This document shows positions 1 through 35,552 of a DNA stretch of 35,552 bases, piece after piece. The DNA is from a virus. The stretch lies in the IMG/VR virus record IMGVR_UViG_3300035670_000733, positions 1 through 35,552 of that record. One strand, given 5' to 3'. Within the stretch, counting starts at the first letter, position 1. Every line of letters begins with the position of its first letter. The notes under the pieces are model-generated. The model saw only the letters and a list, made by a program, of their open reading frames with translations. It was not told the DNA's origin and did not search any database. A program made the position numbers and the translations under genes.

Positions 1-136
1 GACGAGAGGGGTTAAAGAGGCAAAGGAGGCTTGCGATCAGCAGATAAAAAAGGGTTGAAGCCAGCCAGCGGCAAGGGGCAATCAGCCATGATCCTAGATC
101 ATTTGCAGCAAGGTGATGGCATTACAGCCCTTGATA
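1..136. repeat. Left copy of the terminal redundancy (contig join)
   Basis: Bases 1-136 repeat at 35417-35552 with two differences, at positions 4 and 10. The two ends are one locus, so the sequence closes into a circle. Positions 2-58 are the last codons of the annealing-protein gene that starts at 34629. Both differences are third-codon-position changes that keep Thr and Gly. The overlap most likely comes from assembling circular or circularly permuted DNA and is not evidence of a physical terminal repeat. Confidence 0.93.
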
Positions 137-294
137 GCCTAAGACTGTACGGCGTGCTACGGCTGGCGGCACGCATTGAGGAACTTAGGAAAGATGGACA
201 CACCATCGTGACGCAAACGGTGCGTGTTGGAAAGAAAGAAATCGCACGTTATTCATTAGTTAAGGAGAAGCAACATGGATCGACCAGACATTGA
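88..294 (+). CDS. Small winged-helix/HTH DNA-binding protein
   Basis: A 68-residue protein. An HTH core lies at about residues 12-39 (ITALDSLRLYG, then LAARIEELRKDGH), followed by a short basic wing (VRVGKKEIARYSL, about 45-57). The layout matches small phage HTH proteins of the PF14090 type, known mainly from sequence. I chose the ATG at 88, preceded by AAGGGG at 73-78; the longer TTG reading from 31 overlaps the previous gene. It lies between the annealing protein and the SSB-like gene, so it may regulate or accompany the recombination block. Target unknown. Confidence 0.75.
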   Translation: MILDHLQQGDGITALDSLRLYGVLRLAARIEELRKDGHTIVTQTVRVGKKEIARYSLVKEKQHGSTRH

Positions 295-559
295 ACGCAA
301 GATGGGTACAGGGGTGCTACTGAGCAATCGTAACAAGAAGTCGCCTAGTAGCCCTGATTGGCGTGGTGAACTCAAAGTATCTGAACACTACGCACCGGGT
401 GACACTATCAAGCTGGCAGCATGGACTAAGGACACGAAAGGGGGTGCGCTAATTTCGATCAAAGAAGATACTTGGGTGCCGCCTGAGAGTACCGGCCCCG
501 GCAATGTCAACCCTTTCCCTAGCAAGCGGAAAGATGATGGTGATATCCCTTTTAATTAA
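275..559 (+). CDS. Possible single-stranded DNA-binding protein (SSB-like tail)
   Basis: A 94-residue protein starting at an ATG 8 bases after AAGGAG and overlapping the HTH gene by 20 bases. The middle (RGELKV, then DTIKLAAWTKDTKGGALISIK) reads as short beta strands, as in small OB-fold phage proteins. The C-terminus DDGDIPFN closely resembles the acidic tip of bacterial SSB, which recruits replication and repair partners. Its place after exonuclease and annealing genes fits a ssDNA role. The tip is seen directly; the OB fold is inferred. It could instead be an unrelated small beta protein. Confidence 0.55.
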   Translation: MDRPDIERKMGTGVLLSNRNKKSPSSPDWRGELKVSEHYAPGDTIKLAAWTKDTKGGALISIKEDTWVPPESTGPGNVNPFPSKRKDDGDIPFN

Positions 560-602
560 AACGGGTCTATAATGGTTGTATTCCCTGCACAAGGAGTACA
601 GC

Positions 603-1049
603 ATGATTCGTTTCAAAACTTGTTTTAAGTGCGAAGTTGAAAAGCCCCTTGATGAGTTTTATAAACACGCAAAGATGAGTGATGGGCATCTCAATAAGTG
701 CAAGCAATGCGCAAAGAAAGATGTCCATCAACATCGAGCAAAGAACTTGGAAAGGGTTCGTCAATATGACAGAGAGCGTGCAAAACTTGCTCACCGTATT
801 GCAGCAACTACGGATGTTACAAGAGCATGGAGAGCGGAAGATAAGAGAAGAGGCTATGCCCACAAAGCTGTTGCTAAGGCTTTGCGACATGGAACTCTTC
901 TTAGGGAGCCATGCTGTAGATGTGGAAACCAAAAAAGCCTTGCTCACCATGAAGACTACGACAAGCCATTAGACGTCATGTGGCTTTGTCAAGTATGTCA
1001 TAAGCAACGACACGCTGAGATAAACAAACTTCTGATGGAGGTCACATGA
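603..1049 (+). CDS. HNH endonuclease with an N-terminal zinc knuckle
   Basis: A 148-residue basic protein. Two CxxC pairs near the N-terminus (C7/C10 and C33/C36) form a zinc knuckle. A charged linker leads to a C-terminal HNH-type site: cysteines at 104-107, a His pair at 115-116 (AHHEDYDKPLDV), then C129-x2-C132-H133 and H137. This is the pattern of free-standing phage HNH nucleases. The ATG at 603 is preceded by AAGGAG; the upstream in-frame ATG at 576 lacks a site. The gene overlaps the next by ATGA. It is probably a selfish or homing-type nuclease, but a DNA-processing role is possible. Confidence 0.75.
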   Translation: MIRFKTCFKCEVEKPLDEFYKHAKMSDGHLNKCKQCAKKDVHQHRAKNLERVRQYDRERAKLAHRIAATTDVTRAWRAEDKRRGYAHKAVAKALRHGTLLREPCCRCGNQKSLAHHEDYDKPLDVMWLCQVCHKQRHAEINKLLMEVT

Positions 1050-1192
1050 AATACCTATTTGCGCTATGGTTAGCGATTACAGCACCACTGGTTTGGGCAA
1101 GCTGCACTTACAATACCTACTGTGATAGCGGTCGTTGTGTGACTTGCACAACGTGCTGTTATGGCAATAGCTGTCAGACAAACTGCTATTAA
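1046..1192 (+). CDS. Secreted eight-cysteine miniprotein
   Basis: A 48-residue reading frame whose ATG overlaps the HNH stop (ATGA), with GATGGAGG just upstream. Residues 1-18 form a signal peptide ending LVWA. The remaining 30 residues contain eight cysteines, including a CC pair, and end SCQTNCY. Disulfide bonding after export to the periplasm is likely. The W at -3 makes a lipoprotein site poor, though the mature chain begins SC. I recognise no characterised family. Roles in envelope change, superinfection exclusion or lysis are speculation. The clean translational coupling argues that it is real. Confidence 0.7.
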   Translation: MKYLFALWLAITAPLVWASCTYNTYCDSGRCVTCTTCCYGNSCQTNCY

Positions 1193-1275
1193 CTTTTAAC
1201 GGGGAAAGCGGATTCTGGTTTGATGATTAACGTCGTCAAGGATAGAGCCAGTGCAGCGAGTACCCGACCCCCACC

Positions 1276-1635
1276 ATGAGCAAACTTAACAGGCAGCGTG
1301 GCGCAAGCTATGAACGTGAAGTCGCCAATGCGATATTTGATCAGCTAGGCATACGCATTCGTCGCAACCTGAAGCAGTATCAGGTGTCGGATGAAGGTGA
1401 CTTAATCCTTGGCAAATATCTCATTGAATGCAAACGCAGACGCAAGATTGCAGTGTATGATTTTATGGAGCAAGCAGAGAAGGCTTGCGAGATAGGTCAA
1501 ATACCCCTTGTGATCATGCGTGAGGATGGTAATAAGTCTTTAGCCATGCTCAGACTTCCCGACTTACTGACTCTGTTAGGTAACGAATTAACCCCCCATC
1601 AGCCACAGGATGAACCTTCGCCTGAAGGTAGTTAG
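1276..1635 (+). CDS. PD-(D/E)XK nuclease, Holliday-junction-resolvase-like
   Basis: A 119-residue protein with the archaeal Hjc-like pattern of a single-domain PD-(D/E)XK nuclease: GASYEREVANAI at 9-20 (E13), a GD at 41-42, and ECK at 51-53. A helix (YDFMEQAEKAC) and a strand (PLVIMRE) follow. Enzymes of this type cut branched DNA, which suits recombination intermediates or branch removal before packaging. The ATG at 1276 has only a weak ribosome site. It sits downstream of the exonuclease, annealing and SSB-like genes. Another PD-(D/E)XK specificity cannot be excluded. Confidence 0.7.
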   Translation: MSKLNRQRGASYEREVANAIFDQLGIRIRRNLKQYQVSDEGDLILGKYLIECKRRRKIAVYDFMEQAEKACEIGQIPLVIMREDGNKSLAMLRLPDLLTLLGNELTPHQPQDEPSPEGS

Positions 1636-1644
1636 GAGCGTTGC

Positions 1645-1672
1645 GGGGCGCAGCGTCACTGTGGCACGCCCC
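1645..1672 (+). other. GC-rich inverted repeat before the HNH gene
   Basis: GGGGCG at 1645-1650 pairs with CGCCCC at 1667-1672 across a 16-base loop. No T tract follows, so it is not a typical terminator. It ends 17 bases before the next ATG and could shape translation of the HNH gene. Confidence 0.3.
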
Positions 1673-1689
1673 ACCCTTACGGAGATCAC

Positions 1690-2157
1690 ATGAGCAAAAC
1701 TAAAGAGATTACTAAAGAAAGAATCGAATCCAAGGTCGAGCGAATCCCTGAAGCCGGTTGCTGGATATGGATGGGTACAACTACTGTTCGAGGTTATGGG
1801 CAGATTGAAAGCCACAGCAGAAAACACTACGCACACAGGGCAAGTTATCAAGCCTTTATCGGAGAAATACCGGAAGGTATGTATGTTTGCCATGCTTGCG
1901 ACAACGTGTATTGCGTCAATCCAGCCCACCTGTTTTTAGGTACTCAAAAGCAAAACTTGCAGGACATGGCAAAGAAGGGACGCAGCACGATTGGGGAGCG
2001 CAATCCAATGGCAAAATTAACTGAAGCTGATGTCAAAGACATTAAATACCTGTTAGGCACGGGTGTTTCGGTTAAATCTTTGTCTTTGGAATATGGCGTT
2101 ACAACATCGTCAATTAATCAAATTAAAACAGGAATAAGGTGGACTCATGTCAAATAA
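1690..2157 (+). CDS. HNH homing endonuclease (HNH_3 type) with C-terminal HTH
   Basis: A 155-residue protein starting after GGAGATC. It has the HNH_3 pattern: an N-terminal GCWIWMG segment (23-29), HRASYQ (49-54), then C67-H68-x-C70-D71 and C75-V-N77-P-A-H80. Residues about 108-150 look like an HTH segment, as in free-standing phage homing nucleases. It cuts DNA to spread its own gene. The next gene overlaps its end by 11 bases. It lies within 55 bases of the resolvase-like gene, a typical insertion spot for such selfish genes. Confidence 0.82.
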   Translation: MSKTKEITKERIESKVERIPEAGCWIWMGTTTVRGYGQIESHSRKHYAHRASYQAFIGEIPEGMYVCHACDNVYCVNPAHLFLGTQKQNLQDMAKKGRSTIGERNPMAKLTEADVKDIKYLLGTGVSVKSLSLEYGVTTSSINQIKTGIRWTHVK

Positions 2158-2872
2158 ACATATCTTTATAGCGACGCCAATGTTTGGTGGGCAGTGTACT
2201 GGTGTATATGTTCAGTCGTTGATTAACCTGATCAATGTCTTAGGTGCCAAGGGTTACAAGACTTCTTGCGCCTTTATGTTCAATGAAAGCCTGATTACTC
2301 GCGCACGTTGCAACATGGCGCATCAATTCCTGCAAGGAGATGCTGATTACCTATTCTGGATTGACGCTGACATCAAGTTTCGGGCAGAGGATGCAGTCAA
2401 AATGCTTGAGGCCGATGTTGATGTCATAGGTGGAATCTATCCAAAGAAGGAAATCAATTGGCAATTGGTTAAGCAAGCGGTGCTGGATGGCAAAGAGAAC
2501 TTGCAAAACCACACAGGTAGCTTTGTGGTCAATCTGCTAGAAGGCGAGTCTTCTATTACCGTGCCAGTAGATCAGCCATGTGAGGTATCAGCCCTTGGTA
2601 CTGGTTTCATGCTGGTTAAGCGTGATGTCTTTGAGCAATTGAAGCCTCACACAGACACCTACGTTAGCGACATGACGCACTTGGCAGGGCAGGAAATCTA
2701 CGCTTTCTTCCTTGATCCCATTGATCCAAAGAGCAAACGCTTGTTGTCAGAGGATTACTTCTTTTGTCACCAGTGGCGCAAGATTGGCGGCAAGATTTAT
2801 GCGGCACCTTGGTGCCAAATGGGTCACATGGGAACCTATCTGTTTGAAGGCGGCTTGATGGGTGCTGAGTGA
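2147..2872 (+). CDS. Glycosyltransferase-like (GT-A fold) protein
   Basis: A 241-residue protein beginning with a strand and nucleotide-sugar-type start (HIFIATPMFGG). A DxD-like metal site, WIDADIKF, has its DAD at 73-75, and VIGGIYPKK and GTGFMLVKRDVF follow. These are hallmarks of GT-A family 2-like transferases carried by phages. Possible acceptors are host surface glycans, the virion or DNA; the sequence does not say. It is the last rightward gene and runs up to the terminator at 2872-2899. It overlaps the HNH gene, so the two are probably co-translated. Confidence 0.72.
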   Translation: MSNKHIFIATPMFGGQCTGVYVQSLINLINVLGAKGYKTSCAFMFNESLITRARCNMAHQFLQGDADYLFWIDADIKFRAEDAVKMLEADVDVIGGIYPKKEINWQLVKQAVLDGKENLQNHTGSFVVNLLEGESSITVPVDQPCEVSALGTGFMLVKRDVFEQLKPHTDTYVSDMTHLAGQEIYAFFLDPIDPKSKRLLSEDYFFCHQWRKIGGKIYAAPWCQMGHMGTYLFEGGLMGAE

Positions 2873-2899
2873 AAAAAACCCCGCCAGAGGAAGGCGGGG
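2872..2899 (-). terminator. Rho-independent terminator of the leftward virion operon
   Basis: CCCCGCC (2879-2885) pairs with GGCGGGG (2893-2899) around a 7-base loop. Read on the minus strand the stem is followed by seven T (2872-2878). It stops leftward transcription after the 50-residue gene and lies where the arms converge. The plus strand lacks a T run. A second short dyad, GCCTAG/CTAGGC at 2905-2924, stands beside it. Confidence 0.88.
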
Positions 2900-2933
2900 T
2901 GAAAGCCTAGAGGGAAGACTAGGCCAGCAGCGA

Positions 2934-3086
2934 TTAGCGTTTCGTCTTGCGTGCAGTCTTGGCTGACTTGCGAAATGCAGCTTCGGTGGGCGCACCCTTA
3001 CTTCCGGGCTTTCTCATGCGCTCACCACTTCCAGCTTTGATTCTGGCACGTTTAGCATGAATATTGCTATAGAGTCCTTCTTTCAT
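2934..3086 (-). CDS. Small basic phage protein (50 aa)
   Basis: A 50-residue lysine- and arginine-rich protein whose ATG overlaps the methyltransferase stop (ATGA). It begins MKEGLYSNIHAKRARI and has an RMRKPGSKGAPT segment. The pattern recalls tiny conserved proteins of environmental phages with no known role. It is the last leftward gene, 35 bases before the terminator stem. The basic charge suggests nucleic-acid binding, perhaps packaged with DNA; this is inference. Confidence 0.72.
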   Translation of the reverse strand: MKEGLYSNIHAKRARIKAGSGERMRKPGSKGAPTEAAFRKSAKTARKTKR

Positions 3087-3595
3087 TTGATCCCCCAAAA
3101 GTATAAGTCGTGAACCGTATCATTACTTATAAATTCATAGACTTTGAATACTGACAAATCTATTTCCTGCCGCACATCTTCTTCGGTCAAGTTGCGGTAG
3201 TAGTCACCGCAGAATGGCGCATCAGCCGGACTGGTGCGTGGTGTGCCATGTTCCTTGCGTCCAGTGGTAGCACAGCTAAAGAATACCAAACCTGACGCCA
3301 TCCTGATCATGTTTTTTAGCGTCGCCACCCATTCAGGGTTATGCTCAAAACATTCACAACTTGCAACAACGTCAAAACTATCATTTTGATAGGTGAGGTC
3401 TTCCCCTCTAGCCACCACATCAACGTCGGCTCCCTCGCCAAGATCAACCCCAACATAGGTACATTGCTCAAAGAATGGTCTGATTGAACCGTTGATATTA
3501 AGACTGCCTATTTCTAGAACGCTCTTGCGAATGAAGTATTCAGGAAACTTATGACGCAAGCCAGCCACAAAGTCTAACTGCGCTTGATGACTCAT
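3083..3595 (-). CDS. Class I SAM-dependent methyltransferase
   Basis: A 170-residue protein with a Rossmann-type SAM site: VLEIGSLN (about 26-33, the glycine loop in a shortened form), YVGVDLGEG with the acidic D51, and FDVVASCECFEH as the post-II/IV strand region. It resembles Methyltransf_11-type enzymes that act on small molecules or sugars. It has no DPPY/NPPY, so a DNA adenine methylase is unlikely. The start overlaps the previous stop (ATGA). In phages such genes often accompany glycosyltransferases; the substrate is unknown. Confidence 0.75.
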   Translation of the reverse strand: MSHQAQLDFVAGLRHKFPEYFIRKSVLEIGSLNINGSIRPFFEQCTYVGVDLGEGADVDVVARGEDLTYQNDSFDVVASCECFEHNPEWVATLKNMIRMASGLVFFSCATTGRKEHGTPRTSPADAPFCGDYYRNLTEEDVRQEIDLSVFKVYEFISNDTVHDLYFWGIK

Positions 3596-3855
3596 CGGCA
3601 GTTCCAGCGACGTAGCGAAGCCTTTGCCCGTGTCGCTGGCCCTTTAGCCTTGCGTACTACACCAGCCATACGCGCACAGAAACTAGCCTTGCGGCCTGCA
3701 TCCTTTTTCGTCCTTGGATTCGGCGCAGGAGGCTTTAGATTGCTGCCAGTCTCGCGGTTAAGTTTAGCCCTACCTTTCGCAGTCAAACCAGCACCCTTGC
3801 TCACAGGTAGCTTCTCACCGCGCCCAATAGCCAGACTGACACCTTTCTTAGCCAT
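3592..3855 (-). CDS. DUF6321-like basic protein
   Basis: An 87-residue very basic protein (MAKKGVSLAIGRGEK, GAGLTAKGRAKLNRETGSN, PNPRTKKDAGRKASFCARM, ending RAKASLRRWNC R). The order of these blocks matches what I know of the DUF6321 phage family, which has no assigned role. The ATG at 3855 follows GGAG and overlaps the peptidase stop by one base; an upstream GTG at 3867 is less likely. The conserved C and W suggest a folded core. It may bind DNA inside the capsid, but this is unproven. Confidence 0.72.
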   Translation of the reverse strand: MAKKGVSLAIGRGEKLPVSKGAGLTAKGRAKLNRETGSNLKPPAPNPRTKKDAGRKASFCARMAGVVRKAKGPATRAKASLRRWNCR

Positions 3856-4229
3856 TAGTAACTCCACACGTTTGGTCTAGGTGGCGCTTGTACCGTGTCC
3901 ACATGGATGAATCGACCAGCGCCCTTTTGCTGCACGCCAATGCCGGTAAAGCCTAGCTTGGCAGCAAGCGTTAGGACTTCATGCGCAGCTCTACCATCCA
4001 CGCCAATATCAGCAGCAAGACCCGTCGTGTGTGCGCCAGAGGTCTTCTTAGCAGCCTCAATGGGATGCTTTGAGCAACGGTAGCCAGAAGTAATCCGCAA
4101 GGGCTTGCCATACAAGGTGCGCAACTCTTGCAGCTTCTCCATGAACTCAGGCTTCATTTCGTTCTTACCGCAATGCTTGCAGTCAAACTCAATGGCCTGA
4201 AAACTGGGGTACTTTGACCAGTCCATCAT
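3855..4229 (-). CDS. Endolysin: M15-type D,D-/L,D-carboxypeptidase or endopeptidase
   Basis: A 124-residue peptidoglycan peptidase of the Peptidase_M15_3 type. ITSGYRCSKHP (46-56) precedes the zinc site GAHTTGLAADI, with H67 and D74, and the third ligand region is GRFIHVD (H109, D111). It cuts peptide cross-links to lyse the host. No signal peptide is visible, so release depends on the holin just upstream. The ATG at 4229 lies in ATGATG over the holin stop; the ATG at 4226 is equally possible. An N-terminal CxxC (C17/C20) is an extra feature. Confidence 0.87.
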   Translation of the reverse strand: MMDWSKYPSFQAIEFDCKHCGKNEMKPEFMEKLQELRTLYGKPLRITSGYRCSKHPIEAAKKTSGAHTTGLAADIGVDGRAAHEVLTLAAKLGFTGIGVQQKGAGRFIHVDTVQAPPRPNVWSY

Positions 4230-4633
4230 TTAGCCGCCACTCCCTGAATCTTCTCGACGGTACGCAAGGCACCTAGTCCTAGCATTCCCATTAGCACCGG
4301 CAGCATTTCAGACAAGTCGGCAGGACTTAGATTGATGTCGTAGTGAGCAAACGCTGCAATGGTCTTGGCAATGCTAATCCCAATCCAGTTCCAAGCGCAG
4401 GCAGCACCACATATCCAACCGATAAAAGGACGCCAACCAGAAACAAAAACGGAAGCATTGCCAGCTTCCACTTTGTTAATCTCTAGTTGCCCCATGATCT
4501 GCTGCAACTCACCAGACTGTTGCAACTTAAACAGTTCTAGTTTGGCAGCAGCGGCCTGCGTTGGATCAGGCCACACACGGTCTATGACCTTGCTGCCAAT
4601 GTTGAGAATAGCGCTGATAGGATCGAGCGACAT
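4226..4633 (-). CDS. Holin, 3TM type
   Basis: A 135-residue membrane protein. A soluble helical start carrying WPDPTQAAAAKLEL is followed by hydrophobic segments around FVSGWRPFIGWICGAACAW, GISIAKTIAAFAHY and MLPVLMGMLGLGALRTVEK. The GWRPFIGW block and overall order match the Holin_3TM/gene-transfer-agent holin family. It forms the membrane holes that let the peptidase reach the wall. A strong site (GGAGAAGG) precedes the ATG, and the stop overlaps the peptidase start. Confidence 0.85.
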   Translation of the reverse strand: MSLDPISAILNIGSKVIDRVWPDPTQAAAAKLELFKLQQSGELQQIMGQLEINKVEAGNASVFVSGWRPFIGWICGAACAWNWIGISIAKTIAAFAHYDINLSPADLSEMLPVLMGMLGLGALRTVEKIQGVAAK

Positions 4634-4980
4634 TACAAACCTTCTCCCGGCGTGATGTACAGCTTGGCATTGTTGTGAGGCGCAATGATGCGAACGTAGG
4701 TAGTCTTACCGGGGCCAACCTGCGGCCCAGTAAATACCTTCTCCGCATACGGTGCAATTGCCACCACAGCAGCACCATTCTCTGTTGGGATAGTCGCAGT
4801 AATGTTGGCAGTCTGACCATAGGCCACAAACACTGGATCATTCTTGTCCGGGTTAAATACAAAGTATTGATTGACCGGGCTAACCGCAGTGATCGAGACA
4901 ACATTACCCTCAGTGTTTGCAGTGGCAGCAGTTGCTACCACGCAATTCCCCATAGGCTGAAAGGCAATATTGTTAGCCAT
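4633..4980 (-). CDS. Small beta-rich virion-type protein (paralogue of 14356-14688)
   Basis: A 115-residue protein of beta-prone segments. Start, core and end resemble the 110-residue protein at 14356-14688: MA-N--F---GN-VV-TAAT at the start, an NQY near residue 38, and YITPG(E/D)G at the end. This is likely an internal duplication of a jelly-roll-like decoration or fibre-associated protein. It stands just before the holin, far from the fibre cluster. Function is unknown; a virion role is inferred from its relative. Confidence 0.68.
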   Translation of the reverse strand: MANNIAFQPMGNCVVATAATANTEGNVVSITAVSPVNQYFVFNPDKNDPVFVAYGQTANITATIPTENGAAVVAIAPYAEKVFTGPQVGPGKTTYVRIIAPHNNAKLYITPGEGL

Positions 4981-5216
4981 TAGATAATCCTTCCACCACC
5001 AGCATTACCGGGCTTGGATGTTGGCGACTTCTTCTGGTCAGGAGAACCAGAAAAGCACTGCATACCCATGAAGCCCATAGGATTAGTGCGAGTGGGTTTG
5101 CCACGACCATAGGTGTCAGAGATAGAAGCGGAACGATACGCCTCGCCTGCGCTGCCCTTATGATTCTCGCTCGACATCATCACCGTCGTGCTGGTTTTGT
5201 TTATGTTAAGTTTCAT
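4980..5216 (-). CDS. Hypothetical protein (78 aa)
   Basis: A 78-residue polar protein, rich in Ser, Gly and Lys, ending GNAGGGRII. The ATG at 5216 follows AAGGAAA; an in-frame codon at 5231 lacks that support. The text (SSENHKGSAGEAYRS, GRGKPTRTNPMGFMGMQCF) looks disordered and is like small proteins found among virion genes. No family recognised. It overlaps the upstream membrane-protein gene by 11 bases and the next gene by one base, so it is part of the late operon. Confidence 0.6.
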   Translation of the reverse strand: MKLNINKTSTTVMMSSENHKGSAGEAYRSASISDTYGRGKPTRTNPMGFMGMQCFSGSPDQKKSPTSKPGNAGGGRII

Positions 5217-5418
5217 GCGATTTCCTTTCAACGATCATGCACGGCAAGTAAACAAAGACAGCAAAGAAACCTGCCATTGCCATCCTTTCCCATGTTGGTA
5301 CTACCATCGCCCAACAAGCCAACACAAAGCTAAACAACAACGCCAAAAAGGTTAAAGCCTTGTGTGACAATATATCCATTGCAACATTGATAATTCTAAT
5401 AGCAGCCCCGTCAACCAT
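5206..5418 (-). CDS. Small two-helix membrane protein
   Basis: A 70-residue protein with two hydrophobic spans, ALTFLALLFSFVLACWAMVV and MAMAGFFAVFVYLPCMIV, separated by PTWER. The C-terminus is charged (ERKSHET). The ATG at 5418 overlaps the previous stop (TGATG) and has AAGGAG upstream. Being four genes before the holin/peptidase pair, it could be an accessory holin or pinholin-like protein. No spanin pair was found. The lysis role is inferred from topology and place only. Confidence 0.62.
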   Translation of the reverse strand: MVDGAAIRIINVAMDILSHKALTFLALLFSFVLACWAMVVPTWERMAMAGFFAVFVYLPCMIVERKSHET

Positions 5419-5624
5419 CACTCATCTCCTTCATCGTCAGGATTAAAAAATCCTTTGCCCCATTCATCGTCACTGATCTTTTGCTTGATCTGCTCTAGCT
5501 TCAAGACCCTATCTAGTACCTTGGTCTTGTCTGTCAGTGATGCTGTTGAATCATTCATCGTTTGCTTGAGTAGGTCATAGATAGCCTGCTCAAGTTCTGG
5601 ATTCAGCCCCTTTTGTTTTTTCAT
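5418..5624 (-). CDS. Small acidic helical protein (68 aa)
   Basis: A 68-residue protein, mostly helix (PELEQAIYDLLKQTMND, TDKTKVLDRVLKLEQIKQK), with a conserved-looking DDEWGKGFF and an acidic tail. The style recalls the helical small subunits of some phage terminases, but I cannot confirm that. If so, it is far from the large subunit at 24590-26347. Start and stop overlap the neighbours by ATGA and TGATG. Otherwise function unknown. Confidence 0.6.
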   Translation of the reverse strand: MKKQKGLNPELEQAIYDLLKQTMNDSTASLTDKTKVLDRVLKLEQIKQKISDDEWGKGFFNPDDEGDE

Positions 5625-5794
5625 CGCTCCATTTTCCGATTGTCACGTTTCTGACGCATCATGGTAGTCCGAACACTTACCAGCATTGGGCCACCTCGTT
5701 TGTCTGCCATTTGCTTGGCAGATTCTTTCATCCGGCGTAATTCTTCCACGCCAGAGTTCATCTTGTCATTGGTGTTGCCATTGTCGTAATTCAT
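5621..5794 (-). CDS. Small basic helical protein (57 aa)
   Basis: A 57-residue reading frame running MNYDNGNTNDK to DNRKMER. It starts at an ATGA overlap with the DUF6496-like gene and ends at another ATGA overlap. It is rich in Met, Lys and Arg and mainly helical (VEELRRMKESAKQMADKRGG). No family recognised. Coupling at both ends and lack of a gap on either side make a real gene likely. Confidence 0.6.
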   Translation of the reverse strand: MNYDNGNTNDKMNSGVEELRRMKESAKQMADKRGGPMLVSVRTTMMRQKRDNRKMER

Positions 5795-5982
5795 CGCTTG
5801 CTCCCCCGCTTCATACGCGATTTTCCAGCCTTTGAGTACGCAATCGCCACAGCCTGCTTGACAGCTTTACGCACGCTTGCAGGCTTGCTCGTACCAATCT
5901 TGCCGGATTCCTTAAAGCCACGAACCATCTCGCCAATGTTCTTGCTAATGGTTTTAGCACTTTTACCTTTCATTAGGGGCAT
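5791..5982 (-). CDS. DUF6496-like small basic protein
   Basis: A 63-residue protein starting MPLMKGKSAKTISKNIGEM and ending in a basic KAGKSRMKRGSKR stretch, with KQAVAIAYSKAGK in between. This matches the DUF6496 pattern common in phages. It has no known role. I chose the ATG at 5982, which follows AAAGGA, over an upstream codon. The start overlaps the end of the large virion gene. The strong charge suggests DNA association. Confidence 0.75.
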   Translation of the reverse strand: MPLMKGKSAKTISKNIGEMVRGFKESGKIGTSKPASVRKAVKQAVAIAYSKAGKSRMKRGSKR

Positions 5983-8329
5983 TTTCAATCCTTTCTGGCG
6001 CTCTAGTGCCAATCTGCGTACCAATGGTTTGACGGATCAGTGTTGCAATAACACCCTGACGCTGCTCTTTGGGAGCCTTCATCACCTGTTTTAACTTGAC
6101 TGGATCAGTCACAATGTCGCTAACGGCTGCACGAATGTTGGCAACATACTGGCGGTAACGATCTAGCGCAAGTGCAGCGCCAAAGCCACCCGCCGCACCT
6201 ACTGCACCACCGACTTCAGGCAACACGCCAAAGCGATTAGCCAGCGCAGCCAGTCCAGCCGTGTACAAACCAGCCACAGCGCCACCCTTCTTGACCTGCG
6301 CCAACTCGTCGTTGATCAGGCGAGTAAGCTCTTGCGCAGAGGATTCTGTACCGGGTGTGCGCCCAATGTTTTGAGAAGCACGGCTGATAGCTGTCTGAAT
6401 GGAAACAATATCTGCCACTGCATCATCCACAAACCGAATCTCATCTGGCGTGTACAAGCCACTAGCCTGCATGGAAGGCTTGATACGATCACGGTAGCTT
6501 CTTTCGATTGCCCCCGGAGGCAATGTACCAATCAGGTCGCGCACGCCAGCCTTGAATGCTTCAGTACCTTCAGGTGTTCTACCCAAAACTTTGGCAGCAG
6601 AGGCAACATCACGCACGTTGCCAGTACCCATGATTAGGTTCTTGAAACTCTCGGTTTGCTGTGTTTGAGTTCCACCCATCTCAAACATTCTTGCACGCTG
6701 CTCAGTTAGCTTGCCAGTCTTGGCGACGGTACGCTCAGTCTGTGCTGCCTTGCGTGCGTAGTCAGCAAACTCTTTATTGATGTTCGGAAAGCGAGACACC
6801 CACTCACGATTAGCTCTCAACCATGAATTGATCTGTGCCGGTGTCTTGCCAGCAAGCTCTGCGCTTACATAATTTCTAGCCAGATTCTCAACAGCAGTCC
6901 GATTACCACCAGTAAAGTTAATAAACTCATCCACATTCTCCGGTGTGCTGAAGATTTTCTTAGCCAAGGTTGAGGCTTGCGTAGCCATTTCGCCACGAAT
7001 TGCTTGGCTAGGCGCAGTCAACGCTTGGCCTACCGCTGTCTCAAACTGGTTGATTGGCTGGCTTAGACGTTCGTACTCTTTGACATACGTTCTAAACTTG
7101 CCGCCAGTGAATTCGTCCATGACGTTTTCAACCAGCTTCTTTAACTCTCTAGCATCTTGCTGGCCTAATGCGTCATATCCAGTCTCAGGCAAGCCAGAAG
7201 CACGATCTCCTAGCTGCCTACGCAGGCGCTCCAATCGCTCGAATCCAACTAGCGTTTTCTTGGTTTCCCCTGTCATTGGGTCAAAAGTAATGCCAGTCAA
7301 CTCTCGACGCAGCTTATCAAATTGTGGCTTGGCATCGCTAGTTAGCAACACTCGACCTTGAGGACTTTTTTCGTAGGCTTTCAGTGCTGCGGTTGCATCT
7401 CTAAATGCCTGTGTGCTTTCAATACCAACGCCAGACTGTTCTTTCCTTCTTGCATCAGCAAGCATGGCTTCTTTGTTTGCTGAAGTCGCAGCTTCACGCT
7501 CTGCTTTTAGTTGCAGCAAGCGATCATTTGCCAGCTTACGGGCATCAGCACCGATAGCTTCCATTGTGCGAGGCTGACTAATCTGCGCAAGACGCGCTTC
7601 AGTGCCAGCAACTAAGCTACTTGCCAATTGCTCACCACGACGCCGACCTTCAACAGACTCGATGTTTAGCAGTCTTGCAACTTCTGCCGCATCAATTGGC
7701 TCATTCATTGGCTTGCCACGCAATTTCTCTTGCGCAGCACGCACCATTGCAGTCTTAGATTCAACGGTTTGAGGTAGCGCAGCTACTTGTTGTGGCGTCA
7801 TTGCTCTGACTACACGCTCTGCGGCACGCTCAACACCACCGGGAACCAGCGGACGGAAGGCACGACCAGCAACACCCAGTGAACGTGCAAGACCTTCGCT
7901 GCCAACACCAGCCGCAGTCTCAACGCCAAAGCGAGTAAGTGGGCTAGTTTCTGGCGGCAGCAGGTTGCTTGCTGTTTGTGCAGCAGCGCCACCCAAGCCA
8001 GTCAAAGCGCCTGTTTTGAGTAACTCTGTACCAGTTTTAGGAATGAAGACTTCAGCAGCACGGGCTGCATAAGGCGCAAGTCTTGGATAAGCACGCAGTC
8101 CAAGTTGAGCTAAACGTGCGCCACCACCTAAGATTGGCACAGCAGCCATAGCTTCTAAGCCAGTCTCAAATGGCGATTTAGTAACAACGCGCTTTTCAGG
8201 CGGCAAGTTAGCAGCAGCGCGTAGCGTTTCCTCGCTTTGACCGGGAATCTGCTCTACTAGACTTCCACCAAAGCGGTCAGTCTGAGGCTGTTCATCGACT
8301 ACCTCGCCACCAAAACGATCTCTTGCCAT
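5963..8329 (-). CDS. Large internal virion / DNA-ejection-type protein (788 aa)
   Basis: A 788-residue protein. The N-terminus has repeated DRFGG segments (RDRFGGEVVDEQ, TDRFGGSLVEQ). Small-residue-rich, possibly membrane-active helices follow at about 60-145. Most of the rest is long Arg/Lys/Glu-rich helix (about 170-620), and a hydrophobic Gly/Ala stretch (AGLYTAGLAALANRFG and on) lies near residue 710. This composition is typical of short-tailed-phage proteins that leave the capsid with the DNA to form a channel. No lysozyme motif seen. The ATG follows GAGGTAATC. It is the last of four large proteins placed after the fibres. Confidence 0.68.
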   Translation of the reverse strand: MARDRFGGEVVDEQPQTDRFGGSLVEQIPGQSEETLRAAANLPPEKRVVTKSPFETGLEAMAAVPILGGGARLAQLGLRAYPRLAPYAARAAEVFIPKTGTELLKTGALTGLGGAAAQTASNLLPPETSPLTRFGVETAAGVGSEGLARSLGVAGRAFRPLVPGGVERAAERVVRAMTPQQVAALPQTVESKTAMVRAAQEKLRGKPMNEPIDAAEVARLLNIESVEGRRRGEQLASSLVAGTEARLAQISQPRTMEAIGADARKLANDRLLQLKAEREAATSANKEAMLADARRKEQSGVGIESTQAFRDATAALKAYEKSPQGRVLLTSDAKPQFDKLRRELTGITFDPMTGETKKTLVGFERLERLRRQLGDRASGLPETGYDALGQQDARELKKLVENVMDEFTGGKFRTYVKEYERLSQPINQFETAVGQALTAPSQAIRGEMATQASTLAKKIFSTPENVDEFINFTGGNRTAVENLARNYVSAELAGKTPAQINSWLRANREWVSRFPNINKEFADYARKAAQTERTVAKTGKLTEQRARMFEMGGTQTQQTESFKNLIMGTGNVRDVASAAKVLGRTPEGTEAFKAGVRDLIGTLPPGAIERSYRDRIKPSMQASGLYTPDEIRFVDDAVADIVSIQTAISRASQNIGRTPGTESSAQELTRLINDELAQVKKGGAVAGLYTAGLAALANRFGVLPEVGGAVGAAGGFGAALALDRYRQYVANIRAAVSDIVTDPVKLKQVMKAPKEQRQGVIATLIRQTIGTQIGTRAPERIENAPNER

Positions 8330-8331
8330 GA

Positions 8332-9714
8332 TTACCTCATTGGTTTTTTAGCACGCTTGCCTGTCTGCTTATCAATGTACTCACCACCGGGAGGCACAGC
8401 GTCATACTCTGCTTGCGTATCTACCGTTGGAATACGAGGGCCACCCGTCTGATCTTGCGGAATGTCTAAGTAAGCAGAGATTGTTTCATCTGTCACGCCA
8501 CGCGATCTTGCCTTAGTGCGCTCACGCTCAATGGCGCTCTTGATAATACTTATCTGATTGTTAAAGTAGTTGTTTGCTACGTTAGGTGCGGTAGCAGGAC
8601 TCAACGTAAACTTACGGAAGTCTTCAGCTTCTCGCGGTGTCAAGGTTGCGCCAAACAGCTTATTACGCACTTGCGCCACAAATGCTTGGTAGTCTTTCCA
8701 CCAATTCACTGTGTCAGGCGTAACTTTAGGCGCAGCCGAACCTACTGAACGCATAATGTCACCGACTGGCAAGCCACGTTCAACGCCAGCAATGATCATG
8801 TTGGCAACTTCATCCGAAGGTGCAATGCCAAAATACTCAGGTTTTCTGGTTTGATTAGCACGGTTTAGCGTTACAAAAGTAGTACCAATCTCATCTAACT
8901 TTTTCTCAAGCTGTGCTGGCAATTGCTGAACTTTGGTTGTGCCACCACCACCACTGCGTGCGCTTGGAATTTGCTTCAAAGCCTTCTTTTGTTCAAAGAT
9001 AGTCTTTTGCTTTTCTAGTTCAGCATCAGCCTGATCAGAAGCAGCAATAGCTTTTGTAAATAGCTCAAAGGCTTTCTGATAGTTTCCTTTGCGTAGCTGT
9101 GCAGCAATCAGGCCATTGCCAGTCTGACTTTCAATCAGCTTGGCTTCCACCATTGCTGCATTACGATCTTTGGAAAGCAGATTTAGCATACGGTCAAAGC
9201 GATCCTTGAGCATATTGTTATGCTCCTTACGCGCCCTATCTGCCTCATCAAACTTCAGCTTGGCAGCATTGAATCTTTCACCCTGCACACGGTCTTCAGC
9301 ATCTTGCATTTCACGGATAGCAACCAACTGTGCGCGTGCAGAGGCACCACCTAGTCCTCCGACAATGAGAGAAGATAAAAGACGCATCCCTGCGTTTTTC
9401 GCATAGTCCGATGCCTTGATCTGCGGCGCTTCAAACTGCGAATAAGGTTGAAGGCCAGCTTCCAGCGTCGCTGTTTCTGCTCTGGATTTAGTTGCCAAGT
9501 CGCGCTCTGCTGCGGCTTCTTTCTGTCGTTGACCTTGTTCAATGCCAAACTGTGCTTTAGCCGCTTCTTCTTCAGCCCTAGCGCCAGCCTCAAAGGTTTC
9601 GCCTAACTTGCTACGCGCAAAGTCTGCACGCCCTTTCATTGTGGACTGCGCACCCAATCCTTTAACTAAGGACGGTGCCGTACCCAGTGCATCGCTCAAT
9701 GTATCAACTGCCAT
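8332..9714 (-). CDS. Internal virion-type helical protein (460 aa)
   Basis: A 460-residue protein, almost all charged helix, with heptad-like stretches (GARAEEEAAKAQFGIEQGQRQ, about 40-85) and a short hydrophobic part near 110 (MRLLSSLIVGGLGGASA). The C-terminal third is less helical and ends GKRAKKPMR. It follows GGGAGGTAATT and sits between two other large helical proteins. I infer a capsid-internal or ejection role from place, size and composition. No conserved catalytic motif seen. Confidence 0.62.
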   Translation of the reverse strand: MAVDTLSDALGTAPSLVKGLGAQSTMKGRADFARSKLGETFEAGARAEEEAAKAQFGIEQGQRQKEAAAERDLATKSRAETATLEAGLQPYSQFEAPQIKASDYAKNAGMRLLSSLIVGGLGGASARAQLVAIREMQDAEDRVQGERFNAAKLKFDEADRARKEHNNMLKDRFDRMLNLLSKDRNAAMVEAKLIESQTGNGLIAAQLRKGNYQKAFELFTKAIAASDQADAELEKQKTIFEQKKALKQIPSARSGGGGTTKVQQLPAQLEKKLDEIGTTFVTLNRANQTRKPEYFGIAPSDEVANMIIAGVERGLPVGDIMRSVGSAAPKVTPDTVNWWKDYQAFVAQVRNKLFGATLTPREAEDFRKFTLSPATAPNVANNYFNNQISIIKSAIERERTKARSRGVTDETISAYLDIPQDQTGGPRIPTVDTQAEYDAVPPGGEYIDKQTGKRAKKPMR

Positions 9715-9716
9715 AA

Positions 9717-10889
9717 TTACCTCCCGGTAGCGGCTGGTACAGGCGCTTGAGTACGCTGTGCCTGCTGTACTTCACGGCCTAGAATGCCAGCAAACAACTG
9801 TGCCAACTGCTGATCACGCTGCAATTCCATTTCTAGTGCGCGACGGTCATACTGATCTGCAATGTTGGCAAGACGCAAGGCTTCGGTAAAGCTCTCTTGA
9901 CGGGCTAGGCTACGCGCACGACGCTGCTGTGCTGCCAGAATACCTGCGGCTGCACTGCCTGTTGGCGTACCACGTTGACCTAATTGCTCTCGCGCACGGG
10001 CTTGCTGAATCTCTAACTCTTGCTGTTGCTCTGGGGTTAAGCCTTCGCCAGTCGCACGACCCATTGCTTCAGCCTGTGCTTGACGGAAAGGTTGGGCAGC
10101 AGCGCGAGTAGCTTCAATGTCACGGCGCATTGCCTGATTAGCCTGATTAAACATCAAGGCTTGCGCCAGAATGTTGGCACCCGCAGTACCAGCGCGTGTC
10201 AGATTCGGGTAACGGTCTAGCAAATCTTGCAACTCATTCAGACCTCTTTCGGCACGTTGAGCAAGCGAAGGCTCACCAGCAGGTTGCGCAGCAGTTTGGT
10301 CGGTCAATGTGCGTAATTGAGGCAAACCCTCGCCAAAAGCACCGGGGAATCTTGCCCGGTCTTCCATGTAAGGCCCAGTCGCTTGTCTTGCAGCTCTAGT
10401 AGTTAAATCTTCTTGCGGCAACTCTCTAAAACCTGTTCGGCTAATGCCGGGCGCTTGACCAAGATCAGCAGCCGCATAACTCTCTGGGCTAAGTCTTGGT
10501 AAGTAATTTGCAAAATCAACATCAGCATATTCACGCTGCGGTCTAACATTTGCACTTACAACTTGATCAGGTGGCGTTAGCCGCACTTCTGGCTCATTAG
10601 CTCGAAAGCTGTATGGACTTATTGGCTCAATGTCTGGCTCTGGCACACGGAAAGTGTCTGTTTCCGGCTCAAAGCCAAAGTAAGTGTCAGTACGACGAGC
10701 AAACTCAGGCAGGCCAGTCATGGGGTTGATGGTGCCACTACCACCAGCTTCCATCAGCATATCGGCTTCTTCTGGCGTAATGTGAGCAAGCATGGTGTCA
10801 CCACGACGCCCCATGCGACGTAGCATCTCAGCCATTGCTTTGGCATCACCCATGCCACGACTGCCAACCATCATCTCAAGTATTTTCAT
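9717..10889 (-). CDS. Virion-associated protein, Gln/Arg/Ala-rich (390 aa)
   Basis: A 390-residue protein. The N-terminal quarter carries MAEMLRRMGRRGD and HITPEEADMLMEAGGSG, followed by a long proline- and acid-rich linker (about 60-140). The C-terminal half is Gln/Arg/Ala helix with likely coiled coil. I chose the ATG at 10889 after AGGTGG; a GTG at 10898 would add three residues. The upstream gene stops at 10891. MLMEAGGSGTINPMTGLPEF is seen in internal virion proteins of similar phages, but I give no certain family. Likely injected with DNA. Confidence 0.6.
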   Translation of the reverse strand: MKILEMMVGSRGMGDAKAMAEMLRRMGRRGDTMLAHITPEEADMLMEAGGSGTINPMTGLPEFARRTDTYFGFEPETDTFRVPEPDIEPISPYSFRANEPEVRLTPPDQVVSANVRPQREYADVDFANYLPRLSPESYAAADLGQAPGISRTGFRELPQEDLTTRAARQATGPYMEDRARFPGAFGEGLPQLRTLTDQTAAQPAGEPSLAQRAERGLNELQDLLDRYPNLTRAGTAGANILAQALMFNQANQAMRRDIEATRAAAQPFRQAQAEAMGRATGEGLTPEQQQELEIQQARAREQLGQRGTPTGSAAAGILAAQQRRARSLARQESFTEALRLANIADQYDRRALEMELQRDQQLAQLFAGILGREVQQAQRTQAPVPAATGR

Positions 10890-10890
10890 A

Positions 10891-12261
10891 TTAGCCACCT
10901 AGTGCCTTTCTTAAACGCAAGGAACGGGTATTCCATACGCTTTGCTGTGCGTCTTCCTCACCACCAAAGATAGGTTCTTTTTCACCCACGATTGCTGCTG
11001 TTGGGCTAGTGCCTACGACGCGAGGACTGATTGAACTTGGTGCTGCTCTTCTAATGCTTCCTCTTGCTGGTCTGACATCCATTGGTCTGAAATCAGGCTC
11101 AACAGCTTCAGGTTCAGTCAATGGAAACTCTTGATTCAGATACTCAATCAACTCTTCGTCAGTAAACTTAGTAAAGTCGATTGGCTCTTCAATCAACTCA
11201 TCTTCCACCTCAACCTCTGGCAGACGTTCTCTTTCCTCACCAGCCGCAGCAGTTTCAAGCAACTCAGCGCCCGTCATTTCTTCCGGCGCTCTACCACCAC
11301 CGCCTTCACCAGCACCCATGCCACCAGTTGCAGTGGTTGTAACACCGCTTGCGGTGCCAGCAGCTTTAGCTCTACCTGATGGCAGTGAGCTTGGGATAGT
11401 GCGACCAGTACGAACATCTGGTGCGCCTTCAGTTACGATAACTTCTGTTGAGCGAACTGGCTGACCTTCTATGTCTTCTGCCAAAACAGGGTTCATGCCC
11501 AAACCAGCGGTAGCTTCACCAAGCTGCCTGCCAACACCGGGGCTACGAGGTTGAGAGAAAGCGGCAATCGCTTGTTTAGTTGCAGCGGTTTCTGGTCTGC
11601 TTCTTAACTCTTCAAGTGCTAATTGGCCTTCTCTAGTCAAAGAACCTAATGCAGCACCAGCTAATTCTTGTCTAAAGTCACCACCAGCAGCAGTGCGGCC
11701 TGCGGCTTCACCAACATCAGCGGCAACGTCGCCAACAAAACCTTGTGGTTGTTGGCCTAATTCAACAGCACCAGAACGTGCCAAGGATGCGCCAGCAGAG
11801 CCAGCAGCACCCATCAATGCGGCTTCACCTACATCTGCTCCTGTAGCTACAGCACCAGCGGCAGAACCGGTAGCGCCACCAACAGTGTTTGCTAAAGCAG
11901 TTTGAATAGGTGTTGAAGCACCTTTAGCGCCAATTGCACCACCAACTTTACCAGCTACAGCGCTACCAACGCCTTGACCAATGAATGATCCAAGCGCAGC
12001 TTTACCAATATCTTCTAAGTCACCACCTTGTGACGCTGAAATCAAACCAGCAGTCACAGGTTGAACCGCAATACCTGTTATGCCAATGCTAGGCAAAAGC
12101 TGTGGCGCGGCAACGGCAATAATTAAAACCTCAGGGTTTTCAACAACGTAGTCAACAACGTCAACGACTACTTCAACAACGTCTTCAACAATATCGCCAA
12201 CAGCTTCTATGATGTTTCCGACGCCTTTAATAACATCTCCGACAATTGGAACGGCACTCAT
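10891..12261 (-). CDS. Virion-associated glycine/alanine-rich protein (456 aa)
   Basis: A 456-residue protein. The first 60 residues form a Val-rich amphipathic segment (IVEDVVEVVVDVVDYVV and LIIAVAAPQLLPSIGI). A long Gly/Ala-rich low-complexity region (about 70-250) could insert into membranes. The second half is disordered and acidic, with EVEVEDELIEEPIDF near 370. The ATG follows AGAGGGGG. Membrane-active low complexity next to helical ejection-type proteins suggests a periplasm- or membrane-crossing part of the DNA-delivery machine. No family recognised. Confidence 0.58.
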   Translation of the reverse strand: MSAVPIVGDVIKGVGNIIEAVGDIVEDVVEVVVDVVDYVVENPEVLIIAVAAPQLLPSIGITGIAVQPVTAGLISASQGGDLEDIGKAALGSFIGQGVGSAVAGKVGGAIGAKGASTPIQTALANTVGGATGSAAGAVATGADVGEAALMGAAGSAGASLARSGAVELGQQPQGFVGDVAADVGEAAGRTAAGGDFRQELAGAALGSLTREGQLALEELRSRPETAATKQAIAAFSQPRSPGVGRQLGEATAGLGMNPVLAEDIEGQPVRSTEVIVTEGAPDVRTGRTIPSSLPSGRAKAAGTASGVTTTATGGMGAGEGGGGRAPEEMTGAELLETAAAGEERERLPEVEVEDELIEEPIDFTKFTDEELIEYLNQEFPLTEPEAVEPDFRPMDVRPARGSIRRAAPSSISPRVVGTSPTAAIVGEKEPIFGGEEDAQQSVWNTRSLRLRKALGG

Positions 12262-12710
12262 TGCGCACCCCCTCTTGCTGGCCCCGTTTTAATCATCCCA
12301 ACAAACTGACCATCATCGGTTTCGCGCAGGTTGTATCCCATCTCAGGATTAGGCGGGTTTTTCATAATCGTGCGGAAAATGCGAATGATGGTAGGGTCAC
12401 GAAAGGTCGTTGCCATCGTGTCAAAGCCCATTTTGTAACAGGCACGCATGAATTCTTCGCAGTTTTTGATAAAGTTGCCAGCGGCATCTGCATTCAAAGC
12501 GCGGAACCAACCCACGCGAGGCGCTGCTTTATGAACAATGAAAAGCGTATTTCCCTGACGGATAAACAAGCAATCATCCATCTTTAGCTCTTCGTTGATC
12601 ATGGCAATGGCCTGACCACGACTAACGCCTGCATCCGTATTCATTGCGGCAATTCCCACAATATCTTCTGGACTTAGCTCCTGTTCTCGGCTGTCCACCA
12701 TTTGAACCAT
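12258..12710 (-). CDS. Acetyltransferase-like virion-region protein (150 aa)
   Basis: A 150-residue protein. The order of elements (DDCLFIRQGNTLFIVHKAAPRVGWFRALNADAA, FIKNCEEFMRACYKMGFDTMATTFRDPTIIRIFRTI) resembles the GNAT-like proteins seen in some phage virion operons. I do not see a clear acetyl-CoA site, so this is weak. The ATG at 12710 has GAGGTGATT upstream; a GTG at 12716 is the alternative. It is the first gene after a 137-base gap with a likely promoter and leads the internal-virion block. Confidence 0.5.
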   Translation of the reverse strand: MVQMVDSREQELSPEDIVGIAAMNTDAGVSRGQAIAMINEELKMDDCLFIRQGNTLFIVHKAAPRVGWFRALNADAAGNFIKNCEEFMRACYKMGFDTMATTFRDPTIIRIFRTIMKNPPNPEMGYNLRETDDGQFVGMIKTGPARGGAQ

Positions 12711-12731
12711 AATCACCTCACCGGAGTAGCG

Positions 12732-12759
12732 GTTACAACACCATAAACAGGATTGTCAA
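12732..12759 (-). promoter_or_regulatory. Sigma70-like promoter before the internal-virion block
   Basis: On the minus strand TTGACA (12754-12759) is a perfect -35 box. Sixteen bases on stands TGTAAC (12732-12737), a partial -10 (4 of 6). It lies in the only gene-free gap between fibres and internal-virion genes and about 22 bases before the start at 12710. A TGGCCTA direct repeat (12801 and 12812) is further upstream. Confidence 0.45.
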
Positions 12760-12847
12760 GCAAAACTAGCGTTAGAAGCAAGCCAAAATAACACTTTATA
12801 TGGCCTATTTTTGGCCTAAAACTATTGTAAATCTGTTATCAAATAAC

Positions 12848-13195
12848 TTACGTCACGCCTAGCGATCTGGCGATCTGCTCATGGATTAACAGGTGACTAT
12901 TTACCCAATCGTAAAAGTCATCCTCTTGGTTGAAATCCAAGTCAAGCAGGTTAAAGGGATCGTTCAGGTTAAGAATAGTGGCGTAGGACTGGTGTTCTTG
13001 TTGATGTATTAACAGCCAATCGTCAAGGTCTTGCGGGTCGGCATCAATGATGGGGTAGCGTGGCACATAGAAGCCAGCGTCAGTCAGTCTTTCCCAAAAG
13101 ACTTGATGTTGAATACCGTTTTCAAACAGGAAATCGCGGAGGCTATCCGGCTCCCCGAAGATCGGGGTAGCCAGCGCATCCATGTTCAGGCTCAT
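12848..13195 (-). CDS. Triple-repeat helical protein (115 aa)
   Basis: A 115-residue acidic protein built of three similar units. Each has an aromatic residue, seven spacers, then H: FLFENGIQH, WLLIHQQEH and WVNSHLLIH. These lie near residues 22-30, 58-66 and 95-103. This looks like a repeated helix fold, perhaps metal- or partner-binding through the paired histidines. It sits between the 78-residue membrane protein and the internal-virion block. No function can be named; similar proteins seem common in short-tailed environmental phages. Confidence 0.62.
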   Translation of the reverse strand: MSLNMDALATPIFGEPDSLRDFLFENGIQHQVFWERLTDAGFYVPRYPIIDADPQDLDDWLLIHQQEHQSYATILNLNDPFNLLDLDFNQEDDFYDWVNSHLLIHEQIARSLGVT

Positions 13196-13201
13196 ACCTG
13201 C

Positions 13202-13438
13202 TTATCTCATAACGTCTGACTTAGACACTTTATCGTCCAAGCGGTCAAAGATTTTGCCAAGCATTCCCTTAATCTCATGGATGTCTGATCGGTAATCATC
13301 ACGATTCACATACATCATTGGCATCTCTGCCATTCTGTCCTCGATCCTCACGATTGAGCGCGAGATACTGTTCAGTATCCACCCAAAAGCGGCTCCTGCG
13401 GCTGCAAAAAGAATGTTGATGAGGAATTGCGGTTCCAC
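13202..13438 (-). CDS. Small membrane-anchored helical protein
   Basis: A 78-residue protein starting with GTG after CGGAG. Residues 5-23 (FLINILFAAAGAAFGWILN) form one membrane span. The rest is a charged, likely coiled helix (SIVRIEDRMAEM, YRSDIHEIKGMLGKIFDRLDDKV). A single N-terminal span with a coiled tail is the layout of some i-spanin or accessory-holin proteins. Position, far from the holin, does not help. Treat the lysis role as an alternative only. Confidence 0.58.
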   Translation of the reverse strand: MEPQFLINILFAAAGAAFGWILNSISRSIVRIEDRMAEMPMMYVNRDDYRSDIHEIKGMLGKIFDRLDDKVSKSDVMR

Positions 13439-13440
13439 TT

Positions 13441-14352
13441 TCAGACTCCGTAGTAAGGGATTTTTTTGGCGCTTCCGTTGACATAGACCGTTATGTAACC
13501 TTCTGGTGCCAGCGGCAAACTAGGATCAGGCATTGCCGCTGTGTTGCTGGTTGCTAAATTAGCATTGAGGTTGGATGTTACCGTAACATTCGATAACGTG
13601 GCGTTGCCACTGGTAATTGTGGTATTCGATAGTGTCAGGTTTCCGACACTGGTTGCCGTACCGCCCAAGGTTAACGTCGTGCTACCAAGTGTTGTAGAAC
13701 TGTTGGCTAGGTAGTTGTTCGGGAAAGGCGTTACAACACTGGTAATGTTGGCGTTGGCGTAAGTGCCGCCATCCAGCGTGACACTGCTGACATTGCCACC
13801 TGTAATTGCCACATTGTTGGCATTTTGAGTGGACATCGTGCCAAGGCCAGACACCGCCGAGTTCGCAATGGCTATGGCTACATTGGCTGCACTGGTAATC
13901 CTACCTTGAGCGTCAACCGTAACTTGAGATACTTGGCTGGCTGTACCGTAAGTGCCGGGAGCTACTGCCGTATCAGCCAAAGTAATCGTGACATTGCCAA
14001 TTAACTGTCCACCGCCAGTCAAGCCCGTGCCTGCCAACACATAAGCTGTATTCGGCGTAGCGCCCACATCGGGGGCTGTCAGTACCACTGCGCCTGTCTG
14101 CCCATTAACCGATAACACTGCATCGGTATTGTCTATCTTCTGCCAAACAGCACCGTTAAATACCGCAATATCGTTGACTTGCCAATCCGTAATACCGTTT
14201 AGGTTAGTCGAACCTGCTTGGCTAACAACGTAGTAATCACCCTTGTCACCAACGCTAGAGGTCAACGTAGGACTGTTGGTCGCAGCGTTCCAAGTACCCT
14301 TGTAAACAAGCGCACCGATGACATTGATGTAATTACTGACGGTCTTTAACAT
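13441..14352 (-). CDS. Tail fibre / receptor-binding-type protein (303 aa)
   Basis: A 303-residue protein. The N-terminus (VIGALVYKGTWNAATNSPTL, GDKGDYYVVSQAG) and the SVNGQTGAVVLTAPDVGA segment are typical of phage fibre modules. Residues about 215-275 form a Thr/Asn/Val repeat with TLTLGGTATSVGNLTLSN-type units that would form a beta stalk. That repeat is shared with the fibre at 15002-16201. It likely forms or joins the host-recognition fibre. No chaperone or sialidase domain seen. Ends ITVYVNGSAKKIPYYGV. Confidence 0.68.
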   Translation of the reverse strand: MLKTVSNYINVIGALVYKGTWNAATNSPTLTSSVGDKGDYYVVSQAGSTNLNGITDWQVNDIAVFNGAVWQKIDNTDAVLSVNGQTGAVVLTAPDVGATPNTAYVLAGTGLTGGGQLIGNVTITLADTAVAPGTYGTASQVSQVTVDAQGRITSAANVAIAIANSAVSGLGTMSTQNANNVAITGGNVSSVTLDGGTYANANITSVVTPFPNNYLANSSTTLGSTTLTLGGTATSVGNLTLSNTTITSGNATLSNVTVTSNLNANLATSNTAAMPDPSLPLAPEGYITVYVNGSAKKIPYYGV

Positions 14353-14355
14353 TTG

Positions 14356-14688
14356 TCAATTTCCATCGCCAGGTGTGATGTAAATGACAGCATTGCTTGT
14401 GTTGGTCACAGCCGTAAAGTAAGCATTAGGCAAAAACGTAATGATTTCGTCTGTGCCTGCCAACAAAGGAATTGCCTCACCTGAAGACGTTATTACTGTA
14501 GCCGCAGCATTAGCGGCAACCGCTGTCGTACCAACACCCAAGAAAGCAGTCACAGCACCAGCATTTAGAATCCGGTACTGGTTGCCACCTAGCGTCGTAG
14601 AGATAGCCTGTACTGCATTAGGGGCGGTGGTCGCAGCCGTAATAACGACAGTGTTACCTGTCCTAGTAAAGGGTGCATTAACTGCCAT
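14356..14688 (-). CDS. Small beta-rich virion-type protein (paralogue of 4633-4980)
   Basis: A 110-residue beta-rich protein with a good site (GGAGGATTCC). It matches the protein at 4633-4980 in its opening (F---GN-VV-TAAT), a middle NQY, and its YITPGDGN ending. It lies between two fibre genes, overlaps the next gene by 11 bases and probably decorates or links fibres. A jelly-roll fold is likely but not shown. Confidence 0.66.
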   Translation of the reverse strand: MAVNAPFTRTGNTVVITAATTAPNAVQAISTTLGGNQYRILNAGAVTAFLGVGTTAVAANAAATVITSSGEAIPLLAGTDEIITFLPNAYFTAVTNTSNAVIYITPGDGN

Positions 14689-14962
14689 TGGAATCCTCCG
14701 GCTGTCCTAATAGTGAACGGTTAGCTGCTGCTGCTTGCGCTTCCCTATAGGCTGTCACCACAGCGTATGTCCAAGCTGTGTTGCAAATGGCTGCAACATT
14801 CTCTGGAACGCCTCCAAGGTCTTGCCCAGGTGTCAGGCTAGTGCGGTGATAGGTCTGTGTCAGCACCTTGCCGTCTTCGATAATTCTCGTGGCTTCACGA
14901 TAGAGGACGATGCCGTTCTCGGTCACGGTAATTTGATCCACAACTGTTTCTTTGGTAATCAT
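14678..14962 (-). CDS. Fibre-associated small protein (94 aa)
   Basis: A 94-residue protein, beta-prone at the start (VVDQITVTENGIVLYREATRIIEDGKV) and helical at the end (WTYAVVTAYREAQAAAAN). HRTSLTPGQDLGGVPENV is a distinctive middle motif of a family seen among fibre genes of other phages; I recall no function. A strong site (GGAAAGGAAAACAC) precedes the ATG. Likely an assembly or attachment part. Confidence 0.6.
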   Translation of the reverse strand: MITKETVVDQITVTENGIVLYREATRIIEDGKVLTQTYHRTSLTPGQDLGGVPENVAAICNTAWTYAVVTAYREAQAAAANRSLLGQPEDSNGS

Positions 14963-15001
14963 GTGTTTTCCTTTCCGTCTACACTAGTCCGGTGTAGATA
15001 A

Positions 15002-16201
15002 TTAAACGTGATACGAAACTGAACCAATAATTTGCGTCGTGGCGGTATAGAAATCTGTTCCTGTCGGTTGACTTGTAAATGTTGACGCAGCAGTTTTTGT
15101 GTAAATTGAAATCTGTGTCGAAGACGCATCTACAAATAATCCTTGAGAAACATACGAACCAGTATTGCCTGCTAAAGACAAAGCACCAGAAGTCCTAACT
15201 GGCGCGCTACCTGACGTAAATGGAAGCCCTGCTATTGCTGCGCCTCCCGTAATAGTTCCTTTGGTATTTAATTCAATTTCAAATCCAACTGTAACCAAAT
15301 TGCCAACTTTTGTGTACCAGCCTTGCTGAGTGCTATATGCAGTTCCAGAACCACCTCCTACACTCGGTGTCCAAGTCCCCTCCTCATAGTCGTCTAGGCA
15401 GTTCGCATTTGCACTTGCCACTTGCGTTGCAGGAAAGATAATACCCACACCAGCCGCAGCAGTCGTCGTACCACCTTTGAGAACATACGCACCGGATTGA
15501 GTGATGCGCCCTGCTTCCGCTACGGTTGCCGATCCGTCAGGCGTTGTGCCAAAGACTATGTCTGTTGGGTTATCACCTGCGGCGTGAGTGCCGGATGCGG
15601 TGGCATAAATATATGAGAGTGCTGTAGGTGTATTTGATGTTGTGTCGTTGCCAAAAAACTGAATGGCACCTAAAAGGTCAGCAGATGCAATAGAGGTATC
15701 GTTTCTAAAAGTACTTATTACTGGTGTTGCATTTTCTCTTTGCACAGATATTGCTTCATGAGAACTAATCGACGTAGTCCCACCCACCAGCAGTTCACCT
15801 GCGGAGGTGATACGCATCGACTCAACACCACCCTCGGTGAACGCAATCGTATCCGCAGCAGGGAAGAATATGCCCGTGTTGGTGTTGCCTGATGTCGTAA
15901 TACTCGGTGCTGTGTTGCTACCTGCCGCAAATGTACCTGTACCACTAACGGTTACGTTTGCAATTTCAGCGGTTGCAATATTCGCAGTCGTGACATTTGC
16001 CGTAGTCACTGTTGCATTAGTTACAGTCACAATGCCACTGCTAATGTTGACGTTCGCCAACGTCATGTCGTTTAACGTCGTAACCGTATTACCTAGCTGA
16101 ATGGCGGTGTTGCCTAACGTAATCGTTGTGGCAAAGTTCGCGTCAAGTTGTGACAGCGGAATCGTCGCAGTAGCGTTGGCAAATGTATTAGGTACTGGCA
16201 T
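15002..16201 (-). CDS. Tail fibre protein (399 aa)
   Basis: A 399-residue protein. The start (TFANATATIPLSQLDANF) is a common fibre N-terminus. Residues about 25-90 are tandem Thr/Asn/Ala repeats with TLGNTAIQLGNT and TTANVTTANIATAEIANV, suited to a trimeric beta stalk. The middle has IAFTEGGVESMRITSAGELLVGG, a known fibre module. The C-terminus (YEEGTWTPSVGGGSGTAYSTQQGWYTKVGNLVTV) matches the jelly-roll ends of many fibres, which bind receptors. It follows GAGGTTCTAA and directly follows the hub gene. Confidence 0.78.
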   Translation of the reverse strand: MPVPNTFANATATIPLSQLDANFATTITLGNTAIQLGNTVTTLNDMTLANVNISSGIVTVTNATVTTANVTTANIATAEIANVTVSGTGTFAAGSNTAPSITTSGNTNTGIFFPAADTIAFTEGGVESMRITSAGELLVGGTTSISSHEAISVQRENATPVISTFRNDTSIASADLLGAIQFFGNDTTSNTPTALSYIYATASGTHAAGDNPTDIVFGTTPDGSATVAEAGRITQSGAYVLKGGTTTAAAGVGIIFPATQVASANANCLDDYEEGTWTPSVGGGSGTAYSTQQGWYTKVGNLVTVGFEIELNTKGTITGGAAIAGLPFTSGSAPVRTSGALSLAGNTGSYVSQGLFVDASSTQISIYTKTAASTFTSQPTGTDFYTATTQIIGSVSYHV

Positions 16202-17932
16202 TTAGAACCTCGCTCTCAATTCATGCTCAAATTCAAAACCGTTAATCGTAAATGGCGTCACGCTGCCGGTGAGCGTAATGCCTAAGTATTTGCCAAACAT
16301 CTTGGCATCACTCTTGTACAAGTAGTATCCACCACCCGCACTGTTTGCCGCAGCCCAACCAATCAATGCACTTGAATTGTTGCTCCAAAAGATTGGATTG
16401 CCAACATTGTTCGTCCAAATAATTGCATTGGAGAACTCAATGGCTGGCGACTGCTGCGACTCGGAATCCACAAACGCATCAAAGATAATCGGCTCACTAC
16501 CTAGTGTTGCTTCAATGCCAATCTTTAATGCCTGCTTGTCACGGATAGGATCACCCATCGGCAACAAGGCAGTTCTCAGAATCATATCAACATCATTGGC
16601 ACTGTCTTCATAAAATTGATACAAATTCTGACCTGTCGTGCCATACAGGTTGATAAAACCATCCTTAAACGCTGGCACTACATAAAAGCAATCTGTTAGC
16701 TGATTGGTAAAGAACCACTTACGCTCAAAGAACGCCGCCTGCACCCAACGCTCTGTACCACCATCGTTGTACTTAAAGTTAAAGACAGCGCTCAGAATGT
16801 TATTGATTAGGCACTGACCACCCGTAATCTCTTGATTAAAGTTAATCAGCGGAAACACACCGTCCAGCGGGTCACTGATCTTAGTGGTAGTTGCACCTAC
16901 CAGCGCATAGACACCGTACTCGTTCATAAACAGCACGGAACGGAAGTACGGGAAAATGGCATGTTTTAATGCCGAGCCAACGGAGGCAGACACGTTGGTG
17001 TTAGTAAAAAGAGAAACGCCTGTAGTCGCATCCACCCGCACATCGGAGAAGACGTTAATGCTGTCTTCGCCAAAAATGTACAAGAAGTTGTTAGCAGACA
17101 GGATACGAGTAATCGTTGTGCGTAGGGTTGAGTCAGACAGCGTAATGAACCCAGCACTCAGATTGATAAAATCATTGTAGGTATCTGCTGCCGTGTAGAA
17201 CACGGTACGGTCTTGGGCAATCCAAGTGCGGCCTGAGAAGGTGGCAATGTCTGTACCACTCTGATTCAAAACCGTGCAAGTCACATTGGCATTGGTGCCA
17301 GCGCCAACAATCGTTACCGTCGGTGGCGAGGTGTAGCCTGTACCCGGCTGCGTCACAATCACTTCAGATACTGCATTGGCAACAACTGTTACCGTACCCG
17401 TTGCCTGAATTCCACTGGCTTCATCGGGTGCGCTAAACGTCACCGTCGTGTTGGATGTCAGATAACCACTACCCGCGTTATTGATGGTAATAGTATTGAC
17501 GCTGCCAATGGACGTTAGATTAGCACCATCCCACGTCTTGTAACCCTTTGCCGGGTCAATAATCAGGGCGCGTTCATTGCGCCACTGCGTGATCATTACA
17601 TCGGTATTGGAGAAGGTATTGGCGGCTGCGATGTTGCCTTGAGCGCCAGTAGTAATGTTGACGTACTGCGCCGAACCGTCATTCTGAAATGCCATGACGT
17701 ATTCATTGTTGTTAATGTTGACCGATCCCATGAAGGTCACGTTGGCAGCAAATGCGACGTTCGCAAGCTGCTCATTGCCGGGAACGATCTTTAGATTACC
17801 GTAGCCAACTGGCTGGATATTCTCAAGCCAGCTAAACTCACCATCACTAATGACGGTGCGGTTGTTCTTGGTGTTTACGCCTTTGAAGTCCTTAACTACG
17901 GCATAGTTCTTTTTTTGCTCTGCCGCAGCCAT
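16202..17932 (-). CDS. Tail hub / packaged-DNA stabilisation protein (P22 gp10-like), 576 aa
   Basis: A 576-residue protein with the repeated beta-blade style of tail-hub proteins: an opening VKDFKGVNTKNNRTVISDGEFSWLENI, and later ILSANNFLYIFGEDSINVFSD and HAIFPYFRSVLFMNEYGVYAL. It closes the portal after packaging and holds the fibres. Residues about 145-225 are an added module with two GSGY/GTGY-type repeats (NAGSGYLTSNTTVTFSAP and QPGTGYTSPPTVTIVG) that interrupts the blades. It sits after the adaptor gene, as expected. Confidence 0.75.
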   Translation of the reverse strand: MAAAEQKKNYAVVKDFKGVNTKNNRTVISDGEFSWLENIQPVGYGNLKIVPGNEQLANVAFAANVTFMGSVNINNNEYVMAFQNDGSAQYVNITTGAQGNIAAANTFSNTDVMITQWRNERALIIDPAKGYKTWDGANLTSIGSVNTITINNAGSGYLTSNTTVTFSAPDEASGIQATGTVTVVANAVSEVIVTQPGTGYTSPPTVTIVGAGTNANVTCTVLNQSGTDIATFSGRTWIAQDRTVFYTAADTYNDFINLSAGFITLSDSTLRTTITRILSANNFLYIFGEDSINVFSDVRVDATTGVSLFTNTNVSASVGSALKHAIFPYFRSVLFMNEYGVYALVGATTTKISDPLDGVFPLINFNQEITGGQCLINNILSAVFNFKYNDGGTERWVQAAFFERKWFFTNQLTDCFYVVPAFKDGFINLYGTTGQNLYQFYEDSANDVDMILRTALLPMGDPIRDKQALKIGIEATLGSEPIIFDAFVDSESQQSPAIEFSNAIIWTNNVGNPIFWSNNSSALIGWAAANSAGGGYYLYKSDAKMFGKYLGITLTGSVTPFTINGFEFEHELRARF

Positions 17933-17933
17933 G

Positions 17934-18572
17934 TTAGTACCCCGCTGTGTAAGGTGTAGGTAATCTGCGGGTAAAGGTCGTATTCAGGGCTTCCATCACA
18001 TGCTTGGTGTACTCTTGCTTAAATATCTCTGCCTCACCATAGGATTGTTCTTGGTATTTGGCAAGGTAAGCAGCGTAAAACGGTACAGCTTCTGTGAATG
18101 GAGTGGGTAAAGTCTCAACATCTGCGCCGTTGGTCATTGGATCAACCAGCACTACCGTATCAATCTCCATTTGGTAGGCTTGATCAGGCTTTGGGCCAAT
18201 AAAAATCTTCTTCGGCCCGTACATGGAGAACCCAACTGGGCGTCCATTGTAGTTTTGCCAGTAACGCAACTGTGCATTGAAATCTGTCCAAGGCAGGTAA
18301 TACAGCGGAATGCGCGAGTTCCCCCAATAGAGGATCACATTCAGCACATCAACGGTATTGTTGCCTTCGGGTAGGTCAGAGAAGTTGATTGTCTCGACGT
18401 CGTAAGGCGCTGTGTGGTTTTGCAAAACGCGATTACACCCTGTGTCACGCACAAGGGTGTTACGCCCATCGTTTATGTAGTCCGTTAATTCTGCATTCGT
18501 CCAGAAATTAGCATTAACGTCATGTAATAAACGCCGGGTCTGCGTTATGTAGTCCGACAGCGTATCTGCCAT
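17934..18572 (-). CDS. Head-tail adaptor protein (P22 gp4-like or tail-tube A-like)
   Basis: A 212-residue protein that opens with the helical pattern of adaptors, DYITQTRRLLHDVNANFWTNAELTDYINDGRNTLVRDTGC. A beta part (NNTVDVLNVILYWGNSRIPL, MYGPKKIFIGPKPDQAY) and a long C-terminal helix (FTEAVPFYAAYLAKYQEQSYGEAEIF) follow. This is the layout of short-tailed-phage proteins that bind the portal ring and connect it to the hub encoded next. One base separates it from the hub gene. Confidence 0.78.
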   Translation of the reverse strand: MADTLSDYITQTRRLLHDVNANFWTNAELTDYINDGRNTLVRDTGCNRVLQNHTAPYDVETINFSDLPEGNNTVDVLNVILYWGNSRIPLYYLPWTDFNAQLRYWQNYNGRPVGFSMYGPKKIFIGPKPDQAYQMEIDTVVLVDPMTNGADVETLPTPFTEAVPFYAAYLAKYQEQSYGEAEIFKQEYTKHVMEALNTTFTRRLPTPYTAGY

Positions 18573-18574
18573 GA

Positions 18575-18916
18575 TTAAGCATTAAGATTTGCAACTTTCG
18601 CCGCACCCTTTGCTTTAGGCATTGGGGCGGCTACTCGTTCCACCACTGGGGCTGACAAGTGGACGGTTTTAGAAGACTCTTTGGAAAATGAAAACTGCGC
18701 CAGTTTTTCCATTGCTAGACCAAACTGGTTACTCATCTTCATCCATCCAAGCCTAACTAGATACGGCTCTTTATTGTCATCACCATAACCAAAGATATGC
18801 TTTGCTGCAATTTCAGGAATCTCGACCTCTTTCCCCGGCTCGAAGTGGTACACCGTACCATCCAAGCCATCGGAAAAGGTTTCAGAACCGTTATTGCGAA
18901 CAAAGATCGTGGTCAT
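18575..18916 (-). CDS. Small structural protein (113 aa)
   Basis: A 113-residue protein starting MTTIFVRNNGSETFSDGLDG with an ATGA overlap to the previous gene; an upstream in-frame start at 18952 is unlikely. A beta N-terminal half (TVYHFEPGKEVEIPEIAAKHIFGYGDDNKEPYLVRLGWMK) is followed by a helical and proline/alanine tail. The position between the capsid block and adaptor suggests a head-completion role. No family named. Confidence 0.6.
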   Translation of the reverse strand: MTTIFVRNNGSETFSDGLDGTVYHFEPGKEVEIPEIAAKHIFGYGDDNKEPYLVRLGWMKMSNQFGLAMEKLAQFSFSKESSKTVHLSAPVVERVAAPMPKAKGAAKVANLNA

Positions 18917-19314
18917 AGCGAGACAATATCTCCATAAAGGGCAACATCGCAAGTAACTGCGGCATTGACCGAACAGTTGACGTAAAGCACTCGGGCAGTT
19001 TGAACATCAGTGTTTGCAGCAGAAGCCAATGTCAGATCATCAAACTTGGTTGCACCAGTTGCGGCGCTCAAAGTCTGATCGGCTGCAATGGCAGTGCCTC
19101 CACCGCTTGCGGCAGTGAAGACACCCACATTGGCACCACTTGCATCACCACTGAAGTTAGACAGAACTATCCGACGCACAATGTACTTCGTTGCGGCTTG
19201 CGCAACCAGAGTCGTGACATCGCCGGTAGCAGCAAGGCTTACGCCCGTCTGCTCTGCCAAGCGATAGTTGCCAAACGAATCTGGATACGATCTGCCGACT
19301 GCATTTGCGTCCAT
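18913..19314 (-). CDS. Small beta-rich capsid-associated protein (133 aa)
   Basis: A 133-residue Ala/Thr/Val-rich beta protein (VTTLVAQAATKYIVRRIVLSN, GVFTAASGGGTAIA, QTARVLYVNCSVNA, VALYGDIVSL) with a good site (AAGGGGGAG). It lies two genes after the capsid gene and could be a decoration or head-completion protein. Composition resembles the small beta proteins at 14356 and 4633, but without their end motif. Confidence 0.58.
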   Translation of the reverse strand: MDANAVGRSYPDSFGNYRLAEQTGVSLAATGDVTTLVAQAATKYIVRRIVLSNFSGDASGANVGVFTAASGGGTAIAADQTLSAATGATKFDDLTLASAANTDVQTARVLYVNCSVNAAVTCDVALYGDIVSL

Positions 19315-19323
19315 AGCTCCCCC

Positions 19324-19647
19324 TTACGCGTAGGTTTCGCCAGCAGCCTGACCGCCGTTGATGTCCAACAGCGTCACCGTTGCATTGCCAGAAGAATTCT
19401 TGGCATACACGTTGACACCATCCGAAATCACTACGCCGCCTGTGTTAGATGCCATAACGGTTGCGTTAGACGAACCGTCGTAAGCCAGCACAGTGACGTT
19501 AGCCGACGGGAACATGACGTAGATACCTGCCGGAATGACAGTGCCATTGCCCGAATCGACTGCGGTAACAGTAACGGTCTGGAAATAGGCACCCGGAGTA
19601 TTGCTCTGAGCGCCAGCCAGAATGATTTTATTAGTAGCAAGAGACAT
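19324..19647 (-). CDS. Small beta-rich capsid-associated protein (107 aa)
   Basis: A 107-residue protein following GGAGG, ten bases after the capsid gene. Alternating small and beta-branched residues (AYFQTVTVTAVDSGNGTVIPAGIYVMFPSANVTVLAYDG, VVISDGVNVYAK) predict a beta sandwich. Placement directly after the major capsid gene is where decoration proteins usually sit. I infer that role; no motif proves it. Confidence 0.6.
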   Translation of the reverse strand: MSLATNKIILAGAQSNTPGAYFQTVTVTAVDSGNGTVIPAGIYVMFPSANVTVLAYDGSSNATVMASNTGGVVISDGVNVYAKNSSGNATVTLLDINGGQAAGETYA

Positions 19648-19657
19648 GATTTCCTCC

Positions 19658-20668
19658 TTACAGGCTCAAAGAGTTGTAGCCCGTAATCTTCGTCATGGCT
19701 TTCGGCTTGGTGTTTACCAGTTCTGCAATCATCAGAACTGCACCAACGTAGCCAATCTGGAAGTTCGGAAGCGTGGACTCAAAGCCAGTGAAGGCGAACG
19801 ATGCCTGCTCATGGATGTAGAGCGAGAGATAGTTCGTGTTCAGCAGGTAGAGAGTACCTTCCGGGCAATACGGGTCTGGATAGATCGGCACACCGGCTAC
19901 CATCAAAGCGCGGAAAGCCGCCTGTGGGCCGTTGGCATCGCCATCAAAGCCTGAACCGGGAGTGATCATGTAGTTTTCTTGGCCTACATAATCTTGTGCC
20001 AGCAATGTCCAAGTACCAAAGCCGCAAACACCAAAAGTCGGCACTTCAGCGCCGTTTTTCACGGTACCGGAGATGTATTGCAGTACGTTTTGACGGGTCG
20101 GGTTGACCGAACCTGCCGCATACTGCTTCGACTTCCACCAAGTGTTTGAGCTACGGTTGATGTTGCCGTAGGTTGCAGTGCCAGTACCATCGTCAACCGC
20201 AGCCGGTAGGCCGATAAACTGCTGGTTGTTGCTGGTATTGGTGTACAGCGCGGTTGCCATCGAATCCATCATGACGTTAGTCGCGTCGTTCATACGCGCT
20301 TCGATCAGAGGGATGATTGCATAGTCTTGCTGAACTGCACCTTCCATACCGAGGAACGGTACAGGAGACACCAGCAGCTTCAGGTTAAATTCAGCTTGGT
20401 AAGCACCTTGCTGAACGGAAGGCTGTGCGAACGAACCGGAATAGTCCGACCACTGAGCATTCACGAATTGGGAACCCTGAACCGGAACCGAAACTGACGA
20501 CACACCGCCGGAGGCAGTCTGCGAGTTAGCAATCAGTGCCGCCATCAGGGGCGTCGAGTTGTAGATTTGTACGACCAACTTCGGGATAAATGCCCGACGA
20601 GTGACGTAGGTCAACTCGTTGTACTGATTAGTACCCGAAGCCGGAAGAATGCCGCCACCAATAGGCAT
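19658..20668 (-). CDS. Major capsid protein (HK97-fold type)
   Basis: A 336-residue protein directly after the scaffold gene. Segments such as FIPKLVVQIYNSTPLMAALI, ATNVMMDSMATALYTNTSNNQQFIGLPAAVDD, YMITPGSGFDGDANGPQAAFRALMVAGVPIYPDPYCPEGTLYLLNT and SFAFTGFESTLPNFQIGYVGAVL match HK97-fold major capsid proteins. The last third has the familiar P-domain/A-domain order with a C-terminal TKPKAMTKITG. GGAGGTAAATT gives one of the strongest sites in the late arm, as expected for the most abundant protein. Confidence 0.87.
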   Translation of the reverse strand: MPIGGGILPASGTNQYNELTYVTRRAFIPKLVVQIYNSTPLMAALIANSQTASGGVSSVSVPVQGSQFVNAQWSDYSGSFAQPSVQQGAYQAEFNLKLLVSPVPFLGMEGAVQQDYAIIPLIEARMNDATNVMMDSMATALYTNTSNNQQFIGLPAAVDDGTGTATYGNINRSSNTWWKSKQYAAGSVNPTRQNVLQYISGTVKNGAEVPTFGVCGFGTWTLLAQDYVGQENYMITPGSGFDGDANGPQAAFRALMVAGVPIYPDPYCPEGTLYLLNTNYLSLYIHEQASFAFTGFESTLPNFQIGYVGAVLMIAELVNTKPKAMTKITGYNSLSL

Positions 20669-20698
20669 AATTTACCTCCGAAGTTTAAAAATAGCCCC

Positions 20699-21226
20699 TT
20701 ACAAACCGATAGGCTTGGGATTCTTGCGAAGCTCAGCCAAAGCCGCAGCCGCGTTTTCACGAGCCGCTGCCACCGGATTCTTCATATAACCCTTAATGTC
20801 CATACGCGACATCACGGGTGTTGGATAACCGGGTGTCGGTACTGCCGACTGTTTCATGTGACGCCAGTAATCCGCAGCAGTCTCATGGTTTGCAATACCT
20901 TTTTCGGTCATCAGTTTCTCAATTTCAAGGACGTCATCATCAGACTGTGCCATACCCGTTTCTTTCAGCTTGGAACGACGACGAGCCAATTCTTCACGCA
21001 CTTCACGGGCGCGGAGTTGCTTTTCAAGCTCATCCACACGCCTTTCTGCTGCCGAAGTACGCTCATTGACCATCGTTTCCATTTCCAGCTCTGGCACAGG
21101 CAGTTCAGGATTAACTTCCTTTGCCAGACGCAGGAACGCATTGCGAGTTTTTGGATTAGAAGACAGACGCTCGGAGAGCGCTGCCAACTCCGCAATTGCT
21201 TCAGAAGAGTAGTTTTCCAAACTCAT
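20699..21226 (-). CDS. Scaffolding protein
   Basis: A 175-residue acidic, helical protein. Residues about 25-95 are long charged helices (RNAFLRLAKEVNPELPVPELEMETMVNERTSAAERRVDELEKQLRAREVREELARRRSKLKETGM), a coiled-coil rod typical of short-tailed-phage scaffolds, followed by a basic C-terminal helix that would bind capsid. It sits immediately before the capsid gene. It assembles the procapsid and leaves before packaging. The ATG follows AAGGGGCTAATC. Confidence 0.78.
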   Translation of the reverse strand: MSLENYSSEAIAELAALSERLSSNPKTRNAFLRLAKEVNPELPVPELEMETMVNERTSAAERRVDELEKQLRAREVREELARRRSKLKETGMAQSDDDVLEIEKLMTEKGIANHETAADYWRHMKQSAVPTPGYPTPVMSRMDIKGYMKNPVAAARENAAAALAELRKNPKPIGL

Positions 21227-21244
21227 GATTAGCCCCTTAATGAA

Positions 21245-21430
21245 TTAGTAAATCTTTTTGGTGTCGCCCGGCTTGCTCATGGTCATGGAGTTGCGCTTGC
21301 CGGTTTTTGAAGCATTCGACAGGCCACCCATTTCCGAGAAACGAGGCGTGTTGTAAATTTGACCATTCATCTGCGAGTTGTCAGTCGGGCGGCGAACGGT
21401 CATTGCACCCTTTGGCTTAAAAAGTTCCAT
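21245..21430 (-). CDS. Hypothetical small basic protein (61 aa)
   Basis: A 61-residue Ser/Thr/Asn/Lys-rich protein starting after AAGGAGC, with segments RRPTDNSQMNGQIYNTPRFSEMGG and KTGKRNSMTMSKPGDTKKIY. It looks disordered. It lies between the 143-residue gene and the scaffold, so it probably has a procapsid-related role, which I infer only from location. Confidence 0.58.
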   Translation of the reverse strand: MELFKPKGAMTVRRPTDNSQMNGQIYNTPRFSEMGGLSNASKTGKRNSMTMSKPGDTKKIY

Positions 21431-21439
21431 GATTGCTCC

Positions 21440-21871
21440 TTAAATTGGAAGTGGTGGTGCGGTGGTTCCCGCGATAGGCGCTGACATTGCTTCTCTCTGC
21501 CCCGGCGTAGCGCCACCCGCTTGTGGTAGAGACTGAATCATTTGGATGATTTCAGAAGGCATCAAGCGACGCGAATCAGACTCGCGCTCACCAAAGCGGC
21601 GAGTAATCTCAGCAATCACTTTTTCAATGGTCTTGGATTCTTCCGAACCCATATCGAAGGCGGCTAGTGCTTGTTGCATCATGTCTAGCGCCATCATGAT
21701 ATTCAGTCGCGCAGCTTCTTCTTCTCCGCGCTTGGGTTCAGGCGTACTCATGGGGCTTGCCATCGGCGCAGTGGATTCCTCCTGCTCAAAAGCAGGCGGG
21801 GTAGCAGGTTCGCCACCCATTCCCTGATCAGCCTTCATCAAGTCCATCATGTCCTGTGGTTTCACAGCCAT
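21440..21871 (-). CDS. Virion-assembly protein upstream of scaffold (143 aa)
   Basis: A 143-residue protein with a Met/Pro/Glu-rich low-complexity start (MMDLMKADQGMGGEPATPPAFEQEES), a helix (AARLNIMMALDMMQQALAAFDMGSEESKTIEKVIAEITRRFGERESDSRRLMPSEIIQMIQSL) and a Pro/Gly end. Helical parts with disordered ends, next to scaffold and capsid, suggest an assembly or portal-scaffold helper. It is the first gene after the internal terminator/promoter. Confidence 0.6.
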   Translation of the reverse strand: MAVKPQDMMDLMKADQGMGGEPATPPAFEQEESTAPMASPMSTPEPKRGEEEAARLNIMMALDMMQQALAAFDMGSEESKTIEKVIAEITRRFGERESDSRRLMPSEIIQMIQSLPQAGGATPGQREAMSAPIAGTTAPPLPI

Positions 21872-21893
21872 TTGGCACTCCTATGTTGCGCGA

Positions 21894-21923
21894 ACGATAG
21901 ATATAAATTAACTATCGCGTCAA
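21894..21923 (-). promoter_or_regulatory. Possible internal promoter with overlapping dyad
   Basis: On the minus strand TTGACG (21918-21923, 5 of 6 bases) is followed 18 bases later by TATCGT (21894-21899, 4 of 6). An inverted repeat, CGATAG (21895-21900) and CTATCG (21912-21917), overlaps the -10 and spacer, as an operator would. It would restart transcription after the terminator just upstream, so scaffold and capsid could be controlled separately. The -10 is weak. Confidence 0.42.
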
Positions 21924-21925
21924 CT

Positions 21926-21949
21926 AAAAAAAGGGGCAAAATGTTGCCC
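21926..21949 (-). terminator. Internal terminator between portal and capsid blocks
   Basis: On the minus strand GGGCAA and TTGCCC (21944-21949 and 21934-21939) form a 6-bp stem with a 4-base loop, followed by one C and seven T (21926-21932). It ends or attenuates transcripts coming from terminase and portal. Thirteen bases separate it from the 57-residue gene. Confidence 0.75.
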
Positions 21950-21961
21950 GTTGCTATTTTA

Positions 21962-22135
21962 CTATCGGCTAGTGCTTCTTGTGCCGATATTTCTACTAGC
22001 GCCTTTGAAGGCGTTACGGTTAAAGCTCATCGACGGTGGTTGCCGGGTGGACTGAATATCCCGCTGCGTCATGCGAGGTTGATCCCCGCTTTTCAGCATG
22101 GACTGGGAGTTCATTGCGCCTGATCGTTGATCCAT
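21962..22135 (-). CDS. Small basic protein after portal (57 aa)
   Basis: A 57-residue protein from an ATG that overlaps the portal stop (TAATG). It is rich in Ser, Arg, Gln and Asn (MDQRSGAMNSQSMLKSGDQP and MSFNRNAFKGASRN). No homology recognised. The tight coupling to portal and an uninterrupted frame up to the terminator support it. Role unknown, perhaps portal assembly. Confidence 0.55.
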   Translation of the reverse strand: MDQRSGAMNSQSMLKSGDQPRMTQRDIQSTRQPPSMSFNRNAFKGASRNIGTRSTSR

Positions 22136-23781
22136 TACACGGCCCTCAGTTGTGGTTGTTCGGGTTGCTCTGGTGCGCCACCTTCCGGTGCGGCAGGCGG
22201 CTGCATCATTTGCTGCATCGCTGCGGCAGCTTCCATTGCCTTAACCTCTTCCACCAGTCGATCTTTCATGGGTGGCTCGACCATCTCCAGCAAGCTGGCC
22301 TTGCCAATTGCGCCAGCGTTGAACAGGCTAAAGGCCAAGTCTCTGGCATCTTCCATGAAGATTGGCGAGTTGGAATGTGCGTCCACTTTGACAACAAAGT
22401 CATTCGTAAACTGGGCGGCAATAAACTCGTTGCCATCTTCGTCACGGTAGCGCGTATCGTCATAGACCATCATCATCTTCAGATACAGCGTTGCAATTTT
22501 CTCAAGACTGTCTTCAATGGTCAATGCGCGTTTCTTGGCGCGGGAAGAACCCAGTCGAGCAAGCTGCGAGGCATGGCCTTGGCTACGAACGCCAGTTTCT
22601 CCACGACCTGACAGTACGCTGGTAATGCCAGAGGCTTCAGCAAACATAGCGTCAATCTCGCCGAGTTCGCGGAACAAGTCGTTCGGAATGTTTGGCGTAA
22701 ACTCTTCTACCTTGGCGTTAGGCATATCGGACGCCACCATGCCGTTGGCACGATTAAGCGCAAACATCTTTTCATCCAAGATTCCTTGGAAACCAATGAA
22801 CGCCTTGGGTGGATTGACTTGCTTGTCCAGCAATTCAAGTATCTGTCCGGTTCGTTTATTACGCATCTCTTGCAAGAACACAAGACGCTGCGTTTCAGAC
22901 TGCCCATAGTAGTAATCGTATTGAGGCGATGGGCAGATTTGAACGAACGGCTGCTCACCTTGTAGGAATAGGCTCTTGGATGCACGATCATAGATTACGA
23001 TGTCTGGATCAGCAATGGTGACGCAGACGTAATCATCTACCTTATCGTCGTATATCCAAAGCTCCCGCATCTTGACGGTAGGCTCTGCAATCTGTGGCGT
23101 GTACGTCATGTTGCCAGCCAGATTCATCTGCACGTTACCGTAGATCGTCGGATCAACCGCAGAAGTGACTAGGCGCTCAACGCCTTCAGGGTACTTCTTG
23201 GTTTGTTGTTCAGCTAACGCAATGCGACTTAGGATTTCGTCACGCTTTTCATGCGAGTACAGGCGTGAGTAGAGTTCCGATTTGGTCATGTAGAACTCTT
23301 GCACCATTGCCTCTTGGCGGTCTGTGTACGGTGTGTCTTCGCGTAGCACGCCAAACACGCCGGGTTCCACCATGTAGGGGTGGATACCATTGCGCCAGAT
23401 TAGTTTGACAAAGGTGGAGTTGTAGCAAAACGCCCAGTTCAATGCCTGACCGAACACTTGGTCTGCGTTACTAGCAGTCCAGTAGTCGTGCAATGCTTTG
23501 GTCAGCGCAGGAATTTTCTTTTTGAACACTTCAGGCACAGACGCGCCGATCTTGATGGAGAAGCGCGTCGTGTCTGCCGAGTACATAAAGGCAGACAGTT
23601 GATCAATGTGCGGATAGATTTTATTGAAGTGTGCAGGCGGTGAGTTTTGATCAGCGCCGAATAGGTAGTAGGAGCGTAGGGTGGAGTATTGTGCTTGGCG
23701 TTCACCTTGAGACACCAGACACTTGTTCATAATGTCGATGTAGAACGCTTGGCGATCAACTGGGTTCTCAGGAATTCTCAT
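22135..23781 (-). CDS. Portal protein
   Basis: A 548-residue protein with the portal pattern of short-tailed phages: an N-terminal helix (MRIPENPVDRQAFYIDIMNKC), a long central clip/stem region (QALNWAFCYNSTFVKLIWRNGIHP, RVVYDRA-type strand DIVIYDRASKSLF) and a helical wing. The C-terminus ends in a Met/Pro/Glu/Gln tail (AAAMQQMMQPPAAPEGGAPEQ). It forms the 12-subunit ring at one vertex through which DNA is packed. It overlaps the next gene by four bases. Length and order relative to terminase and scaffold are typical. Confidence 0.85.
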   Translation of the reverse strand: MRIPENPVDRQAFYIDIMNKCLVSQGERQAQYSTLRSYYLFGADQNSPPAHFNKIYPHIDQLSAFMYSADTTRFSIKIGASVPEVFKKKIPALTKALHDYWTASNADQVFGQALNWAFCYNSTFVKLIWRNGIHPYMVEPGVFGVLREDTPYTDRQEAMVQEFYMTKSELYSRLYSHEKRDEILSRIALAEQQTKKYPEGVERLVTSAVDPTIYGNVQMNLAGNMTYTPQIAEPTVKMRELWIYDDKVDDYVCVTIADPDIVIYDRASKSLFLQGEQPFVQICPSPQYDYYYGQSETQRLVFLQEMRNKRTGQILELLDKQVNPPKAFIGFQGILDEKMFALNRANGMVASDMPNAKVEEFTPNIPNDLFRELGEIDAMFAEASGITSVLSGRGETGVRSQGHASQLARLGSSRAKKRALTIEDSLEKIATLYLKMMMVYDDTRYRDEDGNEFIAAQFTNDFVVKVDAHSNSPIFMEDARDLAFSLFNAGAIGKASLLEMVEPPMKDRLVEEVKAMEAAAAMQQMMQPPAAPEGGAPEQPEQPQLRAV

Positions 23782-24191
23782 TTGATCTGTAAATTCTCAT
23801 GGTCGGCAATGTAAGACCCCACTTTCGGGCCACTCAAATTCGTACCCGCTTGCTTGACCGCCTGCATTCCTGATACTGACTCACCCGCAATCGAGTTAAG
23901 GTTGTAGCCACCCAGTTCCGCAGGCGATCCCCAACGGGGTGCGAACGGATTATTGGACGTAGCATGGCGCGGCGGTTGCGCCTCACCTTCTCTGGTCGAT
24001 TTAATATCGCTCATCTTGAAGTCTAGCGCAAGTTGTTTTAGCGTTTTGTCATTATGTTTCGTTGCATCACTGGCAATTCCGACAGGTTGCAAGAACACTA
24101 ACTGCACATCGGTGCAGCCAGAAGGACATACTGCCTGCCGACTTTCAAAGTAGCCATGCACCGGACACTTGTAATCATGTAATACACTCAT
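23778..24191 (-). CDS. Zinc-finger-like protein next to portal (137 aa)
   Basis: A 137-residue protein. The start has a Cys/His cluster, CPVHGYFESRQAVCPSGC, that could bind one zinc. The rest is Ser/Pro/Asn-rich with conserved-looking ATSNNPFAPRWGSP and GYNLNSIAGESVSGM. Proteins of this layout occur next to portal in other short-tailed phages; no role is established. It overlaps the portal start by four bases and has a strong GAGGGGCTAAC leader. Confidence 0.65.
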   Translation of the reverse strand: MSVLHDYKCPVHGYFESRQAVCPSGCTDVQLVFLQPVGIASDATKHNDKTLKQLALDFKMSDIKSTREGEAQPPRHATSNNPFAPRWGSPAELGGYNLNSIAGESVSGMQAVKQAGTNLSGPKVGSYIADHENLQIK

Positions 24192-24200
24192 GTTAGCCCC

Positions 24201-24590
24201 TCACTTTTTTAACAAATGTGGTTTTGTATAGTCGTACTTGTTAATGGGTTTAACGGACAAGCCAATTTTGCCGTTATTCATCTCTAGCGTGTAGCCACGC
24301 TTTAGCGTTTTGCCAAAATCCTTGGGTGGGTGGTAGTCCAGCTTCATTCTGCCAGCAATATCCATCCTCATACCGGCCTCGCCGTTCTCCAAAGCCAGCA
24401 AAGCCTTGGAAATACGGCGCTGTGTGGTCTCAGAAACAGGCATTTTTAACTCAAAAAAGGCCTTTTTCATGTTCCGATAGTCCACCCCTGCCAACTTCGC
24501 AAATTCAGCCATTGAGTAGCCTCTTTTGCGATTTAGCCGCATATTGTGCAGTCTTAGCTTGATTTCAGCGATGGAAAGTACCGTAATCAT
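24201..24590 (-). CDS. HTH protein in the small-terminase position (129 aa)
   Basis: A 129-residue protein. Residues about 8-68 hold an HTH-like core (YSMAEFAKLAGVDYRNMKKAFFELKMPVSETTQRRISKALLALE), followed by strands (GKTLKRGYTLEMNNGKIGLSVK). It begins at an ATG overlapping the terminase stop (TGATG); a TTG one codon upstream is the alternative. A DNA-binding protein beside TerL could be the missing small terminase, or a regulator. No family match that decides it. Confidence 0.6.
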   Translation of the reverse strand: MITVLSIAEIKLRLHNMRLNRKRGYSMAEFAKLAGVDYRNMKKAFFELKMPVSETTQRRISKALLALENGEAGMRMDIAGRMKLDYHPPKDFGKTLKRGYTLEMNNGKIGLSVKPINKYDYTKPHLLKK

Positions 24591-26347
24591 CAAAAACCCA
24601 GTGCTTTTAGGTAATTTGACACCTGTTTTTGTACCTGAACCTGCCCACCATGCTCATTTTCGTCGGATTTTGACTCTTTTTTGTCTCTAGTTACCCGGTT
24701 TGCGATCAATCTTGGCTGTAATTGCTCTGCAAAAGCGGCTGTAGCTAATGCTGAGGCGATCACGCGGTCATCTTTTGACCTGCCAGCAGCGGCAATCGTG
24801 CCACCTTCGCGCACAATCCCCTTCATTTCGTCAATGCACTCTTCCGAATACACCTTCAACATCCCGCGCTCGAAGTAATCCTTCAGGTAATTCAGCATTC
24901 GCTCCTTGGAAGAATGCGTTGTCACCCAACCAATGCTGTTGCTAATGCCGAAACTGTCGTTTCTCCGCCAGAGATAATGCTGCATATTGCCTAAAACGTC
25001 GTTCAGGTGTCGGGCTTCCGACGGTGGCAACGACATGGCCTGCCTTCTTAGGTTCCTCATCTCGTTAATCACGGCCTGTCCGGGGCCGTTGACTTCCAAG
25101 TTGAGCAAGGAATTGCCATAAGCGCCAGCCAGATAGCAGATCACCCAAGCGAATTGGAAGGTATTTAACTCCGAGGTGGCAAACTCTGCAACCTGTTCCA
25201 TGCCATCGGCATAGCAGCGGTACACCTGAATGCAGAAACGGTCTGCCCAGTCCGACGATCCATAGGCAGGATCAGCACCCACGACGTAGTAGGCGTTGGG
25301 TACGGGTTCTTCCCAAATCTTTAGCGTGGCTAATCGTTCACTACTTTGGATCAGCGTGGTGTCTTGGAAGTTGGCACCCATGCTAAAGCGGTAGGAAATG
25401 AATGGAGAGCGTTTAGCTTCCTTCATGGCGTCGGTACAACGGGCGGTCGAGAAGAAGGAGGTTCCCGTCATCACAAAGGCGTAGTCCTCTGTGGGTGGGA
25501 ATTCCTGATACATCAGGCCGTCGTCTTTCAAACCTTCATGCAGCTTCCAGCGCCACCAAGCAATCTGCCGAGAGTTGATCTCGTAGTTGTACATTTTCTT
25601 GATGTCTTTCGTCCACTCCTTTTCTTCGGGCGAAAGTTTGCCATCCCAGTACACCTTGTAAATGTCTGACTTGGGATCAGCCATGTACAACTGGTTACGC
25701 CACCAGCCACAGAAAATGGCCTTTTGTGTTCGCGCACGTTTGGCAGTTGTCCACATATCGTGGAACATATTGAAGCCTCGCGCCGTACTCTCGAACATAT
25801 AGTAACGAAGCGGGTTAGTTTCAGCCAAGGACGCAAGCAGAGAAGCCAAGCCTTCCTCGTCGCCCCATGAAGACGTTTCCGTGCCATGCAAGAAGGTAAT
25901 GCCCTTGCCTCGACCCAACCCACCTTTGGCTCTGGTACCCGCCACCTGATAGAACATACGACTGCGGTTTTGCAGTACCAACTGATTGCGGTTGTGGCTC
26001 ATCAGTGGAATCTTGTACTGCTTGGGTAAGCCATCCATGTACATGGAGAGCGTACTTCTAAACTGCTCCCGGTTTTCTTCCGTGTCAGTTGTCAGCGTTC
26101 CTTGCATACCGGGATGGATGAAGTGCCAGTAAAGGTCGAGTGCCAAGGATATGGTGGTAATACCAAGCTGACGCCCTTTCAGTACCACAAAGAAATGGAT
26201 GTCATCTTGCAGACCACGCGCTACCTCATCCATGACATAGGTTTGGGTGCCAAGCAGTCGCTCACCCAAGGTGATCATGCCTTGTTCTTTGGACTCAATC
26301 CTTAACTGGCGGCAGAAGCGATAGAAGTTCTTGCGATCAAACTGCAT
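24590..26347 (-). CDS. terL: Terminase large subunit
   Basis: A 585-residue packaging motor from the ATG at 26347. The ATPase part has a Walker A-type KGRQLGITT (57-65), a Walker B-like ITFLHGTETS near 150 and AETNPLRYYMFESTARGF as the coupling region. The nuclease part has GADPAYG (357-363) and later acidic motifs. It drives DNA into the procapsid and cuts it. An upstream in-frame ATG at 26422 would lie inside the neighbouring gene; family resemblance at MQFDRKNFYRFCRQLRIESK favours 26347. The start overlaps the DUF5672-like gene by 11 bases. Confidence 0.9.
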   Translation of the reverse strand: MQFDRKNFYRFCRQLRIESKEQGMITLGERLLGTQTYVMDEVARGLQDDIHFFVVLKGRQLGITTISLALDLYWHFIHPGMQGTLTTDTEENREQFRSTLSMYMDGLPKQYKIPLMSHNRNQLVLQNRSRMFYQVAGTRAKGGLGRGKGITFLHGTETSSWGDEEGLASLLASLAETNPLRYYMFESTARGFNMFHDMWTTAKRARTQKAIFCGWWRNQLYMADPKSDIYKVYWDGKLSPEEKEWTKDIKKMYNYEINSRQIAWWRWKLHEGLKDDGLMYQEFPPTEDYAFVMTGTSFFSTARCTDAMKEAKRSPFISYRFSMGANFQDTTLIQSSERLATLKIWEEPVPNAYYVVGADPAYGSSDWADRFCIQVYRCYADGMEQVAEFATSELNTFQFAWVICYLAGAYGNSLLNLEVNGPGQAVINEMRNLRRQAMSLPPSEARHLNDVLGNMQHYLWRRNDSFGISNSIGWVTTHSSKERMLNYLKDYFERGMLKVYSEECIDEMKGIVREGGTIAAAGRSKDDRVIASALATAAFAEQLQPRLIANRVTRDKKESKSDENEHGGQVQVQKQVSNYLKALGF

Positions 26348-27155
26348 GGATGGTGTATCCGTAGTGCTGCTCGAACATGGCTTTAGCCTGCACTTCACCC
26401 ATAATCTGCTGTGTCTGCTCATCCGTCAGTTTCCAAAGCATCTCGCCGTTAGAGAGCAACTGTCTAAACCGACTGTGATGACCAAATATCTTGGTCGAGT
26501 TCATGCCATTATGAATTGGGCCAAAGTGTTCAAAGGAAAACAACTTAGCCACTTCTAATGGCGCATAGCGCATCCCCACATTTTCCATTGCAGGACGCAT
26601 GAAGCACGATAACTGCACATCCTCGTTGTTCAATATGGCTTCAGGAAAGTGGCGGCGCATGATGCCGTACTTAGAAGGTGCTTCCAAGAAGGCTTTACTA
26701 CGCAAGGAGAAGCCACCATTCTGGACAATCAAAGCACCGGTATAGTCTTTCTTATCCACGCACCACTGATACATGGTGGAGAACTCACCATTGGGTAGTA
26801 AGGCGGCATGACTAGGGCCACCAATGTAGTCATAGTTGAACCAATCATCATTCCAATTCTCAGCATTCAATGCCCAACCATCATGCTGCACAATCAAGGC
26901 GTAGTCAGTCTCAATGTAGTTATGCAGGGCGTACATCACAAACTCGGAATACCCCTGATAGTCCAAGGGCGCACCAATGATCTTCTGGTGCATGAAGGTG
27001 ATGTCTAACTCGGTATTGGTAATCAACAGCGACTTGCAACCGGGCAGTGCGTCGGCAGTCTTTCTCAATGCTGGCAGTGCAATCTTTCCCCGACCATCAC
27101 CATAAATGGCAACTACGGTAATGTCTTCAAAACTTTTTTGTTTTACGTCGCTCAT
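26337..27155 (-). CDS. DUF5672-like glycosyltransferase
   Basis: A 272-residue protein with DUF5672 hallmarks: YALIVQHDGWALNAENWNDDWFNYDYIGGPS, IVQNGGFSLRSKAFLEAP and a C-terminal FSFEHFG. These proteins are GT-A-like and are predicted to add sugars. The ATG at 27155 has AGAGGG upstream; a TTG at 27161 is possible. It stands directly before terL, an unusual neighbour, and the two overlap. With the transferase at 2147 and methyltransferase at 3083 it suggests glycan changes on host, virion or DNA. Confidence 0.74.
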   Translation of the reverse strand: MSDVKQKSFEDITVVAIYGDGRGKIALPALRKTADALPGCKSLLITNTELDITFMHQKIIGAPLDYQGYSEFVMYALHNYIETDYALIVQHDGWALNAENWNDDWFNYDYIGGPSHAALLPNGEFSTMYQWCVDKKDYTGALIVQNGGFSLRSKAFLEAPSKYGIMRRHFPEAILNNEDVQLSCFMRPAMENVGMRYAPLEVAKLFSFEHFGPIHNGMNSTKIFGHHSRFRQLLSNGEMLWKLTDEQTQQIMGEVQAKAMFEQHYGYTIHAV

Positions 27156-27381
27156 TGTCAAAGCCCTCTAAGTTCCAATTAGCAATCCTGTACCGCGCCT
27201 CGTAGTCTTTAGCCACCGCCAATAACTCTCGCACAATCTCAGGGCGATACACCTCTTTCCACCTTGCTACCAACGCCCTCTTCTGTTTGGCATCCTGTGC
27301 GGCAATGGCATTCCTCATCTCATAGCGCAACATCTGGCGCGACAACAACAACTCCTCCTGATAGCGTTCAGGACTGTCCAT
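27127..27381 (-). CDS. Small basic helical protein (84 aa)
   Basis: An 84-residue charged helical protein (PERYQEELLLSRQMLRYEMRNAIAAQDAKQKRALVARWKEVYRPEIVRELL). I prefer the ATG at 27381, which overlaps the HTH gene by 14 bases; an ATG at 27435 after GGGGAT would extend it by 18 residues. No family recognised. Position between a regulator and the terminase block could fit a packaging accessory protein; this is inference. Confidence 0.5.
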   Translation of the reverse strand: MDSPERYQEELLLSRQMLRYEMRNAIAAQDAKQKRALVARWKEVYRPEIVRELLAVAKDYEARYRIANWNLEGFDNERRKTKKF

Positions 27382-27601
27382 CTGCCGCTTGCGCCAAAGC
27401 CTTGATCTCACGAATCTCCAATCCAAAGGCGTCATGTATCCCCAACATCAACTGCGCACTGACCGGCAAATGCCGATGCCGTACCCGACTGATATACCCA
27501 GACTGCACCTCCAACACACGCGCCAACTCCCGATCATTCTTTAACCCAAATGCAGCTATCAAATGATCCAACAAGGCGTGCGCCTTCTTTGCTTTCAACA
27601 T
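27368..27601 (-). CDS. XRE-type HTH regulator (77 aa)
   Basis: A 77-residue protein with a lambda-repressor-like HTH (FGLKNDRELARVLEVQSGYISRVRHRHLPVSAQLMLGIHDAFGL). The order of helices matches XRE regulators. It is third in the leftward operon, 480 bases from the TACAGT/ACTGTA dyad at 28096-28113. A repressor acting on that control region is plausible but not shown. The start follows GGGAGGGGCT with short spacing. Confidence 0.75.
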   Translation of the reverse strand: MLKAKKAHALLDHLIAAFGLKNDRELARVLEVQSGYISRVRHRHLPVSAQLMLGIHDAFGLEIREIKALAQAADGQS

Positions 27602-27614
27602 AGCCCCTCCCTAT

Positions 27615-27857
27615 TCAAACTTTGTTTTCATCTACACGATGATCGCCACACCAATCATTCACAAACACTACCGGGTAGCCATCAACTGTTGGCGCATGGC
27701 GGCGGCACCGACCAAGGTCATAACCTAGCTTTGCATCCGGTTGTTTTGGTACAAACCACATACAAGTGTTGCAACGCATTCCTTCAGACCGATGCTTCCA
27801 AGGATCAACCTTTTTCAAATGCTCTTCGTATATCTCTTTTAATGTATCGCTATCCAT
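27615..27857 (-). CDS. Small zinc-binding protein (80 aa)
   Basis: An 80-residue protein from the ATG at 27857 after AGGGAGG; a longer reading overlaps the DUF7303-like gene more and is unlikely. Cysteines and histidines are arranged CNTCMWFVP, GRCRRHAPTVDGYP and DWCGDH, suggesting one zinc site that holds a small beta fold. This type of protein is common in phages and has no established role. Confidence 0.68.
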   Translation of the reverse strand: MDSDTLKEIYEEHLKKVDPWKHRSEGMRCNTCMWFVPKQPDAKLGYDLGRCRRHAPTVDGYPVVFVNDWCGDHRVDENKV

Positions 27858-27867
27858 TAAAGCCTCC

Positions 27868-28080
27868 CTATTCAATTCGCCATACCCGAATACCGTCACC
27901 TTCCCGACGGCACACAAACTTCCTCTCCAACCGCTTACCCCGAATCCGGTTGTAATTGCACAGCACATTCATATTCCCACCCGGCACAAAGAAACTCTCA
28001 CCCACCTGTAAAGCCTCATGCGGGTAGTTATGCCGAACCTTAACTTCAGGCATCGGTACATCGCTATCTATTTCATACAT
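27868..28080 (-). CDS. DUF7303-like small protein (70 aa)
   Basis: A 70-residue beta-prone protein. HEALQVGESFFVPGGNMNVLCNYNRIRGKRLERKFVCRREGDGIRVWRIE carries the VGESFFVPG hallmark of small phage proteins grouped as DUF7303-like. The ATG has an excellent GGAGGTG site. It is the first confident gene of the leftward arm, just inside the divergent control region. Function unknown; the basic core may bind nucleic acid. Confidence 0.68.
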   Translation of the reverse strand: MYEIDSDVPMPEVKVRHNYPHEALQVGESFFVPGGNMNVLCNYNRIRGKRLERKFVCRREGDGIRVWRIE

Positions 28081-28095
28081 TCACACCTCCGTTAA

Positions 28096-28113
28096 TACAG
28101 TAAACCAACTGTA
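28096..28113. promoter_or_regulatory. Operator-like dyad before the leftward arm
   Basis: TACAGT (28096-28101), six bases, then ACTGTA (28108-28113): a perfect 6-6-6 inverted repeat 15 bases before the leftward start at 28080. Its size suits a dimeric HTH repressor such as the one encoded at 27368-27601. Confidence 0.45.
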
Positions 28114-28138
28114 CCATAAATAACGTCTAGGAAAAGCC

Positions 28139-28190
28139 AAATTTACTTGGGGCGGGGAAACCAGAAAACGTAAATTTTCTTGGTGCGGGG
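28139..28190. repeat. Pair of 19-bp direct repeats
   Basis: 28139-28157 and 28172-28190 share 17 of 19 bases (AAATTTACTTGGGGCGGGG against AAATTTTCTTGGTGCGGGG), 33 bases apart. On the minus strand they fall in an open frame as PPHQENLRF and PPQVNLAF. They are either regulatory sites or a duplicated coding piece. Confidence 0.6.
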
Positions 28191-28502
28191 GATGAAATAG
28201 GGCGCGCAACCACGGAGGGTCAAACCCCATCGCGTTGCCACAAAGATAACAGACCAATCCCTATCGCCTGACCATGCCCGATAGGAATGACCTATGCCCT
28301 TGTCATGCTGTCAATTGCATGAATGGCACCGTTGACCCTTTGGTAATTGACCAATAGACAATGTTGCATGGTAAACAACCCCTCTACCCCTTGTTAATAA
28401 ATATACAAGGGAGCGAGGATTGACAATATATGCAAAGTTACCACTCCGACAATCCCTAATAGATTGCATATATCCCTATATACAAGCCAATAGAAAAATA
28501 TA

Positions 28503-28522
28503 TACCTATATATATATAGGTA
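28503..28522. promoter_or_regulatory. Perfect 20-bp AT palindrome
   Basis: TACCTATATATATATAGGTA at 28503-28522 reads the same on both strands. It lies four bases upstream of the -35 of the rightward promoter, so it could be an activator or repressor site or an easily melted element. Confidence 0.6.
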
Positions 28523-28526
28523 GGCC

Positions 28527-28555
28527 TTGAGTTAATACGCACACTCATCTATATT
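28527..28555 (+). promoter_or_regulatory. Rightward early promoter
   Basis: TTGAGT (28527-28532), a 17-base spacer, then TATATT (28550-28555, 5 of 6 consensus bases). Predicted start lies near 28562, giving a 42-base leader to the ATG at 28604. The flanking AT palindrome and start-site dyad support a regulated promoter for host sigma70. Confidence 0.6.
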
Positions 28556-28561
28556 TGAACC

Positions 28562-28578
28562 TATGCACTAAGTGCATA
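28562..28578. promoter_or_regulatory. Operator-like dyad at the early transcription start
   Basis: TATGCACT-A-AGTGCATA (28562-28578) is a perfect 8-1-8 inverted repeat. It covers the predicted +1 of the rightward promoter and ends 25 bases before the first ATG. A protein bound here would block transcription. Confidence 0.5.
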
Positions 28579-28603
28579 TTTCCTAAATCATAAGGGGTTA
28601 ATC

Positions 28604-28819
28604 ATGAATATCGTTAATGCTTACGTTTTCTCTGAATGTAACGGCAATGGTCGTGCCTATTGGGTAGGCGAGTGCGAAGCATTGCCTATTCGCACCAATG
28701 TTCCCGAATTACAGGGTGAATTAGTCGAATTCTTAGGCGATACACGCGAAGCTGTCATTCAGCAAATTATTTGCACTTTGCAAGCAAGGGGCATTTCAGG
28801 CCGCTTGCGTATCAAGTAA
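28604..28819 (+). CDS. Hypothetical early protein (71 aa)
   Basis: A 71-residue protein, first of the rightward arm, after AAGGGGTTAATC. A beta start (NIVNAYVFSECNGNGRAYWVGECEAL) is followed by a helix (DTREAVIQQIICTLQARGISGRLRIK). No family recognised. The early position fits a host-takeover protein; nothing in the sequence shows which target. Confidence 0.6.
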   Translation: MNIVNAYVFSECNGNGRAYWVGECEALPIRTNVPELQGELVEFLGDTREAVIQQIICTLQARGISGRLRIK

Positions 28820-28833
28820 TCATCAAACCGCTT

Positions 28834-28854
28834 GCCAGTGCGTTAACTGGCTTT
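28834..28854 (+). terminator. Weak stem-loop before the ArdC gene
   Basis: GCCAGT (28834-28839) pairs with ACTGGC (28846-28851) around a 6-base loop, followed by only TTT. It is weaker than the other terminators and may let most transcripts through, or control how much ArdC is made. Confidence 0.35.
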
Positions 28855-28877
28855 CCTACACTCATCAGGGGCTAATC

Positions 28878-29768
28878 ATGAAAATCGACATTGCGCAGCA
28901 AATTACCGACCGCATCATTTCCGAACTCGAAAAGGGTGCAACGCCGTGGGTTAAACCGTGGCGTTATCTCAAGGGGCAGGCAGGTCAAGGGATGCCGTTC
29001 AATCCGGCTAGTGGTACGGTTTATCGCGGTATTAACCATTTCTGGCTGTCAATGCAACCCTTTGCAATCCCTTACTACGTCACGTTCAAACAAGCGCAAC
29101 AGCTTGGCGGTAGCGTCTTAGCAGATCAAAAGGGAACACCGGTTGTCTATTGGAATGTTCACCGGCGGGAAACAATCGGCGACAAGGGCGAATCGGTAAC
29201 TTCTGCCTATGCCTTCATCAAACATTACTATGTTTTCAACATTGAACAATGCTCTGGCATTGAACTGCCTGCTATGCCTGAAATTCCAGCAGTAGATTGG
29301 AACCCTTGCGAACAGGCCGATCAAATAGTTAATCGTTTGCAATTGTCCGGCGGTTTAACACACGCAGGTGATTCTGCCTATTACAGGCCTAGCACTGACG
29401 CCATTGTGATGCCGCCGCAAGCGGCATTTGATACCCGTGAAAATTATTATGCAACTTTGCTACATGAAAGCGTACACGCTTCAGGCCATGAAAAGCGATT
29501 AAAGCGAATCACGCCTGCCAGATTCGGCAGCGAAAATTATGCTTTTGAGGAGCTAGTAGCAGAATTGGGTGCTGCCATGCTTTGCGCTAAGTGCGGAATC
29601 GACGGTGACTTGCGCCATGCTGGCTACATTGAAAATTGGCTACAGGCTTTGCGGAATGACAAAAAATTCATTCTCTCAGCAGCAGCTAAAGCACAAAACG
29701 CACTGGATTATCTGACTGGTAGCCAAGCGGATGAACATGGCGAGATTACCGAAGCAATAGCGGCATAA
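28878..29768 (+). CDS. ardC: ArdC-like antirestriction protein
   Basis: A 296-residue protein. The N-terminal domain (AQQITDRIISELEKGATPWVKPW at 6-28, GTVYRGINHFWL, and KQAQQLGGSV) is the ssDNA-binding DUF1738/ArdC-N type. The C-terminal zincin domain has HESVH at 196-200 (HExxH), GHEKRL after it, and the downstream EELVAE helix (224-229) with the likely third ligand. ArdC proteins protect incoming DNA from restriction enzymes; the metal site is intact. Placement as second gene of the early arm fits entry-stage defence. A GGGGCTAATC leader precedes it. Confidence 0.88.
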   Translation: MKIDIAQQITDRIISELEKGATPWVKPWRYLKGQAGQGMPFNPASGTVYRGINHFWLSMQPFAIPYYVTFKQAQQLGGSVLADQKGTPVVYWNVHRRETIGDKGESVTSAYAFIKHYYVFNIEQCSGIELPAMPEIPAVDWNPCEQADQIVNRLQLSGGLTHAGDSAYYRPSTDAIVMPPQAAFDTRENYYATLLHESVHASGHEKRLKRITPARFGSENYAFEELVAELGAAMLCAKCGIDGDLRHAGYIENWLQALRNDKKFILSAAAKAQNALDYLTGSQADEHGEITEAIAA

Positions 29769-29844
29769 AACCCGATTGTATGCGTCTTTAGGGGCGCATA
29801 CGGGCGTGTTTTAACGCCATTTCCTAAACTCTAAGGGGTAAGCA

Positions 29845-30126
29845 ATGACTAATGATTATTATGATTTTTCAATAGCAGGCCATTTTCTACCGGCCTTAAT
29901 CAATGATGACTATTCTGGCCTTGATAACCATGAAGTGATCCAGTTAGACCAGTGGATTGATCAATGGCAACACTTGCCAGAAGCTACATTCTACGTTCAG
30001 CCGACTGGCACTGATTTTAAAAATTGTGATGTTTGCAATGTTTACGCTGAAGTTTATGACGTTCGCTTGTATTTCCACAATGATAAGTTACCGGCTGGCT
30101 GGACACTTAACGCGTACGTTGACTAA
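29845..30126 (+). CDS. Small acidic protein (93 aa), DUF6926-like
   Basis: A 93-residue acidic protein with FSIAGHFLPALINDDYSGLDNHEVIQLDQWIDQW and DFKNCDVCNVYAEVYDVRLYFHN. The HFLPALINDDYSGLD part resembles small proteins that travel with ArdC-like genes on phages and plasmids. The leader is TAAGGGGTAAGC. An anti-defence companion role is a guess from neighbourhood. Confidence 0.6.
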   Translation: MTNDYYDFSIAGHFLPALINDDYSGLDNHEVIQLDQWIDQWQHLPEATFYVQPTGTDFKNCDVCNVYAEVYDVRLYFHNDKLPAGWTLNAYVD

Positions 30127-30135
30127 GGGGCTACC

Positions 30136-30390
30136 ATGAGCAAAATAGACCATGCGCGCATTTTGAATGCGTATCTTGCAAGACTGCAATTATCAGACAT
30201 TGACAACATCCAAGCGGCTAACAGGGCTTGGACTCAAGCCGCTGTGAATCAGGGAAACTCTGCGCAGTTGCAGTGCCAAGCGGCTTTTTATGCTGCAGTT
30301 GCCAATGCAGTAAACAATCTGATTCGCAGTGACATTGGCACCATTGAACAAGTTATCAGCGAGGAATTAGACCATGCATATCATTCTTGA
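30136..30390 (+). CDS. Small helical early protein (84 aa)
   Basis: An 84-residue protein, nearly all helix (HARILNAYLARLQLSDIDNIQAANRAWTQAAVNQGNSAQLQCQAAFYAAVANAVNNLI), after AAGGGGCTACC. No motif recognised. Its last codons overlap the start of the 27-residue membrane peptide. Confidence 0.58.
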   Translation: MSKIDHARILNAYLARLQLSDIDNIQAANRAWTQAAVNQGNSAQLQCQAAFYAAVANAVNNLIRSDIGTIEQVISEELDHAYHS

Positions 30391-30457
30391 GATTCTCGCC
30401 GGATTACTTGCCTTGTTTTTCTTTTGGGCTTTTCTTTTTGTTCTACTGTCATTCTAA
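30374..30457 (+). CDS. 27-residue single-span membrane peptide
   Basis: A frame of 27 codons beginning 17 bases before the previous stop, with GAGGAATTAG upstream. The product is one long hydrophobic helix (MHIILEILAGLLALFFFW and on, ending VLLSF). Size and composition resemble phage micro-membrane peptides that alter envelope function. Because nearly every residue is hydrophobic, chance is possible; the site and overlap argue for it. Confidence 0.5.
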   Translation: MHIILEILAGLLALFFFWAFLFVLLSF

Positions 30458-30467
30458 GGGGGCTACC

Positions 30468-30638
30468 ATGCAAAAGATTTTCTATCAGATTCGGGAGTAT
30501 AAAACCCCCGTTGCATATAGCACCCCGTTGGGCCAAAAGCTGCGCCCCCGTTGGCGCTGCATTAAACTGATCGCAAGGCTAACCCTTGCGGGTCATCGTG
30601 ACATTGTGATGGTACCCTTTTCAGTAAATTGTAAATAA
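30468..30638 (+). CDS. Small basic protein (56 aa)
   Basis: A 56-residue basic protein (MQKIFYQIREYKTPVAYSTPLGQKLRPRWRCIKLIARLTLAGH). The ATG at 30468 follows the shared AAGGGGGGCTACC leader; a longer reading upstream overlaps the membrane peptide. No family recognised. It is the last gene before the terminator at 30664. Confidence 0.58.
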   Translation: MQKIFYQIREYKTPVAYSTPLGQKLRPRWRCIKLIARLTLAGHRDIVMVPFSVNCK

Positions 30639-30663
30639 GCCCTTTGAAGACGTTTTCCCTCAG

Positions 30664-30688
30664 GCCGGTATCGCTACCGGCTTTTTTT
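30664..30688 (+). terminator. Rho-independent terminator of the first early operon
   Basis: GCCGGTA (30664-30670) and TACCGGC (30675-30681) pair around TCGC, followed by seven T (30682-30688). It closes the operon that starts at 28527 and isolates the origin region downstream. Confidence 0.9.
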
Positions 30689-30744
30689 CACCCTTTTAGC
30701 CTTCAATGCTATGCTTTCCCTGCCCCTTTTCAACGGAGTAAACC

Positions 30745-30948
30745 ATGCGATTAACCGGCGATAGAAATCAATGTCAAGGTTGCAAACAATACTTCAATTC
30801 CACTTTTGCTTTTGATAAGCATCGAACCGGCGAATTCGGCGTAAACCGCCGATGCCTTAGTAATGACGAAATGACAAGCAAAGGCATGGCGCAAAATACT
30901 TCCGGCTTTTGGATTAGCTCGCCAATGCCATTTCTAGGTCAACGGTAA
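30745..30948 (+). CDS. Small zinc-finger protein (67 aa)
   Basis: A 67-residue protein with CQGCKQYFNSTFAFDKHRTGEFG and NRRCLS: two CxxC cysteines, a His and a later Cys that would bind one zinc. A GFWISS segment is near the C-terminus. Similar proteins occur in many phages of Gram-negative hosts; no function is established. It lies between the terminator and the origin, so it could act at the origin. ACGGAG precedes the ATG. Confidence 0.7.
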   Translation: MRLTGDRNQCQGCKQYFNSTFAFDKHRTGEFGVNRRCLSNDEMTSKGMAQNTSGFWISSPMPFLGQR

Positions 30949-31164
30949 ACGAAAATTAGACGACTTCCCCAAAATCTCAATTCCGTTTTCATCCAATGCG
31001 GAAAACCGCCCAAAACCGCTTTGAACCCTTTTGCTGCCAGCCGCAGATGCAAAACCCATTCGTAGCTAGTTTGGCAACAAACGCAGGTTCATTCCTTTGA
31101 CATTTGAATCCTCAAAAAAAATCGGAAATGCCCCTACTGTGTTCGCGGGATCACGCTCCTATAG

Positions 31165-31455
31165 CTATACGTTTTCTATAGTTGAAGAAACCGTAGATCA
31201 TAGAAACCGTATAGTCTTAGTAAACGACTTTTCCTACATGTTTTGAGAGATAGATGTTTTAACAACTGACCCACGTAGATCAATATTCCAATAACCCCTA
31301 TAGCTATAGTTACCGTATAGCTATAGTAACCGTATATATATAGGAAACGTATAGCTATACGTTTACTTAGACTATAGTAAACGTATAGATATATTTATAT
31401 AGGTGTTCTACTTGCCAAAAAGAAAGTACGTTACTTATCCCCAGACTTATCCACA
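31165..31455. other. Putative replication origin: 17-bp iterons, AT-rich stretch, DnaA boxes
   Basis: Seven clear copies of a 17-bp element near CTATAGTAAMCGTATAG occur here. Two are at 31165-31181 (inverted) and 31198-31214. Five are end to end at 31304-31388, the fourth of them inverted. An AT-rich stretch (31389-31401) follows. Then come TTATCCCCA (31435-31443, one base off) and TTATCCACA (31447-31455, a perfect DnaA box). Iterons, AT-rich DNA and DnaA boxes are the standard parts of theta origins. No Rep gene is evident. Confidence 0.75.
31304..31388 (+). repeat. Five contiguous 17-bp repeats
   Basis: Units at 31304, 31321, 31338, 31355 (inverted) and 31372, each 17 bases with no gaps. 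Each has CTATA and TATAG ends as an inverted pair around a variable centre. No unique spacers separate them, so it is not a CRISPR. The spacing of 17 bp is not a whole number of helical turns. Confidence 0.85.
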
Positions 31456-31493
31456 GGGTCAAATGCCTTTCAATCTATCTCTCAAAATAGTTG

Positions 31494-31522
31494 TTGACTT
31501 TGTGTATTCTGTGAACTATTGT
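31494..31522 (+). promoter_or_regulatory. Promoter of the second early operon
   Basis: TTGACT (31494-31499, 5 of 6), a 17-base spacer and TATTGT (31517-31522, 4 of 6) lie 49 bases before the ATG at 31571. A short inverted repeat, TGTGC-TGAT-GCACA (31528-31541), covers the predicted start. It would drive genes from 31571 across the join toward 2872. Confidence 0.55.
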
Positions 31523-31570
31523 GTGCGTGTGCTGATGCACATTATCCGTTTCCTAATTAGGGAGGTTCAC

Positions 31571-31756
31571 ATGATTTACACCCTTCAGGATCATTTCGAT
31601 CCTCGTCAAGACACAGACCTAATCGACCGTATTCGCTTGCAAGAAGCTGCTGCACAAGCTGCTTTAGACCGTGCTAAAGAGTCCGTTCGTCACTTGTCTG
31701 CCTCTGTTCTTCGCTTGAAAGAGCGCCGTTTCCAATTGATAGAACTAGACGCCTAA
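31571..31756 (+). CDS. Coiled-coil early protein (61 aa)
   Basis: A 61-residue protein with a long helix (TDLIDRIRLQEAAAQAALDRAKESVRHLSASVLRLKERRFQLIEL), probably a coiled coil. GGGAGG precedes the ATG; a longer GTG reading from 31403 would cross the origin and is rejected. First gene after the origin, so an origin-linked role is possible. No family recognised. Confidence 0.62.
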   Translation: MIYTLQDHFDPRQDTDLIDRIRLQEAAAQAALDRAKESVRHLSASVLRLKERRFQLIELDA

Positions 31757-31786
31757 TCCGTACTTTATCCATTTAGGGGCTTATCC

Positions 31787-32074
31787 ATGACTTACACCAA
31801 AGAGCAATGGCGCTTTAATGACAACTCGCGCCATTGGAAAACACATCCCTTTTCTGTTACTTGCAGGAAAACTGGCGTATCTAGCGCAACCATCGCCAAC
31901 ATTCCAGCTAGAGCCACTATTTCACTAGAGGAACAAAAAGCCAACGCAAGACTCATTGCTGCTGCGCCTGAGCTTTTGGGGGCATTGATGATGTTAGACA
32001 AACGTGGAGGACTTGGGCCTCAAACCCATAAATACATACGCTCAATTATTGCGAAAGCCACGGGAGAACACTAA
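31787..32074 (+). CDS. Hypothetical protein (95 aa)
   Basis: A 95-residue protein. The C-terminal half has EEQKANARLIAAAPELLGALMML, a motif seen in many small phage proteins without assigned role, and an earlier part HWKTHPFSVTCRKTG. A GGGGCTTATCC leader precedes the ATG. One base overlaps the next start (TAATG). Confidence 0.62.
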   Translation: MTYTKEQWRFNDNSRHWKTHPFSVTCRKTGVSSATIANIPARATISLEEQKANARLIAAAPELLGALMMLDKRGGLGPQTHKYIRSIIAKATGEH

Positions 32075-32349
32075 TGACTTATCTAAAAGACATCAAACTG
32101 TGTGTTGATTGCTACTTCTATGGCAATGAACATGGTCAGAAAGACCGTTGCATCAATCCTGTTACCACTGAGTACAGCCTAGTTACTGGCAAGGAAGAAT
32201 ACCCATTTGCCTTCTCTCAACGCCAGTCCTACAGGGATGGTGACTGTGGGCCTAAAGCCATTTGGTTTGTCCTGCAAGCTGATAACCAGATCGCCAGAGA
32301 GAAAGCCAGACAAGAGTTCGAGGAGGCCATGCGTGATAGCCCCTTCTGA
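32074..32349 (+). CDS. Small zinc-ribbon-like protein (91 aa)
   Basis: A 91-residue protein: CVDCYFYG, KDRCINP and YRDGDCGPKAIWF give four cysteines in zinc-ribbon-like spacing, followed by a charged helix (NQIAREKARQEFEEAM). Known only as conserved small phage proteins. Coupled to both neighbours; the next gene starts inside its end. Confidence 0.65.
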   Translation: MTYLKDIKLCVDCYFYGNEHGQKDRCINPVTTEYSLVTGKEEYPFAFSQRQSYRDGDCGPKAIWFVLQADNQIAREKARQEFEEAMRDSPF

Positions 32350-32554
32350 ACGCGACATGATCGCCAAAGTCTTTAAACAAGGCGTAGAGGCTATTCATCG
32401 GTGGTGGGCTAGGTCAGTGTTTACCATCATCCTAGCCATCATTAGCTACTACATTGGCGCTGTTCAAACTGAAAGCCGTATAGCCTCTGATTGCAGGTTT
32501 GCTGCGGCCTTCAGAGTGGACATTCAGGCCTTCACTTGCCAGAGGAAACTATGA
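32333..32554 (+). CDS. Single-span membrane protein, GTG start (73 aa)
   Basis: A 73-residue protein. The GTG at 32333 has GAGGAGG at 32320-32326; an ATG at 32357 has none. One membrane span (VFTIILAIISYYIGAV) follows a basic, tryptophan-rich start (HRWWARS). The C-terminal half has two cysteines. Function unknown. The end overlaps the next gene by ATGA. Confidence 0.62.
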   Translation: MIAPSERDMIAKVFKQGVEAIHRWWARSVFTIILAIISYYIGAVQTESRIASDCRFAAAFRVDIQAFTCQRKL

Positions 32555-32754
32555 CCAGAGATGACATCGTTAAATGGGCAGCGGAAGCTGGAATTATGCC
32601 GCCAGATTGGGGCGCGACTGAGAACCAATGGCGCAGCCTCCATGCGTTTGCTGACCTAGCTGCGGCTTATGAGCGCGAGGAATGCGCCAAAGTGTGTGTT
32701 GCGCGTAATGCTGCGTACTGTGCCTTTGCTATTCGTGAGAGGGGTGCGCCTTGA
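32551..32754 (+). CDS. Early protein of a tandem paralogue pair (67 aa)
   Basis: A 67-residue protein, MTRDDIVKWAAEAGI at the start and LHAFADLAAAYEREECAKVC in the middle. The same blocks recur in the next gene. The ATG follows AGAGGAAACT and overlaps the previous stop (ATGA). Family known only as small conserved phage proteins; no function. Confidence 0.68.
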   Translation: MTRDDIVKWAAEAGIMPPDWGATENQWRSLHAFADLAAAYEREECAKVCVARNAAYCAFAIRERGAP

Positions 32755-32981
32755 ACAGAGATGACATTATCCGCATGGCGCGAGAGGCTGGGCTGGAGCA
32801 AACAGTAAGTATTGCACCTGATGGTAGTTCAAGGATTGTGTCTTGCCCACCAATTGAACCGCTTGAACGCTTTGCCAACCTAGTCGCAGCAGCGGAGCGC
32901 GAGGCGTGTGCTGTCATTGCGTTCAATGCAAAGACTTATCTGGAAGCAGCCGCAGCTATCCGCGCAAGGAGAGAACAATGA
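32751..32981 (+). CDS. Second copy of the tandem paralogue pair (76 aa), TTG start
   Basis: A 76-residue protein starting at a TTG that overlaps the previous stop (TTGA) after GAGGGG. Opening MNRDDIIRMAREAGLE and block LERFANLVAAAEREACAVI match the previous gene, so the two are products of duplication. Extra middle residues (SIAPDGSSRIVSCPPIEP) set it apart. Confidence 0.68.
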   Translation: MNRDDIIRMAREAGLEQTVSIAPDGSSRIVSCPPIEPLERFANLVAAAEREACAVIAFNAKTYLEAAAAIRARREQ

Positions 32982-33196
32982 CTGACAACGTAATTCCATT
33001 CGGCGGCATTACTCGGCTGGACATTGACCCTGACGTAGTTCTGAAGGCCGCTATCGGCAAGCTAGAGCGTGTTGTCATTGCTGGCATGGATAGAGACGGG
33101 AACGAATACTTCGCTGCTTCTGTGGCAGACGGGGCCGATGCACTGTGGTACTTGAAGCGGTGCGAGAAGACGCTACTGGAGTTGGGAGATGGATAA
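32978..33196 (+). CDS. Hypothetical protein (72 aa)
   Basis: A 72-residue protein from the ATG at 32978, which follows AAGGAGAGAACA. A beta start (LERVVIAGMDRDGNEYFAASVADGADALWYLKRCEKTLL) resembles small phage proteins with a VxGxDxDGxxYFxxS pattern. Role unknown. It overlaps the previous gene by four bases and the next by eight. Confidence 0.65.
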   Translation: MTDNVIPFGGITRLDIDPDVVLKAAIGKLERVVIAGMDRDGNEYFAASVADGADALWYLKRCEKTLLELGDG

Positions 33197-33398
33197 CCAA
33201 TTCTTGATGGACATGGTTTATGTAGGCTGCGGCATTGTCGCTGGGCTGATTATCCGCAAGCTTGTCGTGACGTACTGTAAACGTCCGTGGGTGGGGCTGA
33301 CAGAGGACGAGGCACTTGCGCTTGGCAAGCAGTATTACCACAGTCCTGTTTCGCTTATGTACGCTGTCGAAGCCAAGCTAAAGGAGAAAAACGCTTGA
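33189..33398 (+). CDS. Single-span membrane protein (69 aa)
   Basis: A 69-residue protein with one membrane span (MDMVYVGCGIVAGLIIRKLVV) and a cytosolic tail with GLTEDEALALGKQYYH. GLTEDE-type motifs recur in small phage proteins. The ATG has GGGAG upstream inside the previous gene. No function known. Confidence 0.62.
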   Translation: MDNQFLMDMVYVGCGIVAGLIIRKLVVTYCKRPWVGLTEDEALALGKQYYHSPVSLMYAVEAKLKEKNA

Positions 33399-33511
33399 CT
33401 ACTTTCCAACTAATAACTTTTATCGGTGCTGCATTAGTGGGTGCTGGTGGACTGATAGCAATTGTCGGCCTGATGCTATCTGTCTTATTGTGGGATCAGG
33501 ACGAAAACTAA
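33395..33511 (+). CDS. 38-residue membrane peptide, TTG start
   Basis: A 38-residue protein from a TTG overlapping the previous stop (TTGA) with AAAGGAG upstream. It is a single hydrophobic span (FIGAALVGAGGLIAIVGLMLSVLLW) with a short acidic end. One of four very small membrane proteins in the early arm. No function can be assigned. Confidence 0.55.
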   Translation: MTTFQLITFIGAALVGAGGLIAIVGLMLSVLLWDQDEN

Positions 33512-33523
33512 CTGGGGCTAAAC

Positions 33524-34417
33524 ATGAGTGACTTTTCACCCGAAGTGCGTAATAACGCACTATGGTCTAACGATGCACGCCGTTTCGTTGAAGGCAGAAG
33601 CGGTGAGGTTTACGCTGAGAAGATCGGCGTTAAACCGTTAGATGACTTATCCGCTGTCGAAGCTGTGCAAATGGGTTTGGTAATGCAGGAACCCATCATG
33701 CGCGAGTTTGCACGCAGACAACGCATCAATTTCAAAGATGCTGACTACGCTCTCTATCATCCGCAACATAGCTTTCTTGCCAGCCACTTTGATTACATTT
33801 CAGAAGATGGGCAGACACTCTATGAGGTCAAGAATCTAGGTATCCACCAGCGTAAGAAGTATGGCGACGATGGCACAACTGACGTTGACACAGGCTACCG
33901 TGTTCAATGCTTGCATGAATCCTTAGTCCACCGTATCCCTAACGTGGTCTTAGTGGTCTGCTTTGGCGGTCAGGAAATCTGCCACTACCCGCAGCACTTT
34001 TCAGAAGAGCAATGGGATTTACACGCCAGAGAGATGGCACAGTTTTGGGGCAGGATTAAGGCTAGGAACTTTGATCCTGTAACGATGGGTGACGCTGCCA
34101 AGATTGTGTACAAGCAAGACAATGGCAACAGCCTGTTAGCCAATCAGGAACTAGAGCAAATCTGCGAGATGCTGAAGATTGTCAAAGAACAGCGCAAGGC
34201 ACTGGAAGCGCAAGAAGATGCCCTAGCTGCCAAAGTGCAAGGCTACATGATGGATGCCAGTCAACTAGCTACCTATGACGGGCGAATCCTAGCCACTTGG
34301 AAGGCCAGCAAGCCTACCAAATCCTTTTCCAAAGACTTGTTCAGGAACGCCATGCCAGAGATGTATGACAAGTTTGTGGTTGAACAACCGGGTTCCCGCC
34401 GATTCCTTTTGAAATAG
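33524..34417 (+). CDS. YqaJ-type recombination exonuclease
   Basis: A 297-residue protein with lambda-exonuclease-fold motifs: GLVMQEP with E56, HFDYI with D90, EVKN with E101 and K103, and the helix YRVQCLHE with Q128. YqaJ enzymes degrade one strand of double-stranded ends and load an annealing protein, which is encoded two genes downstream. The C-terminal third is a coiled coil (LEQICEMLKIVKEQRKALEAQEDALAAKV) and RFLLK end, as in family members. It likely generates 3' overhangs for replication and packaging. Confidence 0.82.
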   Translation: MSDFSPEVRNNALWSNDARRFVEGRSGEVYAEKIGVKPLDDLSAVEAVQMGLVMQEPIMREFARRQRINFKDADYALYHPQHSFLASHFDYISEDGQTLYEVKNLGIHQRKKYGDDGTTDVDTGYRVQCLHESLVHRIPNVVLVVCFGGQEICHYPQHFSEEQWDLHAREMAQFWGRIKARNFDPVTMGDAAKIVYKQDNGNSLLANQELEQICEMLKIVKEQRKALEAQEDALAAKVQGYMMDASQLATYDGRILATWKASKPTKSFSKDLFRNAMPEMYDKFVVEQPGSRRFLLK

Positions 34418-34426
34418 GAGATAAAA

Positions 34427-34636
34427 ATGAATAACGAACCAGCGTTTCCACAAGAAAGAATGTTGCCGGATGGCAGTCATCAAGAGTGCGAAGGGTTGTC
34501 AGTGCGCGATTACTTTGCGGCTAAAGCAATGCAAGGTTTATTAGCTTCAGACACATTCGCACCCGTTTCTGAGTTTGTCAGAAGGGCATACGAGATAGCA
34601 GATGCCATGATGGAAGAAAGGATTAACCATGAGTAA
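34427..34636 (+). CDS. Small conserved phage protein (69 aa)
   Basis: A 69-residue protein: GLSVRDYFAAKAMQGLLASDTF and AYEIADAMMEERI. The GLSxRDYFAAKAMQGLLA block is common in small phage proteins without a role. It lies between exonuclease and annealing protein and shares eight bases with the latter. AGGAG precedes the ATG. Confidence 0.65.
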   Translation: MNNEPAFPQERMLPDGSHQECEGLSVRDYFAAKAMQGLLASDTFAPVSEFVRRAYEIADAMMEERINHE

Positions 34637-35474
34637 CGTAGTCAACATGGCAGGGGAGTCGGCAGTTGTCGCACTTGATCCTGCTATCCAATCATCCATT
34701 GTGTTGCGTGGTGACTTATCAGGATTGAACGAACAGCAGAAGCAGGACTACTACCTGTACCGCTGCCGCCAAGTCGGTCTTGATCCAGCCGCTAAACCCT
34801 TTGACTTGCTAACACTCAATGGAAAACAAATCCTTTACGCGAACGCAGGAGCTACTCAACAGCTATGTGCGCTCCACAAGCTATCCACTCAGATTACGCA
34901 TCGGGAACGTGTGGATGGAATTTACATTGTCTCCGTCCGATGCACGGGCGCTGACGGAAGAGTTTCAGAAAATCAAGGCGCAGTGGATGTTTCAACCCTT
35001 GTCGGCGAAAGACTGGCTAATGCCATCCTTAAAGCGACTACGAAAGCAATACGGCGGTCGGTTCTTGCGCATTGTGGACTCGGAATGCTTGATGAAACTG
35101 AAGTTGAAACCATCCCAGAAGCGCGTACAGCTCCGATAGTGGCACCACAACCAGTGACACCTATCGAAGTACCTGCACCACCACCAAAGTTGACAATAGG
35201 TGTTGCTTTCATGGTGCCGGGTAAGACTGAACCCTATGCCTACCATGCCAACGATGATGAGTTTGTCAACGGCTACTTGGAAATGGTCACAAGCATCATG
35301 GCAAGCGCTAAGCTGAACGCTGCCGAGAAGCTGTCAAAGATTACAGCATTAGAAAGTGCCAATGACTTTGTGCTTGGCATGATTGAAGCTGATAAGCCAG
35401 TGTTGTTCGAGGTATGGACAAGAGGCGTTAAAGAGGCAAAGGAGGCTTGCGATCAGCAGATAAAAAAGGGTTGA
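34629..35474 (+). CDS. Probable single-strand annealing recombinase (281 aa)
   Basis: A 281-residue protein. Residues about 30-160 carry LNEQQKQDYYLYRCRQVGLDPAAKPFDLLTLNGKQILYANAGATQQLCALHKLS and ANAILKATTKAIRRSVLAHCGLGMLDETEVE, an order found in phage recombination proteins near YqaJ-type exonucleases. A proline-rich linker (about 165-195) and a helical tail follow. It would anneal complementary ssDNA made by the exonuclease. The annealing role is inferred from neighbours and resemblance. The gene ends at the contig join (positions 1-58 repeat its end). Confidence 0.62.
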   Translation: MSNVVNMAGESAVVALDPAIQSSIVLRGDLSGLNEQQKQDYYLYRCRQVGLDPAAKPFDLLTLNGKQILYANAGATQQLCALHKLSTQITHRERVDGIYIVSVRCTGADGRVSENQGAVDVSTLVGERLANAILKATTKAIRRSVLAHCGLGMLDETEVETIPEARTAPIVAPQPVTPIEVPAPPPKLTIGVAFMVPGKTEPYAYHANDDEFVNGYLEMVTSIMASAKLNAAEKLSKITALESANDFVLGMIEADKPVLFEVWTRGVKEAKEACDQQIKKG

Positions 35475-35552
35475 AGCCAGCCAGCGGCAAGGGGCAATCA
35501 GCCATGATCCTAGATCATTTGCAGCAAGGTGATGGCATTACAGCCCTTGATA
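35417..35552. repeat. Right copy of the terminal redundancy (contig join)
   Basis: Same sequence as 1-136 apart from two synonymous differences (35420 and 35426). The copy holds the end of the annealing-protein gene and the first 49 bases of the HTH gene. Confidence 0.93.
35504..35552 (+). CDS. Duplicate 5' end of the HTH gene (partial)
   Basis: The ATG at 35504 is the same as that at 88 after circle closure. It is cut off by the end of the window, not by a mutation; the full gene is at 88-294. Confidence 0.9.
   Translation, partial: MILDHLQQGDGITALD

Follow-up and report, generated by a model that had tools for sequence, protein, structure and literature searches.

Tiny, apparently exported cysteine-rich proteins of many uncultured phages, often encoded directly behind a single-strand-DNA-binding gene

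Several phages encode small proteins that act in the periplasm of the infected cell. The Spackle protein of T4 (gp61.3) is early, periplasmic and disulfide-containing; it inhibits the tail lysozyme of incoming T4 and excludes superinfecting phage, and it consists of a 75-residue alpha-helical bundle with one disulfide (PMC7677548). Llp and Rtp45 are small periplasmic proteins, also disulfide-containing, that block receptors from the periplasm, and Rtp45 pairs a strand with LptD (PMC9586334, PMC12685063).

The locus described here lies in a window of 35,552 nucleotides, the whole stretch of viral DNA that was analysed. The two ends of the window share about 126 bases: the sequence from position 11 on recurs from 35427 (1-136 versus 35427-35552). 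The window therefore probably represents an entire genome, circularly permuted and about 35.4 kb long, in which a recombination operon with a RecE-like exonuclease runs on into position 1. The features considered are as follows.

33524 to 34417, plus strand: RecE-like exonuclease, upstream in the same operon (phrog_434)
275 to 559, plus strand: SSB-like protein with an acidic tail (PHROG single-strand DNA binding protein, E=1.9e-4), ancestral upstream partner that adjoins the peptide gene in relatives
603 to 1049, plus strand: HNH / endonuclease VII-like gene, between the SSB-like and peptide genes (phrog_2340, E=2e-32)
1037 to 1041, plus strand: Shine-Dalgarno sequence GGAGG, 4 nt upstream of the ATG
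1046 to 1192, plus strand: peptide gene, stop included (ATG start, TAA stop, 48 aa)
1046 to 1099, plus strand: predicted signal peptide, residues 1-18, with a putative cut between VWA and S (AXA-like site of the family; helix 3-12 in the AlphaFold2 model)
1100 to 1189, plus strand: mature peptide, 30 residues with 8 Cys, a predicted three-stranded antiparallel meander (20-27, 30-39, 42-47)
1276 to 1635, plus strand: PDDEXK / RusA-like resolvase, the next gene of the operon (PF24608, E=5e-7; phrog_244, E=2e-20)

How does this peptide compare with the described systems? It resembles Spackle in being small, in being a phage product with a periplasmic signal and in its (predicted) disulfides; early expression is established for Spackle and is suggested for the peptide by the position of its gene in the operon. 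The two share no sequence match, however, and the helical bundle of Spackle with its single disulfide contrasts with the 30-residue all-beta sheet and four disulfides predicted for the peptide. The T5 Llp/Cor/Rtp45 proteins are likewise very small, periplasmic and disulfide-containing, as is predicted for the peptide, but they are lipoproteins, whereas the peptide has no lipobox and no sequence similarity to known members (Pfam, PHROG, PDB). In addition, the Llp gene adjoins a receptor-binding gene, whereas the peptide gene lies in a recombination operon. No homologue of known function was found for the peptide among the databases searched.

The sequence-only reading had described a 48-residue ORF with eight cysteines, an export signal and a strong ribosome site, and these are present as described, the signal being predicted from the family pattern. 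The interval 1046-1192 on the plus strand translates as MKYLFALWLAITAPLVWASCTYNTYCDSGRCVTCTTCCYGNSCQTNCY, with all eight Cys within the last 30 residues. A Shine-Dalgarno-like motif precedes 182 of the 187 family members with readable upstream DNA. Among the 189 unique 8- and 6-Cys proteins at the loci examined, 187 carry K/R at residues 2-6, a hydrophobic core is present, and an AXA-like site stands immediately ahead of the first Cys (187/189). The window peptide reads W-A-S-C at the cut. Identity as a lipoprotein was ruled out by the missing lipobox, which is canonical in only 1 of the 189 members.

Two checks had been named beforehand, one for homologues with conserved cysteines in related phages and one for selection, and both spoke for the gene. 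When IMG/VR was scanned with the peptide, at least 525 relatives were obtained and confirmed by tblastn, and the best 80 of these all keep the frame, the length and all eight Cys (80/80). Further IMG/VR scans reached a 6-Cys and a 4-Cys subfamily, so that the family comprises forms with eight, six and four Cys; contig counts overlap between scans, and the family size is a lower bound. The family is found on at least hundreds of environmental phage contigs, and the earlier remark that such a product is unusual for a phage early arm is not borne out. The window peptide fits the family pattern of a signal-like N-terminus and a mature part of the form C-x11-16-C-x2-CC-x3-6-C-x3-C. The 4-Cys subfamily was joined to the family by a single profile comparison (hhalign probability 96.9, E 1.4e-10), and it shares the slot behind an SSB-like gene with the other forms. 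One 4-Cys member matches Pfam DUF2574 (PF10836) over residues 1-45 (E=1.7e-4), although its 21.8 bits fall below the curated cut-off of 27.5 and the window peptide has no match. At several loci (L062, at 1406-1549, L064-L067 and L078) a tandem paralogue is 38% identical to the window peptide and retains all eight Cys; this copy is diverged and has a weak signal peptide.

The 8-Cys type was represented by 57 distinct DNA sequences, for which pN/pS was 0.11 over the whole gene (pS 0.745, pN 0.082) and 0.095 over the mature part (pS 0.803, pN 0.076), with synonymous sites close to saturation. Each Cys column was Cys in 57/57 sequences, with both TGC and TGT in use; in 95 sequences of the 6-Cys type, the six Cys columns were likewise fixed and both codons were used. 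Selection on the peptide is strongly purifying, and the Cys are invariant within each subfamily. The notion of a chance ORF or translation noise can draw on the very short length of the gene and on the wrong-strand annotation of its sole named relatives, but it is contradicted by hundreds of homologues, invariant Cys, the low pN/pS, and the kept ribosome site and operon position. We regard it as refuted by the homologues and the selection, with a vanishingly small probability, and on these comparative data take the peptide gene to be genuine and under selection.

The gene has been overlooked by annotation. A tblastn search of named phages and plasmids gave credible matches only in two Manatee Spring records, MW202462 and MW202544, and in both the sole CDS called over the peptide gene is on the opposite strand; no cultured phage or host of the window lineage came to light. 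The annotated CDSs opposite to the peptide strand at L082 (817-1059) and L083 (4063-4305) are probably spurious calls. The window peptide had no match in Pfam, PHROGs, NCBIfam or PADLOC, while a few other family members gave weak, sub-threshold matches to profile libraries; among PDB sequences there was no credible match to the window peptide and none to the family profile. No description of the family was found in the literature searched, and it was probably left unnamed because its members have fewer than 50 residues. No relative turned up in 84,980 bacterial and archaeal species scanned twice with narrow patterns, which argues against a bacterial origin within the reach of such patterns. 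Since the same type of pattern finds hundreds of members in viral contigs, the family looks phage-specific, again as far as narrow patterns go. Overall, the peptide belongs to an extensive, hitherto unnamed family, whose tiny members seem to be exported by many uncultured phages to the envelope of the infected bacterium.

The gene order in the window lineage is exonuclease, recombination gene, small ORF, SSB, peptide and PDDEXK resolvase; the gene after the exonuclease has no PHROG match and is a recombination gene on our reading. In this lineage, every one of the 61 SSB loci that could be read has the peptide gene immediately downstream of SSB; L376 and L024 denote one contig, which carries the peptide. 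Over the whole set of 246 distinct contexts, 74 have an SSB-like gene whose end lies no more than 20 nt from the peptide, and in other lineages the peptide follows SSB, Cro-like or exonuclease genes and precedes O-like replication genes. No lysis or tail gene was seen directly beside the peptide among the annotated clusters, which cover part of the neighbours. In the window itself, an HNH gene sits at the stop codon of the SSB-like gene and overlaps the peptide start. The sequence-only reading had seen coupling in this ATGA overlap; the overlap is there (1046-1049), but a meaningful link is not supported: among the relatives examined that share the upstream operon the HNH gene is directly upstream of the peptide only in the window and L056. 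In L002, which encodes an identical peptide, the SSB stop, the ribosome site and the peptide start are contiguous, without HNH. We therefore rejected an HNH-peptide partnership, as the insertion is missing from almost every relative that has this operon. Judged by gene order across these relatives, the overlap is an incidental by-product of the HNH insertion, and SSB and the peptide form the conserved pair.

An AlphaFold2 model of the full-length protein, built on 84 sequences, placed a signal helix at 3-12 and strands at 19-27, 30-39 and 42-47 (mean pLDDT 76.3). When the mature part was modelled alone, nearly the same strands were obtained with a mean pLDDT of 90.1 (89.0-90.1 over five models). 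The pTM was 0.39-0.40, a low value of the kind usually seen with chains this short. A PDB fold search with the full-length model returned no match under E=1. The Thr-rich TCT strands are reminiscent of insect antifreeze proteins, but the predicted sheet has only a few Thr per face.

The predicted sheet turns at 28-29 and 40-41 with two residues each. In hairpin 1 the facing residue numbers therefore add to 57, which pairs C26 with C31 and C20 with C37; in hairpin 2 they add to 81, which pairs C38 with C43 and C34 with C47. The mature part is very probably disulfide-bonded, and from this modelled strand register its Cys probably form four cross-strand disulfides, C20-C37, C26-C31, C34-C47 and C38-C43. 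The losses of Cys fall along the same lines. First, the 6-Cys form lacks exactly C26 and C31: 142 of 189 unique members are without both, 47 have both and none has one. Second, the 4-Cys branch lacks C38 and C43, and its hairpin 2 is also shorter. In a tree built without the C26/C31 columns, a single branch separates the 8-Cys members from all others, so that the switch between six and eight Cys is a single event and the pair statistics rest on two events, not hundreds. These two events, each of which strikes a predicted pair, support the disulfide pairing, short of proof. They also bear on the idea that the Cys bind metal or buffer the host Dsb oxidation system, which the CxxCC core and the high Cys density would suit. 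Against it, the Cys vanish in cross-strand pairs as disulfides would, and exported proteins enter an oxidising compartment; we hold this idea improbable, and a metallothionein-like identity is disfavoured by the same paired losses.

Beta-hairpin antimicrobial peptides are short sheets with a cross-strand disulfide ladder, and the compact disulfide sheet predicted here resembles them. This likeness would suit a folded peptide that is freed when the cell lyses and is harmful to bacterial competitors or to cells that harbour other phages. However, the mature net charge is 0 or +1 in 188 of 189 members, unlike that of cationic membrane-active peptides; the peptide also differs in having three strands and in being phage-encoded within a recombination operon, a position that, with no immunity gene noticed, further weighs against release as a weapon. 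We consider such a role unlikely, if slightly less so than metal or thiol handling, and a cationic antimicrobial peptide in particular is disfavoured by the lack of strong positive charge.

What, then, might the peptide do? Among the roles of small periplasmic phage proteins, exclusion of later phages is the one studied best, and for this reason we rank exclusion first and inhibition of a host component second. Under the exclusion reading, the peptide would be produced early from the recombination operon (exonuclease, recombination gene, SSB, peptide, resolvase), and the pre-peptide would cross into the periplasm and lose its signal by a cut after VWA. Under the oxidising conditions there, it would fold to a rigid three-stranded sheet with its eight Cys in four cross-strand disulfides. 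This rigid binder would then alter the host envelope and thereby keep a second phage from entering the infected cell, possibly through contact of the sheet or surface with a protein, in the manner of T4 Spackle or T5 Llp/Rtp45. Export and folding as an oxidised rigid sheet are well supported as predictions from sequence and model. The last step, that the peptide is an early periplasmic superinfection-exclusion or entry-block factor, is argued by analogy, and we put it forward tentatively, as the leading candidate with somewhat less than an even chance.

The conservation across phages exceeds what a factor adapted to a single receptor would lead one to expect, which speaks against exclusion, and a conserved host target fits that conservation at least as well. 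The peptide may instead inhibit some conserved host machine in the periplasm or outer membrane (such as Lpt, BAM, the cell-wall synthesis apparatus or a periplasmic protease) and so aid the phage in the same infection. The near-invariant mature sequence over divergent phages fits one conserved partner, and the operon is of an early type with the peptide at every readable SSB locus of the window lineage; on the other side, the peptide surface is near-neutral and any target is a candidate only. Such a takeover is a possibility that we rate somewhat below exclusion.

With about the same reserve, we speculate that the peptide is a phage effector of a new kind, a flat mini-sheet of three strands with four disulfides, which disables a single envelope component that is conserved in and shared by many aquatic bacteria. 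Its gene would often lie directly behind single-strand-DNA-binding genes in a recombination operon. Should the peptide block either entry or some conserved machine of the envelope, it would rank with the smallest folded effectors of phages and would offer a stable 30-residue lead to an envelope target. The family is absent from the profile libraries tested and carries a wrong-strand call in both named genomes, and in the 8-Cys branch its mature part hardly varies. The SSB-peptide pair illustrates that gene pairs can stay conserved across divergent phages yet escape annotation.

Other small ORFs were observed at the loci examined. At L223 (MW202753, 28107-28274), a different 55-residue ORF, UOF81604, occupies the slot between SSB and RusA; it has a hydrophobic N-terminus and five Cys, and is possibly a functional stand-in for the peptide. 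A small lipoprotein-like ORF with a recurring Cys motif (GC..RFRYPCQD / KFRYPCQD ... CP) was seen at L068 5665, L071 5646 and L081 5454 (minus strand), and L175, L177 and L182 contain a small ORF with CIDAPCCGCC near its C-terminus.

Follow-up and report, generated by a model that had tools for sequence, protein, structure and literature searches.

Iteron-type plasmid origins (P1 oriR, F, RK2 oriV and pSC101) are built from iterons, AT-rich DNA and a few adjoining DnaA boxes. The origins of P1, F, RK2 and pSC101 are described as carrying DnaA sites, and the plasmid Rep protein acts there together with DnaA (PMC4980987). A similar arrangement is found in the phage DNA analysed here (a stretch of 35,552 nucleotides, referred to as the window), where AT-rich DNA of low computed stability and DnaA boxes adjoin a set of iterons. 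The phage locus differs from the iteron plasmid origins in two respects: no Rep_3 gene was found in the window or in 18 relatives, and distant phage relatives keep the boxes while losing the iterons.

Set against a bacterial oriC, two DnaA boxes are few. The locus resembles oriC in having a tandem DnaA-box cluster beside the least stable DNA, with no other initiator recognised, and the conservation of the cluster between relatives (28/35 intervals) is also a trait of the oriC type. It is unlike oriC in that the phage has only 2–4 clustered boxes, that its record holds no DnaA domain IV gene, and that the DNA of lowest stability is situated 5' of the boxes. A DnaA-trio (as defined in PMC7561715) of at least four was found on the 3' side of none of 37 box clusters, the longest run in the window being 1, so the locus is not a standard oriC unwinding module.

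With the origin of phage lambda, which contains the O iterons, the locus shares direct repeats and AT-rich DNA within an early operon. Lambda is copied by host DnaB and Pol III. In contrast to lambda, no O/P-type gene pair was recognised, the repeats are noncoding, and the DnaA boxes are the conserved part. The lytic origin of phage P1, within repL, has two predicted DnaA sites beside AT-rich DNA, and mutation of these predicted sites left RepL-driven copying unaffected (PMC9948254). DnaA boxes alone thus do not prove that they are used. The P1 lytic origin further differs in needing RepL, and no RepL-like gene was recognised here with Pfam or PHROGs. For Pseudomonas phage PseuGes_254, an origin was proposed by Ori-Finder in an AT-rich region with DnaA boxes; unlike the present phage, PseuGes_254 encodes a primase and a DNA polymerase A, and in the part of the report considered here the prediction concerns that genome alone, with no test across relatives (PMC11512268). 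Among the matches listed from the openly licensed PMC literature (titles and the beginnings of abstracts), there was no tailed phage shown or proposed to start replication from host DnaA alone.

The first 136 bases of the 35,552-base source record are the same as the last 136 apart from two mismatches, and the genome map is therefore very probably circular, at about 35.4 kb. The minus strand carries the late genes (portal, capsid, terminase), with portal and capsid matching the SU10 portal family and a major head protein family, respectively, and the plus strand carries an early block that runs from 28604 round to 2872. The closest named records found are two uncultured Manatee Spring phages (portal identity 63–64%). 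Scans of the window with Rfam and for tRNAs gave no matches. The earlier note on this DNA had raised the idea of a phage-plasmid, for which we find no support: the terminase matched just 2 of 72,556 plasmids, both remotely (21–22% identity), and neither a Rep nor a Par family was found among 62 gene models.

Two observations concern the capsid. The major capsid protein (19658–20668) is 97–100% identical in all eight relatives' records, while other genes have widely diverged. Matches to it also occur in contigs assigned to a Balneolaceae MAG and to an alphaproteobacterial MAG (L225 and L226, close relatives of the phage), and these contigs may be misbinned phage.

The region at issue lies in the early block, between an ArdC-like gene and an exonuclease gene. 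Its elements are as follows.

31159 to 31226, both orientations: outlying copies of the 17-bp unit, inverted at 31170–31186 and direct at 31210–31226
31241 to 31255, plus strand: left arm of a perfect 15-bp inverted repeat, the pair enclosing array and boxes
31299 to 31393, plus strand: 17-bp tandem array, consensus TATAGCTATAGTAAACG, direct units with one inverted unit (TRF)
31355 to 31388, plus strand: hairpin inside the array, formed by an inverted and a direct unit, 13 pairs, terminator-like by pattern
31389 to 31402, plus strand: AT-rich patch in the gap between array and boxes (from the sequence)
31435 to 31443, plus strand: DnaA box TTATCCCCA, one mismatch (box scan)
31447 to 31455, plus strand: perfect DnaA box TTATCCACA (box scan)
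31473 to 31487, minus strand: right arm of the perfect 15-bp inverted repeat, ending 6 bp 5' of the -35 hexamer
31494 to 31522, plus strand: sigma-70-like promoter TTGACT-17-TATTGT (pattern match)
31528 to 31541, no strand assigned: palindrome TGTGC-TGAT-GCACA near the presumed transcription start (by eye)

The two DnaA boxes at 31435 and 31447 lie on the same strand with a spacing of 12 bp, as the earlier note had reported, and the one at 31447 is the sole perfect TTATCCACA box when both strands of the window are scanned. A comparable pair appeared in 0 of 1000 simulated windows. The array has a TRF score of 97, the highest among the window's 13 TRF rows; in simulated intergenic regions (Markov, n = 1000, same composition) the best score was 59 and none reached 97. 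Five 17-bp units had been described end to end at 31304–31388. The array is real, with direct units at 31304, 31321, 31338 and 31372, but the unit at 31355 largely matches the reverse complement, and it provides the first of the two hairpin arms (31355–31367 and 31376–31388). The two outlying copies placed at 31165 and 31198 likewise exist; the first is inverted, with its best register at 31170, and the second is direct, with its best register at 31210. The lowest computed duplex stability over any 100 bp of the window occurs in the array (z = -4.8). The second least stable 100 bp is found at 28457–28556, in the divergent gap 5' of the ArdC operon.

Further genes, and one palindrome outside the region, are listed here.

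28505 to 28520, no strand assigned: one palindrome resembling the repeat unit, CCTATATATATATAGG, within AT-rich DNA of the gap 5' of the ArdC operon (by eye)
28878 to 29768, plus strand: ArdC-like protein (ArdcN and metallopeptidase domains), the conserved upstream flank
31571 to 31756, plus strand: 61-aa coiled-coil protein, the first gene 3' of the boxes, kept in several clades
33524 to 34417, plus strand: RecE/YqaJ-like exonuclease, the conserved downstream flank
34629 to 35474, plus strand: probable RAD52-like single-strand annealing protein (structure model)
275 to 559, plus strand: weak match to a single-stranded-DNA-binding protein (profile match)
27368 to 27601, minus strand: CI-like helix-turn-helix protein of 77 aa, a weak candidate binder of the 17-bp repeats

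The comparison was built on loci related by their annealing protein, of which the best 80 of 239 were taken; further loci came from a box search and from a query with one distant exonuclease. Forty-two loci with ArdC upstream and the exonuclease downstream yielded 35 distinct intervals, the window counted, of which five (L131, L155, L193, L194 and L220) had come from the box-pattern search. Two exact same-strand copies of TTATCCACA not more than 30 bp apart are present in 26 of the 35 intervals, and in 28 when TTATCCCCA is counted as well; without the five box-found loci the figures are 21/30 and 23/30. The best of 300 permuted 9-mers reached 2/35 (mean 0.007) and the reverse complement 0. When one mismatch is allowed, the cluster is found in 31/35 intervals (26/30 without the box-found loci), the controls giving at most 1/35 (100 permuted 9-mers) and 0 (reverse complement). 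Even with one mismatch, the cluster is missing from four of the 35 intervals (L060, L064, L071 and MW202753.1). MW202753.1 and MW202825.1 are the two nearest named phages, and neither has a box cluster in the region examined: the exonuclease region read in MW202825.1 has one single one-mismatch box, and in MW202753.1 a pair of one-mismatch boxes with 12-bp spacing is situated elsewhere (27217 and 27229).

The spacing of the boxes is regular. In 36 distinct clusters, neighbouring boxes (not more than 30 bp apart) are separated by 12 bp in 36 cases, by 11 bp in 16, by 22 bp in three, by 21 bp in two and by 23 bp in one, so that all 58 spacings are 11–12 or 21–23 bp, i.e. one or two helical turns. 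In a few distant loci (L066, L080, L131) an extra box occurs 140–150 bp upstream, on the far side of the AT-rich stretch.

The whole viral collection was scanned with a 34-bp pattern made of three boxes spaced 11 and 12 bp, which matched 49 stretches. Homologues of the phage's proteins, or of three exonucleases and one ArdC that were added as queries from three relatives, were detected in 39 of these and were lacking in 10. In all 37 stretches that have an exonuclease, it is encoded on the same strand, 367–2487 bp downstream of the pattern. As the pattern was derived from members of the group, close relatives are certain to match it; the informative cases are distant ones such as L264 (ArdC 52%) and L257 (exonuclease 68%), each compared with its nearest query. 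With group proteins in 39 of 49 stretches, the cluster can be used to detect such phages at the DNA level. The looser 12-bp box pair occurs in at least 120 viral-contig stretches (L105–L224), and 92 of the 120 listed had no match to any phage protein at E 1e-3, so the pair by itself is not specific to this group. Fifty records with the 12-bp box pair were searched for a DnaA domain, and none had a match over the cut-off, with one weak match below it.

The 17-bp array shows a different distribution. At least 110 bp of upstream sequence is available for 33 of the 36 clusters (all except L037, L029 and L175), and in nine of the 33 (L140, L220, L229, L235, L080, L193, L178, L077, L147) TRF found no array with a period of 12–40. 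Unit-like words are scattered in L080 and L077 despite the missing TRF array, and in L131 the only TRF repeat is unrelated and located at the far end of the stretch. Array-less loci L178, L147 and L193, the exonucleases of which are 54–59% identical to the L155 protein, keep the boxes. Where repeats are present, the unit varies by clade, being TATAGCTATAGTAAACG in the window vs TACCTATATCCTTTGTTA (2.3 copies) in L067 and L068. L060 has an array of the window type, also with 17-bp units, upstream of ArdC and no DnaA box there. Array and boxes are thus separable, as array-less relatives keep the boxes and L060 has an array without them. The earlier note had asked whether related phages lack the array, and the answer is split: some have lost it and kept the boxes. 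Its proposal that an iteron-binding protein controls the origin finds no support as a general rule, given the distant array-less relatives with boxes and the box-less array of L060. In the sequences compared, the boxes, and not the iterons, are the conserved part of the region. We regard the 17-bp repeats as an addition made in individual clades; they are probably either the sites of a phage regulator or merely an easily melted tract. The 15-bp inverted repeat, compared by eye, is present in window-like relatives and absent from distant clades.

The low stability of the DNA beside the boxes recurs across the group. Averaged over the 36 clusters, the stability of 50-bp stretches has its minimum (54.4) in the stretch starting 75 bp before the first box, compared to a window-wide mean of 69.0 (sd 4.2). 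Of the eight relatives' records compared, seven have the box-adjacent stretch as one of their three least stable. In G010, which is without boxes, no stretch stands out in stability.

The 62 gene models, picked from the ORF list, were each scanned at least once against Pfam or PHROGs without a match to any polymerase, helicase, primase or Rep family, in agreement with what had been noted from the sequence. Whole-record profile searches, in which many records are perhaps fragments, found DnaB_C in 0/18 relatives (control 14/14 genomes) and, among 19 records including the window, no IstB/DnaC-like protein (control 13/14), no Rep_3 (2/14), no PolA (10/14) and no DnaA domain IV (10/14). An initiator of no known family could be hidden among the small proteins. 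To describe the phage as being without replication genes, as was done earlier, is however too strong, as a recombination set is present, consisting of the RecE-like exonuclease, the probable RAD52-like annealer, the weak SSB-like match and a resolvase-like nuclease. Sequence libraries gave no firm match for the annealing protein. Its AlphaFold model (mean pLDDT 73, pTM 0.50) has RAD52 chains as top Foldseek matches, with E-values of 1.4e-3 and above; because none is below 1e-3, we regard the RAD52-like assignment as probable.

Among the possible binders of the region put forward earlier were a 67-aa zinc protein and the 61-aa coiled-coil protein. The zinc protein matches phage families lacking an assigned function and has no homologue in 10 compared records, which makes it an unlikely binder. 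The coiled-coil protein is kept directly 3' of the boxes in relatives and matches no DNA-binding family. It was also considered as an initiator and rejected, being a conserved coiled coil only, with no family match and a best PDB profile E-value of 0.18.

We favour the interpretation that positions 31159–31522 are a phage replication origin which is opened by host DnaA, and consider this probable on the basis of the position of the region, the conservation and spacing of the boxes, the computed stability and the absence of a recognisable initiator. A host-driven origin had been suggested before, and the conserved DnaA-box cluster beside easily melted DNA, together with the lack of a recognisable phage initiator, argues for it. 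Host DnaA would bind the head-to-tail boxes at 31435 and 31447, the adjoining AT-rich array would then melt, and host DnaB, loaded by the host, would start theta replication with host Pol III. At a later stage, the exonuclease and the probable RAD52-like annealer, as their presence suggests, would make the concatemers for packaging. The sigma-70-like promoter beside the boxes would drive the early operon, so that binding of DnaA may also couple replication to early transcription. Tailed phages usually have at least an initiator or a helicase loader of their own. The parts of this locus are familiar, while the absence of a recognisable initiator and the centring of conservation on the boxes are not.

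Of the alternatives, one concerns only the array: the repeats, but not the boxes, might be operators for a phage repressor or activator. This is compatible both with an origin and with control of transcription by DnaA, and we consider it possible but rather doubtful. It would account for the repeat-like palindrome 5' of ArdC in the window (28505–28520) and for the 17-bp array that L060 carries before ArdC without DnaA boxes, but it leaves the DnaA boxes of the window unexplained, and the distance of about 100 bp from the end of the array to the -35 hexamer is large for a simple operator.

The main rival to an origin is control of the adjacent promoter by DnaA, with the boxes acting as a transcription switch through which host DnaA activates or represses the early promoter at 31494–31522, and with replication starting elsewhere or by means of an unrecognised phage initiator. 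The promoter and the gene for the 61-aa protein, the first one after it, are conserved next to the boxes in relatives, and 30 of 36 distinct clusters have a TTGAC not more than 141 bp 3' of their last box; the promoter pattern as such matched 5 times within 30900–31800, against 2.2 expected. We nevertheless judge such a switch unlikely as the sole function, as it explains neither why the most easily melted DNA adjoins the boxes nor why no initiator is recognised. A role as origin and DnaA control of the promoter may both be true at once.

It is quite unlikely that the region is an iteron origin of the plasmid type, at which the 17-bp repeats would be bound by an unrecognised phage Rep, host DnaA having only an auxiliary role, on the model of P1 oriR, F and RK2. 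The layout of iterons, AT-rich DNA and DnaA boxes is the expected one, the 17-bp period of the array, shared by the window with near relatives, falls within the roughly 17–22 bp of such iterons, and there is a weak candidate for the iteron binder, the 77-aa helix-turn-helix protein. Array-bearing loci have its gene wherever the sequence covers the site, whereas array-less ones such as L131, L226, L230, L232 and MW202753.1 lack it at that site. However, homologues occur elsewhere in array-less L229 and L235, and in L228, and G004 has kept the repeat unit of the window, yet the likely recognition helix of its protein differs (by eye). Further, Rep_3 was found in none of the 19 records, and L178, L147 and L193 have boxes without an array. 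An origin by chance or composition, as TATA-type repeats arise readily in AT-rich noncoding DNA, is extremely unlikely and can be considered refuted, since neither the array nor the box pair was reached in 1000 simulations each and the boxes are conserved in relatives against permuted controls.

Returning to an origin opened by host DnaA, this reading might be extended to a widespread lineage of uncultured tailed phages, which is possible but less likely than not: the lineage might lack a phage initiator, with host DnaA alone opening a minimal origin of two to four boxes, and the iterons, the coiled-coil protein and a mini beta clamp in a sister clade might be later additions or replacements. 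The clamp is a small beta-clamp-like protein of about 200–215 aa in the box-less clade L060/L064/L071 (1087–1734 in L064), with the beta-clamp central domain above the Pfam cut-off for L064 and matches to PDB clamps down to 1.5e-12. The presence of such a protein is suggestive of cooperation between the lineage and host Pol III. As box-bearing L178 also has such a protein (37% identity), the clamp is not strictly a replacement for the boxes. If the extended reading is true, the origin is a simple, minimal one, the copying of the phage is hostage to the DnaA activity and growth state of the host, and the box-less sister clade records a switch away from host DnaA.

GC skew, the use of which had been recommended earlier, lends no support to the origin. 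For the window, cumulative skew is lowest at 32232 (31968 after detrending), which is near the array, 0.5–0.9 kb from array and boxes, but the extremes in eight relatives' records fall away from the boxes, and the minimum of G004 and G006 falls close to the divergent gap 5' of ArdC, 2.3–2.6 kb from the boxes. We read the extremes of the relatives as following gene direction; the mean third-position skew has the same sign from ArdC to the exonuclease (34 loci). Skew was rejected as proof of an origin because the relatives do not share the minimum near the array.

A palindrome similar to that at 31528–31541 is found at 28564–28576 (TGCAC-TAA-GTGCA). Both are positioned directly 5' of the first genes of plus-strand operons, and TTTCCTAA comes after each; from their sequence and position, they are possible operators or hairpins in the 5' UTR. 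Another possible DNA-binding regulator, to judge from its HTH_39 assignment, is an 87-aa winged-helix protein (31–294), the gene of which directly follows the annealing gene on the circular map.
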